A stretch of 64,000 bases of DNA from Myxococcales bacterium. GTDB taxonomy: Bacteria; Myxococcota_A; Polyangia; Polyangiales; Polyangiaceae. Shown piece after piece: positions 1 to 64,000 of this stretch (positions are counted from its first letter, which is position 1; every line of letters begins with the position of its first letter). The notes beneath the pieces are model-generated. The model had not been told where the DNA came from. It was given only the letters and a program-made list of their open reading frames with translations, and ran no database searches. The translations under genes and the position numbers were made by a program. The stretch spans positions 1-64,000 of the forward strand of contig CAHJWM010000021.1 in NCBI GenBank assembly GCA_903642325.1. Reading direction: 5' to 3'.

Positions 1-256
1 GGGGGGAGCCGGCACCGCCGGTGTCGCTGCTGCCACCGATGGGGGCGGCGCCGCCGGAGCTGCTCGCAGTTCCGCCGGCTGCGCTGCCGCCGCTCGCGCC
101 CGGGCTCCCGACAGAGATCGCCGGTTGCCCCGCGCTGCTACTGGACGCACCGGCCGCCCCGGACGAGGGCGCCGGACCACCTTCGGATTGGGCGCTACAC
201 GCCGCCAGGGACGAAAGTGTTAATGCTACGGCGGAAACGATAACCGGTGCTCGCAT
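1..256 (-). CDS. Secreted lipoprotein, N-terminal part only (cut by window edge)
   Basis: The minus strand from 256 opens with an ATG preceded by GGAGG about seven bases upstream. It encodes a short basic start, a hydrophobic stretch and the lipobox LAAC (cysteine at about residue 20), followed by a Gly/Ser/Ala-rich linker. The frame stays open to the window edge, so the catalytic or binding part lies outside. The layout matches the N-termini of the two GH16 lipoproteins further along (30234-31574 and 61342-62763), so a third secreted glycan-active lipoprotein is plausible, but that is inference. The signal peptide and linker are directly visible; function is unknown. It is divergent from the envelope protein starting at 390. 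Confidence 0.75.
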   Translation of the reverse strand, partial: MRAPVIVSAVALTLSSLAACSAQSEGGPAPSSGAAGASSSSAGQPAISVGSPGASGGSAAGGTASSSGGAAPIGGSSDTGGAGSP

Positions 257-389
257 CTCTGGCCTCCAAATGGCGCAGCGCGAAGGCCCGAATGGCGTCG
301 CGACGCAGCCTAGACTTAGCTCCGACGCGTCACTCGTGGTTGGCCACTTCTTCTCGTTCTGATAGTCACTTGCTCGCTTCGAACGCGCC

Positions 390-1508
390 ATGATCTCGCC
401 CCGAGCCAAGCTCGTCATCGCATTGAGTGTCACCTGCCCGAACGCGCTCGCGACAGCACGCGCGGCGAGCGCCCAGGGCGCGGCCGATCCTGGACCTGAG
501 CCTTACTTTTACAAGGGCTATGATTACGGCTCGCAGGCGCTGTACAGCCCGCTATGGGTCTTCCTCAACCGCGGCTATGACGTGCTGCAAGACCGCGCCG
601 GAACCCGCAGCCCTTTTCAGCAAGAATACCGGCAAAACGGCGAGACAGTGGGCAGGAACCTACTCGACCCTTTTCCGGCCGTTGCTCACCGCGGTTTCGG
701 TCGGTTCTTTCGCGAGGAGATCTTCCCCCTCAGCTATACCAGGACCTCCGCCCGGTGGGTGCCCAACTACACCCTGCACTTGATCGGCGGCGGCACGACT
801 TACACCGCGCTGAGTGAATGGTTTACTCAGCATGACGTGCCGGCTCCACGCTTATTTTCCGCCGGCACCTTGCTGGCTTCGGCGTTTTTGAACGAGACGC
901 TCGAAAACAAGGGTGTGGTCGGCGACAATACCGACGCTATCGCGGACTTTTTCTTCTTCGATATCGGCGGCATCATCCTGTTTAGCTTTGACTGGCCGAA
1001 TGAGTTTTTCAGCAAAAGCTTGATCATCGCGGATTGGTCATTGCAGCCGAGCTTCACCTATCCCAATTTCGATCTGCACAATCAGGGCAATTATTTCTCG
1101 GTGAAATTCCCGTTGCCTTTTTATCCGCGCCTGCGGGCTTTCGCGTACATGGGCCTGGGCACGCTGTTCGGGCTCTCCTACGAGCTCGACGAGCAATACT
1201 CGGTCTCGGGAGGGGTAGGAACGATGGCCACACGCCTGTTGCCCACTTCGCAGCGAAATGCCGACAACGACGTCCAATTTGCGGAAAGCGCCGGCGTGTT
1301 CGTCGATCGAAATAACTCGCTGCTGGCGTCTTTCCAGATCACCAACGTGCAGGACTACTTCCTCAAGTTCAACTTGTATCCGAACGTGTTCGTCACGCCG
1401 GAGCTCGGTATGTGGGCGGTGGTCGATAAGAGCGGGCATGCAGCCGCCGGGGTATCGTTCACCCACATGCTGGGCGTTGGCGCGGGCGTGGGCACTCTCA
1501 ATCACTGA
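390..1508 (+). CDS. Predicted outer-membrane/envelope protein
   Basis: A 372-residue protein with an Ala-rich N-terminal signal sequence (about residues 1-30, ending near the ASAQG motif). The mature part is rich in aromatic residues and Gly. It contains FLNRGYDVLQ (about residues 58-67), a hydrophobic central region (SAGTLLASAFLNETLENKG, then DFFFFDIGGIILFSF), and C-terminal alternating amphipathic segments suggestive of beta strands. It resembles conserved uncharacterised outer-membrane proteins; I cannot name a family with certainty. Its last bases overlap the convergent small gene at 1498-1746. An envelope location is inferred from the signal peptide and strand-like C-terminus. Confidence 0.75.
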   Translation: MISPRAKLVIALSVTCPNALATARAASAQGAADPGPEPYFYKGYDYGSQALYSPLWVFLNRGYDVLQDRAGTRSPFQQEYRQNGETVGRNLLDPFPAVAHRGFGRFFREEIFPLSYTRTSARWVPNYTLHLIGGGTTYTALSEWFTQHDVPAPRLFSAGTLLASAFLNETLENKGVVGDNTDAIADFFFFDIGGIILFSFDWPNEFFSKSLIIADWSLQPSFTYPNFDLHNQGNYFSVKFPLPFYPRLRAFAYMGLGTLFGLSYELDEQYSVSGGVGTMATRLLPTSQRNADNDVQFAESAGVFVDRNNSLLASFQITNVQDYFLKFNLYPNVFVTPELGMWAVVDKSGHAAAGVSFTHMLGVGAGVGTLNH

Positions 1509-1746
1509 CCTTCGGTCGCGGCTGCGCAGCGTTCGCCGATTCAGGCGATTCACTCTCGTCCCGCAGCAGCAACGTGGGGCGGCCCTGAACGACTAGCCAT
1601 TCTTGGACGTTCAGCTCGTCGCGGTGCGGGCCCGCATGACCGGCGGGCAGCGAGCAGTGTAGCTCGATCCGCTGGCGAGCCACATGCGTGAAAGTCCCTT
1701 CCATTTCCCGAGTGACCAGCAGAACCCCGCGCGCGTCGCACGACAT
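1498..1746 (-). CDS. Small Cys/His-motif protein
   Basis: An 82-residue protein containing the motif LHCSLPAGHAGPHRDE (about residues 29-44). This C-x-L-P-x-G-H-x-G-P-H pattern recurs in small bacterial proteins and may bind a metal. The C-terminus is polar and looks disordered. It starts 14 bases downstream of the methyltransferase gene (1761-2807) on the same strand, so the two may be cotranscribed. The 3' end overlaps the convergent gene 390-1508 by about 11 bases. The motif is visible; the function is unknown. Confidence 0.55.
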   Translation of the reverse strand: MSCDARGVLLVTREMEGTFTHVARQRIELHCSLPAGHAGPHRDELNVQEWLVVQGRPTLLLRDESESPESANAAQPRPKVSD

Positions 1747-1760
1747 GCGCGCAGCCTAGC

Positions 1761-2807
<1,047 letters not shown>

Positions 2808-2897
2808 GACTTTCAAAGCTTGCCTCGGGGGGCCGCATTGTAAAGGCGTGCCGCGCCGGCTTTTCTTATACAGTCCTCATCCGCCGCGCTGGATGTC

Positions 2898-3377
2898 TCA
2901 TATAATCGTGGCGATAGTGCACTCGCTGACGCCCTGCGGCGTACGCAGGTCGACATCGTCGCCAGGCCGTTTGCCAATCAGCGCCCGCCCGACCGGTGAT
3001 TGCGGAGTAACGACGCGCACTTCCGCTTCTGGAAGTCGTAGTCGCAGACCGCCGCCGGCGGGCGCCAAAAAATAATACGCGGTGTCGTGCATGCCTTCGA
3101 CGGCCACGAGCGCGCCGAGCGCGGCGGGGCGGTTGCCCGAAAAGTCGCTCAGTTCGAGCGCCTTGAGCTGATTCAGAGCGCTCTGCAACTCGACCACGCG
3201 CTGGGCCTGACCGCGCGCCAAGTAGCTTTGCTCGAGCGCGCGGGTGTCTTTGTCGTTCTCCGGTTTATTTTCTTCGTGCGTAGCGCCGTCCACCACCGCG
3301 CGCTGGGCCGCGCTCATGGTTTGCAGATCTGCGCTCACGTGCTCCAAGAGCAACCTCAAAATTTCAGATTTGTTCAT
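2898..3377 (-). CDS. GreA/GreB-family transcript cleavage factor
   Basis: A 159-residue protein with a helical N-terminal region (Glu/Gln/Arg-rich, consistent with a short coiled coil, about residues 5-75) and a C-terminal Gre-type domain. That domain ends with SPVGRALIGKRPGDDVDLRT and a short beta strand, the signature of GreA/GreB/Rnk FKBP-like domains. Gre proteins bind the RNA polymerase secondary channel and stimulate cleavage of backtracked RNA. The frame extends upstream to 3671, but the start at 3377 (MNKSEIL) is preferred because the upstream part is not Gre-like and would overlap the divergent acyl-CoA-binding gene. Whether it is a true Gre factor or a Gre-like regulator is open. 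Confidence 0.8.
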   Translation of the reverse strand: MNKSEILRLLLEHVSADLQTMSAAQRAVVDGATHEENKPENDKDTRALEQSYLARGQAQRVVELQSALNQLKALELSDFSGNRPAALGALVAVEGMHDTAYYFLAPAGGGLRLRLPEAEVRVVTPQSPVGRALIGKRPGDDVDLRTPQGVSECTIATII

Positions 3378-3566
3378 CGGCGCCGGCACGATGGCAACTT
3401 CTAGCAGTCTGTCCGTCTGCTCGCGACCGGCAACGGTTTCATCGGAAACACATTCAGCCCGGGGTCGGCTCTGGCTCGTCCTGTCACTCCGCTCTGATGC
3501 GCGACTCAGCCGGCACGATCCGCCGCAAGGGTCGCCTTTCTCCGTCACCTCCGTTAGGCTTGGGCC

Positions 3567-3830
3567 ATGGCATTGCCCGACGACTTTTCCGCAGCGCAGC
3601 TGAGGGTGAAACAACTTCCTCACACGCCGGCAAGCGATGAGCTGCTCGAGCTGTACGCTTATTACAAGCAAGCCACCACGGGCGACGTCACGGGCGACCG
3701 CCCGGGCATGCTCGACTTCAAAGGCCGCGCGAAGTTCGACGCCTGGAGCGCGCGCAAGGGGCTGAACGCGGATCGAGCGATGATTGCGTATGTCGCGCTG
3801 GTCGAAAAACTAATCGCCAAATACCCCTGA
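3567..3830 (+). CDS. Acyl-CoA-binding protein (ACBP)
   Basis: An 87-residue protein that matches ACBP over its full length. It has an N-terminal helix with FSAAQLRVKQLP, then ELLELYAYYKQATTGDV, PGMLDFKGRAKFDAWSARKGL and a C-terminal helix ending VEKLIAKYP. The YKQAT-x-GD and K-x-K-x(2)-W features are the ligand-binding hallmark of the four-helix ACBP fold. The protein binds medium- and long-chain acyl-CoA esters in the cytosol. ACBP is nearly universal in eukaryotes and patchy in bacteria, where Myxococcota are among the carriers. It is divergent from the Gre-like gene, with about 190 bases between starts. Confidence 0.92.
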   Translation: MALPDDFSAAQLRVKQLPHTPASDELLELYAYYKQATTGDVTGDRPGMLDFKGRAKFDAWSARKGLNADRAMIAYVALVEKLIAKYP

Positions 3831-4085
3831 CTCAGCGCAGTGGCGGTGCCGAGGCCGGTCGTTCGACGCACGGCGAGGCACTGTCGACGTGGCATCCCGA
3901 GGGCGCTCAGTTTGGAGGTGCCGCCGAGGATTCGCTCGGCATGATCCGAGACAACTAACCGAGTCGCGGCTGAGAGTGCGTGGCCAAAGCGGCGGCCGTG
4001 AGCTCTGACATTACGTGTCCGAGGCGGGTCAACAAGCGATGGATTTCCGAGCGGTCACGGTGATACATCTTGCCGAGTGGAGACA
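3831..4085. other. Intergenic region before the restriction-modification pair
   Basis: About 250 bases between the acyl-CoA-binding gene and the DNA methyltransferase. No convincing gene, RNA or terminator was seen. It presumably carries the promoter of the methyltransferase gene, but no clear -35/-10 pair could be assigned. Confidence 0.4.
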
Positions 4086-4832
4086 GTGGCTAACCTCGAG
4101 CTCGCCCAGCTGGACGCGGTAGAGTGGTTGAAGAGCTTGCCCAGCGCCTCGGTGGACCTGCTCATCACTGACCCGCCGTACGAGTCGCTCGAAAAACATC
4201 GTGCGGTGGGCACCACCACGCGACTCAAGGTCAGTGCCGGTTCCAGTAATCCTTGGTTCACGGTTTTCCCGAATGCGCGCTTCGCGGAACTGTTTAGCGA
4301 AGTCTACCGCGTGCTCGAGCGCAACTCGCATTTTTATTTGATGTGCGATCAGGAGACCGCCTTCGTAGCCAAGCCCATTGCGGAGAACGCAGGCTTCAAA
4401 TTTTGGAAGCCGCTGATTTGGGACAAATGCACGATCGGCATGGGCTACCATTACCGCGCTCGCTACGAATTCGTGCTCTTCTTCGAGAAGGGCAAGCGCA
4501 AGCTGAATGACCTAGGAATCGCGGACGTGCTCACCGCGCCGCGAGTACGTGGCGGCTATCCTGCTGAAAAACCGGTGGCACTGAGCGAAACGCTAATCCT
4601 GCAGAGCAGCTCCGCGGGAGGGCTCGTCGTTGATCCGTTCATGGGCTCCGGCTCGGTCGGCGTCGCGGCATTGAAGCTCTCGCGGCGCTTCGCTGGCAAT
4701 GACGTTTCGGATTCCTCGCTCGCCCACGCCCGAGCGCGCTTTGCGCAGGTCGGCGGGCACGAAGGCCGGCTGTTCGCTGCGGCCGACGCGGACCCGGCCG
4801 GGCAGCGGCGCCTCGCGTTGGTCCGCCCATGA
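4086..4832 (+). CDS. Site-specific DNA methyltransferase (N4-cytosine or N6-adenine)
   Basis: A 248-residue modification enzyme with the catalytic motif IV, LLITDPPYES, near the N-terminus and the SAM-binding motif I, VVDPFMGSGSVGVAALKL, near the C-terminus. This order (IV before I) is the beta class. The DPPY tetrad transfers a methyl group to an exocyclic amino group. The intervening region, with YHYRARYEFVLFFEKG, belongs to the family core. A GTG at 4086 is used; a GTG at 4077 is an alternative. The stop overlaps the next ATG (ATGA, 4829-4832), coupling it to a PD-(D/E)XK protein, so it is read as the M gene of a type II restriction-modification system. The recognition sequence is unknown. 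Confidence 0.87.
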   Translation: MANLELAQLDAVEWLKSLPSASVDLLITDPPYESLEKHRAVGTTTRLKVSAGSSNPWFTVFPNARFAELFSEVYRVLERNSHFYLMCDQETAFVAKPIAENAGFKFWKPLIWDKCTIGMGYHYRARYEFVLFFEKGKRKLNDLGIADVLTAPRVRGGYPAEKPVALSETLILQSSSAGGLVVDPFMGSGSVGVAALKLSRRFAGNDVSDSSLAHARARFAQVGGHEGRLFAAADADPAGQRRLALVRP

Positions 4833-5350
4833 CGGGCAACGAGTACGCGGACTTGATCGCCGCCTATTTGGTCAAAAATTTCTCGGCTCGCGGCATCGCC
4901 GTGTACCGGGAGATTTCGTTGGGCAAAACGATCATCGGCAAAAACCGGCACGTGGACATCTTCGTGCTGCACACATCAACGGATAACGCCTTGGCCATCG
5001 AGTGCAAATTTCAGGACAGCGCTGGCACCGTTGATGAAAAAATTCCTTACGCTATCCAAGATATGAACGCGATGGGCATGGCCGTCTGCTTGGCTTACGC
5101 GGGCAATGGGTTCTCGGAAGGCATCCTGCATATGCTAGCGGGCTGTCCGATCGCCGCCGCCTGCCTGCCTCCGCCCACGCTCGAGCCCACGCGCGACACA
5201 CGTGAGCTGGATGTTGCCGTCGCCATGGCCTTCAAGTGGTGGGATTTGGCGCTGCAAAATCGCAAGCCATTCGTGCTGCCATCCCTCGCGCCGGTACACG
5301 CCACCCCGATCGGTCCCGCCCACGGTGGTGGAACTGACAGTCTCAAGTAA
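4829..5350 (+). CDS. PD-(D/E)XK nuclease-like protein, probable restriction endonuclease
   Basis: A 173-residue protein with the nuclease core signature: HVDIFVL (Asp43) on one strand, then ALAIECKFQ (Glu58, Lys60) on the next, followed by a helix (DEKIPYAIQDMNAM). This D...E-x-K arrangement with a hydrophobic strand context is typical of PD-(D/E)XK nucleases. The start codon overlaps the stop of the methyltransferase gene, which makes a cognate type II endonuclease the best reading. The C-terminal third (from LPPPTLEPTRD onward) has no recognised motif. Activity and target are inferred. A Vsr or Holliday-type role is less likely given the coupling to a methylase. Confidence 0.75.
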   Translation: MTGNEYADLIAAYLVKNFSARGIAVYREISLGKTIIGKNRHVDIFVLHTSTDNALAIECKFQDSAGTVDEKIPYAIQDMNAMGMAVCLAYAGNGFSEGILHMLAGCPIAAACLPPPTLEPTRDTRELDVAVAMAFKWWDLALQNRKPFVLPSLAPVHATPIGPAHGGGTDSLK

Positions 5351-5362
5351 CGTCTTCTCGGC

Positions 5363-5713
5363 TCAGCGCACCAGCACGCGCGCGTACAGCATCGCGAACC
5401 GCACTTCGCTCACATCTAGCCCGGAATGCTTGGCTATCTCGAGCACGGTTGGCCGTCTGCCGCTGAGGGCGGAGAAACTGCGGACCGTGGCGAGGACCTG
5501 CTTCAGTGCGGCAGGCGGGTTCTTCGGTTCGTTCTCGATCCGGTGACCGGCCTTCTCCAACTCGTCGAATATGGCCTCGATGTCGGACAAGGTAACCGGC
5601 GACGCGCCGATGGCATCGGCGACGGAGTCGAGTGAAACGGCATTTGCGTCGCCCGCGCCTCTCACCAAGAGTGCTCGAACGATCGCCGCCGCGATGGGGC
5701 TAGTGCCGCGCAT
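5363..5713 (-). CDS. Small protein resembling sigma-70 regions 1.1 and 3
   Basis: A 116-residue protein in two parts. Residues ~25-62 (VSLDSVADAIG, then SDIEAIFDELEKAGHRI) resemble sigma-70 region 1.1, the acidic autoinhibitory domain that occupies the RNA polymerase channel. Residues ~80-116 (LSGRRPTVLEIAKHSGLDVSEVR) resemble sigma region 3, with its GRRPT-x-x-EIA pattern. There is no region 2 or region 4, so it cannot be a complete sigma factor. It lies 12 bases from, and convergent with, the restriction gene. The domain resemblance is from pattern; a role as RNA polymerase regulator is speculation. A plain winged-helix DNA-binding protein is the alternative. Confidence 0.55.
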   Translation of the reverse strand: MRGTSPIAAAIVRALLVRGAGDANAVSLDSVADAIGASPVTLSDIEAIFDELEKAGHRIENEPKNPPAALKQVLATVRSFSALSGRRPTVLEIAKHSGLDVSEVRFAMLYARVLVR

Positions 5714-5902
5714 CTGAGCTCACGCGAAATACCTCGGCGATGCGCGGGCCTTGCAGCGCGCAAAGCAGGCGTAGGGTTCCGGGGCGAAAGCCTTGGTAAG
5801 ACAGCCGAGTGCACCGCGCACCGCGAAGCGACCCTTGCTTGCGCGCGCGCCGCCTGAAAGAAGCTCAGAACTGCTGACGCGTGCCAACTCCGATTCCAGC
5901 GC

Positions 5903-6286
5903 TCAAGTGTAGCTCGCGATGCCAGTGTAATGAAGAATCCGAACACACAGCCCTGAGCCCTGCGACCCTTGGCAGGCATCGGTGCCCTGGAATTTAGTCT
6001 CGCCCGAGCGCAGCGAGCGCATCACGTCTCGGGTAATGTCATGGCCGCCGTCTTTGCAGCGCGTGTCGCCACACGGCACCATGAACAAAGCCGGGGCGCT
6101 CGCGACGACGATGTGCCGGATGTGATTCTGTTCCGGGCGGCGAGAGGTGCCCTCATGCTCTTCCAGTTCCAGCTTGAGCGTCGCGAGCTTCGGCACTTCC
6201 ACCGCTAATCGCGGAGCGGCGTTCTCCAGCTCGCGGCGAGCCTGCGCGCGTTCGGCGGCTTCGGTCTTCTTCTTATAGTAATTCAT
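5903..6286 (-). CDS. Conserved-type hypothetical protein with Cys cluster
   Basis: A 127-residue protein. The first ~50 residues are charged and helical (MNYYKKKTEAAERAQARRE onward). The rest contains IRHIVVASAPALFMVPCGDTRC, KDGGHDITRDVMRSL and DACQGSQGSGLC, giving four cysteines plus a His-Asp pair that could bind metal or form disulphides. No family was recognised. The start at 6286 (MNYYKK) is preferred over the longer frame from 6349, whose extra residues are Arg/Ala-rich and unlike a protein start. There is no signal peptide, so it is probably cytoplasmic. It may share a promoter with nothing else; the next gene on this strand begins 190 bases downstream. Confidence 0.6.
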   Translation of the reverse strand: MNYYKKKTEAAERAQARRELENAAPRLAVEVPKLATLKLELEEHEGTSRRPEQNHIRHIVVASAPALFMVPCGDTRCKDGGHDITRDVMRSLRSGETKFQGTDACQGSQGSGLCVRILHYTGIASYT

Positions 6287-6496
6287 CGAGCGAGTGGACC
6301 GTAGCGCGCCTCCGCACCTAAGTGCCGAAAAAAAACGGCGCGCGGCCAAACCGCATAATTTGCCTTAAGATGTGCCTTTTTGTGCCGCAAACGAGCCCCA
6401 ACGTCAGCGCCGCAGCCCAAATGCGCGAGATGACGAGGCGATGACATGGTTAAGCGTCAGGAAGAGCGACCGTTCTAAGCCGCGGAGACTTAGACG

Positions 6497-7204
6497 ATGC
6501 CTTCCGACGACTGCTTGCACTCATTGACCATGGATTTCGAATTCGCGCCGACATCGGTTCGGCCCGCATTCGTGTTCGAGCCGGCGGAGCTCGCTCGCAT
6601 CGCGCAACGGGCCGGAAGTGATGGGCTGCCATTGCTCGTGTTGTGTACCCCGACGCTGCTGCACCTGGTGTCGACCAACAAAAGTCATGTGCGCGCATTT
6701 CGTCCCGTGCTCGCTCGGATTCACGAGCGAGCGCGCAACGCCGAAGGCTGGGGGGCGCTGCCGGTGCGCATTGCCCGCGGTTCGGAATCGGCCCGCCAGC
6801 TCCTCAGACACGCCATCCCGAACGCGCCCACCGAGCCCGGCGTTCGGCAATTCGCCGCCGTCCTTCGCGCGGCCGCCATGTTGTCTCAGAGGGCCGGGGC
6901 CTTCAGTGCCGAGCTGGGCGCGCTGCTGCGTATGATCGAGCAAACCGTGAGCCGCGTGTGTGACGAGACCGGCCTGGGCCGGTTCGGTTCCGGCTCCGCC
7001 GAGCTCGAGCTCGAACTCGAAACGCTAGTCGCTCAGCGCATCATCGAGGAGGAGTTGGTCGCTTGGCAGGCTTGCTACCCCGCGCTTCGTTCCTCCCGGC
7101 ACCCGATCTCCAACGCGGGCATCGGGGCGTTCGAGGCCGAAGAGCCGCACAGTGGCATTCGACTCCCTGCCCGCAGCGTGCTCAGCAAGCTCCGCGCCGT
7201 ATAA
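6497..7204 (+). CDS. Hypothetical protein, 235 residues
   Basis: An uncharacterised protein of 235 residues. It is Ala/Arg/Glu-rich and mostly helical, with a hydrophobic strand-like stretch LPLLVLCTPTLLHLV (about residues 44-58) and a helical run AELELELETLVAQRIIEEELVAW near residues 168-190. There is no signal peptide, membrane segment or catalytic motif that I recognise. GC-rich third positions match the neighbours, supporting real coding. An ATG at 6530 (MDFEFAP) is an alternative start. It stands alone between two non-coding gaps. Confidence 0.6.
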   Translation: MPSDDCLHSLTMDFEFAPTSVRPAFVFEPAELARIAQRAGSDGLPLLVLCTPTLLHLVSTNKSHVRAFRPVLARIHERARNAEGWGALPVRIARGSESARQLLRHAIPNAPTEPGVRQFAAVLRAAAMLSQRAGAFSAELGALLRMIEQTVSRVCDETGLGRFGSGSAELELELETLVAQRIIEEELVAWQACYPALRSSRHPISNAGIGAFEAEEPHSGIRLPARSVLSKLRAV

Positions 7205-7480
7205 AGCGGTCGCCCTGGCAGACGGCTCGTCGCGGGAAGTGACCGGCTATCGCGCGCTCAACCGTACGAGTGATTGCGCGGTTGCCTGCGCCCGGAGCGT
7301 CGCCGGCTCACGCTCCTCGCGGCAGATCCGCGCGCCGCGAGGTTTTACACTACCAACAACCTCCCGCTGAGTTACGGAGCACGAGCCAAAGAGCGGTCTA
7401 GTCGAAAGCGTCGCGGGCCAGCGTGAAGTCTCCAGGAAACGCGCAGGAAAAGCGGCCTATGCTCGAATGTCTCTAACCGC
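7205..7480. other. Intergenic region, nothing recognised
   Basis: About 276 bases between two uncharacterised genes. It has lower coding character than its flanks. No tRNA, terminator or repeat was found. Confidence 0.4.
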
Positions 7481-8092
7481 GTGATCGCCAAGGCCGACCC
7501 GAGTTCTCGACGGGCTGATGACGTGTCAGGTGTAAGGATTACTCCCACTGCGGATGCGACGCATATCGTAGAGCTCTGGGATACCATGCCGGTCGGCTGG
7601 CTCAGTAACTTCACGCGCGCCACCAGTCGTTTGAGCTTGGACATCGTTCGCGGAGCCGCGCGGCGCAACGCCGAACGTGGTTGGTCCGCCAAGTTCGAGT
7701 TACGGGGAGCCGTTGGCGCGGAGCTCGAGCAGATCGACTTTCTGGCGCTCACGCGAGATACGAGACAGGCAACGTCGGTCCCGGGTCTCGAGCTGCAAAG
7801 CTTCGAACTTTCTCGTTCTAGCGAGCGCGAAGCGTTGCTTCTCCAGATCCAGGCTCTGGATCAGGTTGGTTTTTTGGCGGCTCTACTTGCCCACCTAGCT
7901 GGCTTCGTCCTGTTCCCCGAAGAGATTAGGATCGAGACATCTCAACACGAGGCTAGGGACACCCTTTGGCTCTGCAGTGTCGCGCGACAGATTCCACCTT
8001 TGGAAATAGAGTTGGCGCTGCGTGCTTCTCTGCGCGCGTGCACCCGTGCTCCCCTGTCGTTACCTCGACCTAACGCCGTGTCCACGAAATAA
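7481..8092 (+). CDS. Hypothetical protein with an ACT-like C-terminal half
   Basis: A 203-residue protein. Residues ~120-165 (IQALDQVGFLAALLAHLAGFVLF, then EEIRIETSQHEARDTLWLC) follow the ACT-domain pattern: D-x-x-G-(F/L)-L, a helix, then a strand with I-x-T and R-D-x-(F/L). ACT domains bind small ligands such as amino acids. The N-terminal half (TPTADATHIVELWDTMPVGWL onward) may be a second, more divergent copy. No enzyme domain is attached, so a ligand-sensing regulatory role is only a guess. The start at 7481 is not supported by a clear ribosome site. Confidence 0.55.
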   Translation: MIAKADPSSRRADDVSGVRITPTADATHIVELWDTMPVGWLSNFTRATSRLSLDIVRGAARRNAERGWSAKFELRGAVGAELEQIDFLALTRDTRQATSVPGLELQSFELSRSSEREALLLQIQALDQVGFLAALLAHLAGFVLFPEEIRIETSQHEARDTLWLCSVARQIPPLEIELALRASLRACTRAPLSLPRPNAVSTK

Positions 8093-8263
8093 CCATCGCT
8101 TCGACGAAGCGAGTTAGGGATCCGGCCCACGGCATTAGGCGCGCTCGAAGTGGGCGTATGTCGTCAGAGGTGGCACGAGCGTGGATGCCCAGCCTCAACT
8201 CGCGAAGCGCCGGTCCGTTTGGAGGAGGATGCGGTTTCACCGAATCTGGCCGTTGGATTGAGC

Positions 8264-8764
8264 ATGGTCGCCAGGCAGCGCGCTTTCGCCGCCCTCGCAT
8301 TGTTCGGGATGGTACTGGCCCTACCACGGGTCGAACGCGTTGCGCGCGCGTCGAGCCAGGTAGTGTTGGCGGTAGTCGTAGCGCGTGGCTCGGCCGTGCA
8401 AAACGTTCGGCTTGAAGAGCTTAAGCGCATCTTCACCAACGAGGGGGACCGCGACGCCCTCGGGCAGCGCTACGCGCCGGTCAATCACGCACCGCGCACT
8501 ACGGACCGGGCCGCCTTCGACGCGATCGTCCTCGGAATGTCCGCAGAAGAGGTAAGCCAGTTTTGGATCGAACGCAGGATTCGCGGTTCCCCGCGGCCGC
8601 CGCGGTCGGTGGATTCGATCTCACTGCTGTTACGCCTGATCGCTCGCCTGCCGGGTGGCATGACCTACGCCCGCCCGGCTCAGCTCACGGGCGCCGTGCG
8701 CGCGGTTCGCGTAAACGGTAAGCTACCGGGCGACCCAGACTATCCGCTGATATTTTGCGAATAA
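8264..8764 (+). CDS. PstS-like periplasmic substrate-binding protein, short form
   Basis: A 166-residue exported protein. It starts MVARQRAFAALALFGMVLALP, a typical signal sequence. The mature part VVVARGSAVQNVRLEELKRIF, RYAPVNHAPRTTDRAAFDAIVLGMSAEEVSQFW and PGGMTYARPAQL follows the pattern of half-length phosphate-binding PstS-like proteins (periplasmic-binding superfamily), which carry the x-R-x-x-x-S/T-F segment. It is too short to be a full two-lobe binding protein, and no ABC transporter genes adjoin. The ATG at 8264 is chosen because the signal sequence begins there; the frame runs upstream to 8150. The ligand is unknown. Confidence 0.65.
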   Translation: MVARQRAFAALALFGMVLALPRVERVARASSQVVLAVVVARGSAVQNVRLEELKRIFTNEGDRDALGQRYAPVNHAPRTTDRAAFDAIVLGMSAEEVSQFWIERRIRGSPRPPRSVDSISLLLRLIARLPGGMTYARPAQLTGAVRAVRVNGKLPGDPDYPLIFCE

Positions 8765-8778
8765 GAGCGTGGCAGCGC

Positions 8779-9189
8779 TCATTTGGCGAAATAGGTGGTG
8801 GCTCGCTTTTGGCCCTTGGTCGAGAGTTTCTTATCACTGATAAGCTTTTTGGCGGGTAGATTCAGCTCTTTAGTGCTGATATCGAGGCTCGAGGCAATTT
8901 GCTCGATGCGTTGACCGGGGTTCTTGCTAATGTAGCCGTGTAATTTCTTTATCAGCTGCTCTAGCTCTTCTGGAGTGCGCTTTGCGCCCTTCTTTCGGCC
9001 TGCTCCTGCGCTTGCGCTCGCGAACGCCGGAGTCGCGGCATGAGCGCCGCGACCGCGCCGACCGGGGATGCTGCTAGCTCCCGCGAGAGCCGCCTCCACG
9101 GACTCCAACGCTGCCTGCTGAATCAGATTCGAAATGTCTTCCACGAATGCATCGAGGGCAGCGCGGACCGTGTCGTTGATATTCGCCAT
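8779..9189 (-). CDS. DNA-binding HTH protein of myxobacterial type
   Basis: A 136-residue protein. It has a helical N-terminus (MANINDTVRAALDAFVEDISNLIQ), a basic Gly/Ala/Ser-rich hinge (SIPGRRGRG and GAGRKKGAKRTPEELEQLI) and a C-terminal winged-helix-like region (QRIEQIASSLDIS, ELNLPAKKLISDKKLSTKGQKR, TTYF). This C-terminal pattern is frequent in small myxobacterial proteins annotated as DNA-binding. The start at 9189 is chosen over an in-frame start at 9225 because the latter adds an atypical Met/Cys-rich leader. A nucleoid-associated or regulatory role is inferred from the basic hinge and HTH. Confidence 0.65.
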   Translation of the reverse strand: MANINDTVRAALDAFVEDISNLIQQAALESVEAALAGASSIPGRRGRGAHAATPAFASASAGAGRKKGAKRTPEELEQLIKKLHGYISKNPGQRIEQIASSLDISTKELNLPAKKLISDKKLSTKGQKRATTYFAK

Positions 9190-9392
9190 ACCGCGGGTGT
9201 ATGCGATGAACATGCAGAATGTCAATCATCGCGCGGTGAATGGTAGTCGAATTCGAAATGCGACATTCTGACACATGAATTGATCAAGACTGACGCCCGA
9301 GCGCTCGGCGCTCAAACTCAAAATACTATAATTTGCCCGCTTCCCTCAGAATCGATGTTTGAAGAATACAGCGGCGTGCGTCAGCAATGCGT
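9190..9392. other. Intergenic region
   Basis: About 200 bases upstream of the HTH gene and downstream of the radical SAM gene, both on the minus strand. It is relatively AT-rich around 9310-9335 (AAACTCAAAATACTATAATT), where a promoter for the HTH gene is plausible. A short inverted repeat at 9299-9313 lacks a T-run. Confidence 0.35.
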
Positions 9393-11246
9393 TCACAACA
9401 CCGGGAGGCGCCGCGAACGAAAGTTGATCGGCTGGCGTTGCTGGTCGACCACGCTGCCGGTTAGGCCTTCGCGCAGCCCGTGATCCGCGCGGCGCGGCGG
9501 GGAGAGCGGCGCGTTCCACGCGGCATAATCATCTGGCAGGGGGCCAGGCAGCGCCGGCTGGGCGGTACGCTCGAACAATTGGAAGTCGTGCTTCCCCACC
9601 AAGTGCAAAGGGAGACCGCGCTCGAGGCCACCCGCCTTGAACCAGGCTCGCGCGGCTTGCACGTTCTCGATCAGCACCAAGTGCTGAGGGTCGAGGCGCG
9701 CGGCGGCGAGAAAGTGATCCTGCATGCCGCTGATGTCCCGGCGTGCGTACGCGATGCAGGCTAGGTAATTCAGCGCCAAACCCGGGACCGGCGTGCCCAG
9801 GGCGAGCGCCCGCCGAACGTGGTGCTCCGCTTGCTCCAGATCTTGCGCGCGAAAGTACGCGCCGCCCAGATCTAGGTGCGCGGCGTGGTAGTCGCCGAGG
9901 TTGGCCAAGATATCGTGGTACTCGGCGACCCCCTCACGATAGTAATCCTGAAGGCCTTTATTTTTGGCAAACCAGTCGTTCATGAGCACCGTCACCTCCT
10001 CGCTCGCGTCGAACGGCACCTTGAGCTCCTGAAAGTCCTGGTTGAAGTAAAGCTCACGATCGAGCCACTTCTCCCGCTCCGCTTGCTGGAAGTCCTCGGT
10101 ACCCGGATAGATGGTGAGGCAAGAGAATATGTACTGATGGGGCTTGACCCGCGCCAGGAATGCGAGCGTCTCTCGGAATGTATCGGCCGTCTCGCCGCGG
10201 TTACCGAGCATCATATAAAAGCGCACCTGAATGCCAACGCGCTTGGCCATCGCCGCCGCGGCCTCGATCTTCTCTATCGTAATGCGTTTGTTGATGTTGT
10301 GTAGAATGCGCGGCGACCCCGTTTCGACGCCCAGGCTCAATCGCTGACAGCCGGCAAGCCGCATCTCGCGCAACAAGTCGTCGCTGAGCACGTCCACGCG
10401 CGTGTCACAGCTCCACAAGAACTGCAGCTTCCGCCCGCGGATGCCCTGGCACAACTCGAGCACACGCTTCTTGTTCGTGGTGAAGGTGTCGTCCTTTACC
10501 TGCACCATCTTCACGCTCAACCTAGCAATGGCTTTTTCGAGCGCGTCGAGCACGTAAGGTACGGATTGCCCGCGAAAGCCGCGGCCCCATGTGGTCTCCG
10601 CGCCGCAGAAGGTGCATTGCCAAGGGCAGCCGCGTGAGGTCATGACGATGTGCGTATCGAAATACTCGTGTGGCGAGGCGAGCGTGTCCAGATCGTGAAT
10701 GGAGGCGCGCGCCGGCGCGGCTTTCACTCCCGAGACGTCGCGATACAAGGTACCTGGGATACCGCGCGGGTCACTGCCCGCCTCCAGGCGCGCCACGAGC
10801 TCCATGAACGTGTCCTCGCTCTCGCCAATCGATACGCTGTCGATGGCCGGATAGTGCTCGAGCATCTCGCGCCCGAGGGGCGTGGCGTGCGGCCCGCCGA
10901 TCAACACGTGCGCAGCTGGATGAAAACGCTTGATGGCCTCCGCCAGAAGCGCCACTCCGCGGCGATTCGAGGTCCAACATGACATCCCGAAGAGCTCGGC
11001 GTCGAGCGACGCAATCACCTGTTCCACCTTGGCCCAAGTGAACGCAGAAAGATTCAACACCTTGACCTGATGGCCCGCCCTGAGCGCCTGTGCACCGAGC
11101 GAAAAGAGGCCGTACGGCGTCTGGAAGAAATCTGCGTCTAGATCCCCCGCTTCGTAGTCGGAGGGAGGGCCGTTTCCTGCCTCGTCCGCCGCCTCGCCCG
11201 GACCAGAAATCTTCCACGGAGGGGGATAAAGCAGGGCAATACGCAC
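9393..11246 (-). CDS. B12-binding radical SAM protein with C-terminal TPR
   Basis: A 617-residue protein. Residues 1-150 form a cobalamin-binding Rossmann domain (MRIALLYPPP at the start, then LIGGPHATPLGREML and SIGESEDTFMEL). The radical SAM core follows, with the [4Fe-4S] triad Cys207-x3-Cys211-x2-Cys214 (SRGCPWQCTFCGAE). It continues with KDDTFTTNKKRVLELC and LSLGVETGSPRIL. From about residue 450 the sequence becomes TPR-like (HLDLGGAYFRAQDLEQAEHHVRRAL). Members of this class carry out radical methylations or ring chemistry; the substrate here is unknown. The TPR tail suggests a protein partner. It lies 65 bases downstream of the hybrid kinase on the same strand. Confidence 0.88.
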   Translation of the reverse strand: MRIALLYPPPWKISGPGEAADEAGNGPPSDYEAGDLDADFFQTPYGLFSLGAQALRAGHQVKVLNLSAFTWAKVEQVIASLDAELFGMSCWTSNRRGVALLAEAIKRFHPAAHVLIGGPHATPLGREMLEHYPAIDSVSIGESEDTFMELVARLEAGSDPRGIPGTLYRDVSGVKAAPARASIHDLDTLASPHEYFDTHIVMTSRGCPWQCTFCGAETTWGRGFRGQSVPYVLDALEKAIARLSVKMVQVKDDTFTTNKKRVLELCQGIRGRKLQFLWSCDTRVDVLSDDLLREMRLAGCQRLSLGVETGSPRILHNINKRITIEKIEAAAAMAKRVGIQVRFYMMLGNRGETADTFRETLAFLARVKPHQYIFSCLTIYPGTEDFQQAEREKWLDRELYFNQDFQELKVPFDASEEVTVLMNDWFAKNKGLQDYYREGVAEYHDILANLGDYHAAHLDLGGAYFRAQDLEQAEHHVRRALALGTPVPGLALNYLACIAYARRDISGMQDHFLAAARLDPQHLVLIENVQAARAWFKAGGLERGLPLHLVGKHDFQLFERTAQPALPGPLPDDYAAWNAPLSPPRRADHGLREGLTGSVVDQQRQPINFRSRRLPVL

Positions 11247-11311
11247 CCCAGAACTTCAGCACGCAGTCGGGCTCCGCACAAGCACGAGTAGGACCCCGCT
11301 CAACGCTCGGC

Positions 11312-13252
11312 TCAAACAGGACCTTGCGGCGGTGACTTCAGCGCGGAAGTTAACTTTTCCGTCAGCTCCTGAGGGGTAAACGGCTTTTGTAGGAAACCGG
11401 CCAAGCCCTTGGCCGTGAAGCGGGAAGTCGCCTCGATCTCGTCGTAGCCACTCGACAAGATCACCGGAACGTCGGCGCGAATGCGGCGAATTTCGCGGAA
11501 GGCTTCCTCGCCGTTCATCTCCGGCATGGTCATGTCGAGGATTACGACTACGACTTCACTTGCGTGCTGACTAAACACCTCTGTTCCATGTCGCCCGTCG
11601 ACGGCTTGCAGCACACGAAATCCGAAAAGCTCGAGTAAGCGGGTGGCCGCCTCCCGCACGCCATGGTCGTCGTCGATCACCAGCACGAGACCCTCGCCTC
11701 GGAAGGACATGACCTCCGGGGCGGGCCGCACGGCCATGGCGTCAGTGGCAGGAAAGAACACTTTGAAAGTGGTGCCCTTGCCGGGGCTCGAATACACTTT
11801 CAACGCGCCTTTGTGGCCACGCACGATGCCCATGACCGCCGCCAATCCCAAGCCGCGACCGGTAAACTTCGTCGTAAAAAACGGATCGAAGATGCGTTTC
11901 TTCGTCGCTTCGTCCATGCCGCAACCCGTGTCGCGCACCTCTAGGCACACGTAGTTGCCGGGAGCGATGCCCTCGTTCGAAAACAAGCTCTGCGCATACG
12001 ACTCATTCATGACCTGCACGCCAGTGGCGACGATCACCGTGCCGCGTTGGTCTCCAATGGCCTCGGCCCCATTGATGACTAGGTTCATCACGACTTGCTG
12101 TATTTGCGCCACGTCTGCCGACACTGCCGGCAGCGCGGGGGCCAGCTCGAGCCGAAGCTGGACCTTTTTGGGAATCGTCGTTTCGAGCAAGCTTGCCAAC
12201 TCTCGCACGTGCATGGACATGTCGATTGGGCGTACCTCGAAGTGACCCTTTCCCGAGTACGCCAGCAACTGCCGCGTCAAGCTAGCCGCTCGGCGCGAGG
12301 CCAAGATGACATTGTCCAAGTCGGCGTGCGCCGGGCTTTCGTTCGGTAGCGATAGGATTGCACTCGAAGCGCTGCCCAAAATGGCCGTAAGCAGGTTGTT
12401 GAAGTCGTGCGCGATGCCGCCAGCAAGGACGCCCAAGCTCTCCAGCTTTTGGACCTGCAGAAGCTGAGCCTGGAGCTGTTCGCGCTCCGCCTGGATCTGT
12501 TTGCGTTCGCTGAGGTCGAGCATGAACGAGACGCCAACGCCGCTGGCTTCGTTCAGCGTGGCTGCGCCAATTAGAACCGTTAGATTACGGCCGTCCTTGT
12601 GCACGAATGTTTTTTCATACGGGCTACACACGCCGCCGGCTGCCATCTCGGCGAGCGCGCGCTCGTCCAGGTGCTCGGACCCGGGGACGCTGCTGGTGCG
12701 CCAATTGAACAGCCCTGCCGCCAAGTCCGCCCGGGTATAGCCCAGCATGGCGAGCACAGCGTCGTTGGCTTCCAAGATTTGGCCGTCGGTGCGAAAGAAC
12801 ACGAGACCGATCATGTTCGCTTCGAATACGCGCCGAAAGCGTTCCTCGTTTACACGTGCTTCTTGTTCGGCGCGCAAACGCTCCGTCACCACGTGGGCCA
12901 TGCCGAGCACGGTGCGCACTGAGCCTTCCGCGTCGCGCCTCGGACTCAGCTTCAAATCGTACGCTTTGCCATCGCGCTCGAAGCGCACTTCGCTGTCGTT
13001 ACCCGCCAGGGCGGCGTGCAGCGCGGCCAAGCCCTCGGGGAAATCACGATAGGCCTCGACTGCGCTGACACCCACGAGGGTCCCCGGACGAGAGCCGCCG
13101 GGAGGATTTACTCCCTCATTCATCAGAAACCTGCCATGAGCATCGACCTCGAATACGCGCAGCGGCGCGTTTTTCAAGACGAATTGTAATGTTTCGCTGG
13201 CGCTAGACGCCATGACTTCTTCCGCTTGCTCGGCCTTCACCCCATCCGTCAT
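11312..13252 (-). CDS. PAS-domain hybrid sensor histidine kinase
   Basis: A 646-residue cytoplasmic signalling protein. Two PAS domains (about residues 20-125 and 135-250) precede a HisKA domain with the phosphoacceptor His282 (GGIAHDFNNLLTAILG). The HATPase domain has the N box NLVINGAEAIG (~391), DTGCGM (~441) and GRGLGLAAVMG (~466). A receiver domain closes the protein, with IDDD (~526) and phospho-site Asp573 (ILDMTMPEMNG). The HDFNNLL motif places it in the NtrB-like class often found with hybrid kinases. There are no membrane segments, so it senses an internal signal. A start at 13216 (MASSAS, preceded by GGAAG) is an alternative. No dedicated output regulator is adjacent. Confidence 0.92.
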   Translation of the reverse strand: MTDGVKAEQAEEVMASSASETLQFVLKNAPLRVFEVDAHGRFLMNEGVNPPGGSRPGTLVGVSAVEAYRDFPEGLAALHAALAGNDSEVRFERDGKAYDLKLSPRRDAEGSVRTVLGMAHVVTERLRAEQEARVNEERFRRVFEANMIGLVFFRTDGQILEANDAVLAMLGYTRADLAAGLFNWRTSSVPGSEHLDERALAEMAAGGVCSPYEKTFVHKDGRNLTVLIGAATLNEASGVGVSFMLDLSERKQIQAEREQLQAQLLQVQKLESLGVLAGGIAHDFNNLLTAILGSASSAILSLPNESPAHADLDNVILASRRAASLTRQLLAYSGKGHFEVRPIDMSMHVRELASLLETTIPKKVQLRLELAPALPAVSADVAQIQQVVMNLVINGAEAIGDQRGTVIVATGVQVMNESYAQSLFSNEGIAPGNYVCLEVRDTGCGMDEATKKRIFDPFFTTKFTGRGLGLAAVMGIVRGHKGALKVYSSPGKGTTFKVFFPATDAMAVRPAPEVMSFRGEGLVLVIDDDHGVREAATRLLELFGFRVLQAVDGRHGTEVFSQHASEVVVVILDMTMPEMNGEEAFREIRRIRADVPVILSSGYDEIEATSRFTAKGLAGFLQKPFTPQELTEKLTSALKSPPQGPV

Positions 13253-13412
13253 CGATTCGATACTACCACTACTTCACTGGCTTTGGCGCGGTCGACGGCG
13301 AACGCCCGAGTAAAGGAGCTAAACACGATCGATGATTGGCAATCTATCGAAGATTCGAGAGCCGCGAGCTTCGATTCGAGCCCGAACCCACTCTGCCATT
13401 CGCGTGATCGGA

Positions 13413-14795
13413 TCAGATGGCGGACAGCGGTAGATCGGGCAGATTAGAGCCGTTTTTGCGGATGATTTCGGCGTAAAAATGCCCTGAATCTTTCACGGTG
13501 CGCGCGAGCGTCTGATAATCCACGTGGATCAGCCCAAAGCGCTCACGGTACCCCTGTGCCCATTCGAAATTATCCATCACCGACCATTGAAAGTAGCCCG
13601 CGACGTCGGCTCCATGCTCACTGGCGCGACGCAGCGCGGCCAAGTAGCGCGTCAAAAAGTCAATCCGTTGCGGGTCATGTACCTTGCCGTCGACAGACAC
13701 TAGATCGCGCAGCGAAAGGCCATTTTCGGTGATGAATATCGGCTTTCGATAGCGCTCGTGAAAAAAACGAGCGCCCCAGTAAAGCGCATCCGGTGTGACC
13801 GGCCAACCCAGGGCGGTCACGGGGTAGCCGACCGGATAAGGCACCAGCTCACCACCGGACTTGCCGTCGGCTTTCGCTTTGACCCGTTCCCACGCGTAGA
13901 TGTTGATCCCAAAAAAGTCCAACGGCTGACCGATGGTGGTCATGTCACCATCGAGGATTTCGGGCCCTTCGTCGCCGAATGCGTCCAATAGGCCTTTGGG
14001 ATATTCGCCCAGGAACACCGGGTCCAGCCAAAGCCCATTGTGCGAAATGCTCTTCTCGAACGAGCCGAACATCACGCTTTTGGCAGCCACGATGTCGAGC
14101 GGCGAGTCCGTATGTGGAATGCGACCCACTGCGGCTGGCGCGAAGCCCACGCGGCAGGATTGCTTCGTATACGCGCGGATGGCCTGCACGGCCTTACCAT
14201 GCGAAAGCAGGATGTTGTGTGCGGCGCGGGTCAACTCCGCAAATCGCAGCCTGTCCCCCGGCGCGTGAATGCCGGTCTGGTAACCCATGCCGAGGAAAAT
14301 GGAGGGCTCGTTGAAAGTCATCCAATTCTTCACGCGATCCGAAAGGCGCTCGACCACGACGCGCGTGTAGTCGGCGAACCAGTCCGATGAATCGCGATTC
14401 AGCCAGCTGCCGCGATGGTAAAGAGCGAGCGGCAAGTCCCAGTGAAACAGGGTCACGTACGGTTCGATGCCTGCGGCCAGGAGCGCATCGATCAGTCGGT
14501 CGTAAAACGCGAGCCCAGCTGAGCTCACGGGGCCGATACCCTGGGGTATTATGCGGGGCCAGGAGATACTCAAGCGATAAGCATGCAGGCCCATCTGCTG
14601 CATGAGCGCGACGTCCTCCCGGTAGCGGTGATAGTGATCGCAGGCCACGTCTCCATGGTGATTTTGAAAGACCGCGCCAGCCTTTTTGCAAAACATGTCC
14701 CAGACGGATGGGCCCTTTCCGTCGGCCCGGGCGGCGCCCTCTATTTGATAGGATGCGGCGGCGGCGCCCCAGACGAAGTCATTCGGGAAAGGCAT
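13413..14795 (-). CDS. Beta-glucosidase, glycoside hydrolase family 1
   Basis: A 460-residue enzyme of full GH1 length. The N-terminal FPNDFVWGAAAASYQIEGA is the family signature. The acid/base Glu163 lies in WMTFNEPSIF and the nucleophile Glu357 in PIFITENGLS. The binding segment RLSISWPRIIPQG and the C-terminal FQWSVMDNFEWAQGYRERFG are also present. It has no signal peptide, so it probably hydrolyses beta-linked oligosaccharides such as cellobiose or laminaribiose in the cytoplasm. It could finish degradation of the glucan handled by the GH81/GH16 enzymes elsewhere in the window, but that link is inference. Confidence 0.95.
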   Translation of the reverse strand: MPFPNDFVWGAAAASYQIEGAARADGKGPSVWDMFCKKAGAVFQNHHGDVACDHYHRYREDVALMQQMGLHAYRLSISWPRIIPQGIGPVSSAGLAFYDRLIDALLAAGIEPYVTLFHWDLPLALYHRGSWLNRDSSDWFADYTRVVVERLSDRVKNWMTFNEPSIFLGMGYQTGIHAPGDRLRFAELTRAAHNILLSHGKAVQAIRAYTKQSCRVGFAPAAVGRIPHTDSPLDIVAAKSVMFGSFEKSISHNGLWLDPVFLGEYPKGLLDAFGDEGPEILDGDMTTIGQPLDFFGINIYAWERVKAKADGKSGGELVPYPVGYPVTALGWPVTPDALYWGARFFHERYRKPIFITENGLSLRDLVSVDGKVHDPQRIDFLTRYLAALRRASEHGADVAGYFQWSVMDNFEWAQGYRERFGLIHVDYQTLARTVKDSGHFYAEIIRKNGSNLPDLPLSAI

Positions 14796-14988
14796 GGTGG
14801 GCTGTTCGTTCAGGTAGCGAGTGGTTAGGCGGCGGTTACCGATTCATATATTTTCTCGGCCGCTACCCCGCCAAGGCATATACCACCGGTCGCTCGAGCC
14901 GGTCGTCGTGTCGAAGCGTCCATCGCGTCAGCTGGTCCTACCGACACTACTTGGGCTCGCCATCGGGAAGGAAGAGCTGCCGAACAGA

Positions 14989-16206
14989 TCACACGTGGTC
15001 GCGGCCTAGCGATTGACGTAACCCGGCGTTGACGGTCAGCGTCAGCATCACGATCACGAGCAACCCCGCGCTCAATAGGTAGGGATACTCAGCACGAAGC
15101 TCGTACAGGCCGGTGCCCGCGAGCGGGCCGAGCATGCGCCCAAAGCCAAGGGCGGAGCTGTTCAGCCCGGCCACGATCCCTTGTTCGTCCTCGGTAACAC
15201 GTAACGACATACCCGCCGTAACGCCCGGAACTGCCAGGCTTTGGCCAAAGGCCTGAGTACCGAGGGCAAGCGTGAGCACGCCAAAGCGATGGGCGAAGAT
15301 CAGCAGCGCATAACCGACCAATGCGATGGGCATGCCGAGGGCCATCAAGCGCAGAGCCGACCACTTGTAGCGTCGAATCAGGAAGCCCTGCGTGAACACC
15401 GCGACGAGCCCGTACACGCCCAGAGCAAGCCCGACCGTGCGCGGCGTGTCGTGATTGGAAAGCTTTAGACGATCTTGATAATAGAAGCTGATGGTCTGCT
15501 CCATAGCGACCGATGCCAGGCTCAAGGTGAAGCCGATTGCCATGAGCGGCCACACCAGGCGCGCCACTTGCGACGTGCTGCTGGGCGGCACCTCGCCGCC
15601 CAGCATGCGCTTCGACTCGGGCAGAAAAAACCACACGAAAGCGGCATTCAAAAAGGCGATAGACGCTGAAAAATACACCGCGGCCAGCAGGCTCAAGAGC
15701 GAGAATGCCGCGCCAATCAGCGGGCCAAATATCACGCCTAATCCGAATGCCGCGCCGATCAAGGCCATGCCCGCGGTGCGGTCGCGGCGCCCGGTCATGT
15801 CTGCCATATAAGCTTGCGCCGTGGGCAAAGTGGCCGAGGAGAATGCACCGCCAATCAGACGGGTGACGAGCAATGCCGCAAACAATGCCGGGGTCGACAC
15901 GCGCGCGCGATGCCCGAAATCCGCGATCAGTGCAAAGCACAGAAAGCTGACCCCGAAGCCGAGCACTCCACTCATCAGTACACGCTTGCGACCGATGCGC
16001 TCACTCAGTCTTCCCCAAGCGGGGCTCACGAGGACCTGCATCAAAGCGTAGCTCGCGGACAGCGAGCCAACCTGCAGCTCAGTCAGCCCGAGCTCCCGAC
16101 CCAGGGGAGCCAAAATCGGGAACAGCACACTCAAGCCGAGAATGCTGTTGAAGAGCGTGATGAAAAGGAGGCCCTTCGGAGAGATGCGGGGCTTACGTTC
16201 GTTCAA
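14989..16206 (-). CDS. MFS transporter, DHA1-type drug/metabolite exporter
   Basis: A 405-residue integral membrane protein with about twelve hydrophobic segments. Loop 2-3 has the MFS motif A, AWGRLSERIGRKRVLM. TM5 contains the antiporter-type glycine-rich motif (GLGVIFGPLIGAAFS). The overall layout matches tetracycline/multidrug proton antiporters of the TetA-like class. The substrate is unknown. A ~190-base gap separates it from the GH1 gene, so they are probably separate transcripts. It is divergent from tex, about 100 bases away. Confidence 0.88.
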   Translation of the reverse strand: MNERKPRISPKGLLFITLFNSILGLSVLFPILAPLGRELGLTELQVGSLSASYALMQVLVSPAWGRLSERIGRKRVLMSGVLGFGVSFLCFALIADFGHRARVSTPALFAALLVTRLIGGAFSSATLPTAQAYMADMTGRRDRTAGMALIGAAFGLGVIFGPLIGAAFSLLSLLAAVYFSASIAFLNAAFVWFFLPESKRMLGGEVPPSSTSQVARLVWPLMAIGFTLSLASVAMEQTISFYYQDRLKLSNHDTPRTVGLALGVYGLVAVFTQGFLIRRYKWSALRLMALGMPIALVGYALLIFAHRFGVLTLALGTQAFGQSLAVPGVTAGMSLRVTEDEQGIVAGLNSSALGFGRMLGPLAGTGLYELRAEYPYLLSAGLLVIVMLTLTVNAGLRQSLGRDHV

Positions 16207-16305
16207 AGCGGATGCCCTGGGCGTAACTGAGTTGCTTCGAGTTTGACACCACTAATCGCGAAGCACTGGACAAAAGTCTAGCTCCGGCCTACCAACGGTT
16301 TGCTC

Positions 16306-18645
16306 ATGGTCGCGCCCGAAGAAACGCCGTTCGATCCTGTCCCGGCGCTGTCCGCGGAGCTGAATCTGCCACGCGCGTCGGTTAGCGCCGTGGTCATGCT
16401 GCTCGCGGAAAGCTCCACCGTTCCTTTCATCGCTCGCTATCGAAAAGAGGCGACGGGCGGGCTGGATGAAGTTCAAATCCGCGCCATCGAGGAGCGGCGC
16501 AGCTACCTCGTCGAACTAGAAGCCCGCCGCAAGTCGATCACCGGGGAAATCTCGAGTCAGGGCAAGCTGAGTCCCGAGCTCGCGCAAAAGCTGGCCAATG
16601 CGAGCACCAAGGCCGAGCTCGAAGATTTGTATTTGCCGTTCAAGCCGAAGCGGCGGACGCGCGCCACCATTGCCAAAGAGCGCGGTCTCGGGCCACTGGC
16701 GGACCTAATTTGGTCGCAAGCGCGTGACGGCTCGCCCGTGGCCATCGCGCTCGGCTTCGTCGACGCGGCGAAGGGAGTTCCCGATGAGGCGGCGGCCCTG
16801 GCGGGCGCCCGAGACATCTGCGCTGAGCGCATCGCCGAGGAACCGGAGGTGCGGAAGCACGCCCGGGAAGCGTACGTGCGCGACGGCTCGATCCAGGTCG
16901 GCAAAACCAAAGATTTCGAAGACAAGACGACCAAGTTCGATAGCTACGCGGACTTCCGTGAGCCGGTCGCCACGATCCCGTCGCATCGCTACTTGGCGAT
17001 TCGCCGAGGCGAGACCGAAGGCGTTCTGCGCGCCGTCTTGGATGTCGACCAGAGCAACGTGGTCCCATTCGTCGAAAAGCATGTCAAGTTGGACGCGGCT
17101 TCGCCGTGGGCACGCGAGCTCGCAAGCGCCATCAAAGACGGCGTCGAGCGTCTCCTGCTGCACTCGGTGCAGGTCGATGTCCGCGTCGATCTCAAGTTGA
17201 GCGCCGACAAGGGCGCCATCGAAGTGTTCGCCCAAAACCTGCGTGAGTTGCTGTTGTCGGCGCCGTTCGGCACCAAGACCGTACTCGGCATCGACCCCGG
17301 GCAGCGAACCGGCTGTAAATGCGCAATTGTGGACGAGACTGGGAAGTTGCTCGAGCACGAAACAATCTACCTGGTGCAGGGCGACGCTGCGCTGGACCGA
17401 GCGCGGCAATCTTTGCGCGCCATGTGCAAGAAGTACGCAATTGCCGCGGTCGCCGTGGGCAACGGCACCCACGGTAGAGAAACGGAAGCCTTCGTGCGTG
17501 AACTGCTGAAGGAAGAGGGCCTGAGCGCCACGCCGCCTCCGCTGTGCATTCCCGTCAGTGAAGCCGGAGCCAGCATCTATTCCGCGAGCGACGTGGCACG
17601 AGAGGAATTCCCGGATTTGGATCTGACCGTGCGCGGTGCGATCAGCATCGCTCGGCGCTTACAAGATCCGCTGGCGGAGCTAGTCAAGGTCGATCCCAAA
17701 AGCATCGGCGTCGGGCAGTACCAACATGACGTTTTTCAGCCATTTCTGGCGAAGAAGTTGGATGAAGTGGTGGAGAGCTGCGTCAACAGCGTGGGGGTCG
17801 AAGTAAATTTGGCGAGCGCGCCGTTGCTCTCTCGCGTGGCTGGCATCGGCCCAAGCCTAGCCAGGAAGATCGTCGCCTATCGCAACGAAAAAGGCGCCTT
17901 TCGCCGGCGCAGCAAATTGTTGGAGGTCCCCGGGCTCGGGCCACGCGCCTACGAACAGGCCGCGGGCTTCTTGCGCGTGCGCGGCAGCGACCAGCCACTC
18001 GACGCCAGCGCCGTGCATCCCGAGCGCTACGCCTTGGTCGAGAATATGGCCGCGGATCTCGGCGTGCCAGTCGCCTCTCTGATCGGCAACCGCGAGTTGC
18101 TCGCCCGCGTCGACCCCAAAAAATATCAAGTCGGGGACGTCGGGGCCTTCACGCTAGACGACATTTTGAGCGAGCTGAAGAAGCCCGGACGCGATCCGCG
18201 CGCCTCTTTCGAGCCGCCGAAATTTCGCGATGACGTGCGCACGATGGAAGACTTGAAGACCGATATGATCCTGGAGGGCGTCGTCACCAACGTCACTGCG
18301 TTTGGCGCCTTCGTGGACATTGGTGTGCATCAGGACGGCTTGCTGCACGTATCGCAAATCTCCGACCGCTTCGTGAAAGATCCCAACGAAGTCGTGAAGG
18401 TCGGCGATAAGCTCAGCGTCCGCGTGCTCGAGGTCGACCTGGTTCGCAAGCGCATTGCGCTTAGTGCCAAACGCGGGAACGAGGCCCGCGTCGGCGGCGC
18501 GCGTGGCGCGGCCCCCGACCACAGAAACCCAGACCGCAGCCGTGAACGGCGCCCAGAGCAGCAGCTCCGAGCGCAGCCAGCGAAAGCCCAAGCCGCGACG
18601 CCCAGCTTCACGAACAACCCTTTTGCCGCTCATTTCCGCAAGTGA
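16306..18645 (+). CDS. tex: Tex-family transcription accessory protein / RNA-binding protein
   Basis: A 779-residue protein with the full Tex architecture. The helical N-terminal domain carries STVPFIARYRKEATGGLDE and LYLPFKPKRRTRATIAKERGL. The YqgF-like domain begins TVLGIDPGQRTGCKCA (about residue 325). The helix-hairpin-helix pair includes VAGIGPSLARKIVAYR and VPGLGPRAYEQAAGF (about 510-565). The S1 domain near 655-727 includes VTAFGAFVDIGVHQDGLLHVS. A basic disordered tail follows. Tex binds nucleic acid and RNA polymerase and affects transcript processing. The ATG at 16306 is used; a TTG two codons upstream is possible. The 3' end overlaps the convergent anti-sigma gene by 16 bases. Confidence 0.95.
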   Translation: MVAPEETPFDPVPALSAELNLPRASVSAVVMLLAESSTVPFIARYRKEATGGLDEVQIRAIEERRSYLVELEARRKSITGEISSQGKLSPELAQKLANASTKAELEDLYLPFKPKRRTRATIAKERGLGPLADLIWSQARDGSPVAIALGFVDAAKGVPDEAAALAGARDICAERIAEEPEVRKHAREAYVRDGSIQVGKTKDFEDKTTKFDSYADFREPVATIPSHRYLAIRRGETEGVLRAVLDVDQSNVVPFVEKHVKLDAASPWARELASAIKDGVERLLLHSVQVDVRVDLKLSADKGAIEVFAQNLRELLLSAPFGTKTVLGIDPGQRTGCKCAIVDETGKLLEHETIYLVQGDAALDRARQSLRAMCKKYAIAAVAVGNGTHGRETEAFVRELLKEEGLSATPPPLCIPVSEAGASIYSASDVAREEFPDLDLTVRGAISIARRLQDPLAELVKVDPKSIGVGQYQHDVFQPFLAKKLDEVVESCVNSVGVEVNLASAPLLSRVAGIGPSLARKIVAYRNEKGAFRRRSKLLEVPGLGPRAYEQAAGFLRVRGSDQPLDASAVHPERYALVENMAADLGVPVASLIGNRELLARVDPKKYQVGDVGAFTLDDILSELKKPGRDPRASFEPPKFRDDVRTMEDLKTDMILEGVVTNVTAFGAFVDIGVHQDGLLHVSQISDRFVKDPNEVVKVGDKLSVRVLEVDLVRKRIALSAKRGNEARVGGARGAAPDHRNPDRSRERRPEQQLRAQPAKAQAATPSFTNNPFAAHFRK

Positions 18646-19433
18646 TTGGGTGAGCGCGACCGACGCAACATAGACCACGCGGCCAGCCAAGCCACGCCGA
18701 TACTGGCGTGGCCAAGCAAGAGATGGGAAGCGTTGCCGCTTGGGCAGTGGAGCTCGAGCACGAAGTTGGCAGAGAGGCCGAGGGCGACCGCGCTCAGACA
18801 AACGGTGCGGAGCGAGGGCTGATCGTCGCGATCGAAGGCCCATAGCAGGGCGGCCGTGGGCAGCGTCAGCAGTGCGCCGTAGCCGAAACAACCAAGCGCG
18901 CCGCCTGAACCAGTGTGCCGGCTCGTTTCCGTAGCCGGGGCAAAGGCGATCAGGAACGGCAAACCCAGCGCCCCCACCAACAGGCCAGCGTGATCGGCGA
19001 GCGACCCGCGACGGATCGACAAGTACAGTTCCTTGGCGAACGCGAGCAGGATGGCGATCGCATACACGCCGAGGAGCAGCAGCAAGCGCGCCATGGGATA
19101 CTCGCTAAAATCAGCCCTTAGCCGCGCGAAGCCACCCAGCCCGATGGCCGCGAGGACACTTACCGCAACCACGGCAAACCTTAGCCCCGTCGGTCGGGAA
19201 CGGAGCCAGGCGCGCGGCCCATTTTCCTGCGCCACCTCGTCCTCCAAGCGCGCAAATAGCTCGTCCTCGAAGGGCATGTTTACAGTTCCCTCCGTTCCGA
19301 GCGAGCGTCCGAGCTCGGCGTCGCGAGCGAAGAGCTCCGAGCATTGAGGGCAGCCCTTCAAGTGCGCTGCGACGTCGGCGTCCGCGGGCACCTCGCCCTT
19401 CATGAAGGCGTCGCGAATGTCAGGGCAGTCCAT
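18630..19433 (-). CDS. Membrane anti-sigma factor with zinc-binding N-terminus
   Basis: A 267-residue protein. The N-terminal ~45 residues contain MDCPDIRDAFMKGE and AAHLKGCPQCSELF, the H-x3-C-x2-C zinc anti-sigma pattern. About six hydrophobic segments follow from residue ~92, ending with the NrsF-like ELHCPSGNASHLLLGHA motif. Such proteins sequester an ECF sigma factor at the inner membrane. The ATG at 19433 shares one base with the stop of the upstream sigma gene (TGATG), which fixes the start and shows translational coupling. The longer frame to 19604 is discarded. Confidence 0.85.
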   Translation of the reverse strand: MDCPDIRDAFMKGEVPADADVAAHLKGCPQCSELFARDAELGRSLGTEGTVNMPFEDELFARLEDEVAQENGPRAWLRSRPTGLRFAVVAVSVLAAIGLGGFARLRADFSEYPMARLLLLLGVYAIAILLAFAKELYLSIRRGSLADHAGLLVGALGLPFLIAFAPATETSRHTGSGGALGCFGYGALLTLPTAALLWAFDRDDQPSLRTVCLSAVALGLSANFVLELHCPSGNASHLLLGHASIGVAWLAAWSMLRRSRSPNHLRK

Positions 19434-20014
19434 CAGCGGCCTCCTCCGGCGGCAGATTCGATGTTTCGAGGGTCGGGGTCTAGCGCGGCTTCCCCGAGAC
19501 GCGCACGGAGGGCAACATAGCCGCGGTGTGCGCGCACTTTGACTGCCGCCACGGTGGAGCCCACCGCTTCGGCGACCTCCGGAAAACTCAGGCCGCCAAA
19601 CCAATGCAGCTCGATCACTTCGCGATGCTCTGCGGGCAACGCGCTGAGCGCACGTTCGGTCTCGCGCGCCGCGTCCGACCGTTCTTGACCGCGCGGCCCC
19701 TCGAATGGCTCGGCCACGCGGTCGTCGTCAATCGAGGTCTCTTGCCGGCGTTTGCTACGCCGAAAAAACTCGCGCTTCAGATTCAACGCAATCGTAAACA
19801 CCCAAGGTTTCACCTTGCGCCCGGGCTCGAAATCCAATCGGCTCCGATGCAAATGCAGAAAGGTCTGCTGAACCAGATCGTTCGCCTCCTCCGCGCTGCG
19901 CAAGTCGCGTGCCATAGCCCGCTGCAGGAGCGGAGCGTAGCGGGCGAAAAGCTCCCGAAACGCGTGCTTATCGCCAGCAACGTAGGCGGTCATGAGCTCC
20001 TCGTCCGTGCGCAC
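19433..20014 (-). CDS. ECF-type RNA polymerase sigma factor
   Basis: A 193-residue sigma factor. Region 2 includes FRELFARYAPLLQRAMAR, DLVQQTFLHLH and KPWVFTIALNLKREFFRR. Region 4 includes ALSALPAEHREVIELHWFGGLSFPEVA and a helix-turn-helix ending VAAVKVRAHRGYVALR. Region 3 is absent, as in all ECF sigmas. The GTG at 20014 is used; 20059 (upstream ATG) and 19993 (ATG) are alternatives. It is followed, with a one-base overlap, by its likely anti-sigma factor. The inducing signal and regulon are unknown. Confidence 0.9.
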   Translation of the reverse strand: MRTDEELMTAYVAGDKHAFRELFARYAPLLQRAMARDLRSAEEANDLVQQTFLHLHRSRLDFEPGRKVKPWVFTIALNLKREFFRRSKRRQETSIDDDRVAEPFEGPRGQERSDAARETERALSALPAEHREVIELHWFGGLSFPEVAEAVGSTVAAVKVRAHRGYVALRARLGEAALDPDPRNIESAAGGGR

Positions 20015-20166
20015 CCCCGAAATATAGACGTGAATGCTCGGCGCGCCGCAACTGACCAATTACAGGCCTACCGAGCGGCCGAGCGACCCGCGTACTCGTC
20101 TTCGCCGCCTGCGCCGGGCGCGGGTGAGGCTTAAGCCAGCGGCGAGAGGGCCGTTTCAACGGCTGG

Positions 20167-21150
20167 ATGTCCGGTGTCGATCCCGCACAGGCTGCGAAGC
20201 GCCCTCCCCCGCTGCCGGCCAGTCAGCGGAAACTGGCGGAGTCGATTCGCGAGGATCTCTGGTTTGGCGATGAAGATCCCAACCGAACCGCGGAGGAAGC
20301 ATCACGCTCGCTTGCCGCTGCCGCCGCTCTGGCCGCCGGGCTCAAGCCCTTCCCGGTGATTGCCCAGCGCGTGATGACTCTGCTCGCTGACCCGGACACG
20401 CCGGTCGCCAAAGTGAAGAAAGCAATCGAACAGGATCCCGCGCTGACCGGTCGCTTACTGCGTGTTGCCAACTCGGCATTGTACGCGCCCACCATCGCCT
20501 GCCGAAGCGTTGAAGATGCGGTGATCCGCCTGGGGAGCCGCACCGTGAGTGAGATTGTCGCAAGCCTCGCTACCCTCGGCTTGTTCTCCGACGCCAAGAG
20601 TGGCTTCGGAGCATCGTTCCGAAACCACTGTGTGTGCGTGGCCGCCATCGGACGGGTGCTGGGTACCGAGTGGCGCTACAAGGGCGTCGAGCACGTTTTT
20701 CTAAGCGGCCTGATGCACGACATCGGAAAATTGTTGGCCATGCAGGTGAAGGAGATCCGTTACGAGGCGCTCGATCCGGCCGCTCTCCAAAGCCCCGATC
20801 AAGTGCATATGCACGAGCGAGCATTCGCCGGCTATGATCACGCGGTGCTGGGCGCGCACGTGCTCGAGCGTTGGAAATTTCCCGACGAAATCTGCAAAGT
20901 CGTGGCGCTACACCATCAACCGGGGCGCGCATTTGCGGCTAGCAACATCGCCCTCGGCGTTGCGTTGCTTCGCCTGGCGGACGACATCGAATTCCAGATT
21001 CGTCGCAGCCGAGAGCTAGATGAAGCCTACGTCGAAACCTTGATTCAAAACGGCGCCGCGGAGTACACGCAGTTTTCGCGCGATGTGTTGCGGGCCATGT
21101 GGCCGAAGTTCGTGCGCGCGTTCGACGAAGCGCTCCGGGTCACCGCTTAG
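20167..21150 (+). CDS. HDOD-domain signalling protein
   Basis: A 327-residue protein. After a ~55-residue Ala/Pro-rich leader comes an HDOD domain: KPFPVIAQRVMTLLADPDT, TGRLLRVANSALY, VEDAVIRLGSRTVSEIVASLA, then LSGLMHDIGKLLAM and VVALHHQPGRAF. It keeps HDIGK and HH, which suggests a metal site, though HDOD proteins are generally regulatory rather than GGDEF/HD-GYP type hydrolases. They act in signalling, motility and cell-cycle control in proteobacteria and myxobacteria. It is divergent from the ECF sigma gene, about 150 bases away. Confidence 0.88.
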   Translation: MSGVDPAQAAKRPPPLPASQRKLAESIREDLWFGDEDPNRTAEEASRSLAAAAALAAGLKPFPVIAQRVMTLLADPDTPVAKVKKAIEQDPALTGRLLRVANSALYAPTIACRSVEDAVIRLGSRTVSEIVASLATLGLFSDAKSGFGASFRNHCVCVAAIGRVLGTEWRYKGVEHVFLSGLMHDIGKLLAMQVKEIRYEALDPAALQSPDQVHMHERAFAGYDHAVLGAHVLERWKFPDEICKVVALHHQPGRAFAASNIALGVALLRLADDIEFQIRRSRELDEAYVETLIQNGAAEYTQFSRDVLRAMWPKFVRAFDEALRVTA

Positions 21151-21222
21151 TGACGCGCCCTCAGAAAGTGCTTCTTTTCGCGTCGAAAAGCCACGCCGAG
21201 CACCAAGTCTAGCGCGGGCCAC

Positions 21223-22485
21223 CTAATCACGCGATGCGCTCGCGAGCTTGGGAATATCGAAGTGCACGCTGGCTCCGCCATCCGTGCGATTCTCCGCCCA
21301 AGCTCGTCCGCCGTGGGCACGTGCAATGCGCTCCACCAGGCTCAAACCAAGACCGAGCGACGACGAGCCATTGCCACGATAAAATGCGTCGAACACGCGG
21401 CCCAGGGTCTCGTTCGGAAAGCCGGGTCCCCGGTCGTTCACGGAGACGCGCAATTGTTGCCCCGCGCCGGAAACCACCACGCTCTCGACCCCGCCCCCGT
21501 GCTTCTGCGCGTTCTCGAGCAAATTGCAGAACGCGCGATCGAGCAACGTTGGATCGCCCTTTACCTCCGCTTCTGGGGCTTCGTCGCGCAACAGGCTCGG
21601 ATCGACCGAGGCGCGTTCCAGCGCGCGCTGCACGAGCGCGCACGGGCTCAGAGTTTGTAGGCTGAGCGTTCCGAAATCGAGCCGTGAGTTGGCCAGCAAC
21701 TTACCGATCAGATCATCTACCTCGATGATCTCCCGTTCCACTTTATCGAGCGTGCCAGAGTCGGCCGAGCTGCTCCGCAACAGCTCGGTGAGCAGGCGCA
21801 GGCGCGCGAGCGGGCTCCGAATTTCGTGCGAGACAGCAGCCAAGAGCTCGCGCTGGTCGTTCAACTGTCGCTCGATACGCCGCGCCATGTCGTTCACAGA
21901 GTCAGCCAGCACACCCACCTCACCCATATGATGTCGCCCCAATCGAACACGGCTAAGCAGATTGCCCGAGCCAATCTCGCGGGTGACGCGGATCAAGTCG
22001 GACAGCGGCCGCATCATTTTACGGGCGAGCACGCCCGAGGCGCCCCACAACGTCAAGCACGCCGCGGTTATCGCCAGAACGAAGGTGATGCCGGGCACGC
22101 GTCGGCGTTTGTCGATGCAGACCTGCAGCACGCCCAGCGTGTGCGAACCGCGCGGGATGGGCACGCTCAGTTGCGGTTTATCACAGCCAGACCCGACTTT
22201 ATCGACTGGCTTCCGAGCGCCGTCGAGCAAGCTGAGGTCGACCTCGAACGCCTTGGCAATGTCCACAGCGAGTGTGTGACGCTCACTCGGAACGTCCCAA
22301 ACCCTTTGAAACCGCTCGCCGATGAAGTGCTGAATGCGTACGACGTCACTCTCCATGCTCGACGCGTCGGGGCGAAGGGCGCTCACGACGACGCTCACGA
22401 CCATGCCCGTGAACAGGATGGTGATCCCTAGCCACATGAAGAGTTGGCGGTGAAGACGGGCGTGTAGAAAACGCCTGAACCTCAT
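21223..22485 (-). CDS. Membrane sensor histidine kinase, CpxA-like
   Basis: A 420-residue kinase. TM1 lies at about residues 14-36 (LFMWLGITILFTGMVVSVVV), followed by a ~95-residue periplasmic sensor, TM2 at about 132-153 and a HAMP domain (RPLSDLIRVTREIGSGNLLSRV). The HisKA phosphoacceptor is His220 (AAVSHEIRSPLARLRLL). The HATPase has NLLENAQKHGG, DRGPGFP and SLGLGLSLVERIA. The start ATG overlaps the stop of the response regulator gene (ATGA, 22482-22485), so the pair is coupled. Upstream periplasmic Spy/CpxP-like genes in the same direction suggest an envelope-stress circuit. Confidence 0.92.
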   Translation of the reverse strand: MRFRRFLHARLHRQLFMWLGITILFTGMVVSVVVSALRPDASSMESDVVRIQHFIGERFQRVWDVPSERHTLAVDIAKAFEVDLSLLDGARKPVDKVGSGCDKPQLSVPIPRGSHTLGVLQVCIDKRRRVPGITFVLAITAACLTLWGASGVLARKMMRPLSDLIRVTREIGSGNLLSRVRLGRHHMGEVGVLADSVNDMARRIERQLNDQRELLAAVSHEIRSPLARLRLLTELLRSSSADSGTLDKVEREIIEVDDLIGKLLANSRLDFGTLSLQTLSPCALVQRALERASVDPSLLRDEAPEAEVKGDPTLLDRAFCNLLENAQKHGGGVESVVVSGAGQQLRVSVNDRGPGFPNETLGRVFDAFYRGNGSSSLGLGLSLVERIARAHGGRAWAENRTDGGASVHFDIPKLASASRD

Positions 22486-23162
22486 TCCGAGCCTTTAGCC
22501 ATCACGTACCCCACACCGCGCACGGTCTTGATCAGCCGCGGGGGCTCATCCAGCAGCTTCTTGCGAAGGTGCGAGATGTGCACGTCGACCGTGCGGTCAC
22601 TGACGGTGACGTCGCCGCGGCCCGCGTGCTCGAGCAAGCTCGAGCGCGGGACGACGCGCCCGGCACGGCGCATCAGCGCCAACAGTAAGTCGAATTCGAC
22701 TCCGGTAAGATCCGCGATCTTGCCGGCGACCGTCACCTGGCGCGCGCCGACGTCGAGACTGACACCGCCCACATGCAAGTGCTCCTTGCTCGGGTCGAGC
22801 TCGGTGCGCCGGAGTACGGCGCGCAGCCGGGCCAGCAACTCCCGAGGGCTGAACGGTTTTCCGAGGTAATCGTCTGCGCCCAATTCGAGGCCCACCACGC
22901 GGTCCGTCTCGTCCCCCTTGGCCGTTAGCATGATCACCGGCAAACGGCTCTTCTCGCGGATCTTCTTCAACACGGCGAGCCCGTCGAGGCCGGGCATCAT
23001 GACGTCGAGAAGCACCGCGTCGAAGCTGCCCGACTCCAGCGCCGACAAGCCGGCCAAGCCGGTCGAGGCATGGCTCGAGCGCATGCCATTTTGTACGAGG
23101 TAGCTGTTCAATACTTCGAACAAGCGGGCGTCATCGTCGATCACCAATACATGAACCGTCAT
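22482..23162 (-). CDS. OmpR-family response regulator, CpxR-like
   Basis: A 226-residue protein with a receiver domain (VLVIDDDARLFEVL, phospho-Asp53 in LLDVMMPGLDG, and MLTAKG with the conserved Lys further on in LGKPF). A winged-helix DNA-binding domain ends RTVDVHISHLRKKL and TVRGVGYVMA. The ATG at 23162 is chosen because the receiver begins there; a GTG at 23231 that overlaps the preceding stop (GTGA) would add 23 residues. It is coupled to the sensor kinase downstream. The likely operator is the period-10 direct repeat at 23953-23968. Confidence 0.93.
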   Translation of the reverse strand: MTVHVLVIDDDARLFEVLNSYLVQNGMRSSHASTGLAGLSALESGSFDAVLLDVMMPGLDGLAVLKKIREKSRLPVIMLTAKGDETDRVVGLELGADDYLGKPFSPRELLARLRAVLRRTELDPSKEHLHVGGVSLDVGARQVTVAGKIADLTGVEFDLLLALMRRAGRVVPRSSLLEHAGRGDVTVSDRTVDVHISHLRKKLLDEPPRLIKTVRGVGYVMAKGSE

Positions 23163-23227
23163 TAGCGAGGGGGCCGAGCGTATCACTGTCCGCCCGGCCC
23201 CGTCGGGCGTCTCCACCGACACGGCGC

Positions 23228-23410
23228 TCACGGCATCTTTTCGCGAGCCGAGGCGTGCACGCGCTCGGCGGCCCGCGTGCAGACGTCGGCTACGTGGTCA
23301 TCGAACGCTTGCCGCTCGTGCATGCCACGGTGGTGGCAACCCATGAAGCCAGAGGCGAAGCCGCCGACCGCACCGATAGCGAGGATCAAGATCAATGCTT
23401 TGCGTCTCAT
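23228..23410 (-). CDS. Small exported His-rich protein in the Cpx-like operon
   Basis: A 60-residue protein. The N-terminal hydrophobic segment (KALILILAIGAVGGFASGF) is followed by MGCHHRGMHERQ, a Cys/His cluster, then a short charged helix. The cluster could bind a metal, and the Cys is in a marginal lipobox context. It lies between the Spy/CpxP-like gene (15 bases upstream) and the response regulator. Its stop overlaps a GTG of the regulator frame. Export is inferred from the hydrophobic start. A role as sensor or metal-binding partner is a guess. Confidence 0.6.
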   Translation of the reverse strand: MRRKALILILAIGAVGGFASGFMGCHHRGMHERQAFDDHVADVCTRAAERVHASAREKMP

Positions 23411-23425
23411 GGCTATCCGCTCGCT

Positions 23426-23893
23426 TCAGCGAAACCGCCCGTAACCACGACTGAACGGACCGGCTTCGATCATCTCGGCCAAGATCTTGCGTTGCCGCTG
23501 GTCCAGGGTTTCGTGCACCTTCCCGAACGCGTCGAGCGCGTTGCTCCGCACTCGGTCGATCACCGTATCATGACGGTCGAAGATCGCCTCGACACTTGCG
23601 CGGTCGAGCGTCTCGTTTCGTACCACCTGGGCAACGTCCGCGCGCGTGCCGCGAAATTCGCGTTTAGCGTCGTGTACGTCGTCCCACAAAGTGTCCACGG
23701 CTTCCCGAATCACTTTCTCCTGCCCCGGCGTCGTATCGAGGCGGTCGAGCAATCGATTCAGGAAGAACCGCCCGCGGCCCGAGCGAAAGCTACGCGATCG
23801 ACCGCCGCCTCGGCCGTCGCCGCGGTGGCTGTGACGCGCGACGGTCACGGTGAGCCCCAGTAGACAAGCCGCTCCAAATAGAAATCCAAACAT
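23426..23893 (-). CDS. Periplasmic Spy/CpxP-like protein
   Basis: A 155-residue exported protein. It starts with a hydrophobic segment (FGFLFGAACLLGLTVTVA), then an Arg/Gly-rich stretch. A helical region follows with LDTTPGQEKVIREAVDTLWDDV and a second repeat-like segment TLDQRQRKILAEMIEAG. The (L/D)T-P-x-Q and L-x-x-x-Q-R patterns resemble the LTxxQ repeats of the Spy/CpxP/CnrX-type periplasmic chaperone-sensor family. In that family the protein binds misfolded proteins or metal and restrains the kinase. The start ATG at 23893 is well supported by AAGGAG seven bases upstream. It is the first gene of the operon leading to the response regulator and kinase. Confidence 0.75.
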   Translation of the reverse strand: MFGFLFGAACLLGLTVTVARHSHRGDGRGGGRSRSFRSGRGRFFLNRLLDRLDTTPGQEKVIREAVDTLWDDVHDAKREFRGTRADVAQVVRNETLDRASVEAIFDRHDTVIDRVRSNALDAFGKVHETLDQRQRKILAEMIEAGPFSRGYGRFR

Positions 23894-23952
23894 TTTCAGC
23901 TCCTTCTAGAAACAACTTGCGTTGGCTCTGTGAAGGAAGGCGGCGGCGCTCG

Positions 23953-23968
23953 GTTAAGAAGCGTTAAG
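23953..23968. promoter_or_regulatory. Period-10 direct repeat, candidate CpxR/OmpR-type operator
   Basis: GTTAAG at 23953-23958 is repeated at 23963-23968, so GTTAA recurs with exactly 10 bases between starts (GTTAA-N5-GTTAA). Enterobacterial CpxR binds GTAAA-N5-GTAAA. The repeat sits 60-75 bases upstream of the Spy/CpxP-like start codon and also upstream of the divergent gene at 24013. Binding is inferred from spacing and context only. Confidence 0.5.
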
Positions 23969-24012
23969 CCGCGCACTATTGCGCTATGCTCGGACATCGA
24001 CGAGAGAATTTC

Positions 24013-24912
24013 ATGGGCGATGAGGACGAATCAGCCAAGGGAGGCGACAAGCCTGCCGCGTTCGGAAGCGAGCAGTCGTCCAGCCGAGCGCGCCTGGGCA
24101 CGCAGCCCCCACGCCCTGTATCACAGCCGCCGCGTCCTAATGCGAGCTCGAGCGCGCCTCCCCTACGCCCATCCGGCTCCCCGCCGCCCCCGCCAATCCG
24201 CAGCCTCCCACTGTTGGCGCGGCCAGGCCAGCCGCCACCGCCGCCGCTCCGTGCGTCCGCCGAAGCTCCCAACAACCCGACGAGCGTGCGCCCGCCGCCG
24301 CCGAGCATGCGCGCCAGCGCCTCCAACGCGGCGTCGACCTTCGCTCTGCCGCCTCCGCCGCGCGCTGTTCCTCCGATGCGACCGGCGCCCGCCCATGCCG
24401 AAGCACGCCCGCCCGCGCGCTCGGACGAAGGGTCCGTGCAATCGCTGCTTGCAGAATTGAGCCGTACGCGCCAGCAGCTGACCGAAAAAAACCGCAAGCT
24501 CGTTGAGCTCACGCGAGAGCTAGATGAGCTGCGAGCCCGCCTAACCCAGGCCGAGGACACTGCGCGTCAAACGTCGTCCGCGTTACGCGCCGAGACCGAG
24601 CTGCGCCGCGAGCTCGCGACCGCCCACGCCGCCGCTAGTGCTGCGCTCAGTGCGCGAGTGTTGGAGCTTACGACCGCGCTCGAGGAGCTGCGCAAAGCCC
24701 CCCCCGAAGCGGTGGGCCTGCGATGCATTCGCGGTATCGGACCCGCGTACGAGCGCGCTCTGCTCGCGTTAGGCATCACGACCCTGGCGCAGATTGCGCA
24801 ACTGTCTGCCGACGACGTCACGCGCATCGCTCCACTCATCAAGGCACGTGCCGAACGCGTCCTCCGCGATGACTGGATTGGGCAAGCGCAGCGCCTTCTA
24901 GCGGAGGGCTGA
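24013..24912 (+). CDS. Pro-rich, coiled-coil protein with C-terminal helix-hairpin-helix
   Basis: A 299-residue protein. Residues ~1-135 are low-complexity, Pro/Ala/Ser-rich with poly-Pro runs and no predicted fold. Residues ~140-230 form a coiled coil (LLAELSRTRQQLTEKNRKL onward). The C-terminus carries a helix-hairpin-helix-like domain, IRGIGPAYERALLALGI and TLAQIAQLSADDVTRIA, seen in nucleic-acid-binding and ribosome-associated proteins. The ATG at 24013 is preferred because GAGAG lies just upstream; the frame also has an ATG at 23986. DNA or RNA binding with a flexible tether is inferred. Confidence 0.7.
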   Translation: MGDEDESAKGGDKPAAFGSEQSSSRARLGTQPPRPVSQPPRPNASSSAPPLRPSGSPPPPPIRSLPLLARPGQPPPPPLRASAEAPNNPTSVRPPPPSMRASASNAASTFALPPPPRAVPPMRPAPAHAEARPPARSDEGSVQSLLAELSRTRQQLTEKNRKLVELTRELDELRARLTQAEDTARQTSSALRAETELRRELATAHAAASAALSARVLELTTALEELRKAPPEAVGLRCIRGIGPAYERALLALGITTLAQIAQLSADDVTRIAPLIKARAERVLRDDWIGQAQRLLAEG

Positions 24913-25124
24913 CGAACGCAAAAGACTGGCCCTTCCTTGTTCCGCTAACGAGCGCCTTGCACGCGCTGCCAAGCCGCGCTGGTGCCCTGAACGGGCCGTC
25001 GACTTGTAGGGCACTGGCCGCCATCGCCCCCCGCGAGACGAAAGCCCAAGCATTTTAAGATCAAGGCAGGTCGTCCGGACACTTACACGGTATAAGCTGC
25101 GTTCGCTGGAACGGGCCCTCCGAA

Positions 25125-25892
25125 ATGCCGACGCACTCATTTTTCATAGCAAAAATCACCGCTGCATTGGCCTGCTCGCTCGCGCTCGTGGCCTGCGGGC
25201 CGCCGGATGAAGCCAGCCGAACCAAGGCCGGTCCGATCGTCGGGCCCTTCGTCGTTTCTGACTTTTTTACGCCCAGCGGACTCATGGGAGATGGCGCGGT
25301 GCCCGGAAGAGTGTCCGAGGGCATCGACGAAAATTGCAAGCAGCCGCGCCCCGCCGGCGCTCAAGGCGACTGTTATCATTTCTTGTACCATATCGGCGAC
25401 GTCAAATGGGCGGGAGCGTTCTGGGTTTACCCATCGAATAGTTGGGGCTCCGTACCCGGGCGGGCCCTCGCCCCACCGCTCGACCTCGGCCCCGACGGGA
25501 TGGGCGGCGAGCTGCATGGCTACAAGCGGGTCAGGTTCTGGGCGGCCGTGGACGTGATGCCAACCCCGCCGATCCTGCACTATTTCGTCGGCGGCATTGA
25601 CGGCACGGTTGCCAGTCCCCCGCGACCGTACGCCGACAAAGGTTGCCAGATTTTCCCCGCCGATCCCACTGACCCTACCTCCATGCGCCAGGTGTTTTGC
25701 GGTACTGGGTTCAGGGAAGGCGACGCGGGAAACAGCTACCTCACCGGGCAGTGGCAGCAGTTTTCTATCCCGCTCGATCGCTGGGGCCTCACTTCCGTCA
25801 TTGGCGCGTTCGGCTTCTCGATCAATGACACGGAGAACCCCGGGCAAACGCTATCTATCTATATCGACGACATTGTATGGGATGCTCAATGA
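25125..25892 (+). CDS. Surface lipoprotein, probable carbohydrate-binding beta-sandwich
   Basis: A 255-residue lipoprotein. The signal KITAALACSLALVACG contains the lipobox LVAC (cysteine ~24). The mature domain shows the pattern of a carbohydrate-binding or jelly-roll module: FWVYPSNSWGSVPG, GYKRVRFWAAVD, QWQQFSIPLDRWGL and a terminal LSIYIDDIVWDAQ. The aromatic residues could stack against sugar. It is the first gene of a three-gene run with an outer-membrane protein and a GH81 glucanase, so a glucan-capture role is the best guess. No family name can be given with confidence. Confidence 0.75.
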   Translation: MPTHSFFIAKITAALACSLALVACGPPDEASRTKAGPIVGPFVVSDFFTPSGLMGDGAVPGRVSEGIDENCKQPRPAGAQGDCYHFLYHIGDVKWAGAFWVYPSNSWGSVPGRALAPPLDLGPDGMGGELHGYKRVRFWAAVDVMPTPPILHYFVGGIDGTVASPPRPYADKGCQIFPADPTDPTSMRQVFCGTGFREGDAGNSYLTGQWQQFSIPLDRWGLTSVIGAFGFSINDTENPGQTLSIYIDDIVWDAQ

Positions 25893-25958
25893 GACGCATG
25901 GACAAGCGCGGGGAACTGGCTGCGGTTCGGGCCGACGATCTCGAGTGGGAGTGAACGC

Positions 25959-27812
25959 GTGACCAAGCTTTCTCGTGTCGTGCGGGGTGTTTGCCTCGCT
26001 CTGACGATCAGCGGACTATCTTCGGCCAAAAGCCCAGAGGACCGCGGCCCCGAAATCAACCCGTACGAGTGCTTGGGTCGCTACGAGGCAGCCACTGGCA
26101 ATCGAAGCATGGCGCAGGTGCGCGCAGAGCTCGACAAGCGATTGCATCCACTGTTCGAAGGCGACGAACCGCACACGGTCAAGGCGATGAAGCTCTGCGT
26201 CGTGGCGATGCTCGAGAGCCGACTGGGTGACGATCACGCGGCCGAGCACTACGCGGCCGCCGTCGCCGAGGCCCCGGACGAGCCGGGTTACGAGCTCTGG
26301 TATGCCCGGCTTTACGCGAACTTCCGCGGCGCCCGTGGGATCGTCGTGGAGAAGGCCGAGGACCACTTTTACAAGGCGCTCGAGAAAATCGACGCGCTCA
26401 AAGCGGATGGCAAACTTCGCGATTATCATAAGGTCGTCGAGGAGTGGGTCCACAAAGGGCTGCTCGTTACTTATCAAGAGGACGGGCTTCAGCTCCTGCC
26501 GTGGAAGGGGTTCCCACAGCACGGTTACGCGGGTCACGACGCGCCGGGCGTGGCGCTGATGGCGCAGTTATCCGTGTCCAAGGATACGCGGGATCTCTTC
26601 CGAAATAACGAGATGCGGCTCTTCACGGGCGAGCTGATGTTCGCCAATGGCCCGTACCGCGCGGCCGGGGTCCTGACCAAGTCACAGATCTACGATATCG
26701 TGCGTTCGCCTCTGCGCGTTCGGCACGAAGAGCGGCTACGCATCCGGCAGAATTTGCTGGGCGCATTCGACGTCTCTTTCGCGCAAGAGAAAATGAACAA
26801 CGGGCAGATCAGCACTTACTACCTGCCCCCGCCGGCCCAGCCCTTTACGGATGTCACCGTGAGGGAGATCGGCTTTGGGTACGAGCGCGTGGTCCCGCTT
26901 TACCCGCTCTTCGACCTCAAGCTCGCGGGCGGCGTGAAGAACATCGACCGCCAAGGCGTGGTCGAGTTTCATCCGGAACGGCACGAGCGGTTTTGGCTAT
27001 ATGAGGCTCACCCGAGCTTCTCGCGCTTCGTGGGGGCCGACAAGATTACCCTCGACTTGGTCTACGTCTACATGAACGTCACGGACGTCGGCTTTGGGGT
27101 GAGCTCGGACGCGCTTCGCTCGAAGTATATTCGCGCGGCTAACCTCGAGTACGCTCTGTACACTCCGCTCGTGCTGCCGGAATTCAGGAGTGGCGAGCTG
27201 GGAATGCACCGGACTCCGACGCGCGGCTGGTACTTCAACGCCGGTGTCGCGGACGACGATGACGTGTACGGCACCCGCACCGTTCGCCGTCATGACTTTT
27301 ACGCGGGCACGCGCTTCGAGGGCGCTGGCAACTACGATCTTTCACTACAAGGCACTTACTCGACCTCGAATTTGACCGAGCTCGACTTGAATACGGGCCG
27401 CTCACTGGACGACCCCGGCGGCACCCTCAAGTCGACGAGCTTTCGTACCACAGCGATCGTTCAACGGCGCATCATCAACCCGGATGCCATCCCCGGCATC
27501 AACGGATCGTTCATGGATGTCGACATGCTGAACCTCGTGATTCCGGCGACCTGGGACAAGGGCCTGAGTGGAACGGCCTGCGACGTTGCCAACATCGGTT
27601 ACGACACGGGCTACACATCGGCCGCCGATTGTTACAAGACTTACGAAAATATCCGCGTAGGCGCGGAACTTTGGGCAAAGTTTTTCGGCACCGGTTTTGG
27701 CGGGCCAGCGCTGCTCACGACCCTCGGCTATGACTATCAGTACTTCTACAACATCAAAAAGGCAGTCAACGAGGTTCACCTGAACCTGCGGATGGGCTGG
27801 GGCAGGCTATGA
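25959..27812 (+). CDS. Outer-membrane protein with TPR-like periplasmic region (glucan locus)
   Basis: A 617-residue protein. It has a signal sequence (about residues 1-24) and then a helical, TPR-like region (about 45-170: HTVKAMKLCVVAMLESRLGD, HAAEHYAAAVAEAPDEPGYEL). A long C-terminal part of ~400 residues is rich in alternating hydrophobic/aromatic segments and Tyr, consistent with a beta barrel (FDLKLAGGVKNIDRQGVVEF, YDLSLQGTYSTSNLTELDL). Start GTG at 25959 has GGGAG upstream. The stop overlaps the GH81 start (ATGA, 27809-27812). It may be the outer-membrane channel or scaffold of a glucan-uptake system; it is not SusC- or SusD-like. Confidence 0.7.
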   Translation: MTKLSRVVRGVCLALTISGLSSAKSPEDRGPEINPYECLGRYEAATGNRSMAQVRAELDKRLHPLFEGDEPHTVKAMKLCVVAMLESRLGDDHAAEHYAAAVAEAPDEPGYELWYARLYANFRGARGIVVEKAEDHFYKALEKIDALKADGKLRDYHKVVEEWVHKGLLVTYQEDGLQLLPWKGFPQHGYAGHDAPGVALMAQLSVSKDTRDLFRNNEMRLFTGELMFANGPYRAAGVLTKSQIYDIVRSPLRVRHEERLRIRQNLLGAFDVSFAQEKMNNGQISTYYLPPPAQPFTDVTVREIGFGYERVVPLYPLFDLKLAGGVKNIDRQGVVEFHPERHERFWLYEAHPSFSRFVGADKITLDLVYVYMNVTDVGFGVSSDALRSKYIRAANLEYALYTPLVLPEFRSGELGMHRTPTRGWYFNAGVADDDDVYGTRTVRRHDFYAGTRFEGAGNYDLSLQGTYSTSNLTELDLNTGRSLDDPGGTLKSTSFRTTAIVQRRIINPDAIPGINGSFMDVDMLNLVIPATWDKGLSGTACDVANIGYDTGYTSAADCYKTYENIRVGAELWAKFFGTGFGGPALLTTLGYDYQYFYNIKKAVNEVHLNLRMGWGRL

Positions 27813-30136
27813 GCGCGCGTTGGGGCTCGTTGTTGTTGGCAGTCACGCTCGCGGGCTGTGGCGCAGGAACTATCGAGCCTGCGCCGTTACCGCAACATCC
27901 GCCCGGCCAAGCCAAGAAGGCGGGGGCCGGGTTTTTGACCAGCACCGTCCCCGACGACGAGCGGGTCGCCGTCAGTGAACAGGGCAAGCGAGCCCATCCC
28001 AAGGTCACGAGCGATTTTAGCGGCGTCGTGCGCAGCAACGGTTGGTGGTCCTCGTTGATCTGGCAATACGATGAAAAAAACCCGTATTCGGAAAACTTGT
28101 ATGCGCACCCGCTCGTCGCGCGCGCATACAAGGATGGCTTGGGCCTCTCGTATCCGGACCGCGCAAAGGTCGAAGCTCGACAGTATATGTACTCTTATGC
28201 CGAGGACTTGCGCGTCGGCTTGAACGGGCTCGCGTCACCGGACACTCGCGTGGCTGGCTATTCGGACTGGGCGGTTACTGCCGAATGGTCGGGCGAGAGC
28301 GCGCTCCGTGCGACCCTCGGTCATGGCTTGCCCTTCGTGTATTTCACGAAAACCGGGCCCGCCAGCGTCGTCATTCGCGCGCCGCAATCGAGCTCGTTGG
28401 AAGTTTGGCACGACGGCGGCGAGGCCTTGGGTATCACCATCGCTGGCCACAACTACGGCTTATTTGGACCGAGCAAGAGCCACTGGCAAAAGAAGGGAGC
28501 GACGCTGGAAAGCGATCTTGGCGGTAAGGCCTACTTCTCCGTTGCGGTTCTACCCAGCAAAAGCGACGACGTCTTGGAACGTTTTCGTAAGCACGCCTAC
28601 GCTTTCGTGACCGACACGAGGATCACGTACACCTACGACGAGCCGAGCGCGACGCTATCGACCACCTTCGCGCTCGCGACGCGCCAGATGGACGACCAAA
28701 AGGGACTGTCGCAGGACCCCATCGTCGCTCTCTACCCGCACCTTTGGAAGCACGCGACCAGCCTCTCGTACACTCAGGACACGTACGCGTCGCCTCGCGG
28801 CGTCTTGAAAGTCGCCGAGACCAGTCAATTTGCCACGCAGTTCAAGTTCGGCGGGATTCTGCCGGCGTTGCCCAGCATTCCGGGGGCCGATATGGGGTCC
28901 GTGCCGCGCTATTTGAAAGAGGTCGCGAACGCGAGCGACTTATTTCCAAAGGGCTTCGGCCCACGCCCGACGCGCGACTCGTACTGGGCCGGAAAGTCAT
29001 TGGCTCGGAATGCGAACATGCTCGAAATCGCCGAACAGCTCGGCTTGAATGACGAGCGCGAGCGACTGCTCATCGGCTTGGAGAACGAGCTGATAGACTG
29101 GTTCGACGGGGCGATGCCGCGCGCATTCCACTTCGACAAAGAGTGGCACAGTGTGGTCGCCTTTCCGTCGAGCTATGGCTCTGCCGATGAGCTCAACGAT
29201 CACCACTTTCATTACGGTTATTTCATCGGCGCGGCCGCGACGGTCGCGAATCGCGATCCCAAGTGGGCCAAGGAGTTTGCCCCATTCGTAGATGTATTGG
29301 TCAAAGACGTCGCCAATTGGGATCGCGCAGACACGCGCTACCCGTATCTGCGCCACATGGACGTTTATGCTGGCCATTCCTGGGCAAACGGTCCGGAGCA
29401 TTTCGACGCCGGAAATAACCAGGAAGCGTCTTCCGAAGACACCAACTGCTCGTCGGCGATCATCCTCTGGGGCGCAGCCACCGGGCGCAAAGAGATTCGA
29501 GACCTGGGCATCTTCCTGCTCGTCAACCAGATCGCGGCGGCTGAGCAGTACTGGTTCAACATCGACCAGGAAAATTTCCCGAAAGGTTTCGAGCACCGCG
29601 CCGCCGGCATGGTTTGGGGCGCTGGCGCCAAGTACGATACCTGGTTCGACCGCGATCCGGCGTTGATTCACGGCATCAACTACTTGCCGTTCAGTGGGTC
29701 CTCACTTTACCTCGGGCGTCACCCCAAATACGTGCAAGCGGCATTCGACGAAATCAACACCGAAAGCCGCGGCAGCATGACGGCCTGGCGCGACTACATG
29801 CTCATGTACCTCGCGCTGACCGCGCCGGAAAAGGCCCGCAAAATGTTCGATGACGACCCTTACTTCGAGCCTGAGTTCGGCAACACGCTCGCCATGACCT
29901 ATGACTGGATTGCCAAGCTCGCCGCCATCAACGGTCACGTAGATACGAGCGTGTCGGCCGATTCCCCGCTGTACGCGGTATTCCGGGGGGGCGGCGCGCG
30001 CGTCTACCTCGCCTACAATGCCACCAATGACAAGCTGACGGTGCGCTTTTCCGATGGTGCGCAGTTGAAGCTTGCGGCGCACGCATATGGCTTCTTGAAG
30101 AAGAACACTACGACCATCAGCAACGACGAGAACTGA
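27809..30136 (+). CDS. Endo-1,3-beta-glucanase lipoprotein, GH81
   Basis: A 775-residue enzyme with a lipoprotein signal (LLLAVTLAGCG, Cys17). The catalytic domain carries GH81 landmarks: SNGWWSSLIWQYD near the N-terminus, NDHHFHYGYFIG (catalytic Asp region), and NNQEASSEDTNCSSAIILWG (catalytic Glu region). The C-terminal half continues with FNIDQENFPKGFEHRAAGMVWG and FSGSSLYLGRHPKY. GH81 enzymes hydrolyse internal beta-1,3-glucan bonds as in laminarin and fungal cell walls. Its start overlaps the stop of the outer-membrane protein gene (ATGA), giving translational coupling. A perfect stem-loop terminator follows at 30161-30196. Confidence 0.94.
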   Translation: MSARWGSLLLAVTLAGCGAGTIEPAPLPQHPPGQAKKAGAGFLTSTVPDDERVAVSEQGKRAHPKVTSDFSGVVRSNGWWSSLIWQYDEKNPYSENLYAHPLVARAYKDGLGLSYPDRAKVEARQYMYSYAEDLRVGLNGLASPDTRVAGYSDWAVTAEWSGESALRATLGHGLPFVYFTKTGPASVVIRAPQSSSLEVWHDGGEALGITIAGHNYGLFGPSKSHWQKKGATLESDLGGKAYFSVAVLPSKSDDVLERFRKHAYAFVTDTRITYTYDEPSATLSTTFALATRQMDDQKGLSQDPIVALYPHLWKHATSLSYTQDTYASPRGVLKVAETSQFATQFKFGGILPALPSIPGADMGSVPRYLKEVANASDLFPKGFGPRPTRDSYWAGKSLARNANMLEIAEQLGLNDERERLLIGLENELIDWFDGAMPRAFHFDKEWHSVVAFPSSYGSADELNDHHFHYGYFIGAAATVANRDPKWAKEFAPFVDVLVKDVANWDRADTRYPYLRHMDVYAGHSWANGPEHFDAGNNQEASSEDTNCSSAIILWGAATGRKEIRDLGIFLLVNQIAAAEQYWFNIDQENFPKGFEHRAAGMVWGAGAKYDTWFDRDPALIHGINYLPFSGSSLYLGRHPKYVQAAFDEINTESRGSMTAWRDYMLMYLALTAPEKARKMFDDDPYFEPEFGNTLAMTYDWIAKLAAINGHVDTSVSADSPLYAVFRGGGARVYLAYNATNDKLTVRFSDGAQLKLAAHAYGFLKKNTTTISNDEN

Positions 30137-30160
30137 CGAAGCCCGCGTCGGTCAGACACG

Positions 30161-30197
30161 AAAACGCCGGATCATCATGCGATGATCCGGCGTTTTT
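30161..30197. terminator. Bidirectional Rho-independent terminator, perfect 16-bp stem
   Basis: AAAACGCCGGATCATC (30161-30176) is followed by a 4-base loop and its exact reverse complement (30181-30196). The stem is flanked by A-rich sequence on the left and a T-run on the right, so it can terminate both the GH81 transcript and the convergent GH16 transcript that ends at 30234. Confidence 0.92.
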
Positions 30198-30233
30198 CGT
30201 CAGTGCCACGCTACGCGCTGGCTGGAGCCGCCC

Positions 30234-31574
30234 TCACTTGAGGTAAGGCGTCTCTTTCGGGTTGTTTTGCGCCGCTACGGTGTAGTCGTTGTTGGTTTTG
30301 TTGAGGCAGGCGGGAGTCGGCGAGCACGGGTACGTTTCGCCGTTGAGCTTGTAGAAGTGGAAGTAGTCGTAGGACGACGTCATCGGATACACATTCTTCG
30401 TCGGGTCGCCAAAGGCCGCGGAACTCGCGAACACCCACAAGTTCATCATGATCTTGGCGGAAAGATTGGGAATGGCCGGTTGAGCAGCGGGCCCGTGCGT
30501 GTAAACAGGAGTTGGGTTGTTATCGACGTACCAAGTGATGCCCGTCGACGTCCAATTGAATGCGTAAATGTGCTCAGTGGCGATGTTGAGGCCGGGCACC
30601 GGGATCGATTGAGCATCACCACCCGGGTACCCCGTGGCGCCATTCGGAGCATTGACGGTGTTGATGTTCAGCTTCCCTGCTTGGTTGGGCTCGAGCTCCG
30701 CGTCGATTTCGTTCCATGCGATGTTAGTCGGAGTGCGAAACACGAACATCGTGGATAGGAAGTTGCCTACCGTCGTACTGGGCGCCGTGTACTTCACCTC
30801 GTACCGCCCGTACCGGTAATTGTTGTATTTGGTTCGGAACTCACCGCTCGTGACGCCGGTGCCCGGGCGAGCCCTTGGAATAGGCTGGTTGCTATATGAT
30901 TCTGCGTACGACGTGCGGGGCGGGTAACAGCTAGTGTTGTTATTTGCAGGCGGGCACGTCGACTTTGCGGCAATGATCATGTGACCGTTCGCGAAGGTGA
31001 TGTTGCCCTCGGCGAAGTTGGTCTGGCCGTCATTGGGGATGCCGTCCGACCAAGTGAACACCGGATCGGCATTGAGGTCGACCGCGGTCGGAAAATCTTC
31101 GACGAGCGCCAACGTGAAGCCGTCGTAGGTCGGGTAAGTGACGCCGGAGCTGCAGTGACCGTCGACCTTGACGTTGTTGACGGTTGGGCAAGCCACTTCC
31201 GTTTCGCCTCCGGCCGGGGGGGCACCACCACCCGTGCCAGCGGCGCCGCCCACCGGTGCGCCGCCGCCCGTGGTCGAGCCGCCCGTGGTCGAGCCGCCCG
31301 TGGCCGTACCGCCCGTGGTCATACCGCCCGTGTTCGTGGACGTGCCGCCCGTTGCCGTGCCGCCCGCGGGTGCGCCGCCCGAGTCCGTGCCGCCCGTGGC
31401 CGTACCGCCCCCGGTCGGAGTCCCGGTTGCCCCGCCGCCTGCGGCGGCCGAGCCAGCGGCGCCGCTCGGAACGAAGCTGTTGCCGTCGCCGGGGTCACTG
31501 CTGGAACACCCAGCCAAGTAGGACAGCGTCAGGCCCGTAAGCCCGATCGCGGTTGCGCTTGTCCAGACCTTCAT
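30234..31574 (-). CDS. GH16-family glucanase-like lipoprotein with Gly/Thr-rich linker
   Basis: A 446-residue lipoprotein: signal with lipobox LAGC (Cys23), then a ~95-residue Gly/Thr/Ala linker built of short repeats (~residues 30-125), then a GH16-type concanavalin-like domain. The active-site strand is WNEIDAELE, with Glu289, Asp291 and Glu293 in the E-x-D-x-E order. EFRTKYNNYRYGRYEVKY and SYDYFHFYKL frame the fold. GH16 enzymes act on beta-1,3/1,4-glucans, agar or carrageenan. The neighbouring GH81 suggests a beta-1,3-glucan here. The ATG at 31574 has AAGGAAG upstream; a longer frame to 31763 is discarded. Confidence 0.9.
   Translation of the reverse strand: MKVWTSATAIGLTGLTLSYLAGCSSSDPGDGNSFVPSGAAGSAAAGGGATGTPTGGGTATGGTDSGGAPAGGTATGGTSTNTGGMTTGGTATGGSTTGGSTTGGGAPVGGAAGTGGGAPPAGGETEVACPTVNNVKVDGHCSSGVTYPTYDGFTLALVEDFPTAVDLNADPVFTWSDGIPNDGQTNFAEGNITFANGHMIIAAKSTCPPANNNTSCYPPRTSYAESYSNQPIPRARPGTGVTSGEFRTKYNNYRYGRYEVKYTAPSTTVGNFLSTMFVFRTPTNIAWNEIDAELEPNQAGKLNINTVNAPNGATGYPGGDAQSIPVPGLNIATEHIYAFNWTSTGITWYVDNNPTPVYTHGPAAQPAIPNLSAKIMMNLWVFASSAAFGDPTKNVYPMTSSYDYFHFYKLNGETYPCSPTPACLNKTNNDYTVAAQNNPKETPYLK
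31263..31418. repeat. 15-bp tandem repeat inside GH16 linker
   Basis: About ten tandem units, mostly 15 bp, of the type GCCGCCCGTGGTCGA (+ strand), one expanded to 21 bp. The first two units are identical. On the coding strand they give five-residue units of T-G-G type. The repeats encode the flexible linker and may vary in number between strains. Confidence 0.85.
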
Positions 31575-31942
31575 TTTCGTTCTTCCTTGCTCTCTCCGCA
31601 ACAGCGGAGCCCAATTGGACACGCAACGCGTGCGGCCCTCCGTCCGGCTAACCGAAGATGGCCGGAACCAGCCGACGCGCACGTTCAGTGCACTTCGAAA
31701 ACGAGGTGTTTCACGAGCGCGTCGAAGATCACTTTTTCGTTTCCGAAGTCGCAAAGCTGACACTAGCTCGGAAACTGTCGGCGCGACGGCTATCCGCCTG
31801 TCCGAGCCGGGATTTCGGTCTAACGCAGCTTTCCGCCTTGCCGGTAATTTGACCCGGACGCGCCCTCAGTGGCGAACAGTGACTGAACGAGGCGCCGCCT
31901 GGCCCTGTTGTGCGAACCAAAGCGCGGCGCTACTGCCTCCGG
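31575..31942. other. Divergent intergenic region GH16 / uvrA
   Basis: About 370 bases between the GH16 start and the uvrA start (31943, with GTG 31910 as alternative). No gene or RNA was recognised. The only distinctive element seen is the GAAC-N7-GAAC repeat at 31874-31888, which is annotated separately. Confidence 0.45.
31874..31888. promoter_or_regulatory. GAAC-N7-GAAC direct repeat upstream of uvrA, possible LexA site
   Basis: GAAC at 31874-31877 and at 31885-31888 are separated by seven bases. The complementary form GTTC-N7-GTTC is the alphaproteobacterial LexA box. It lies 54 bases before the uvrA start at 31943, and uvrA is a classic SOS gene. Myxobacterial LexA sites described so far differ, so this is tentative. 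Confidence 0.3.
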
Positions 31943-34804
31943 GTGAGCGACCGAGACCCCGAAGCCATCGTCGTACGTGGCGCGCGTGAGCATAATCTCA
32001 AGAACGTCACTATCTCGATCCCGAAAAAAAGCTTGGTGGTGATCACGGGGGTGTCGGGGAGTGGCAAATCGTCGCTTGCATTCGACACGATCTACGCCGA
32101 AGGCCAACGCCGTTACGTCGAAAGCTTATCGAGTTACGCGCGGCAGTTCTTGGGCCAGATGGACAAGCCCAAATACGATACGATCCGCGGACTTTCGCCC
32201 ACGATTTCCATCGAGCAAAAGACGGCTTCGAGCAATCCGCGGTCTACGGTCGGGACGGTGACCGAGGTACACGACTACCTGCGCGTGCTGTACGCCAGCA
32301 TCGGCGTGCAGTTTTGCTCGAAGTGCGGCCGGCGCGCGGAGGGCCAGTCCGCGCAGCAAATCGTGTCCTCGATCCTGGAGTACTCGAAGGGCACGAAGCT
32401 CGTACTGTTTGCGCCGCTCGAGCGGCAGCGAAAAGGTGAGCACCGCGAGCTGCTCCTCGACTTGCGGAGCCGCGGTTTCTCGCGCTTGCGCATCGACGGT
32501 CAGATCGTCACGCTCGACGACACGCTGGTCGCGCTCGACAAAAAAGCCAAACACGACTTAGACATCGTCATCGATCGGATCGTCGTCGAACCAGGGGCTC
32601 GAGCGCGCACGACTGATTCGGTAGAGCAAGGTTTGCGCGAAGGCAAAGGCGTCATCAGCGTCGGCGCACCGGATGGCGAGCGCGCCTTCAGCGAGCGCGT
32701 GGCCTGTCCGCATTGTGAGCTATCCTTTCCAGAGCTGTCGCCTCAGTCGTTTTCATTCAATTCGCCGCTCGGGTTTTGCTCGGACTGCAACGGGCTCGGC
32801 TCCCGGCCGGAGATGGACCCCGAGCTGGTCGTGCCGAATCCGGCGCTGTCCATCAAAGAAGGTGCCATCACGCCATGGGCCGCTGCCGCGGCGCGCGGAG
32901 AGGGCTGGGTTGCCAGCGAGATCGAGTGGGTGCTTTCGTTATTCGGCATCGACAAGAAAAAGCCGTGGAACAAACTCTCGCAAGCGCAGCGCGACGCGGT
33001 AATGCATGGCGGCAAAAAGCGGGAGGGCCAATGGGAGGGCCTCGTGAATCAGCTCATGCGGCGCATGAAGAACACCACCAGCGAGGACATGAAGCAGTAC
33101 TACTTACGCTTCTTTTCGAGTAAGTCCTGCCCCGCGTGTCACGGCGCGCGCCTGCGCCCCGAGAGCCGCGCGGTCAAGATCGGAAGTGAGAGCCTCGACT
33201 CGCTATCGCACCGGCGCATCGAAGACGCACGGACCTGGGTCGACACGGTCGAGCTCAAAGGTGCGGATGCCACGATCGCACTCGAGCTCCGCAAAGAGAT
33301 CAGCTCCCGGCTCGGCTTTCTGGTGAACGTGGGGCTCGGTTACCTGACCCTCGACCGAGCCGCGGCCACGCTCTCCGGCGGCGAAAGCCAACGCATTCGC
33401 TTAGCCTCGCAGATCGGCTCCGAGCTGACGGGAGTGATCTACATCTTGGACGAGCCGTCCATCGGACTCCACCAGCGGGATAACGGCAAACTGCTGAAGA
33501 CGCTGAAGGCGTTGCGGGACGTCGGCAATTCCGTGATCGTGGTCGAGCACGACGAAGAGACGATGATGGAAGCCGATCACTTAATCGACTTCGGTCCGGG
33601 CGCGGGAGAGCTGGGCGGTGAAGTGGTGGCGGCCGGTACTCCTGCCCAGGTGATCAAAAACGCGAAATCGCTGACCGGCGCGTACCTTTCCGGGAAGCGC
33701 AAGATCCCGATCCCCGCGCAGCGACGCCCAGGCAACGGTCAGGCGCTCGAGATCCGGGGCGCTTCGGAGCACAACCTACAAAGCTTGAACGTGCGCTTCC
33801 CCCTGGGCACGTTCCTGGCAGTGACCGGTGTGAGCGGCGCAGGCAAGTCGACGCTGATCAACGGGATACTTTACCCTGCGCTGTCACGGGCCTTACATGA
33901 CGCGCGTGCCGCGGTTGGCGAGCACGCCAGTATCCTCGGTATCGAGCACGTGGACAAAGTGATCGGCATCGATCAGAAGCCGATTGGTCGCACGCCGCGC
34001 TCGAACCCCGCGACTTACACCAAAGTCTTCGATCAAATCCGCGAGCTTTATGCGAGCACGGGTGAGGCACGTGCCTTTGGCTACGACGCCGGGCGCTTCT
34101 CCTTCAACGTCAAGGGCGGGCGCTGCGAGGCCTGCTCGGGGGACGGGGTGCGTCAGGTGGAGATGCACTTTTTGCCCGATGTATACGTCACATGCGAAGA
34201 ATGCGATGGCCGGCGCTTCAACGAAGCCACGTTGCGTGTGACATACAAGGGCAAAAGCATCGCCGACACTCTGGATATGAGCGTGCGCGAAGGCCTGACA
34301 CATTTTTCGGTGCACACGCACATCGTGCGCGGCCTGCAAACACTGGACGACGTGGGGCTCGGCTACGTCAAGATTGGGCAACCCTCGCCCACGCTATCTG
34401 GCGGTGAGGCGCAGCGTATCAAGCTCGCCCGTGAGCTATCGCGCGTCGGGACGGGCCGCACGTTGTACATTTTGGATGAGCCCACGACTGGTCTTCACTT
34501 TGCAGACGTGGAAAAGCTGCTCGAGGTTTTGTCGCGCTTGGTCGAGGCTGGCAACACCGTGCTCGTGATCGAGCATAACTTGGACGTGATTGCCCATGCC
34601 GATTGGGTGATCGATCTCGGCCCGGAGGGTGGCGGCGCTGGCGGACTGCTCGTTGCAGAGGGCACGCCGGAAAGCGTCGCCCGGGTGAAGAAGAGCTACA
34701 CGGGCCAATATTTGGCGCGGGTGCTGGAACGCGGTCGAGCACCGCAAAAGCCCGAGCGCCTACCGTCGAATGCGCCGGGTAGGACGCGAGCCGCACGCGC
34801 ATGA
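31943..34804 (+). CDS. uvrA: UvrABC excinuclease subunit A
   Basis: A 953-residue ABC-type damage sensor of nucleotide excision repair. The first Walker A is GVSGSGKSSLAF (Lys42) and the second GVSGAGKSTLINGILY. Both signature regions are intact: LSGGESQRIRLASQIG, LDEPSIGLHQRDN and LSGGEAQRIKLARELS, LDEPTTGLHFADV. Zinc modules CPHC...CSDC and CEAC...CEEC are present. UvrA loads UvrB on bulky lesions. The GTG at 31943 is chosen (MSDRDPEAIVVRGA is the usual family start); GTG 31910 is an alternative. The stop overlaps the start of the following phosphatase gene. Confidence 0.97.
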   Translation: MSDRDPEAIVVRGAREHNLKNVTISIPKKSLVVITGVSGSGKSSLAFDTIYAEGQRRYVESLSSYARQFLGQMDKPKYDTIRGLSPTISIEQKTASSNPRSTVGTVTEVHDYLRVLYASIGVQFCSKCGRRAEGQSAQQIVSSILEYSKGTKLVLFAPLERQRKGEHRELLLDLRSRGFSRLRIDGQIVTLDDTLVALDKKAKHDLDIVIDRIVVEPGARARTTDSVEQGLREGKGVISVGAPDGERAFSERVACPHCELSFPELSPQSFSFNSPLGFCSDCNGLGSRPEMDPELVVPNPALSIKEGAITPWAAAAARGEGWVASEIEWVLSLFGIDKKKPWNKLSQAQRDAVMHGGKKREGQWEGLVNQLMRRMKNTTSEDMKQYYLRFFSSKSCPACHGARLRPESRAVKIGSESLDSLSHRRIEDARTWVDTVELKGADATIALELRKEISSRLGFLVNVGLGYLTLDRAAATLSGGESQRIRLASQIGSELTGVIYILDEPSIGLHQRDNGKLLKTLKALRDVGNSVIVVEHDEETMMEADHLIDFGPGAGELGGEVVAAGTPAQVIKNAKSLTGAYLSGKRKIPIPAQRRPGNGQALEIRGASEHNLQSLNVRFPLGTFLAVTGVSGAGKSTLINGILYPALSRALHDARAAVGEHASILGIEHVDKVIGIDQKPIGRTPRSNPATYTKVFDQIRELYASTGEARAFGYDAGRFSFNVKGGRCEACSGDGVRQVEMHFLPDVYVTCEECDGRRFNEATLRVTYKGKSIADTLDMSVREGLTHFSVHTHIVRGLQTLDDVGLGYVKIGQPSPTLSGGEAQRIKLARELSRVGTGRTLYILDEPTTGLHFADVEKLLEVLSRLVEAGNTVLVIEHNLDVIAHADWVIDLGPEGGGAGGLLVAEGTPESVARVKKSYTGQYLARVLERGRAPQKPERLPSNAPGRTRAARA

Positions 34805-35451
34805 GCCGCGGTCATCTGTTATTCGATCTCGACGGCACGCTGACCGATTCTCGCCCGGGAATTTTGAAGAGCATGCGCCACGCCCTCACGGTCCTCGGCA
34901 TCGAGCCACCGAGTGACGAAGCGCTGGTCCGCTTCATTGGTCCGCCCACCCAAGACGCGTTTCGCGACCTGCTCGGCTCCAGCGATCCAACGCTGAACGC
35001 ACGAGCGATCGCGGTTTACCGCGAGCGCTTCTCGACGCTCGGCATGTTCGAAAACAGCGTGTATCCAGGGGTAGTTGACGGCCTCGAGGCGCTCCGCGCG
35101 TCTGATTTCACGCTGCTGGTGGCGACATCCAAACCAGAAGTGTATGCCAACCAGATCATCGATCACTTCGAGCTTCGCCGATTTTTCAGGCACGTGTACG
35201 GCTCGGAGCTGACGGGTGAACGCGGTAGCAAGGGCGACTTGATCGAGCACGTGATCGCCAGCGAAGGGCTGACCTCCGGCACCACGTGGATGATTGGCGA
35301 TCGCCTTCATGACATTCACGGCGCCAAGCTCAATAAGCTGCGTGCCGCAGGTGTGACTTGGGGCTACGGCTCGCGGGAAGAGCTGATGGCGGCCGGCGCC
35401 GACGCGCTGTTCGGCAGCATGCCCGAGCTCGTGCGCGCGCTCACGAGCTGA
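34801..35451 (+). CDS. HAD-family hydrolase, phosphoglycolate phosphatase-like
   Basis: A 216-residue HAD phosphatase. Motif I is FDLDGTLTDSRPGI (nucleophile Asp and catalytic Asp), motif II is in LLVATSKPEV, and motif III/IV lies in WMIGDRLHDIHGAKLNKL. The order and cap size match Gph/PGPase or related HAD subfamily IA enzymes that remove phosphate from 2-phosphoglycolate or similar metabolites. The ATG overlaps the uvrA stop (ATGA), so expression is coupled. Substrate specificity cannot be read from the sequence. Confidence 0.9.
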   Translation: MSRGHLLFDLDGTLTDSRPGILKSMRHALTVLGIEPPSDEALVRFIGPPTQDAFRDLLGSSDPTLNARAIAVYRERFSTLGMFENSVYPGVVDGLEALRASDFTLLVATSKPEVYANQIIDHFELRRFFRHVYGSELTGERGSKGDLIEHVIASEGLTSGTTWMIGDRLHDIHGAKLNKLRAAGVTWGYGSREELMAAGADALFGSMPELVRALTS

Positions 35452-35545
35452 GACGGATCCTCAAACGCACTATTGCCGCGCGGGCTCGCCGTGTTATCTA
35501 TCCGCCCCCTCGTAATTAGCCGCGAAATTTGGGAGAATTAGCCAC

Positions 35546-37000
35546 ATGTCGGAACCGAGCTCGGACATTGCACTCATTGGCCTGGCCGTGATGGGCCAAA
35601 ACCTGGTCATGAACATGAACGACCACGGCTTCACCGTGTCCGTTTACAACCGTACGGGTAGCGTCACGGATGATTTCATGGCCGGTCCGGCCAAAGGCTC
35701 CCAGGTCGTCGGCTGCAAGACCGTGAAGGAGTTGGTCGCAACCCTGAAATCGCCCCGCCGCGTGTTCATTTTGGTCAAAGCCGGTGCGGCGGTCGACGCG
35801 GTGATCAACGAGCTCACGCCGCTGATGGCTCGAGGCGATATCATCATCGACGGCGGAAACTCACACTTCCCCGACAGCCAGCGGCGCTTCACTCAGCTCA
35901 AGGAAAAGGGCATCCGCTTCATCGGTAGCGGCGTCTCCGGAGGAGAAGAGGGCGCGCGGCGCGGCCCCTCCATCATGCCGGGCGGCGACCCTGAAGCTTG
36001 GCCCTTCGTGAAGGAGATCTTGCAGAGCGTGTCCGCCAAGGTCGACGGCGAGCCGTGCTGCGACTGGGTCGGCGAGGGTGGCGCCGGTCACTACGTGAAG
36101 ATGGTCCACAACGGCATCGAGTACGGCGACATGCAAATGATCGCCGAAGCGTACGATCTCTTGAAGAGTGGCCTAGGTCTGTCCGCGGATGAGTTGAAAG
36201 CCGTGTTCGAGGGCTGGAACAAGGGCGTTCTGGACAGCTATCTGATCGAGATCACGGCCGAGATCTTAGGCGTGAAAGACGAGGATGGCGGACCGCTGGT
36301 CGACAAGATCTTGGATGCGGCGGGCCAAAAGGGCACTGGAAAATGGACCAGTAATTCCGCCCTCGATCTCGGCATGCCAGTCACCCTGATCGGCGAAGCC
36401 GTATTCGCCCGCGCGCTGTCGTCACTGAAGGGCGAGCGCGAGCGCGCTAGTAAGAAGCTCAGCGGTCCTGTGCCCAAGCTGAGCGGCGAGAAGCAAGCGT
36501 TCATCGACGATGTGATGCTGGCCCTATACGCTTCCAAAGTGGTGAGCTACGCGCAGGGCTACATGCTGCTCCGCGAGGCCAGCCGTGAGTACGGTTGGAA
36601 GCTGAACTTCGGCTCGATTGCGCTGATGTGGCGCGGCGGATGCATCATCCGTAGCCGCTTTTTGGGTGACATCAAACGGGCATTCGACAACGACCCCGCG
36701 CTCGAAAACCTTCTGGTCGATGACTTCTTCGTCAAGGCCATGGCGGAAAGTCAGACTGGTTGGCGAAAAACCATCGCGAACTCGGCCTTACTCGGGATCC
36801 CGACTCCGGCCATGAGTTCCGCCCTCGCCTTCTACGATGGATACCGACGCGAGCGCCTGCCGGCGAACCTGGTGCAAGCCCAACGCGATTACTTCGGAGC
36901 CCACACCTACGAGCGGAGCGACAAGAACCGCGGCGAGTACTTCCACACCAACTGGACTGGCCGGGGCGGCAAGATCAGCTCTCGCTCGTACAACGCTTGA
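35546..37000 (+). CDS. gnd: 6-phosphogluconate dehydrogenase (decarboxylating)
   Basis: A 484-residue enzyme of the usual length for the long-chain family. The N-terminal NADP site starts IALIGLAVMGQNLVMNMNDHG. The catalytic region has FIGSGVSGGEEGARRGPSIMPGG and the substrate-binding HYVKMVHNGIEYGDMQMIAE. The C-terminal domain includes WRGGCIIRSRFL. It converts 6-phosphogluconate to ribulose 5-phosphate, CO2 and NADPH in the oxidative pentose phosphate pathway. The ATG is preceded by GGGAGA ten bases upstream. The 3' end overlaps the convergent prmA by 26 bases. Confidence 0.97.
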   Translation: MSEPSSDIALIGLAVMGQNLVMNMNDHGFTVSVYNRTGSVTDDFMAGPAKGSQVVGCKTVKELVATLKSPRRVFILVKAGAAVDAVINELTPLMARGDIIIDGGNSHFPDSQRRFTQLKEKGIRFIGSGVSGGEEGARRGPSIMPGGDPEAWPFVKEILQSVSAKVDGEPCCDWVGEGGAGHYVKMVHNGIEYGDMQMIAEAYDLLKSGLGLSADELKAVFEGWNKGVLDSYLIEITAEILGVKDEDGGPLVDKILDAAGQKGTGKWTSNSALDLGMPVTLIGEAVFARALSSLKGERERASKKLSGPVPKLSGEKQAFIDDVMLALYASKVVSYAQGYMLLREASREYGWKLNFGSIALMWRGGCIIRSRFLGDIKRAFDNDPALENLLVDDFFVKAMAESQTGWRKTIANSALLGIPTPAMSSALAFYDGYRRERLPANLVQAQRDYFGAHTYERSDKNRGEYFHTNWTGRGGKISSRSYNA

Positions 37001-37835
37001 GCTCGAGCAGCGCCCAGTCGTCCTCGCGCTCATCGCGGTCGATAGCGAAGCGCGGACTGAATGCGGCGCCTACCTGGGGAACGCGGTCGGCGAGAAAGCC
37101 GGTCACGATCAGGCAAACGGCATGAGCCGCGTTCTGAGCGATGGCCTCGGCCAGCGCGAGCAGCGTGGGCGTCTCCAGGTTGGCAATCACGACGCCAAAG
37201 GTCGACGGAGTCTCACTACCCGGCAGGCCGAAGGCGGCGCGCTCCGAGAGCCCATTTAACGCCGCGTTTTGCCGCGCTGCTTCTACCGACACCGGGTCGA
37301 TATCGACGCCGCACGTGAATGCAGCGCCGGAAAGCAGCGCGACGAATGACAACACCCCCGTGCCCGACCCAAAGTCGAGGACGCCCAGACCCGGGCTTCG
37401 GCGGCACGCGCGCTCCAGCGATACCGCGGCCAAGCGTGTGGTCGGGTGCGCGCCGTCGCCAAAGCTCAGCCTTGGGTCGTAGATGATGCGCTGCGCGCCC
37501 ACGGGCGTGGGCGTCTCGTCCCACGAGGGCTGAATCACGAGGCTCGGTGTCAGCGAGATCTGGCCCAGATGCTTGGTCCACGCGCTCTGCCAGTCGGACA
37601 TCTCGTCGACCTCCACGCGCAGCGCGATGCCGGTTGCTCCCGGCGCGGCCTCGCGGAGCAACTCACGTGCGCGTGCCGCGATGCCCTCCGCGTCCTCGCG
37701 CGTCGCCGCATAGACCAGCAATTGACGCGGGCTATCGAGCTCCTCGATAGCGCCCGCACCGGCTGCAAACAACACCTGACTGACGGTCTTTGCCCACTTC
37801 CTCGGGGTGCGCACGGCTAGCTTCACCAACGTCAT
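36975..37835 (-). CDS. prmA: Ribosomal protein L11 methyltransferase
   Basis: A 286-residue methyltransferase. The N-terminal substrate-recognition domain (VKLAVRTPRKWAKTVSQVLF onward) precedes a Rossmann domain with motif I LDFGSGTGVLSFVALLSGA, VDIDPVSVEAARQNAALNGL, and the family's catalytic IANLETPTLLALA. GDGAHPTTRLAAVSLE is the conserved PrmA binding motif upstream of motif I. PrmA trimethylates ribosomal protein L11. The start at 37835 is a clear ATG. It is convergent with gnd, overlapping it by 26 bases. Confidence 0.93.
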   Translation of the reverse strand: MTLVKLAVRTPRKWAKTVSQVLFAAGAGAIEELDSPRQLLVYAATREDAEGIAARARELLREAAPGATGIALRVEVDEMSDWQSAWTKHLGQISLTPSLVIQPSWDETPTPVGAQRIIYDPRLSFGDGAHPTTRLAAVSLERACRRSPGLGVLDFGSGTGVLSFVALLSGAAFTCGVDIDPVSVEAARQNAALNGLSERAAFGLPGSETPSTFGVVIANLETPTLLALAEAIAQNAAHAVCLIVTGFLADRVPQVGAAFSPRFAIDRDEREDDWALLELKRCTSES

Positions 37836-38251
37836 TCTCGGCCAATGCTACGTGGTAGCGCCGCCGCACGCCACGAACTGCGGCCGGCGGTCGACGGTCC
37901 TTGGAGCGCCGCCCTCGCCGCGCCAACAGCGAGCGGTTGCCGGCCTGTTCTGGCGAACAGAATCGCAGGTCGCGATGCCGTTCAGAGCCACAGGACACCC
38001 ACGCCCCCATGCCTCGTCGCTCTGCGTTCGCGTCGTGCTGGCCAACGGCGTCGCATGAACCTATGCCGCGCGCGGCGGAGTGGTTGAAATCTACCGGATC
38101 GGCACCTGCCGTTTTTGGCGTAGTGAGGACCGGCCTGGTCGCGCGGTTTGTTCGTTCGCGCAACACTCGAGAAACACTCGGGTTGCGCTGCCGCCGCGAG
38201 GAGCTCGGCGGTTCGAGGGGCTTTCTTCCACCGCCCGCTCGTGCGAAACCC
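37836..38251. other. Intergenic region prmA / ppc
   Basis: About 415 bases between divergent starts. A frame in phase with ppc is open from 37901, but its product is Arg/Ala-rich and not PEPC-like, so it is treated as non-coding. No RNA, terminator or repeat was recognised. Promoters for both genes must lie here. Confidence 0.5.
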
Positions 38252-41032
38252 ATGGCCGTGAACACCTCGAATCACCCGGAAGTTCGCCCTCAAGATCGTC
38301 CCCTGCAAGAGGACGTGCGCTACCTCGCGTCGGCCCTCGGTCAGGTGATCAAGCGGTTGGAGGGAGACGCTGTGTTTCAAGCCGTGGAGGATCTGCGATC
38401 GGCGTGCCGCGGAAGGCGTCGGGGGGAAGCGTCCGCACCGGATTTGGACAGCCTGCTAACGCGGGTCTCGGACCTGCCGCTGAAGGTAGCCGCGCCTGTC
38501 GCGCGCGCTTTTACGCTGTTCTTCTTCCTGATCAATACGGCCGAACAAGTGCACCGCGTGCGTCGGCGCCACGCCTACGAGGACGGGGCAGAGCACGTGG
38601 CGCAGCCGGCCAGTATCTTGTGGGCTTTCGAGAAGCTGCGGACGAACCAGCGCACGCCGAGTGAGGTGCGTGAGTATTTACGTGAGCTGGAAGTGCGACC
38701 CGTGCTGACCGCACACCCCACCGAGGCCACCCGCAGGACGCTACTTCAACTGCAAGCGCGCCTGGCGGATGCGCTCCTGAAGCGCGAGCACTCGCCGCCC
38801 GAAGAACGCGCGCGGATCGAAAACGCGATGGGGGCCGAGATCGAGCTGCTTTGGCTCACCGACGAGGTGCGTCGCGATCGGCCCAGCGTGCTCGACGAAG
38901 TAAGCTCGGTCATTTGGTACTTGGAAGACCGCCTGCTCGACGCCTCGGTTCAGGTGAGCGAGTCCGCCGAGCGCGCCTTTCAGTTGACTTTCGGTGAGCC
39001 GCTCGGCTTTTCCCTCAGATTGCCCATGGGCAGCTGGGTCGCGGGCGACCGCGACGGCAACCCGTTCGTGACGCCCGACATCACCATGGCCGCCGCCCGC
39101 CGCACTGCGCACGCGCTGCTCGGTCTGTATCATCGGAAATTATGGCAGTTGGTGCAACGCTTGTCCGTGTCGGATCGTTTGGGCGGCGTGCCGGATGTGC
39201 TCCGGCAATCGCTGGAACGCGACAAGCCGCTCTTGCCCAAGCTCTGGGAAATGAATCGGCGTCGCGACGCGCACGAGCCACTCAGGCTCAAGCTCACGTT
39301 CATGTCGGGCCGTTTAGAAGCCACTCGCCGAGAGATCGCTGCGCGCGACGCCGGCCAAGTCGAGCATGTCTCGGGTGCCTACGCTTCGGCCGAAGAGTTC
39401 TGGCAGGATCTGGACGTAGTTCGTCAGTCGCTGGTGCACGCGCGGGCGGACCATGCACGGCGTAGCCTACTCGACCCGCTGATCGGCCAGGTCGAGGTGC
39501 TTGGATTCAGCGGCTACTATTTGGACCTGCGCGAAGACTCCGAGATGCACACGCGCACGCTGTCGGCGATCGCCAAGGCGGTCGGAGTGCCCGAGCTCGA
39601 CGACGCGGCCATTCATCGCGAATTGATGGGGCGCCGGCCGCTGATTTCGGCGTACGCGCCGCTGGACGAGGAAGCCGCACGCACGAGCAAGCTTTTTCAC
39701 ACCATGCGCGAGGTGCAGGACGAATTCGGGCAGCGTGCTGCTCAAACGTACATAGTGTCGATGACCAAGACGTCCACCGATTTGCTGCGCGTGCTCGTGC
39801 TCGCGCGCGAGGCGGGCCTCGTGGATCTCGCGCGCCAGGAACCCGTTTCGCGGCTCGACGTCGTGCCGTTGTTCGAGACGCAGGCAGACCTTTTCAACGG
39901 CCCATCGATCATGAAGAGCCTGTTCTCCGATCCGGTGTACACGCGTCAACTCAAGGCGCGCAACATGCATCAAGAAGTGATGCTCGGTTACTCCGACTCG
40001 GCCAAAGACGTGGGCGTCGTGGCGGCGGCCTGGGAGCTCTACCGCGCGCAGGAGGCGTTGGCGGAAGTGTCCCGTAACGCCAAAGTGACCTTGACCTTGT
40101 TTCATGGTCGAGGAGGTACAGTGGGGCGTGGCGGTGGCTCGCCCGTGTACCGCGCGCTCACGGCGCTACCCCCCGACACCGTGTCCGGGAAAATCAAAAT
40201 CACCGAACAAGGCGAGATCATCTCCCAAAAATTCGGCATCTTGTCGATCGCTGAGCGCAGCTTGGAGGTGATGCTCACCGGCACGTTGATGGCGCGTTTC
40301 TCGGACTTCCGTAGCGAGCTTGCGCCGGGGGCCGAGGCTCGCTTTCGCGAGGTCATGGCGCGCCTGAGCGCAGTCTCGCAGGCTGCGTTCCGCAAGGTCG
40401 TGCACGAGGACACCGCGCTGTTTCAGATGTTCCTCACCGCGACGCCCGTGCGCGAGCTGACGCACGTGCATTTCGGATCGCGCCCCGCTTACCGCGAGCG
40501 CGGCGCCGGTACCATCCAAGGGCTACGCGCCATCCCCTGGAATTTCGGCTGGACGCAAATGCGGCTGATGGCATCCGCTTGGCTCGGGGCTGGCACCGCG
40601 CTCGAACAAGTGATGTCCGAGCCGGGCGGCCTCGAGCTCTTGCGTCAAATGGCCAAGAGCTGGCCCTTCTTTGGCGACCTATTGGACAAGATCGAGATGG
40701 TCTGCGCGAAGGCCGATATCGACGTGGCTCGCCTGTATGCCCGTGAGCTCGGCGCTGACCCAGTCGTGATGGGTGGGCTCGAAGCCGAGTTCAAGCGCAC
40801 CGTGCAGTGCCTGCACGTGATCCGCGAGCGTGACATGCTGCTCGACCACCGCTTTTTACAGGGAGCGCTCACGCTGCGGAACCCCTATGTGGATGCGCTG
40901 AACCTGCTGCAGGTCAGCTTACTCAAGAAAAAGCGGAAGCTCGCCGAGGACGATGCGGAGCTGAAGCTGTTGGACGCCGCGCTCGGCACGACCCTGAACG
41001 GTATCGCGCAGGGCATGCGTAACACTGGCTAA
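38252..41032 (+). CDS. ppc: Phosphoenolpyruvate carboxylase
   Basis: A 926-residue enzyme. Family signatures include VLTAHPTEATRRT (catalytic His155), the GSWVAGDRDGNPFVT segment, MLGYSDSAKDVGVVAA, FHGRGGTVGRGGG and the C-terminal tail ending GMRNTG. It carboxylates PEP to oxaloacetate, feeding the TCA cycle. The ATG at 38252 (MAVNTSNHPE) is chosen because PEPC similarity begins there; the in-frame upstream extension of 117 codons looks non-coding. The length is typical of bacterial PEPC. The stop overlaps the last bases of the convergent ndh gene. Confidence 0.97.
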   Translation: MAVNTSNHPEVRPQDRPLQEDVRYLASALGQVIKRLEGDAVFQAVEDLRSACRGRRRGEASAPDLDSLLTRVSDLPLKVAAPVARAFTLFFFLINTAEQVHRVRRRHAYEDGAEHVAQPASILWAFEKLRTNQRTPSEVREYLRELEVRPVLTAHPTEATRRTLLQLQARLADALLKREHSPPEERARIENAMGAEIELLWLTDEVRRDRPSVLDEVSSVIWYLEDRLLDASVQVSESAERAFQLTFGEPLGFSLRLPMGSWVAGDRDGNPFVTPDITMAAARRTAHALLGLYHRKLWQLVQRLSVSDRLGGVPDVLRQSLERDKPLLPKLWEMNRRRDAHEPLRLKLTFMSGRLEATRREIAARDAGQVEHVSGAYASAEEFWQDLDVVRQSLVHARADHARRSLLDPLIGQVEVLGFSGYYLDLREDSEMHTRTLSAIAKAVGVPELDDAAIHRELMGRRPLISAYAPLDEEAARTSKLFHTMREVQDEFGQRAAQTYIVSMTKTSTDLLRVLVLAREAGLVDLARQEPVSRLDVVPLFETQADLFNGPSIMKSLFSDPVYTRQLKARNMHQEVMLGYSDSAKDVGVVAAAWELYRAQEALAEVSRNAKVTLTLFHGRGGTVGRGGGSPVYRALTALPPDTVSGKIKITEQGEIISQKFGILSIAERSLEVMLTGTLMARFSDFRSELAPGAEARFREVMARLSAVSQAAFRKVVHEDTALFQMFLTATPVRELTHVHFGSRPAYRERGAGTIQGLRAIPWNFGWTQMRLMASAWLGAGTALEQVMSEPGGLELLRQMAKSWPFFGDLLDKIEMVCAKADIDVARLYARELGADPVVMGGLEAEFKRTVQCLHVIRERDMLLDHRFLQGALTLRNPYVDALNLLQVSLLKKKRKLAEDDAELKLLDAALGTTLNGIAQGMRNTG

Positions 41033-42414
41033 GCCGGGCGCTGTACGCCGTCGGTTCGTTCCGACGCTCGAGGTTTGTCGGGCGGTCGAGCCAGGTCGGC
41101 TGGTTTGTCGGGCGGCCGAGCCAGGTCGGCGGTGGTGCGCCACTGACTGCTCGTAATCAGCCGCGCGCCGCGACGCGAAAAAAGGTAACTCCAAGACCAA
41201 TCGAAGAAGACCGATATTCGATTGCGAAATCCCGCCAAGAGCAGGATGTGCACGAAAAGCCAGGCGACCCAGGCGACGAAACCCGTAAATTCCAGCCCGA
41301 ACACGCTGGCGACGGCCTTTCGCTTGCCAATCGTGGCCATGGTCCCCTTGTCGAGATACCTGAACGCTTTCGTGGGGCGACCGGCGATGCTCGACAAAAC
41401 GTTGTCGGCGGCGGCGCGCCCCTCTTGCATCGCCGCGGGCGCGAGCCCCGGCACCGCGTGGCCGTCAACCTCGAGGTAGGCAGCGTCACCGATCACGAAG
41501 ACCCGGCCATAGCCGGGCACGGAGAGGTCCTTGTTCACGCGCACCCGCCCGGAATGATCAGTCTCGACGCCGAGCGTGCGCGTGAGCTGGTCGGCCTCCA
41601 CCCCCGCCGCCCAGAACACAGTACGGGCTTCGACGCGTTCTTCGCCGATGACCACGCCGCGCTCGTCGATATCATTCACGCGTTGATTGACCCGTACCTC
41701 GACACCGAGCTGTTCGAGATCTTTTTGCCCGTGCTTCGATAATCGCTCGGAATAAGCTGGAAGAATGCGGGGCCCCGAGTGAACCAGGATCACGCGCGCG
41801 TCGGCGGGGTTGATGCGGCGAAAATCTTTGACGAGCACCGTACGCCCGATATCGGCGATCGCGCCGGCCAGCTCGACCCCAGTTGGGCCGCCACCCGCGA
41901 CCACGAACGTCAAGAGCGCCTGCTGTTCGACTGGATCGAGCTCGTTTTCGGCTCGTTCGAAGGCCAGAAGGAGCCGCCGACGAATCTCGATCCCTTGCTC
42001 GGAGGTCTTGAGACCCGGTGCTAACCCCTCCCAATCGTGGCCCGCGTAGCTGTGCTGCGCGCCGCAGGCAAGGATCAGATAATCGAAGGGCAGTCGCTTG
42101 CCGGAGTCGCCCTCGACGACTGCCTCGGCGAGGTCGACTCGATCGACTCGCGCAAGGTGGACTTCGACATGTTCTTTGGAAGCAAACACGGCGCGAATCG
42201 GGACCGCAATCTGTGAAGGGTCGAGGCCCGCGGTCGCAACCTGATACAGAAGGGGTTGGAACAGGTGGTGGTTGCGCTGATCGATGATGATGACGTCGAC
42301 GTTCGGCTTCTCGGCTAGGCGTCTTGCGGCGGCCAAACCACCGAAGCCTGCCCCGATGATTACGACGCGCGTTCGACCCGGCTCTTTTTTGCTCAGCTCA
42401 TTTACGACAGCCAT
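41029..42414 (-). CDS. ndh: Type II NADH dehydrogenase
   Basis: A 461-residue flavoprotein. FAD-binding RVVIIGAGFGGLAAARRLA at the N-terminus, IIIDQRNHHLFQPLLYQVATAGL (quinone-site region), and NAD-binding VVAGGGPTGVELAGAIADI at mid-protein are diagnostic of NDH-2. A C-terminal hydrophobic segment (TGFVAWVAWLFVHILLLAGF) anchors it to the membrane face. It moves electrons from NADH to quinone without pumping protons. The last ~35 residues contain the duplicated unit ARPPDKPADL, encoded by a 30-bp tandem repeat. The start is ATG at 42414. Confidence 0.94.
   Translation of the reverse strand: MAVVNELSKKEPGRTRVVIIGAGFGGLAAARRLAEKPNVDVIIIDQRNHHLFQPLLYQVATAGLDPSQIAVPIRAVFASKEHVEVHLARVDRVDLAEAVVEGDSGKRLPFDYLILACGAQHSYAGHDWEGLAPGLKTSEQGIEIRRRLLLAFERAENELDPVEQQALLTFVVAGGGPTGVELAGAIADIGRTVLVKDFRRINPADARVILVHSGPRILPAYSERLSKHGQKDLEQLGVEVRVNQRVNDIDERGVVIGEERVEARTVFWAAGVEADQLTRTLGVETDHSGRVRVNKDLSVPGYGRVFVIGDAAYLEVDGHAVPGLAPAAMQEGRAAADNVLSSIAGRPTKAFRYLDKGTMATIGKRKAVASVFGLEFTGFVAWVAWLFVHILLLAGFRNRISVFFDWSWSYLFSRRGARLITSSQWRTTADLARPPDKPADLARPPDKPRASERTDGVQRPA
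41072..41131. repeat. 30-bp tandem duplication in the 3' end of ndh
   Basis: Two copies of a 30-bp unit beginning GGTTTGTCGGGCGG, at 41072-41101 and 41102-41131, identical at 28 of 30 positions. The frame is kept, so the protein gains a ten-residue repeat in its hydrophilic tail. Confidence 0.9.
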
Positions 42415-42512
42415 GGCCTGCTACTAGCCCATCCACGGCCGGCAGTGACCGGTCTTCCCCAAACTTCGGCCGGCGGAAAGCGGCGGCGACACACTGCCCA
42501 CTTGCAGGAACG

Positions 42513-44036
42513 TTGGCTTTGCCCCAGATACGACCCAGAGTGGTCGACTTCGGCGCAGAGCCCGTACGAGCCCTGCGCGGTGGCCGCTACGCGATCGTCG
42601 GTGTGCTCGGTGTCGGCTCACAGGCAGAAACGCTGCACGCGGTCGATGCGTCGGACGGCCGAGCGGTCGCCATCAAGCGTTTTCACGTACGCGGTGCCAA
42701 GAGCTGGAAGGACGTGGAGCTGGCGGAGCGTGAGGCACGAGTGCTCTCGACGCTGTCGCACCCGAATCTACCGGTCTACATCGAGCACTTCGAGGAAGCC
42801 GGCGCGCTGTACCTCGTCATGGAAAAAATCGAAGGCGAAACATTGGCTTCGCTAAGGCGTCGGCGGGGAGCACTGTCGGTCGCGGATGTGACGCGATTTC
42901 TAGCGGACGCCGACGGGGTGCTTCGCTACCTGCACGCGCGTTCGCCGATGATCATTCATCGGGACATCAAACCAGGCAATGTGATCCGCCGTGCAGACGG
43001 TAGCTACGCTTTCGTCGATTTCGGCTCCGTGCGCGACCAGCTGAAGCCAGAAGGCGGCAGCACGGTAGTCGGCACGTTCGGTTACATGGCTCCCGAGCAG
43101 TTTCAAGGTCGGGCACTGCCGGGCAGCGACGTCTATGCCGTGGCAGCAACCGCGCTCGCCTTGCTCACCGGGCGAGAACCGGAAGACTTGCCGCACCGCG
43201 GTCTGGCCATCGACGTGCCGGCGGCGTTGAGCGGCGCAGTCGAGCCGTGGTTGGTGCGCGGCTTGACGGCAATGCTCGAACCCGACCCCGACAAGAGGCC
43301 CCGCGAGATCAGCGCGCGAGCACCCGCCCAACGCGGCCGCGCGCGCGCCGAGTGGGATCCTGAACGAGAAGAACGGCCAGCTGAACGCAGCCGCGTGCCC
43401 GACGTTGGACGGGAGTGGCAGCGCCCACTGGTCTCGGAATGGTTTGAGCTGCGTGAGCAGAGCCGCGCAAAGCGGCGCGCCGTCAGAGAGGAGGCACACC
43501 GCTTGAAAGGCGCAATGGAACAGCAATTCCGTCAGGAGATGCGGAACGCGAAGCGGCGTGCTCGCGGCCTGACACGCTCACGGCGAGCTCGGCACGCACA
43601 GTGGCATACGGGGGGCCCCGCATCTCCCGTGCTGCTGTTCGCGGTGGCGGTCGCATTGACCGCCGCGCGCGTCGCGAACTGGGCGCTGTTCCGGGTTTTT
43701 CTGCCCACGCTGCTCGGTATGTTATCCTGGTTTCTCGGGCCCGGCCTACAGCGCGCCGCTCGACGCTGCCGGGCCGTCGGGGCCGCCGGAGGCCAAGGCT
43801 TGGAGCGCGCCCTGGACGCCGTACTCGAGCGAGTGCGCGGCAGAAACGGCAAGCGCGATGACGCGAACTACGGCAATGCGGAGCCACCGAAGCCAACGAG
43901 TGCCGATGAGCCACGCTCGGAGCCTATCCACGTTCGCTCCTCGAGCCTCCGGGCGCGGGTCGAATCGGCCTCCTACGAGGAGGAGGTTGAAGACCCGTCG
44001 CACAGCGTCGATGAGCGGCGGCGGCAGGAGCGCTGA
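42513..44036 (+). CDS. Eukaryote-like serine/threonine protein kinase
   Basis: A 507-residue kinase. The P-loop is VLGVGSQAETLHAV, with catalytic Lys55 in AVAIKRF. The catalytic loop is HRDIKPGNVI (Asp151), and the metal site is VDFGSV (Asp169). GTFGYMAPEQFQGR completes the core. The region after ~residue 275 is Arg/Glu-rich, followed by two hydrophobic stretches at about 370-415 that suggest membrane attachment, then an acidic tail. The start is TTG at 42513 with AGGA just upstream. Such kinases are abundant in myxobacteria. It is divergent from ndh and convergent with the DHH gene, three bases apart. Confidence 0.93.
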   Translation: MALPQIRPRVVDFGAEPVRALRGGRYAIVGVLGVGSQAETLHAVDASDGRAVAIKRFHVRGAKSWKDVELAEREARVLSTLSHPNLPVYIEHFEEAGALYLVMEKIEGETLASLRRRRGALSVADVTRFLADADGVLRYLHARSPMIIHRDIKPGNVIRRADGSYAFVDFGSVRDQLKPEGGSTVVGTFGYMAPEQFQGRALPGSDVYAVAATALALLTGREPEDLPHRGLAIDVPAALSGAVEPWLVRGLTAMLEPDPDKRPREISARAPAQRGRARAEWDPEREERPAERSRVPDVGREWQRPLVSEWFELREQSRAKRRAVREEAHRLKGAMEQQFRQEMRNAKRRARGLTRSRRARHAQWHTGGPASPVLLFAVAVALTAARVANWALFRVFLPTLLGMLSWFLGPGLQRAARRCRAVGAAGGQGLERALDAVLERVRGRNGKRDDANYGNAEPPKPTSADEPRSEPIHVRSSSLRARVESASYEEEVEDPSHSVDERRRQER

Positions 44037-44039
44037 GCG

Positions 44040-45122
44040 TCAGTCCGAAGACTTGCCCGGCTCCCGCTTTTTCTTCTCGAGCTCGGGCACGACGCGAGCG
44101 ACGCGCTTCTGCACCACCTCTTTGACCATGCGCAAAAGATCGGTTTCGTTCGTGGTTTCCGAAAGCAGCCCGAGTGGAATGCGAAACCCGCCCATGTCCG
44201 CGCGGCCGCCGCCGTACGGCCGCCCTTGATTGTCGTCCCCGAACGCGTTCTGCATGAACAAAGCCGGATCGACGCTAGCGCGACTGGTGCGCAGCGAGCC
44301 GTCGATACGATCCTCTACGACGCCGAAAACGAGCACGGTATCGATGTCTTCTCGGCGCAGGATGAAGTCTGCCGCCATCGGAATAGCGTCACGGTTGTTG
44401 GCCGAAACGCGTCCAACCGTTGCGATCGCAAAGTCGCGTACGACCTCCAGATCCAAGAGGGAGCGACCCACGGCCTCCATCGACTCCGCCGTGAGAGTCC
44501 GACGGCCGACCCGGCTCAGCGTCTCCGCATCACAAAACGGCTTTAAATATGCGGCTGCGCGAAAGTCTGCGGGGGTGCCAAACGCGAAGTCGTCCGTATC
44601 GGTCTGGATGCCGAAGAACATCGCCGTGGCAACCGGACCGTCGTCGTTGCCTTCGGCGCCGAAGGGCGACAGGCCGCGCTCGGCGTATTCGGCGTAGATG
44701 GTGCACGTCGCCCCGACGTCATGGCGGATGTCGACGAAGCCTGCCTTGGGCACACTGGGGGGTCGGTGATGATCGACGACGGTCAACAGCTTCAGGCTCT
44801 CCGGCAGCTTGATGCTGGTTTCGCTCGCGCTAGCGTCGACCAACGCTAAGTACCCGTATTGCTCCAAGTCCGCCATATCGGACACCCGCACCATGGGCAC
44901 GTTGAGCAATTTCACCAACGCGCGATTCTCGGAGCGCGACAATGGCAACACGTGCGCAATGGTTGCTGATACGCCCATTCGTTCGCACAAGCGCTTGTGC
45001 GCGAGCGCGCTGCCGATTCCGTCAGGATCGGGATGACCCCCGAGCAAAATGACGTGTGGCTTGTCCGTCGCGCTTGCGAGCACGCGCTCGAGCTCTCCAC
45101 CCTTGTCAGGCTGATGACCCAT
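44040..45122 (-). CDS. DHH-family phosphoesterase, NrnA/oligoribonuclease-like
   Basis: A 360-residue enzyme. DHH motifs are present: ILLGGHPDPDGIGSALAHKRL near the N-terminus, LALVDASASE, and VVDHHRPP. The C-terminal DHHA1 region includes the Gly-rich GGGRADMGGFRI. These place it with NrnA-type nanoRNase or pAp phosphatases, or c-di-NMP phosphodiesterases. Which activity it has cannot be told. The ATG at 45122 is chosen since GGAG lies six bases upstream; an in-frame start at 45164 is weaker. A basic C-terminal tail (KKKREPGKSSD) is unusual. Confidence 0.85.
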   Translation of the reverse strand: MGHQPDKGGELERVLASATDKPHVILLGGHPDPDGIGSALAHKRLCERMGVSATIAHVLPLSRSENRALVKLLNVPMVRVSDMADLEQYGYLALVDASASETSIKLPESLKLLTVVDHHRPPSVPKAGFVDIRHDVGATCTIYAEYAERGLSPFGAEGNDDGPVATAMFFGIQTDTDDFAFGTPADFRAAAYLKPFCDAETLSRVGRRTLTAESMEAVGRSLLDLEVVRDFAIATVGRVSANNRDAIPMAADFILRREDIDTVLVFGVVEDRIDGSLRTSRASVDPALFMQNAFGDDNQGRPYGGGRADMGGFRIPLGLLSETTNETDLLRMVKEVVQKRVARVVPELEKKKREPGKSSD

Positions 45123-45328
45123 GGCGACTCCGTAGCTTATGTCTCGACCGCGGCGGAAGCCCAAGAACGGGAAATACCGAACTTGGGCTCGAGCTCATGG
45201 GCTTCTAACGGCCACTTATACGCCCAGGGTTATCGGCTCGCCCGGCCATTCGAAAATTCCGTTGAAATTCAACGAGTTAAAAACCTTGAAATCCGCTCTA
45301 GTTCCTCGAATGTCCCAAAAATCGGCCA

Positions 45329-46450
45329 ATGGGCGAGCGAGATGTACTATCCGATGACTCCGTGCAGTTCGAGGTACCCCAGTCCTGTTGCGCCCGAAAG
45401 TCTCGGAGCTTGCGCGACCTTAGCCTGAGGGTCAGTCAGTTCGCTGGGCTAGTAGTGCTGCTTGGCGGCGCCGCCTGCAAGCGCCCATCAACTACCGAAG
45501 CCAGCGACCGAAAATCTTCTGTCACTGCACGCGCTAGCGTTTCGGCGATGAGTGCAGCGCTGCCGAGCGCCTCTTCTGGCGCCGCCGGTGCTGCGCCTGC
45601 GGCCGATGCCGCTTCGAAGAGCGCTAGCTCGCCCTGCGGACCACGCTGTTATCGCTGGCTGTCGATGGAGCCGCCCAAGTACCCCGCCCCGGTCGACGTT
45701 CTGCAGGCGCGCTTCCCCACACCGCCGGGCTATCAGCGAGCGGCCGTTCCGCCCGGCTCCTTTGCGGAATGGCTACGCGGCTTGCCGTTGGCCGCGACTG
45801 GCACTCCCGTCCTGAACAACAACGGCGGCACGGTGTTCAGCGGCGACGACGAGTACGTCGCCGCCGTCGTTGCGATCGACGTCGGCGCTGGCGACTTGCA
45901 GCAGAGTGCTGATGCGGTCGTGCGCTTGAACGCGGAATGGCTCTGGGCGCAAGATGAACCAGGGAGAATCAGCTACCGCAGCGTCAGTAAGCTCGATATG
46001 CCGTTTTCACGCTGGGCCAAGGGCCAGCGCTTGATCGCTTCGGGGCCGAACGTGTTCTGGGTTTTGCAGAGCAAGCCCCGAGATGCGACGTACGCCGACT
46101 TTCGTCAATATATCGACGCCGTCATGTTGTGGACGAACAACATCTCGTTGGCTGCGCGCGCGACGCGCATCACAGATCCGAAACAGCTCGCCGCAGGCGA
46201 TTTCTTTTTGCAGACCCGCGGCAAGGGCCACGCGATTTTGGTGCTGGACGTGGCCGAGAAGCCGACCGGTGAACGCGTTGCCCTCCTTGGCCAGGCCCTG
46301 CAAAATCCGGCGCAAAGCTTCCACGTCATCCGTCCCGGCCGCGAAACCGCGTGGTTCAGCCTGCGTCCGCCCAATGCGTTGCTCACGCCTCGCTCCGATC
46401 AATTCTCGTGGGCCGAGTTAGAAAGACTCGAGCCGAAAAATGCGGACTGA
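45329..46450 (+). CDS. DUF4846-family lipoprotein
   Basis: A 373-residue lipoprotein. A hydrophobic segment SQFAGLVVLLGGAACK contains the lipobox GAAC, but the preceding n-region is ~34 residues long, so the true start may lie further in (a TTG near 45410 is possible). After a Ser/Ala linker, residues ~130-370 match DUF4846: RFPTPPGYQRAAVPPGSFAEWLRGLPLA, then VVAIDVGAGDLQQSADAVVRLNAEWLW and FWVLQSKPRDATYADFRQYID. The DUF4846 function is unknown. It is divergent from the DHH gene. Confidence 0.8.
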   Translation: MGERDVLSDDSVQFEVPQSCCARKSRSLRDLSLRVSQFAGLVVLLGGAACKRPSTTEASDRKSSVTARASVSAMSAALPSASSGAAGAAPAADAASKSASSPCGPRCYRWLSMEPPKYPAPVDVLQARFPTPPGYQRAAVPPGSFAEWLRGLPLAATGTPVLNNNGGTVFSGDDEYVAAVVAIDVGAGDLQQSADAVVRLNAEWLWAQDEPGRISYRSVSKLDMPFSRWAKGQRLIASGPNVFWVLQSKPRDATYADFRQYIDAVMLWTNNISLAARATRITDPKQLAAGDFFLQTRGKGHAILVLDVAEKPTGERVALLGQALQNPAQSFHVIRPGRETAWFSLRPPNALLTPRSDQFSWAELERLEPKNAD

Positions 46451-46602
46451 CGGGACTCGATGAGCGTTCAGCGTTGGCACGAAAAACGAGACTGGTTTAA
46501 CCAAATTTAGGCATTGTATTCCGATACTTATGCGCGTTGGCGGACTTCAATCACAAAACGGACTTGACGATTTTGCTCGCGAAGCGCACGTTTACGGAGT
46601 CG

Positions 46603-46734
46603 ATGAGCGCAGCGTTCTGCTCCCTGGCTTTTTCCAGCTCTGCTTTGCAGAGTGGCGTGAGCGTGTCCGGCGTCATCGTTGGTCTCGTCGTGGTCGAGCT
46701 CCGGCTTATTAGCTCGGGTGCGGTGGCCGGCTGA
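46603..46734 (+). CDS. Candidate ilv leader peptide
   Basis: A 43-codon frame from ATG 46603 (GGAG just upstream) to TGA 46732-46734. A shorter version could start at GTG 46657. Its 13-residue core VIVGLVVVELRLI (46672-46710) has ten branched-chain residues, with three consecutive Val codons at 46687-46695. Branched-chain residues make up 13 of the last 25. This is the hallmark of ilv/leu leader peptides, whose translation senses charged tRNA levels for those amino acids. The control codons sit just before, and overlap, the hairpin 46695-46716, and the stop lies 25 bases before the terminator stem. The peptide itself is not expected to have another function. Confidence 0.65.
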   Translation: MSAAFCSLAFSSSALQSGVSVSGVIVGLVVVELRLISSGAVAG

Positions 46735-46770
46735 CCTAAGAACTCAGCCAATCTCAAGGCCCCCGCACCC
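46695..46770 (+). promoter_or_regulatory. Protector and antiterminator elements of the ilv attenuator
   Basis: Protector hairpin: CGAGCT (46695-46700) with AGCTCG (46711-46716). Antiterminator: GGGTGCGGTGGCC (46716-46728) pairs with GGCCCCCGCACCC (46758-46770) at 12 of 13 positions. The downstream strand of the antiterminator is also the left arm of the terminator, so the two structures exclude each other. Ribosome stalling on the Val run would cover the protector left arm and free the antiterminator. Confidence 0.65.
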
Positions 46771-46791
46771 ATCGAGGTACGGGGGTTTTTT
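46760..46791 (+). terminator. Rho-independent terminator/attenuator before ilvB
   Basis: CCCCCGCACC (46760-46769) pairs with GGTACGGGGG (46776-46785) at nine of ten positions around a six-base loop. Six T residues follow at 46786-46791. It lies 76 bases upstream of the ilvB start and is interpreted as the attenuator of the operon. Confidence 0.88.
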
Positions 46792-46866
46792 AGTTTCAGC
46801 GCTCCGAACTTTCACTTTCTTCGTAAACAATAGACCGCAACGCGACAACGCGCCGAGGAGAATTTA

Positions 46867-48723
46867 GTGGCCTCACCGATGAAGAGCATGACAGAGCCCC
46901 GAGCTACGCCGATGGCGACAGATACCGAGTCTAGGGTAGAGACCCTGACCGGTTCTCAGATCATCTGGGACACGCTCGTTCATCAGGGGGTCTCCGTCGT
47001 CTTCGGTTATCCGGGCGGTGCAATCATGCCCGCCTACGATGCGATGCCGGGGTATCCGATACGCCATGTCCTGGTGCGCCACGAGCAGGGTGCGGCGCAC
47101 ATGGCCGATGGTTACGCGCGGGCATCCGGCGGCGTAGGGGTTTGTATCGCAACGTCCGGTCCGGGCGCCACCAACTTGGTGACGGGCATCGCCAACGCCA
47201 TGATGGACTCGATTCCGATGGTGTGTATCACCGGGCAAGTCTCTTCTACCGTGATCGGCAGCGATGCTTTTCAAGAGGTCGACTTCACCGGCGTGACCCT
47301 GCCCATTACCAAGCACAACATCCTGGTCACGCGCACCCAGGACATCATGCCGGCAATCCGGCAGGCATTTTACATCGCGAGCTCGGGTCGCCCGGGTCCG
47401 GTGGTGGTCGACATCACCAAGGACGCGCAGCAAGGAAGCTGCGAGCACCGTTACGACACGTCTCCGATCCGCCTGCCCGGTTATCGACCGGAGCACCACC
47501 CGGTGCCGGCGGAGATCGCCGAGGCCGCCGCCCTGATTGCCGCGGCAAAGCGGCCAATCATTTTCTGCGGACATGGCATCATCGAAGCCAACGCGACGGG
47601 TCTATTGCTCGAGTTCGTACAGAAGACGAGCTTCCCGGTCGCGCTCACGTTGCTGGGGTTGGGCGGGTTTCCCGCAACCCACCCCTTGAGCTTGGGCATG
47701 ATGGGCATGCACGGTGAAGCGTGGGTAAACACGGCGATTCAAGAAGCCGACCTGATTATCGCCATGGGCATGCGTTTCGATGACCGGGTGACCGGCAACC
47801 TGAAGACGTATGCTCAGAACGCCAAGAAGATTCACATCGAGCTCGACCCGGCCGAGATCAATAAAAACGTGAAGGTGGATTTGCCCCTGGTTGGCGACGT
47901 TCGCGAGATCTTGCGCATGCTGTTGCCGCAGGTTGCAAAGCGCAACTGTGACGTTTGGAATTCACACATCACCGAGCTGAAGGGCGACAGCGCCGTGCGC
48001 GAGATCCAGAGCTTGCCCGACAACGGCAGCCTGTTTGCGGCGCACGTCATTCACGATCTGTGGCGCTACACGCAAGGCAAGGCGCTCGTGGTGACGGACG
48101 TCGGCCAGCATCAGATGTGGGAAGCGCAGTACTACAAGCACGATCACCCGCGAAAGCTCTTGACCTCCGGCGGCGCGGGCACGATGGGCTTCGCGCTGCC
48201 CGCCGCGATGGGGGCGCGCATGGCGTGCCCGGACGACGAAATCTGGGTGGTCGTGGGCGACGGCGGATTTCAAATGACGGCCTGCGAGCTTGCGACCTGC
48301 GCGCAAGAAGACATCAAGGTGAACATTGCCATCATCAACAACGGCTTTTTGGGCATGGTTCGGCAGTGGCAGCAGTTTTTCTACGGCGGCCGCTACGTGG
48401 CGACGCCGATCAAGAGCCCGGATTTCGTGAAGCTCGCGGACGCGCATGGGCTGAAGGGCTTGCGCGTGACCAAGCGAGAAGAAGTGAAGGCCGCGGTGGA
48501 AGCCGCGCGCTCCTTCAAAGAGACCTGCATCATCGACTTCAGAGTCGAGCAGGAGGACAGCGTATATCCCATGGTGCCGGCCGGCGCTGACCTCGACAAG
48601 ATGATTCGCCGCCCGGTCCCCGTCGGGGCAATCTCCGAGCTACCGAGCGAGGAAGCGCCGGGGGAAGCACAGAAAGACGTGCCGCCCCACAATCCAATCT
48701 TCGAAACTGGCAAGGATCATTGA
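46867..48723 (+). CDS. ilvB: Acetolactate synthase, catalytic subunit
   Basis: A 618-residue ThDP enzyme. The catalytic Glu73 lies in VRHEQGAAHMADGYARASG. The N-terminal VFGYPGGAIMPAYDAM and the ThDP/Mg site GDGGFQMTACEL followed by INNGFLGMVRQWQQ are typical of AHAS catalytic chains. It condenses two pyruvates to acetolactate, or pyruvate with 2-oxobutyrate, the first common step of Val/Leu and Ile synthesis. Start GTG at 46867 has GAGGAG six bases upstream. It is the first gene of an operon with ilvN, leuACD, cimA and leuB and sits behind an attenuator-like leader. Confidence 0.97.
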   Translation: MASPMKSMTEPRATPMATDTESRVETLTGSQIIWDTLVHQGVSVVFGYPGGAIMPAYDAMPGYPIRHVLVRHEQGAAHMADGYARASGGVGVCIATSGPGATNLVTGIANAMMDSIPMVCITGQVSSTVIGSDAFQEVDFTGVTLPITKHNILVTRTQDIMPAIRQAFYIASSGRPGPVVVDITKDAQQGSCEHRYDTSPIRLPGYRPEHHPVPAEIAEAAALIAAAKRPIIFCGHGIIEANATGLLLEFVQKTSFPVALTLLGLGGFPATHPLSLGMMGMHGEAWVNTAIQEADLIIAMGMRFDDRVTGNLKTYAQNAKKIHIELDPAEINKNVKVDLPLVGDVREILRMLLPQVAKRNCDVWNSHITELKGDSAVREIQSLPDNGSLFAAHVIHDLWRYTQGKALVVTDVGQHQMWEAQYYKHDHPRKLLTSGGAGTMGFALPAAMGARMACPDDEIWVVVGDGGFQMTACELATCAQEDIKVNIAIINNGFLGMVRQWQQFFYGGRYVATPIKSPDFVKLADAHGLKGLRVTKREEVKAAVEAARSFKETCIIDFRVEQEDSVYPMVPAGADLDKMIRRPVPVGAISELPSEEAPGEAQKDVPPHNPIFETGKDH

Positions 48724-48731
48724 GGCAAACC

Positions 48732-49292
48732 ATGGCTCAAGGCGAATCGTCGACGCTGCGTCACTTCGTTGCCTACGTGGAGGATCAGCCCGGTGTTCTC
48801 AATCGAGTCACCTCGTTGTTCCGCCGCCGTTGCTACAACATCGTATCGCTCAATGTCGGTCGCACGCACGAGACCGGCGTCTCGCGCATGACTTTCGCGG
48901 TAGAGGCGGACGAAGACACCGCGCGGCGCATCGAGGCGAACCTATACAAGCTGGTCAATGTGCTCAGCGTCGAAGACATCACCGGCAAACCGAGCCTCAC
49001 CCGCGACCTGGCCCTAATCAAGGTCAATGTCGGCCCGGACAAACGCTCCGAAGTGCTGCAGCTATGCGAAGTCTTTCGTGCGCGAGCCGTGGACGTAGAT
49101 ACGGACACGCTGATCGTGGAAATCACTGGCGATCAAAGCAAAATCGACAAGCTCGTCGCCGTGCTGACGCCGTTCGGCATCGCCGAGATGGTGCAAAGCG
49201 GAACCGTGGCCATGACCCGTGGCACGAGAGGCGATGCCGCCAACGGCGCGGCACAACAACCACCCAGCTTGCGCACCATCGTCGCCGCCTGA
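48732..49292 (+). CDS. ilvN: Acetolactate synthase, regulatory subunit
   Basis: A 186-residue protein. The N-terminal ACT domain is clear (FVAYVEDQPGVLNRVTSLFRRR, then NIVSLNVGRTHETGVSRMTF). The C-terminal half (LALIKVNVGPDKRSEVLQLCEVFRA, IVEITGDQSKIDKLVAVLTPFGI) matches the IlvN/IlvH small-subunit C-terminal domain. It binds Val for feedback inhibition and activates IlvB. The ATG at 48732 has GAGG six bases upstream. The upstream TTG at 48720, which overlaps the ilvB stop, is less likely. Confidence 0.95.
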   Translation: MAQGESSTLRHFVAYVEDQPGVLNRVTSLFRRRCYNIVSLNVGRTHETGVSRMTFAVEADEDTARRIEANLYKLVNVLSVEDITGKPSLTRDLALIKVNVGPDKRSEVLQLCEVFRARAVDVDTDTLIVEITGDQSKIDKLVAVLTPFGIAEMVQSGTVAMTRGTRGDAANGAAQQPPSLRTIVAA

Positions 49293-49353
49293 ATTCGTTT
49301 GCCCCACATCACCGCTCTCGGAGTACCAGCAACCCAACCCAAGCAATGAACCC

Positions 49354-51057
49354 ATGACCAGCCCAGTTACGAAGTACACAAAACCACCTTCGGATTACGT
49401 GCGAATCTTCGACACTACGCTTCGCGATGGGGAGCAGTGCCCCGGTGCGACGCTTACGTCGGAAGAGAAGCTCGAGGTGGCTCGTGCGCTTTCACGCTTG
49501 GGTGTGGATGTGATCGAGGCGGGGTTCCCCTCGGCTTCGCCGGATGATTTTCAAGCGGTGCGGGAGATTGCGGACACGATTGGTAAAGAGCCCGTCGCCG
49601 GCCGACCCAGCAGCGAGCCGCCGATTATCTGCGGCTTGGCGCGCGCCACGGAAAAGGACATCCAAACCGCGTTCGACGCGGTCAGGGTCGCTAAATTCCC
49701 CCGGATTCACATCTTTCTCGCCACCTCGCCGCTGCACCGTGAGCACAAGCTGCGCATGACCAAGGAGCAGGTCATGGAGCGCGCGCGGGCGATGGTGACA
49801 TTCGCCAAACAGCTGTGCGCCGACGTCGAGTTCAGCCCCGAAGACGCGGGGCGGACCGAGCCGGATTTTTTACACGAGGTCCTCACGGCCGTAATCGAGT
49901 GCGGCGCGACCACGCTCAATATTCCCGATACGGTTGGCTATACGGTACCGGCCGAGTTCGGCGCGATCATCGACGGCATCATGAAGAACGTGAAAGGCAT
50001 CGAGAGCGTAGTCGTCTCGGTGCACTGTCACGACGACCTCGGGCTGGCCACCGCCAACGCCTTGGCCGGCATCGCCGCGGGCGCGCGGCAAGCAGAAGTC
50101 ACGATCAATGGCATCGGTGAACGTGCAGGCAACACCTCACTGGAGGAGGTGGTGATGGCGCTCCACACTCGTCAACCCATGTACGGCCTGCGCACGGGGA
50201 TCGACGCAGCCCAGCTCGTGCGCACCAGCCGTTTGGTCAGTGTTCGCACGGGCATGGTGGTTCCGCCGAACAAGGCCATCGTCGGTGCCAATGCTTTTGC
50301 TCACGAGTCAGGCATTCATCAGGACGGCATGCTGAAGCATGCGGGGACCTACGAGATCATGCGGCCGGAGACCGTCGGCGCGAGCAAGACATTGCTCGTA
50401 ATGGGCAAGCATTCGGGCCGCCACGCCTTTGGTGTACGCCTGAAGGAGCTCGGCCACGTCTTGGAAGGCGAGGCACTGGAGGCCGCCTTTCAACGTTTCA
50501 AGATCTTGGCCGACAAGAAAAAGCGCATCACGGACGCGGATCTGGAGGCGCTGGCCGCTTCGGAGGTTGCCCGCGGCGTCGAGTACTACGCGCTCGATGC
50601 GGTGCAGGTGACCTGCGGCTCGAACGGCATGCCGACGGCCACCGTGCGCTTACGCTGCCCAGATGGCGAGCTCCGCACGCAGGCCGCAATTGGCACGGGG
50701 CCGGTACACGCGGTGTTCACCGCGATCGATGAGATCGTGAACGCGCCGAGCGAGCTCGTCGAGTACACGATCAACGCCGTGACCGAGGGCATCGACGCGC
50801 TGGGACATGCCAGTGTCCACGTGCGCGCCATCGGCAGCGGCGAAGGCCGACTCAACGCTCAACACGGCAGCGGCGGCGCGACCATCTTGCATGGTCAAGC
50901 GGCAGACTCGGACGTCATCGTGGCCAGCACCAAGGCTTACCTCGGCGCGCTGAATCGGCTGCTGGTGACGCTCGGAACATTCGACAAACAAGCCGAGAAA
51001 TCGCAAGTGAACGAGAAATCGCAAGTGCGCGAGCAGACCACGGGAGCCGCGGAGTGA
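49354..51057 (+). CDS. leuA: 2-isopropylmalate synthase
   Basis: A 567-residue enzyme. The DRE-TIM metallolyase core starts [19 protein letters not shown]. Further along lie [41 protein letters not shown] and [12 protein letters not shown]. The C-terminal ~130 residues form the LeuA regulatory dimer domain ([20 protein letters not shown] onward), which binds Leu for feedback. It makes the first committed leucine intermediate. ATG 49354 is chosen since the family begins there; a minimal frame ATG-AAC-CCA-TGA (49346-49357) overlaps it (no Shine-Dalgarno site is visible). The stop overlaps the leuC region (GTGATCATG). Confidence 0.95.
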
Positions 51058-51059
51058 TC

Positions 51060-52466
51060 ATGGCAAGGACCCTATTCGAAAAGATCTGGAACGATCACGT
51101 CGTCGTAGGCGAGGCGGGGCGACCCGCGGTGCTTTACGTCGATCTGCACCTCATTCACGAGGTCACCTCACCGCAGGCCTTCGCCGGGCTTCGGGCCCGA
51201 GGCCTCAAGGTTCGGCGCCCGGAGCGCACCGTGGCCACGATGGATCATTCCACGCCGACCTTGCCCAAAGCGCTGCAGGTAATCGACGAGCAGGCGCGCG
51301 CGCAGCTTTCGCAACTCGAGAAAAACTGCGCCGAGTTCGGTATTCGACTGTTCGCGCTGGGCAACGACAAGAACGGTATCGTGCACGTGGTGGGTCCGGA
51401 GCGCGGCTTCACCCAGCCCGGCATGACCATCGTTTGCGGTGACAGCCACACCTCGACGCATGGCGCATTTGGCTCGCTCGCGTTCGGCATTGGCACGAGT
51501 GAGGTCGAGCACGTGCTTGCCTCGCAGTGCCTGCTGCAGTCACGGCCAAAGACGATGGAGGTACGCATCGACGGGACGCTCTCCCCCCTGGTCACGGCCA
51601 AGGACATCATCCTGGCCGTGATCGCCCAGATCGGCACCGGCGGCGGGACAGGCTACGTGATCGAATACACGGGAAGTGCGATCCGCGCGCTCGACATGGA
51701 AGCGCGGATGACCGTGTGCAACATGAGTATCGAGGCTGGCGCCCGCGCGGGTCTGATTGCGCCGGACGAGAAGACCTTCGAGTACGTGAAGGGCCGGGAG
51801 TTCGCGCCCGCGGGCGCGGCCTGGGACGCGGCGGTGGAGCGCTGGAAGAAGCTTCCGACGGATGCCGGCGCCACGTACGACACCTTGGTCACGCTCGAAG
51901 CGGACAAGATCGAACCGATGATCACGTACGGTACGCATCCAGGCATGGCCGTGCCCGTCACGCAGGCACTGCCGGCCGCGGCCGACTTCAGCGCCGGCTC
52001 GGAGCGGCAAGCGTTCGAAAAGGCCATGGTCTACATGGGTCTCGAGGGCGGTCACTCGTTGGTCGGGCAAAAGGTCGACGTGGTATTCGTGGGCTCGTGT
52101 ACCAATGGCCGCATCAGCGATCTGCGGCTTGCCGCCTCGGTGCTGAAGGGCCGTCACGTCGCCGTCGGGGTGCGGGTGTTGATCGTACCGGGCTCGCAAG
52201 AGGTGAAGCGCCAGGCGGAGGCGGAGGGCTTGGACCGGATCTTCACCGAGGCCGGCGCGGAGTGGCGCGAGGCCGGCTGCTCGATGTGCATCGCCATGAA
52301 CGGCGACCAGCTTTCGCCTGGCCAATACGCAGTGAGTACGTCTAACCGCAACTTCGAAGGTCGTCAGGGCAAAGGCGGTCGCACCTTCCTCGCCTCCCCC
52401 GCTACGGCCGCGGCTTCCGCCGTCACCGGTAAAGTCACCGACGTGCGCACGCTCGCCGCCGTCTGA
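51060..52466 (+). CDS. leuC: 3-isopropylmalate dehydratase, large subunit
   Basis: A 468-residue aconitase-family protein. Family hallmarks are present: [44 protein letters not shown], the iron-sulphur cysteines in [17 protein letters not shown] and [10 protein letters not shown], and [10 protein letters not shown]. With LeuD it isomerises 2- to 3-isopropylmalate. The ATG at 51060 has GGAG six bases upstream, and the start sits three bases beyond the leuA stop. The length is typical. Confidence 0.96.
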
Positions 52467-52485
52467 AGCAAACGAGGAATCAGCA

Positions 52486-53082
52486 ATGGCAAGCTTTACC
52501 AAGATCACGTCCCACGCCGTCGTCATCCCTTCGGAAAACATCGACACCGATCAGATCATCCCGGCACGCTTCCTCAAGGTGCTGGATAAAGACGGGCTCG
52601 GGAAAAGCCTGTTTTGCGATTGGCGTTACCTGCCAGACGGCACGAATGTGCCCGATTTCCCGCTGAATTATGCGGCCTCCGAGGGCGCCCAGGTCCTGAT
52701 CGCAGGCGATAATTTCGGGTGCGGCTCCTCGCGTGAGCACGCACCCTGGGCGCTCGTGGGCTGGGGCATCCGAGTCGTGATTTCCACCTCCTTCGCCGAC
52801 ATTTTCAAGGGCAACTCCTTGAAGAATGGCCTCCTGCCGGTGGTGGTGAGCCAAGACATTCACCAAAAGCTGCTCGCCGCCCAAGCTGCCAATCCCAAGG
52901 CGCAGGTCACGGTCGACTTGGCGCAGAACCTGCTCACGCTACCGGACGGCTCGACCACGGCATTCCCGGTCGATTCGTTTGCCCAGCATTGCCTGCTGCA
53001 CGGCATCGATCAGCTTGGATACATTTTGTCCTTCGACGACAAGATCAAAGTGTTCGAAGCTGCCCATAGCTACGCAAGCTGA
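52486..53082 (+). CDS. leuD: 3-isopropylmalate dehydratase, small subunit
   Basis: A 198-residue protein. Signatures: [38 protein letters not shown] and [23 protein letters not shown]-type segments (here [19 protein letters not shown]). It pairs with LeuC in the isopropylmalate isomerase. The ATG has GAGGA eight bases upstream. It lies 19 bases after leuC in the same operon. Confidence 0.96.
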
Positions 53083-53105
53083 CTTTCTCGATCCGGAATC
53101 ACCAA

Positions 53106-54776
53106 ATGAACGACGACAGTCCAGTCAACGGCGAGCCAGCGCTCGTGGAGGTTTACGACACGACCTTGCGGGACGGCACGCAGCGCGAGGGCATTTCGTA
53201 CACGCTGGAGGACAAGCTGCGCATCGCCGAACACCTGGATGCGTTCGGCGTCGCGTTCATCGAAGGCGGCTGGCCCGGTTCGAATCCGAAGGACGAGGAA
53301 TTCTTCGCGCGCGCCCGCGATCAGTCCTGGTTACACGCTAAAATCGCCGCCTTCGGCGCGACTCGGCGCGCGGGCCTCGCGCCCGAGGACGACCCGAGCT
53401 TGCGGGCACTGGTTGCCGCCGGCACGGAGGTTTGCACCCTCTTCGGCAAGACATCTACGTTGCACGTGACGGAGGTGCTGCGCACGACCCTCGACGAAAA
53501 TCTGCGCATGATCGAAGACTCGATCGCCTTCTTGCGCAGCGAGAAAAAGCGGGTCGTCTATGACGCGGAGCACTTCTTCGATGGTTATCGATTGGACGCG
53601 AGCTACGCGATCGAAACGCTGCGCGCCGCGATGCGTGGCGGCGCGGAGGTAATGGCGCTGTGCGATACCAACGGCGGCAGCATGCCCTGGGACGTACAGC
53701 AAATCGTGCGTGAAGTGTCGCACCTCGTCGGCCATCCATTGGGCATCCACGCTCATGACGACAGCGGGTGCGGCGTGGCCAACAGCATCGCGGCCGTGCG
53801 GGGCGGCGCGCGCCACGTGCAGGGCACGATCAACGGCTACGGCGAGCGCTGCGGTAACGCGAATCTTTCCGTGATCATCCCGAACCTCGAGCTGAAGCTC
53901 GGCTGCCGGGTGCTTGCTCCCGGTCGCTTGTCGGAGATCAGCGAGCTTTCGCACTTCGTGGCGGAGGTCGCGAACCTCGCGCCAGATGCGCACATGGCGT
54001 ACATCGGCAAGAGCGCATTTGCTCACAAAGGCGGCGTGCACGTCGCCGCCATGCGCCGGAACGCGGCTTCCTACCAACACATCAGCCCCGAGCTCGTCGG
54101 CAACGCGATGCGCGTGGTCGTCAGTGAGCTGTCCGGGCGCGGTAACGTGCTCGCTAAAGCCGAGGAGCTCGGCGTGCAGGTCAGCTCCGGGGTAGAGCTC
54201 GAGGCGCTGCGCGAAATCAAGGAGGCGGAGGCACGCGGGCTCTCCTACGAGGGCGCGGAGGCCAGTATCGCGTTGCTCCTGCGACGCAAGGCGGTTGACT
54301 ACGTGCCGCTATTTCAGGTCGTCGATTACCAGATCCAGGTCGGCAAGCGCCGCGGCACCGAGACCTTCGCCGAAGCGGTCGTCAAAGTGCAAGTCGGTAA
54401 GCAGACGCTGCACACCGCCGCAGAGGGCAATGGGCCCGTGAGCGCGCTCGACGCCGCGCTGCGTAAGGCGCTCGCGCCCTCCTACCCCGCCGTCAACGAC
54501 ATTCACTTGGCCGACTACAAAGTCCGTATCCTGGACGGCACGGAGGGCACGGGAGCCATCACGCGCGTCCTGATCGATAGCCAAGACGCCCACCGCAGCT
54601 GGAGCACCGTCGGCGCCTCTTCCAACATCATCGAAGCTTCCATGCACGCTCTTGTCGACTCGATCGAATTTGGCTTGATCCAGGGCTGCGCAGTGCTGCC
54701 CGATGGCCACCTAGTGAGTCGGCCCGCGCGGTCCGCCGGCGTAGCCCTGCCAAAGGCGGCCGCGAGCATCCGCTGA
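53106..54776 (+). CDS. cimA: (R)-citramalate synthase
   Basis: A 556-residue DRE-TIM enzyme that differs from LeuA. It begins VEVYDTTLRDGTQREGISYTL and has FIEGGWPGSNPKDEEFF, AFGATRRAGLAPEDD and VVYDAEHFFDGYRLD, which are features of the CimA/TIGR00977 group. IHAHDDSGCGVANSIAAVRGG is its HxH metal motif region. The C-terminus carries a LeuA-type dimer domain. It condenses pyruvate and acetyl-CoA to citramalate, which LeuCD and LeuB convert to 2-oxobutyrate for isoleucine. Its place between leuD and leuB fits this route. A homocitrate-type synthase is the alternative but less likely. Start ATG 53106 lacks a clear ribosome site. Confidence 0.9.
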   Translation: MNDDSPVNGEPALVEVYDTTLRDGTQREGISYTLEDKLRIAEHLDAFGVAFIEGGWPGSNPKDEEFFARARDQSWLHAKIAAFGATRRAGLAPEDDPSLRALVAAGTEVCTLFGKTSTLHVTEVLRTTLDENLRMIEDSIAFLRSEKKRVVYDAEHFFDGYRLDASYAIETLRAAMRGGAEVMALCDTNGGSMPWDVQQIVREVSHLVGHPLGIHAHDDSGCGVANSIAAVRGGARHVQGTINGYGERCGNANLSVIIPNLELKLGCRVLAPGRLSEISELSHFVAEVANLAPDAHMAYIGKSAFAHKGGVHVAAMRRNAASYQHISPELVGNAMRVVVSELSGRGNVLAKAEELGVQVSSGVELEALREIKEAEARGLSYEGAEASIALLLRRKAVDYVPLFQVVDYQIQVGKRRGTETFAEAVVKVQVGKQTLHTAAEGNGPVSALDAALRKALAPSYPAVNDIHLADYKVRILDGTEGTGAITRVLIDSQDAHRSWSTVGASSNIIEASMHALVDSIEFGLIQGCAVLPDGHLVSRPARSAGVALPKAAASIR

Positions 54777-54999
54777 ATGCGGACGAATTTTCGCGTTGGC
54801 CGTGCATGCCAGAGTCGGCTCCGCCGGCTCGGGTGACTTGCAATACTGGATCGAGGCCTGAGTCGAGCCAGTGTCGCACATGGGCCTCGAGGCCACTTCG
54901 GAGAGCGGCGGTCCGCGCAAAAGCCCGCTGGCTGGGCCACTTTTGCCAATAAATCGGGCACGTTTGGCCTCGCCGCTCAAATGCGACTATCGAGCGACC
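54777..54999 (+). other. Gap between citramalate synthase and leuB
   Basis: About 223 bases, longer than the other gaps of the operon. The leuB frame is open upstream to 54871 but that part is not family-like. No U-tailed terminator is visible, so read-through into leuB is plausible; a separate promoter cannot be excluded. Confidence 0.45.
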
Positions 55000-56064
55000 A
55001 TGAAAGCCAAAATCGTTCTTCTTCCAGGTGATGGCGTTGGGCCCGAGGTGACCGGTCAAGCGCGGATCGTGTTAGAGGCGGTAGCTCGAGGCGCCGGCCA
55101 CGAATTTTCGTTCGAGACGCAGTTGATCGGTGGCATTGCCATCGATGAGACGGGGGAGCCGTTGCCGCCCGACACGCTCGTCGCCTGCAAGGCAGCGGAC
55201 GCGATCATGCTGGGCGCGGTGGGCGGCCCGAAATGGGATGACCCCAACGCCAAAACACGCCCCGAAAAGGGCTTGCTGGCCATCCGAAAGGGCCTCGGAT
55301 TATTTGCCAACTTGCGCCCCGTACGCAGTTATCCGGAGCTGATCGACTCTTCCCCCCTGAAGCTCGAGCGCATTCAGGGCTGCAATATGCTGATCCTGAG
55401 AGAGCTCACGGGCGGCTTGTACTTCGGCAAGCAGTATCGGGAACAGACCGAGCGCGGCTTGAAGGTCATAGATACGCTCGAGTACATGGATTTCGAGATC
55501 GAGCGCATCGTACGTCTGGCTTTTGAGTTAGCTCGCGGGCGAACGAAAAAGCTGACTTCGGTGGACAAGGCCAACGTCCTCGAATCGTCTCGTGTGTGGC
55601 GTCAGGTGGCGACCCAGGTCAAAGCCGACTTCGCCGATGTGACGCTCGAGCACCAATTGGTCGACTCCTGCGCGATGCGCCTGGTGACAGCGCCGACCAG
55701 CTTCGACGTGATCGTGACGGAGAACATGTTCGGCGACATCCTTTCGGATGAAGCGGCGGTGCTCACCGGCTCCCTCGGCATGCTGCCGAGTGCCTCACTC
55801 GGAGAGGGCAAGCTTGGTTTATACGAACCGATTCACGGCTCCGCGCCAGACATCGCCGGCAAGGGTATCGCGAACCCTGTAGGCACCATCCTCAGTGCGG
55901 CCCTGCTGCTCCGTCACAGCCTCGGCCTCGAAGCGGAGGCGGCGTCGATCGAACGGGCCGTCGAGCTGGCCCTCGCCGCAGGGGCACGCACCAAAGACCT
56001 CGGCTCGAACAACCCGCTTTCCACGAGTGGCATGGGCGAGGCGATCCTCGCCAAGTTGAACTGA
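55000..56064 (+). CDS. leuB: 3-isopropylmalate dehydrogenase
   Basis: A 354-residue enzyme. It starts [17 protein letters not shown] and contains [18 protein letters not shown]-type sites read here as [24 protein letters not shown] and the signature [45 protein letters not shown] completes the NAD site. It oxidatively decarboxylates 3-isopropylmalate, and also methylmalate on the citramalate route. ATG 55000 is used since the family begins there. It is the last gene of the branched-chain operon. Confidence 0.96.
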
Positions 56065-56091
56065 GAAGCCGCGTCGCCTCTCCGTCGTCCC

Positions 56092-56436
56092 TCATAACGT
56101 CGTGCACACCACGTGCGCGGGGCGGGTGATCTCGCCCATCTTTTCGCTTTGATAATCGCGGAAGGCTTGTTGCAACTCCTGCGGGGTGTTCATCACGAAC
56201 GGGCCATAACGGGCGACGGGGTCGTGCAAAGGCACGCCGGCTAGACGCAACAGGCGTGCGCCCTTCGTTAGCGCGCCGGCGGCGCGCAGTCGGATGGTGT
56301 TGCCCGCGCCCAGCACCGCCAATTGGCCATCGCCCACGACCGTGCCGGCGTCACCCACGCGCCCGTCGCCCTCGAAAACGTAGACCAGCGCTGTGCTCAC
56401 TTTCAAGCGCGAGCGCAGCAACGCCTCGTTGCATTA
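56092..56436 (-). pseudogene. Pirin C-terminal remnant (5' part missing)
   Basis: An open frame of 109 codons encodes a typical pirin C-terminal half: ALVYVFEGDGRVG, RLLRLAGVPLHDPVARYGPFVMNTPQELQQAFRDYQ. Pirins are ~230-300 residues and need the N-terminal cupin, which binds iron. In this frame a TAA stop appears at about 56434-56436, and the GH2 gene ends only 60 bases further, so no room remains for the N-terminal half. The only start is a TTG at 56421. It is read as a decayed gene or deletion remnant beside the GH2 gene. Confidence 0.7.
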
Positions 56437-56495
56437 CAGTGCAGAATCCAATCGGGTGGGCTTCGACGTCCCCGCCCAGGGCGGTGGCGCCGGCT

Positions 56496-58718
56496 TCAGG
56501 AATCGAGCTGCGCAGTGTGCTCTGGCACCGCTGCCGCGCGTGGCCGGGACACGTACGTATATCTGGAGTCGAGCTCGGCTCGCTGCGCTACGCGCAGGTT
56601 CAAATCGAAGGTCCTTACCCCGCCGTCTGGCAACACACCGCGGACGGTGGCGCCGCGATGATTTACCTTGGGAGCGAGATCGGGGAAGTCGAAGCGCGCA
56701 AGCTGCATGAGCTGACCGGCAACGTCGAGCTCGACTTCGACAGAGCCGGAATGAACGGTGTCGACAGACTCGTTCAAGATCCAGATCTCTGCTTCGAACA
56801 CCTCACCGCTGCACCAGGCAAACTTCTCCACCCGCGCGCTCACCAGCACGGGCCGGCACGCCGCCTGCACCGCGTAATAGGCGGGCTTGGGCCGATGGGG
56901 CCAGCTCACGATGTTGTTGTTCGCGGCAGATGGCCAAGGCTCGTTGAAACACCAATTCAAAGCCATGGCACAGACTGGCTTTTGGCGACGAGCTTCTTCG
57001 AAAATGAATTTGTAGCCTTCGGCCTGCAGCAGCTGACCGCGCTCGACGAGCTGTTCGAGGGTCTGGGTCGGGCCGAAATAGTGCTCGATGGTGTCCTGGC
57101 ATAGCCAGGTGCGAGGGTCCATTTCCCAGGCACGGAGGCCATGGTGCGTCTCCCAGGCCGTACCCGGCCTTGGCGGAAAGAGCTCCCCCTCTGGCATGAA
57201 AGACTCGAGGCAGTCGACGGCGGAAGGGCCCGGGCAGCCAAACTCCGAATAGGCCGTGTTCCGCGCCTGCCCAAAAATCTCAAACAGCTCGCGGCCGCGT
57301 TCGTCGCGAAAACGGTAATCGCCATGGGCCATCCCTCCGAGCGGAGCCGTGGCGATGAACGGCGTATCGCGATCGAGCTCGTAACAATTTTTGTTCAACA
57401 AACGCAGCGCGAAGCTCTGGTCGGTCATCCCCGACCAGGCGTTGAAGAGCTCATTGCCACCGCACCAAATGGCGAGCGAAGCGTGTTGCCGGACACGGCG
57501 GATGATCGAGCGCGACTCCTGGTCGAGGACTCGGAGGTATTCACCTTCACCGTCATACAAGTTGCAGGCGAGATGAAACTCAGTCCAAACCAAGAGCCCG
57601 AGCTCGTCGCAGATCTCGTAAAAGGCCTCCTTGTTGATGATCGCTCCGCCCCAGGTGCGAAGTAAGTTGAAATGTGCGGCCCGCGCCAGCTCGAGCAACG
57701 GACGGTAAGTTTCGGTCGTGATCAGTCCCGGGAAAATCTCGGGGCAAACCCAGTTCGAACCGCGCGCAAAGATCACGCGGCCGTTCACCTCGAGCGTGAT
57801 TGCCGGCTCGCTGCGGCTCTTTGGAAACCCCGCGGGTTCTTGCCAGGCGGCCGCACGCATGACCAAGCGCACCCGGCGAAAGCCGACCCTCTGTGAGTGC
57901 ACGATCACGCCGTCGAGCAACACTTCCAGTGTGTATAGGTCGGGATGACCCTCGCCCGCCGGCCACCACAGCCGAGGCCGCTCGAGCACGGCGTTCTCGG
58001 TCTGGAAGTGGAGCGCGAGCTGGCCCTCCGGATCGCGTAAGCGATATTCGAGTGCGGTCCCTGGCGCGTCGCTGGTCTCCGCGCTGATCGTAAGCTCTGC
58101 GTGGGCAAAGTCTTCGGCCAACTGGTACCGAACATCGACGCTACGCAGATGCACGCGCGCGCGAACTTGGATGCCGGTTTCTTGCCAGATGCCCAGCGGG
58201 ATTAGGCGAGGATGAAAGTCCCAGCCGTAGCTAACGGGGGGCTTGTTCGAGAGCCGTGCTTGCGCGCGACCTACGGCCTCGCCGAACGCTTTCGGCGCTG
58301 GGTAGAGCAAGATCTCGAGCACATCCCCCGACTCGGCGCGGCCCGTTAGGTCGATCTCGAATGGCGTGAACATGCCTTCTTGCTCGTGCACGACCGTGCC
58401 CGCGATTGAGACGCGAAACCGATAGTCGACGCCGCCACACACGAAAAACATACGCTCGTCACCGACCAACGTCGGCAGATCCAGCACACTGCAGTAGGAC
58501 CAAAAAAGATCCTCGAGACCTTGATAGGCTTTGAAGTGATCGCTTCGCCAGTATTCGGGAAAGCAGTGCGCGCGCCCCCAGTCGAGCTGCACGGCACCCG
58601 GTACCTGCGCGGGCACGAGCCGCTCGGGCGCAAGCGTGGCACGCTCGCTAGGTCCCACTCGCCAAGTCAACGGCAGCAATCGAGTCGCTGACGGCGAAAT
58701 GGTTTTGGAGGTGGTCAT
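56496..58718 (-). CDS. Glycoside hydrolase family 2, beta-mannosidase-like
   Basis: A 740-residue enzyme. The N-terminal jelly roll includes LEDLFWSYCSVLDLP, FVCGGVDYRFRVSIAGTVV and WQETGIQVRARVHL. The TIM barrel holds NLLRTWGGAIINKEAFYEICDELGLLVW, the acid/base Glu in IWCGGNELFNAW, and the nucleophile Glu in AYSEFGCPGPSAVD. RTWGG and GNE with the long C-terminal sandwich are typical of beta-mannosidases rather than beta-galactosidases. There is no signal peptide with the ATG at 58718 (MTTSKTIS); the frame extends to 58820. It may remove mannose from oligosaccharides; the target is inferred. Confidence 0.9.
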   Translation of the reverse strand: MTTSKTISPSATRLLPLTWRVGPSERATLAPERLVPAQVPGAVQLDWGRAHCFPEYWRSDHFKAYQGLEDLFWSYCSVLDLPTLVGDERMFFVCGGVDYRFRVSIAGTVVHEQEGMFTPFEIDLTGRAESGDVLEILLYPAPKAFGEAVGRAQARLSNKPPVSYGWDFHPRLIPLGIWQETGIQVRARVHLRSVDVRYQLAEDFAHAELTISAETSDAPGTALEYRLRDPEGQLALHFQTENAVLERPRLWWPAGEGHPDLYTLEVLLDGVIVHSQRVGFRRVRLVMRAAAWQEPAGFPKSRSEPAITLEVNGRVIFARGSNWVCPEIFPGLITTETYRPLLELARAAHFNLLRTWGGAIINKEAFYEICDELGLLVWTEFHLACNLYDGEGEYLRVLDQESRSIIRRVRQHASLAIWCGGNELFNAWSGMTDQSFALRLLNKNCYELDRDTPFIATAPLGGMAHGDYRFRDERGRELFEIFGQARNTAYSEFGCPGPSAVDCLESFMPEGELFPPRPGTAWETHHGLRAWEMDPRTWLCQDTIEHYFGPTQTLEQLVERGQLLQAEGYKFIFEEARRQKPVCAMALNWCFNEPWPSAANNNIVSWPHRPKPAYYAVQAACRPVLVSARVEKFAWCSGEVFEAEIWILNESVDTVHSGSVEVELDVAGQLMQLARFDFPDLAPKVNHRGATVRGVLPDGGVRTFDLNLRVAQRAELDSRYTYVSRPRAAAVPEHTAQLDS

Positions 58719-58914
58719 GATGCGGCGCGCGCAAGATACCGCGGATCGCCCGGCGCGCGGCACCCAGACGCACGCGAGGTGCGATGCTGGAGTGCGAGCG
58801 CCCAGCTTCCGGCCAGGCAAGCCGTCGGCGCTACGACTCGGGCTGACCGCGACCCCGCAAGTGATTGAATTACGGATGCATAAAGGCTGGCTACAGGGAG
58901 GGGGGTGGCGCCGC

Positions 58915-59718
58915 TTAGACCGCGTTGAACTGGGTGCAGGCGTCGGGCAGCAGCTCCGCTAAGCGCCGCGCCCAGGCGAGCTGGCCCGCGTCTTCGAGCA
59001 GCAGATCTTGGCGAATTTCGAGCTCGACGTGAGGGATCCCGCGTTGCTCACCGTAGACCGGGATGCCGTAGTCGCTTTCATCGCTCACGGAGTAGGGCTC
59101 GTTGTCGCCGACGACGAGCGTGGGATCGGAACGAAGCAGCGAGAGCAGAGCGTGCGCGAGGCGGGCGTCGCGGTTGTAGAGTATGCCCACATGCCAGGGC
59201 CGCGGCACGCCTTTGTAGATGGGCGTGAAGCTATGCATGGAAACGAGCACCGTGGCTAGACCGGCCGCGCTACGGCGCGTGAGCTCGCGGACGATGCGCG
59301 CATGATAGGGCGTGAAGACATCGCGCGCGCGGCGCGCGGCAGCCGCTACCGGCAACAGCTCGTTGCCGGGGATCTCAGTGCTCTCGCTGACGATCGGAAT
59401 GGAGCTCGAAACTCCGGGCTGACGGTTGCAGTCGATGACCAGGCGCGAATACGTTTGAAAGACGGCAAACGCGCCGAGCGCATACGCTAAATGACGCGCA
59501 ACGCGTTCCGCGCCCAAATCCCAAGCGATGTGCCGGCCGAGCTCGGCCTCGGCCAAGCCGAGGTTTCCGAGCACGCGCGGTAAGCGCTTGCCGGCATGAT
59601 CGCAGATGATCAAAAACGGGGAGCTTGCCGTGGCCTCGACGACCTCGAAGGCGGGCGGCTCGTCGGGAGCCAGGAGTGACGCCTCGGGATCGAGCTCGAG
59701 CTCAGCTGTGCTTGCCAC
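58915..59718 (-). CDS. N-formylglutamate amidohydrolase-like protein
   Basis: A 267-residue protein. It carries the family pattern FLIICDHAGKRLPRVLGNLGL, HIAWDLGAERVARHLA, RLVIDCNRQPGVSSSIP and VSMHSFTPIYKGVPRPWHVGIL, followed by HVELEIRQDLL. HutG-type enzymes hydrolyse N-formyl-L-glutamate in histidine degradation, but many homologues have other amide substrates. No histidine-degradation genes adjoin. The GTG at 59718 is used; a TTG at 59754 would extend it by 12 residues. No clear ribosome site decides between them. Confidence 0.82.
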   Translation of the reverse strand: MASTAELELDPEASLLAPDEPPAFEVVEATASSPFLIICDHAGKRLPRVLGNLGLAEAELGRHIAWDLGAERVARHLAYALGAFAVFQTYSRLVIDCNRQPGVSSSIPIVSESTEIPGNELLPVAAAARRARDVFTPYHARIVRELTRRSAAGLATVLVSMHSFTPIYKGVPRPWHVGILYNRDARLAHALLSLLRSDPTLVVGDNEPYSVSDESDYGIPVYGEQRGIPHVELEIRQDLLLEDAGQLAWARRLAELLPDACTQFNAV

Positions 59719-59781
59719 GCGCCTAATCAGTACCCGACGGCCGGACGCTGTCAACGATCAGCGAGTGAGACCGAGTGCGGG

Positions 59782-61050
59782 CTAAGCGGTCGGCTGGCGA
59801 GCGAAGATGCGCGGCACGAGCTTGAGGTTCTTATTGGCGCGTGCGAGCGCCCGAAAGACTTGAACGCGCCAGCTGACTTCGAAGTGAGCGACGCCAAAGC
59901 CCGCGAGCAAGGACGTGATGGCAGCGCGCAGCGAGAGCCAATCGCTCGGCGCCATCAGCACTTCCACGAACTCCGGGGTGTAGAAGCCTTTCACGAAACG
60001 GCGATAGGTGGCCACGTTTTTCGCGACCTCTCTCTCGTAAGCCAAAAACTGCGCGCGATCGAAACGCTTGGCCTCGAGCGCCGACGAAACCGCCTCGGCC
60101 GCGCGGAACGCGCCCACCATGCCCAAGTAGACGCCCGTCGAGAAAACCGGATCGATGAATGCGGCGGCGTCACCAACGAGCACGAAGCGGTCGCCAGCGA
60201 GCTTGCGACTGACGTAGGAGTAGTCCGTAACGCTACGCACTGGCGCCAACTGAGTAGCGCCTATCAGGCGCTTCTTCAAAAATGGTGTGGCGGCAATCCG
60301 AGCCGCAAAATAAGCGTCATCCGGCTTCTGACCGCGGAGATTGCGCGAAGGCATGACGAGACCCACGCTAGTGCGGTTGCCTCGGAGCGGAATCACCCAC
60401 CACCAGCCGCCGGGCACGAGCACGACGCTGATGTCGCCTTCTTCGTCGCCGGCGTAGCGCTCCGCCCCCTCGAAGTGAGAGAAGACGGCGAAATTTTTCA
60501 ACTCCGCATCCATCTCACGCAGGCCGAGGCGACCGGCCAAGAGCGAGCTCTGGCCGCTGGCATCCACCAGCATCTGCGCGTTGAACGTGGCTTCTGAACC
60601 GTTCTCCGCGCGTGCCACCACGCTTACGCCGAGTGCCCGGTCGAGCTCGAAGCGCACGACTTGCTGGCCTTGACGCACCTCCACGCCATGTGCCGTGGCG
60701 TTCTCCAAGAGGAGCTTGTCGAATTCACTGCGATCGACCTCGTACGCAGAGCTCGGGCCCGGCACCAGGCCTTCTGCGAACGCGTAACGCCGCCTGAGCC
60801 AGCCGTCCGCGGTCACGAATTCGGCGCCATACTTGGGTAAAAAGTTAGCCGCCTCGAGGCGGGGCATGGCACCCAGCGCTTCGATCAACGGCATCGAGCA
60901 AGGCAGCAAAGATTCCCCGATGTGAAAGCGTGGAAAGTGCTCCTTTTCAAGCAACAAGGTGCGATGGCCGCGCTGGGCCAAGCGCGTGGACACCGACGAG
61001 CCCGAGGGTCCCCCGCCGATCACGATCACGTCGTACTCGGTGCCTACCAT
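59782..61050 (-). CDS. FAD-dependent oxidoreductase of the flavin halogenase family
   Basis: A 422-residue flavoprotein. The dinucleotide site is VIVIGGGPSGSSVSTRLA. HFPRFHIGESLLP (~38-50) is the halogenase-family motif. Lys73 in NFLPKYGAEFVT matches the conserved catalytic Lys position, and GWWWVIPLRG (213-218 gives W-x-W-x-I-P) matches the second signature that separates halogenases from ordinary monooxygenases. LVGDAAAFIDPVFSTGVYLG follows. FADH2-dependent halogenases chlorinate or brominate aromatic or pyrrole compounds. No biosynthetic cluster surrounds it, so a geranylgeranyl-reductase-like or other oxidoreductase role is possible. Confidence 0.75.
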   Translation of the reverse strand: MVGTEYDVIVIGGGPSGSSVSTRLAQRGHRTLLLEKEHFPRFHIGESLLPCSMPLIEALGAMPRLEAANFLPKYGAEFVTADGWLRRRYAFAEGLVPGPSSAYEVDRSEFDKLLLENATAHGVEVRQGQQVVRFELDRALGVSVVARAENGSEATFNAQMLVDASGQSSLLAGRLGLREMDAELKNFAVFSHFEGAERYAGDEEGDISVVLVPGGWWWVIPLRGNRTSVGLVMPSRNLRGQKPDDAYFAARIAATPFLKKRLIGATQLAPVRSVTDYSYVSRKLAGDRFVLVGDAAAFIDPVFSTGVYLGMVGAFRAAEAVSSALEAKRFDRAQFLAYEREVAKNVATYRRFVKGFYTPEFVEVLMAPSDWLSLRAAITSLLAGFGVAHFEVSWRVQVFRALARANKNLKLVPRIFARQPTA

Positions 61051-61341
61051 GCATGGCCGATGTAGCCCGGAACTAGCGCCGTGGAAACTCGTTCTGGGCC
61101 TTAGCTAAACATCGCGCGGAAAGCACCCGTCGCGGCCGACGCTGGACGAGCACGAGGTCGTTCGAGCAGCGTCCACTGCCCTCAAGCTCCGCTGCCTGCG
61201 CCTGGATTACCGCGGTGGACCCGTTACGGCCGGGAGCCCCGCGCTACACACTTCGCGCGAGCTTCGGCCGTACGGCTGCTAAATTCGACGCCGCCAGCGC
61301 CCGCGAGCCAACATGGCGGCTCATCGCTGGCGACTATCGGA
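61051..61341. other. Intergenic region
   Basis: About 290 bases between the halogenase-like gene and the GH16 lipoprotein gene. No gene, RNA or clear terminator was recognised. Confidence 0.4.
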
Positions 61342-62763
61342 TCATGGGCCACAGGCCACGTCGAGCTTTCCATCCACGCCGGTGCACATGGCGGGGCGAC
61401 TGTCCGGCAACGGATCTTTCGCGTTGTTTTTTGCGTACTGGAGGTCGGACGGCGTCAAGCAGCTGCGCGTCTTGAGATCCGCGCAAGGATAAGTGGTCTC
61501 GTTGTTCCAGCGGTAGTAGCGGAACCAATCGTACTCTCCGTGGATCGGATATGCGTTGCCAGCCGGATCACCGCCGCCCAAATCGCGGTTGCCGAAGACC
61601 CACATGTTCATGATGATCTTCGTCGACTCTTTGGGGATGACCAGGCCATTTTTACCCTGGCCGTCCAACTTTACGCGCACCAGCTGGCCATCGATGAACC
61701 ACTTGACCGAGGTGGGCAGCCATTCGAACGCGTAAGTGTGGAAGTCCGAGCTGGTGCTGAAGCCCGTCGGTAAGGCGGAGCCACCATTGCCGCCGTACGG
61801 ATATGACCTCGTCGAATCCTCGATCCCACCGTTCCAGACGCGGGTGCCTGGAGGCGCAACGATGATGTTGGAAATGAAATCCGTCTGCGGCGCCGCCGTG
61901 AGCTCGATGTCGATTTCTCGCCACAACAGGTAAGCTGGCGCGCGGTACGCGAACAGGGTGTGCAGGAAATTGTTGTTGGCGCCCGCCGGGGACTTCATGC
62001 GCACTTCGTAGCGGCCGTAGCGGAATTCATTGTAAATGCTGCGAAACTCTGCGGCGCTGACCGGCTTGTCTGCGACGTTGTCGGCGGCCGAGAATGAATA
62101 GCCGCCTGCCACCGGTTCATTGGTGATGGCGAGCACCATGTGGCCGCTCTCGAACGCGATGTTCTTCTCGACCATGTGGGTCTGCCCGTCGAAGAGCGCG
62201 CCGTCACCCCAGGTCCAAAACGGATCGCGATTGAGATCGATGGGCGCGTTGAACTCTTCGATCAGGTACGGCTTGAAACCGTCGTATACCGGGTAGGCGA
62301 TGTTGGGGTCGGGGTGGCCGTAGATTCCGCGGCTATCTGGAACCGCCGGCAGTAGGCCGGCGCCACCTGTCGTGCCGGCGATGCCGCCGATGCCAGCAGC
62401 GCCGCCGCTGCCGCCCTTGCCGCCCGCGCCACCTGTGCCACCGGTCCCGCCCTTACCGCCCGCGCCCGTGACGCCGCCTGCCGAGCCTCCACCACTGCCG
62501 GCCGTGGTGCCGGCGCCACCGGCACTCCCGGATTCTCCGCCCGCGCCCGCGCCGATGGTTCCACCGCTGCCGGCTGTCCCTGGGCCTCCGCTGCCGGCAG
62601 TGAGGCTTCCACCCGCGGATGCGCTCGTGGCACCGCCCCCGGATACCCCTGCCGTGGCGCCGGCCCCCCCGATATCACCTTGAGCCGGCGTTGAGCCTGC
62701 GCAGGCGGCCAGGCCGGCAAGAGCGAGGCAGGACAAGGAAAGTACCGAAATCGGGGGCTGCAT
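61342..62763 (-). CDS. GH16-family glucanase-like lipoprotein, second copy
   Basis: A 473-residue lipoprotein. Signal with lipobox LAAC (Cys21), a ~115-residue Gly/Ala/Ser/Thr linker (~25-140, coded by degenerate GGx repeats), then a GH16 domain. The active-site strand is WREIDIELT, with Glu283, Asp285 and Glu287. EFRSIYNEFRYGRYEVRMKS matches the 30234 paralogue, as do the YDGF and DLNRDP motifs. The ATG at 62763 has AGGAG six bases upstream. A glucanase role is inferred from the fold. The two enzymes are paralogues with unlike linkers, so the substrate range may differ. Confidence 0.9.
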   Translation of the reverse strand: MQPPISVLSLSCLALAGLAACAGSTPAQGDIGGAGATAGVSGGGATSASAGGSLTAGSGGPGTAGSGGTIGAGAGGESGSAGGAGTTAGSGGGSAGGVTGAGGKGGTGGTGGAGGKGGSGGAAGIGGIAGTTGGAGLLPAVPDSRGIYGHPDPNIAYPVYDGFKPYLIEEFNAPIDLNRDPFWTWGDGALFDGQTHMVEKNIAFESGHMVLAITNEPVAGGYSFSAADNVADKPVSAAEFRSIYNEFRYGRYEVRMKSPAGANNNFLHTLFAYRAPAYLLWREIDIELTAAPQTDFISNIIVAPPGTRVWNGGIEDSTRSYPYGGNGGSALPTGFSTSSDFHTYAFEWLPTSVKWFIDGQLVRVKLDGQGKNGLVIPKESTKIIMNMWVFGNRDLGGGDPAGNAYPIHGEYDWFRYYRWNNETTYPCADLKTRSCLTPSDLQYAKNNAKDPLPDSRPAMCTGVDGKLDVACGP

Positions 62764-62934
62764 GGAGTCTCCTGAGAGGGGCGGGGCCGAGCTTCGAGAT
62801 CGGCCTTGTGGCCGCCTAGTGGCGCGCGATGATGGGTCTTCGTGTCGCGCCGCCGCGCTTCTGATCGCGGCAAAGTTCTGCGCGGGCCTTAGCGAACCGC
62901 GCTCAGCGCTCTCCTCCGTCGCTCACGCGGTTTC

Positions 62935-63900
62935 TCATTGGTCGAGGACATAAGCGGCGACGAGCGGGAACACTATGGTCGCGTCCGATTCGATCACGAA
63001 ACGCGGCGTGTCGATGGCGAGCTTCCCCCAGGTGATTTTCTCGCCCGGCGGCGCGCCGCTATACGAGCCATATGATGGGGTTGAGTCGGATATCTGGCAA
63101 AAATAACTCCAGACTTTGACCTTCTGCTGCAGATCCTGATCGATCAATGGCACCACGCAGATCGGGAAGTCGCCCGATATGCCGCCTCCGATTTGGAAAA
63201 AACCGATGTCATGCTGGGCATCTTGTTGTTTGTACCAGTTGATCAGCGCCCCCATGTATTCCGTACCGCCGCGCATGATGGTGTAGTCGTACTCGCCACG
63301 GATCACCCCCGCGACGAACATGTTGCCGAGCGTGGAGTCTTCCCAACCCGGCACGAACAAGGGCAGGTTCTTCTCGGTCGCAGCGAGCAACCAGGAATTC
63401 TTCGGATCGATCTCGTACTCCGGCTCGAGCTCCCCGCTGCGCAGGAGTTGATAGAAGTATTCGTGGGGTAGAAAGCGCTGGTTGTCTTTTTGTGCGCGCT
63501 CCCAGAGCGCGAGCATCTTCTTTTCGATCTTGCGCATCGCCTCGTGCTCGGGGATGCAAGTGTCGGTCACGCGGTTCAGGCCCTTTTCGAGCAACGCGAC
63601 CTCGTCGTGCGGCCCAAGCTCTCGGTAGTTGGGCACGCGCCGATAGCTGTCGTGCGCCACCAGGTTGAACACGTCCTCCTCCAGATTGGCGCCAGTGAGC
63701 GAAATGGCGTGAATTTTTTCTTTTCGAATTAGTTCCGCGATCACGATGCCTATCTCGGCCGTGCTCATGGCGCCGCCCATCGTGAGCAGCATCTTGCCGC
63801 CTTTCTGCAAGTGCGTTTCCCAGCCCTTGGCCGCATCGATCAGGGCGGCGGCGTTGAAGTGACGGTAATGGTGAACGATGAAGTCTTTGACGGCGCCCAT
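62935..63900 (-). CDS. Deoxyhypusine synthase-family protein
   Basis: A 321-residue protein. Family features: MLLTMGGAMSTAEIGIVIAELI, SLTGANLEEDVFNLVAHDSY, FVPGWEDSTLGNMFV and FQIGGGISGDFPICVVPL. The Lys293 in ITWGKLAIDTP aligns with the Schiff-base lysine of true deoxyhypusine synthase (S-W-G-K). The Lys-His-His segment that follows GGG in eukaryotic enzymes is replaced by Ser-Gly-Asp. Bacterial members lack eIF5A and may make homospermidine or another polyamine product. The ATG at 63900 is chosen; an in-frame extension to 63990 is not family-like. Confidence 0.85.
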   Translation of the reverse strand: MGAVKDFIVHHYRHFNAAALIDAAKGWETHLQKGGKMLLTMGGAMSTAEIGIVIAELIRKEKIHAISLTGANLEEDVFNLVAHDSYRRVPNYRELGPHDEVALLEKGLNRVTDTCIPEHEAMRKIEKKMLALWERAQKDNQRFLPHEYFYQLLRSGELEPEYEIDPKNSWLLAATEKNLPLFVPGWEDSTLGNMFVAGVIRGEYDYTIMRGGTEYMGALINWYKQQDAQHDIGFFQIGGGISGDFPICVVPLIDQDLQQKVKVWSYFCQISDSTPSYGSYSGAPPGEKITWGKLAIDTPRFVIESDATIVFPLVAAYVLDQ

Positions 63901-64000
63901 GGTTGGTCTCGCAAGCTGAGGAGATGTGAAGAGCCGGTACGCGATCGACGAACCAAGCACGCGCGCTCGACTGCCGGCACGCGTTGGCAAAAAAGAACCG

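Follow-up and report, generated by a model that had tools for sequence, protein, structure and literature searches.

Positions 25125 to 31574 of the window, by which we mean the whole stretch of 64,000 nucleotides that was analysed, hold four genes and one hairpin-forming stretch, arranged as follows.

25125-25892, plus strand: gene A, an open reading frame for a lipoprotein (lipobox LVAC) of a putative CBM4-like beta-sandwich family, a predicted glucan binder
25959-27812, plus strand: gene B, an open reading frame for a protein with a signal peptide, a TPR-like N-terminal domain and a probable outer-membrane beta-barrel
27809-30136, plus strand: gene C, a predicted GH81 endo-beta-1,3-glucanase lipoprotein (PF17652, match to 6fop, lipobox LAGC)
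30137-30236, no assigned strand: a stretch folding into a hairpin of 17 pairs with a T-run, terminator-like on both strands
30234-31574, minus strand: gene D, a predicted GH16 lipoprotein, lichenase-like (EIDAE; PF00722, lipobox LAGC)

An earlier, sequence-only reading of this DNA had placed A, B and the GH81 lipoprotein in one run, with its last pair overlapping by ATGA and the GH16 lipoprotein convergent to it, and an open reading frame check found the coordinates given for all four genes to be correct and the arrangement to be as described. B was read from a GTG start codon 66 bases after A, with GGGAG ahead of it, and its end is joined to the GH81 start by the ATGA overlap. Between the convergent GH81 and D genes, and flanked by A and T runs, the hairpin stretch had a folding energy of -47.1 kcal/mol (z -3.9), with none of 200 shuffled sequences equally stable, and its simplest reading is as a terminator that serves both strands; it was absent from the output of a consensus terminator scan, and the promoter and terminator scans together gave a yield no higher than in shuffles. 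Because this hairpin intervenes, D is a transcription unit separate from the A-B-GH81 run. Upstream of the run Pfam recognised a two-component pair, a Metal_resist protein and a helix-hairpin-helix protein, and downstream a UvrA-like gene was recognised by eye; within the run in the window, open reading frames and Pfam gave no transporter or regulator gene.

Gene C was recognised by Pfam as GH81 (PF17652 at 200.6 bits, above cut-off), and its product aligned over its full length with two PDB entries, 6fop (E 3.5e-156), which we take to be CtLam81A, and 5t49. It holds the motifs NDHHFHYG and NNQEASSE, to which we ascribe a catalytic role, and with both the catalytic domain and the conserved acid motifs of the family its product is predicted to be a GH81 enzyme. 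A second GH81 gene lies outside the window in the same genome (locus L054, contig C66). D was likewise assigned to GH16 by a Glyco_hydro_16 domain (PF00722 at 54.9 bits, above cut-off) together with an ExDx(x)E motif, which reads EIDAE. Its best PDB match was a Bacillus 1,3-1,4-beta-glucanase, or lichenase (3o5s, E 3e-10), it scored 70 bits against the NCBIfam model BglS (cut-off 300), and by these matches it looks lichenase-like, not laminarinase-type; we would expect it to act preferentially on mixed-linkage glucan. GH81 and GH16 had been described as cutting laminarin-type or fungal beta-glucan; the family of GH81 is clear, and for D, with lichenases as its nearest relatives, the laminarin-type label found no support. 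A second GH16 lipoprotein, with a Gly/Ser-rich linker and an EIDIE motif, is encoded in the window at 61342-62763 on the minus strand and is 36% identical to D.

Searches for B returned very few genomes. At family level (108 genomes) three matches were obtained, in the window genome (G000), in G575 and in G258; at class level (289 genomes) there were again three, in the window genome, in G258 and as a short TPR match in G199; and a profile search at phylum level (377 genomes) gave two, in the window genome and the same G199 match. Scanning GTDB r220 contigs with two peptide patterns from B gave two loci, L068 and L069, of which L068 is the G575 locus contig (16 of 16 sampled 40-mers in common) and L069 the G258 contig. 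B was present in three genomes, those of the window, its congener G575 and G258 of another genus; among the eight listed genomes of the window's genus, G000 and G575 carried it and G186, G210, G241, G572, G573 and G574 did not.

The sequence-only reading had proposed looking for the A and B families beside GH81 and GH16 genes elsewhere, and when this was done both families were found to go with glycan genes, with A directly upstream of B and GH81 nearby in all three genomes that have B. The order is A-B-GH81 in the window and in G258, and GH81-ThuA-A-B in L068; as it differs in one of the three genomes, gene content is what is conserved. Since the run recurs in other genomes, the A+B+GH81 unit is real and beyond chance. 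G258 has the unit divided between contigs C205 and C236, which break off at nearly the same point of B, no more than about 6 residues apart (393 and 399 in window numbering), and we infer that these contigs are adjacent. There, after GH81, come a gluP-family MFS permease of the GluP glucose-transporter type (358 bits, cut-off 202.55) and a GH16, and divergent from A lie two further copies (A2 and A3), a GH2 and another GH16. In L068 a GH16-like gene approximately 6.5 kb upstream of A gave no ExDx(x)E motif; the GH16-like lipoprotein at L068:1605-2612, which lacks this motif and reads NQIVIE, is possibly a non-catalytic binder. Each of the three genomes has a GH16 no further than 10 kb from the unit, with types that differ. 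GH81 was found in 17 of the 289 class genomes, with full B matches in 2 of those; in most cases A and GH81 are present with no B, which is thus optional, and B was found only together with A and GH81.

Neither A nor B belongs to a recognised family, as had been claimed. A gave no match in Pfam or PHROGs and in NCBIfam only a sub-threshold LptM match on its signal peptide, and B was without a relative in Pfam, NCBIfam, PHROGs, the PDB (phmmer) or plasmids. For A, a profile of a 16-member family alignment (A5) matched the PDB entry 3jxs, a CBM4-2 module, with E 1.2e-4 at positions 123-211 (about 90 positions), among five distinct PDB sequences in all, the weakest at E 0.0069. We take 3jxs and 1k42 to be CBM4-2 of Rhodothermus Xyn10A; the PDB listing reads "Xylanase". 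Pfam run on the 16 members gave at most three weak single matches (CBM30 at 0.0046, HpiC1-like at 0.0054 and Lsr2 at 0.097), with a CBM4 match in none of the 16 at E 0.1, and an AlphaFold model of A from one sequence had a pLDDT of 36.

With a threshold of 1e-3 the A5 profile matched 24 of the 289 class genomes; at phylum level, where the threshold was 1e-10, it matched 10 of 207. Strong matches (E below 1e-20) fell at 29 places in 16 class genomes, some of them tandem copies and so not independent, and 13 of the 29 lay within 5 kb of a GH16, against 0.11 expected from genome sizes; counted by contig, A lay this close to a GH16 in 9 of 23. Weak matches (E 1e-4 to 1e-3) and G000:C123 (6.5e-9) were dropped before this count, and window A and the G258 copy A1, both just beyond 5 kb from a GH16, were counted as misses. 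Four proteins have an A domain fused to a GH2-type TIM barrel, one in G022, two in G264 (C515 and C592) and one in G451; those of G022 and G264:C515 were among the GH16 misses and that of G264:C592 among the GH16 matches. At L083:193-2010, L030, L028 and L120:3341-5095 a C-terminal A domain was observed on a TIM barrel that matches GH2 weakly, and these barrel partners are perhaps an undescribed glycoside hydrolase family. Fusions of A to starch-binding-type domains (G193) and to another C-terminal part (G249) suggest that the A family is possibly not limited to beta-glucan.

A was also found in other gene neighbourhoods. In G149, G152 and G165 it is followed by a ROK regulator, a GH16 and Dpp-type ABC permeases (ROK called by Pfam for L057, Dpp by eye), and the cluster of A, ROK/MarR regulator, GH16 and Dpp-type permeases, which three family f23 genomes carry at L057, L058 and L059, resembles a beta-glucan operon complete in itself. 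A copies in G412 stand beside an SBP_bac_5 transporter, with no GH16 motif seen in the 20 kb read. In the window's own genome (contig C26) an A paralogue at L053:7092-10552 adjoins a PD40 propeller lipoprotein that bears a C-x-x-C-H motif, and a GH16 is convergent there; in G046 (L056) a member of this propeller family again comes after an A gene. The propeller family is a second unlabelled partner of the A family, and haem binding by it is possible. At L114 (G423:C5) and L115 (G389:C88) A domains occur twice in open frames of about 1210-1220 amino acids. A is a widespread Myxococcota module that is unlabelled in Pfam, and on the CBM4 profile match, the GH16 linkage and the GH2-type fusions it is very probably a glucan-binding lipoprotein. 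Of the earlier proposal that the first two proteins of the run capture or move the glucan, the CBM4 profile match suits the capture part.

B begins like a signal peptide and continues with a helical, TPR-like part at residues ~75-170 and a C-terminal part of ~420 residues (~196-617). Its TPR-like region had been named from the sequence at the outset; Pfam finds no TPR in B itself, and the G199 match to residues 75-150 (E 1.1e-4) falls on a stretch that Pfam labels TPR_19, a hint that residues ~75-170 may be TPR-like. G199 was rejected as a source of a B relative, the match covering ~75 residues in a 1571-residue frame with Pfam TPRs, as were a match to B on contig C13 of the window genome (E 0.287) and the best PDB match of a four-row B profile, an enoyl-CoA hydratase (E 1.4). 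Strand alternation averaged over the alignment gave z 2.7 for the C-terminal part and -0.4 for the N-terminal part, with z 0.9 (sub-ranges -1.2 to 1.8) for a soluble control, the GH81 of the same genomes. On single sequences this measure separates barrels from soluble proteins uncleanly (LamB 1.8 against 1.7 for a GH2 control); the PgaA barrel gave 2.7 and FadL 3.9, and window B, at 1.5, overlapped the soluble controls, which reached 1.7. As a rule, outer-membrane proteins end in an alternating stretch with a terminal F, and B of G258 ends in this way (VLRADLGMGF), whereas window B ends MGWGRL. An AlphaFold model of B built on three sequences, of which two were partial, had a pLDDT of 31 (shallow alignment). 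These data are suggestive, and point to a C-terminal part that is probably an outer-membrane beta-barrel.

We consider it likely that the locus is a beta-glucan degradation unit. In the mechanism that we propose, A, as a lipid-anchored CBM4-like module, would hold beta-1,3-glucan at the cell surface and the GH81 lipoprotein would cut the held glucan internally. B, with an outer-membrane barrel and a periplasmic TPR-like domain, would let the oligosaccharides produced in this way through the outer membrane, and GH16 (lichenase-like in the window), along with the GH2 and GluP-type permease in G258, would complete glucan use. To this full mechanism, surface beta-1,3-glucan utilisation with B as the importer, we give an even chance; we know of no sugar porin with a TPR domain, which counts against B as an importer.

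Among the genes of the proposed unit, D has the weakest case for membership, because its PDB relatives are lichenases and its motif is EIDAE, unlike the EVDIME and EIDIME of the G258 GH16s (motifs that we take to be laminarinase-type), and because the window holds the second, 36%-identical GH16. That A, B and GH81 form the unit and D is present by chance is a possibility that we take seriously without favouring it: D lies convergent beyond the hairpin, its paralogue is 30 kb away and its lichenase-like character sets it apart from the G258 enzymes, whereas the recurrence of a GH16 within 10 kb of the unit in every genome with B speaks for membership, with the caveat that these GH16s are of different types and that one, in L068, gave no ExDx(x)E motif.

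The role of B admits several other readings. PgaA and BcsC are built of a TPR part followed by a barrel, the order proposed for B, and in E. coli a glycoside hydrolase is likewise encoded in the bcs and pga operons (bcsZ and pgaB), so that B might export a polysaccharide while the glucanases shorten beta-glucan made by the cell itself. This is highly improbable, as the TPR part of B is much shorter, no synthase genes were seen at the window locus, no glycosyltransferase was found among the scanned window neighbours or, on reading by eye, in parts of the sister loci, and G258 has a sugar permease and degradative GH2 and GH16 genes instead. A barrel enzyme like GluM of Corallococcus is also very unlikely: GluM is reported to be an outer-membrane beta-barrel glucanase used against fungi, and so is a myxobacterial protein of the outer membrane with a link to the glucan of fungi, with no mention of a TPR (PMC10800785), whereas B has a TPR-like part. 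An unlikely alternative is a Slam-like (DUF560/PF04575) B, whose periplasmic TPR and membrane barrel would carry the lipoproteins A and GH81 to the outside of the outer membrane, with glucan fragments entering otherwise. As reported, Slam has an N-terminal TPR and a C-terminal 14-strand barrel, 185 of 353 homologues adjoin lipoprotein genes, and the substrates have a common eight-stranded barrel domain (PMC5449769). B has the same domain order and its constant neighbours A and GH81 are both lipoproteins by their lipoboxes, but PF04575 was found neither in B and its homologues nor anywhere in G000, the eight-stranded domain was not seen in A or GH81, and the majority of A and GH81 genes are found in the absence of B. 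Somewhat unlikely, and put forward tentatively, is that B represents a new family of Myxococcota outer-membrane machine, unrelated in sequence to Slam and SusC, that displays or couples glucan-binding and GH81 lipoproteins; if true, this would give a capture-cut-import complex for fungal or algal beta-glucan that is independent of SusCD.

Under the proposed surface-utilisation mechanism, the gene set probably enables a myxobacterium-like soil bacterium to bind fungal or algal beta-glucan at the cell surface, cleave it and take it up. How Gram-negative bacteria outside the Bacteroidota hold and import large glycans, and get lipoproteins to the outer surface, is poorly known, and the unit offers a small testable set, made up of a binder family found across Myxococcota and a probable outer-membrane protein that is rare. 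The unit would, in addition, serve as a marker of feeding on beta-1,3-glucan, which is of interest for myxobacteria that eat fungi. Among the matches listed in literature searches on myxobacterial glucanases and polysaccharide utilisation loci (PULs), which covered titles and the starts of abstracts and included few subscription papers, the A+B+GH81 unit was not described.

Compared with known systems, the A-family profile aligns distantly with the CBM4-2 module of Rhodothermus Xyn10A, and A differs from it as a lone, lipid-anchored module whose conserved N-terminal half lies outside the match. The window GH81 resembles CtLam81A and BH0236 in its full-length matches to 6fop and 5t49, and differs as a lipoprotein without a recognised appended CBM. 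The locus had been described as lacking SusC and SusD, and the searches agreed as far as they reached: SusD (PF07980) was found in neither of the two genomes searched (G000 and G258), with a positive Bacteroides control, and no SusC-type TonB-dependent receptor was matched by Pfam among the eight locus and neighbour proteins. With the SusC/SusD PULs of Bacteroidota the locus has in common a predicted surface-type lipoprotein binder, an endo-glucanase lipoprotein and a probable outer-membrane protein, and G258 adds a GH2 and a sugar permease in the same cluster; the binder A and the outer-membrane protein B of the window are not recognisable relatives by sequence, and the locus probably uses these two database-unrecognised families instead of the Bacteroidota machinery. 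It is PUL-like in function and not a PUL member.

Follow-up and report, generated by a model that had tools for sequence, protein, structure and literature searches.

The genome of a Polyangiaceae bacterium (Myxococcota; GenBank assembly GCA_903642325.1, contig CAHJWM010000021.1) carries a branched-chain amino acid operon that begins with ilvB, and the region just before ilvB raises the question of whether a leader peptide controls the operon. Enterobacteria are known to control their ilv and leu operons by leader-peptide attenuation, and an initial annotation of this region, made from its letters alone, had proposed an attenuator here. We followed this up in a window of 64,000 nt (the whole stretch of DNA that was analysed, positions 1 to 64,000 of the contig), computing the leader open reading frame (ORF), its pairing alternatives, the logic of its stall positions, its conservation and a promoter-like pair. 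The anatomy first described is real, and its interpretation as a branched-chain amino acid attenuator is supported: we put the probability at about 0.9 that the region is, as its sequence predicts, a full ribosome-mediated (leader-peptide) transcription attenuator of the operon. Regulation by this leader in vivo is a prediction from sequence, pairing and conservation.

Leader, RNA arms and operon

The predicted promoter, the leader, its RNA arms and the operon genes are as follows.

46564..46569, + strand: predicted -35 element of the leader promoter, TTGACG, 39 nt before the leader start
46587..46592, + strand: predicted -10 element, CACGTT (weak match), with +1 expected near 46599
46603..46734, + strand: leader peptide ORF, 43 aa, ATG at 46603 and TGA at 46732-46734, read from the sequence
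46684..46701, + strand: effective control codons CTC GTC GTG GTC GAG CTC (L V V V E L), from ribosome-masking folds
46692..46728, + strand: protector hairpin region in the minimum-free-energy (MFE) fold, containing the first-described 46695-46700/46711-46716 stem
46716..46728, + strand: segment 2, the antiterminator 5' arm GGGTGCGGTGGCC, overlapping the last leader codons
46758..46770, + strand: segment 3 GGCCCCCGCACCC, which pairs with segment 2 and is common to antiterminator and terminator
46760..46791, + strand: intrinsic terminator (46760-46769 with 46776-46785) and T6 tract
46867..48723, + strand: ilvB, acetolactate synthase large subunit, first operon gene (TIGR00118, 745 bits; start GTG 46867)
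48720..49292, + strand: ilvN (TIGR00119)
49219..51057, + strand: leuA (TIGR00973; profile match from aa 59-61)
51054..52466, + strand: leuC (TIGR00170)
52486..53082, + strand: leuD (TIGR00171)
53106..54776, + strand: cimA, citramalate synthase (TIGR00977)
54871..56064, + strand: leuB (TIGR00169)

The gene names come from curated NCBIfam profiles, which agree with the ilvB-ilvN-leuACD-cimA-leuB order given initially; judging by where its profile match begins, leuA probably has its true start inside the listed ORF. The upstream neighbours are a DUF4846 protein on the same strand (45329-46450) and, encoded on the other strand, a DHH/DHHA1-type phosphoesterase-like protein (44040-45164).

The leader frame ending at 46734, its core VIVGLVVVELRLI with I, L or V at 10/13 residues, and the GTC-GTG-GTC run at 46687-46695 all hold on the sequence as first described. 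Across 54 leaders, the position of the I/L/V-rich C-terminal half relative to the stop codon is conserved.

The alternative hairpins that had been proposed also hold on the sequence, and these are mutually exclusive because the antiterminator uses the 5' arm of the terminator (46760-46769). The antiterminator joins 46716-46728 to 46758-46770 with 12/13 pairs, and GGGTGCGG in its segment 2 is nearly invariant among homologues. In the terminator, CCCCCGCACC (46760-46769) pairs 9/10 with GGTACGGGGG (46776-46785), followed by six T (46786-46791). Against shuffles, the fold of 46710-46775 has a z-score of -4.9 (0/200 as good) and that of 46690-46795 one of -2.9; if the transcript ends before segment 4, the folded probability of the antiterminator is 0.92. 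The protector assigned to 46695-46716 stands only in part: CGAGCT (46695-46700) does pair with AGCTCG (46711-46716), but this 6-bp stem overlaps the antiterminator by the single base 46716 and is therefore a weak blocker by itself. The MFE fold instead uses the longer hairpin 46692-46728, which buries the whole antiterminator arm. Across homologues, the protector is only modestly better than shuffles (mean z -1.3) and is not strongly conserved.

Comparison of homologous leaders finds both the codon run and the alternative pairing kept. In 47/56 leaders the antiterminator pairs better than dinucleotide shuffles do (p<=0.05), and 92.9% of terminator cells are paired over 20 homologues (0/500 shuffles as high), with six cells changed on both sides. 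Covariation is clearer for the terminator than for the antiterminator, where it is modest; taken alone, covariation is limited, since each of the three arms is constrained by the others and the core hardly varies. In an equilibrium fold of the whole ribosome-free leader, the terminator has a probability of 0.29 versus 0.61 for the antiterminator, so termination by default would have to be kinetic or translation-dependent.

Predicted stalling and control codons

The ribosome is brought in by masking folds, in which the mRNA under and behind a stalled ribosome is removed and the rest is folded for each stall position, with three assumed footprints that extend 11, 13 or 15 nt downstream. Stalls at 46684-46701 give an antiterminator probability of 0.78-0.91 over the three footprints, in line with the initial proposal that stalling on the Val run would allow antitermination. 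At or after 46708 the antiterminator falls to <=0.15 and the terminator takes 0.69-0.89, while for stalls upstream of 46678 the terminator is favoured, sometimes only moderately (0.51-0.88). The codons whose stalls yield antitermination are Leu and Val codons, which would make these the sensors in this window. Joint sensing of Val, Leu and Ile, as first suggested, is therefore supported only in part: the antiterminating stall window leaves out the Ile codons (46675, 46708) or has them at its edge, and in these folds the sensed residues are mainly Val and Leu.

The predicted mechanism would run as follows, and in it we infer the transcription start site, the actual termination and the response to starvation. 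Transcription would start a few bases before the leader ATG, so that the leader is read from an mRNA with little or no 5' UTR. Under scarcity of charged Val- and Leu-tRNA, the ribosome would stall at the codons for L-V-V-V-x-L, the segment 2 immediately downstream would pair with segment 3 to form the antiterminator, and RNA polymerase would continue into ilvB-ilvN-leuACD-cimA-leuB. When these charged tRNAs are plentiful, the ribosome would reach the stop codon and cover segment 2, leaving segments 3 and 4 to form the terminator and transcription to end at the T6 tract.

The equilibrium masking model predicts such a stall window in 28/54 leaders; in these 28 relatives, I/L/V residues fill 188/312 positions in the window versus 140 expected (0/5000 shuffles). 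In most leaders that lack a stall window, the terminator is favoured wherever the ribosome stalls, perhaps because the actual choice of structure falls before the synthesis of segment 4.

The leaders also differ from ilvB in codon choice. Ile, Leu and Val codons of the run are shifted toward synonyms that are rare in ilvB: ATT makes up 0.68 of Ile codons in leaders versus 0.10 in ilvB, CTT 0.30 versus 0.03 of Leu codons, and GTA 0.18 versus 0.03 of Val codons. GC3 of the I/L/V codons is 0.59 in the run and 0.92 in ilvB; the remaining codons of the run's stretch have 0.79. Rare I/L/V synonyms are expected if translation of these codons is what matters, so the shift points to selection on their reading, but RNA folding may also disfavour G in this stretch and explain part of it. 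A theory of which codons render attenuators sensitive has reportedly been worked out (PMC1183508).

Promoter, relatives and rival explanations

According to the initial annotation, ilvB transcripts that start downstream of 46791 would count against an attenuator; what we find instead is a conserved promoter-like pair upstream of the leader. TTGAC lies 35-43 nt before an in-frame leader start in 49/56 leaders (36-43 nt in 47/56) and has the top count of all 1024 5-mers at that distance, with overlapping words (e.g., permuted CTTGA) next. In the 49 leaders, xAxxxT follows TTGAC at a spacing of 17 in 29 cases, 18 in 10 and 16 in 6, with <=4 cases at each other spacing. A promoter scanner found no leader promoter. 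The promoter placement implies a 5' UTR of 0-9 nt (mode 3-4), from which we conclude that translation of the leader probably begins at or very near the 5' end of a leaderless or almost leaderless mRNA; with a start near 46599, the GGAG ahead of 46603 would fall largely outside the transcript. The Streptomyces ilv, leu and trp leaders are established cases of leaderless leader peptides (PMC8079986), and the leader ORF of Sinorhizobium meliloti trpL starts at the mRNA 5' end (PMC7298713), so a leaderless start would be a shared feature and no new principle.

The same architecture occurs at more than 55 myxobacterial loci, including Sorangium cellulosum. It precedes ilvB in all eight genomes of the genus (this one and seven others), and in the seven congeners the N-terminal half of the leader is variable while the I/L/V block is conserved. 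A covariance model built from 20 leaders also finds the element where ilvB is not first or where the element lies further upstream of ilvB, as in Sorangium cellulosum. Within the family, the element lies upstream of nearly all ilvB loci in the close IlvB clade (>=66% identity, 37 genomes); in one genome (G045) an assembly break puts it on a separate contig. The order, class and phylum also hold more distant examples, some with arms of quite different sequence (TTCGCGGGG/CCCCGCGAA, GCGGGGACCAG/CTGGCCCCCGC) and the same architecture. The claim of distribution is limited by the distant IlvB clade (45-50% identity), in which 0/29 loci have the element.

In its own genome, where it is the only such element, the model scores the ilvB leader at E 1.4e-23. 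The next place (C65, E 0.004) lacks an I/L/V leader and nearby branched-chain genes and was rejected, and no element was found before ilvC or ilvD of this genome (only 525 nt precede the ilvD match on its contig). Strong matches in six other genomes (G204, G133, G383, G233, G154, G399) were likewise rejected as initiator-tRNA-like genes with terminators and no I/L/V leader. Six loci in other Myxococcota (L189, L192, L193, L206, L208, L211) have an initiator-like tRNA-Met gene with a CCCCCGG hairpin terminator directly after it, a pair that mimics the attenuator model.

Two variants were seen among the relatives. Five loci (L059, L062, L063, L064, L066) carry a second terminator-like hairpin and T tract between attenuator and ilvB, about 60-100 nt before ilvB, which is perhaps a second control point in that lineage. 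In Polyangiaceae ALOHA_ZT_49 (L037 / L123), a very I/L/V-rich leader is accompanied by a strong terminator whose sequence (AAACCTGCACCCC hairpin) is unrelated, and the antiterminator pairs poorly (p 0.19); this may be a version of different construction.

Three other explanations have to be weighed against the attenuator. One of them, very unlikely, keeps the leader peptide and replaces intrinsic attenuation with Rho-dependent termination or control of ilvB translation. T tracts are weak or interrupted in some relatives (e.g., L195, L197, L210, L218), and no clear terminator is seen in some actinobacterial leaders (PMC1262725). A strong hairpin with a T tract is, however, present in this window and in most relatives, and the ilvB ribosome site (GAGGAGAA, near 46856) lies ~65 nt past the terminator and outside the pairing. 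Changing the candidate control codons of a similar ilvB leader in Streptomyces coelicolor had no effect (PMC1262725), and this non-classical behaviour means that anatomy alone is no proof of mechanism.

A leader that binds tRNA or a metabolite (T-box, ppGpp riboswitch or other aptamer) and uses the terminator and antiterminator as its expression platform is very unlikely. T-boxes or ppGpp riboswitches are established as serving ilvB/leu operons in some other bacteria (PMC10272879), but no Rfam family (release 15) reaches its gathering score in the window, and the matches at E<=10 in 46450-46900 do not exceed chance. Moreover, the 5' part reads as an open frame whose N-terminal half is hypervariable, and the conserved positions are the I/L/V codons and the three arms.

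Equally unlikely is a plain intrinsic terminator of the same-strand, unrelated DUF4846 ORF (ending at 46450), with a coincidental I/L/V ORF and an ilvB promoter further down: a terminator is indeed present, but it lies ~310 nt past the DUF4846 stop, separated from it by the leader ORF and the conserved promoter-like pair, the combination of ORF, antiterminator and terminator is repeated before branched-chain operons with different first genes, and a joint descriptor of terminator, antiterminator and I/L/V-rich ORF matches only the ilvB leader on both strands of the 64 kb window (one match) and gives one chance match in 1.2 Mb of reversed sequence.

Known systems and operon heads

The leader-peptide attenuator predicted here follows the enterobacterial logic first invoked for it, but is equally close in likeness to the leaderless actinobacterial ilv leaders. 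With the enterobacterial ilvGMEDA, ilvBN and leuABCD attenuators it shares an I/L/V-rich peptide, an exclusive antiterminator and terminator, and genes of the same pathway. It differs from them in matching no Rfam family, in a predicted promoter that leaves the leader almost without a 5' UTR, in a segment 2 that overlaps the last leader codons, and in its operon (ilvBN-leuACD-cimA-leuB).

The actinobacterial ilvB leaders (Corynebacterium ilvBNC / ilvB-II motif, M. tuberculosis ilvB1, Streptomyces ilvL) likewise combine a branched-chain-rich leader with a terminator and antiterminator. Translation of the leader from leaderless or RBS-less mRNA is described for Streptomyces (PMC8079986) and, going by the title of Morbach 2000 as cited in PMC10272879, for Corynebacterium; attenuation has been demonstrated experimentally for M. 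tuberculosis (PMC13236596) and for C. glutamicum (PMC11857589). These leaders belong to a different phylum and are likened to ours by architecture, and the myxobacterial peptides are mostly 33-90 aa long versus 13 aa for Streptomyces IlvL. The proposed ilvB-OMG and Leptospira ilvB RNA motifs are also ilvB-associated leaders with branched-chain-rich uORFs (PMC10272879), but come from other taxa, and the window has no Rfam gathering-score match. S. meliloti trpL resembles our leader in having its ORF at the mRNA 5' end (PMC7298713), but senses Trp and belongs to another operon.

Our literature search, which did not cover the surveys of Vitreschak 2004 and Lopatovskaya 2010, found no leader-peptide attenuator described for Myxococcota; an earlier deltaproteobacterial prediction is possible. 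The ilvB leader would work like known attenuators. Myxobacteria are major makers of natural products, and branched-chain precursors feed those pathways as well as branched fatty acids. The conserved set includes cultured strains (Sorangium cellulosum So0157-2, So ceGT47), which make the mechanism directly testable, and the myxobacterial leaders offer a test of attenuation on leaderless mRNAs outside Actinobacteria.

The element stands at the head of branched-chain operons whichever gene comes first: ilvB, ilvD, ilvN, leuA or cimA. In this genus ilvB follows it, while ilvD is first in other relatives, some of which then have a short KARI-domain gene and ilvB. Elsewhere it precedes ilvN-leuA-leuC-leuD-cimA-leuB (G129) or leuA-leuC-leuD-leuB (G055 and G056), and two congeners with a split operon (L199 in G072, L200 in G077) have a second copy before cimA-leuB. 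The control residues shift with the first gene, as sensing by codon identity predicts. For example, the G055 leader before leuA is Leu-rich, with a run that lacks Ile (HLLGLVLVLSLVEGAGC), and the leaders before cimA (G072, G077) read SGLIIGSGAAA, with control codons Leu-Ile-Ile and no Val; citramalate synthase feeds isoleucine. With two examples each, this match is suggestive support for sensing by codon identity and not proof.

We lean slightly towards the view that one ancestral, nearly leaderless attenuator cassette runs the branched-chain pathway of Myxococcota, kept at the operon head through rearrangements and duplicated and re-coded (e.g., with Ile codons before the split-off cimA-leuB), so that codon identity alone would retune which amino acid each operon senses. 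The same cassette with different control codons before different genes forms a natural series. At three loci (L185:2059-2814, L186:1314-2168, L218:2396-3181), ilvB is immediately preceded by a gene for a protein of 251-284 aa in which only PF07991 (the N-terminal NADPH domain of ketol-acid reductoisomerase) was detected and the C-terminal domain was not, i.e., a half-length ilvC-like gene inside the attenuated operon.
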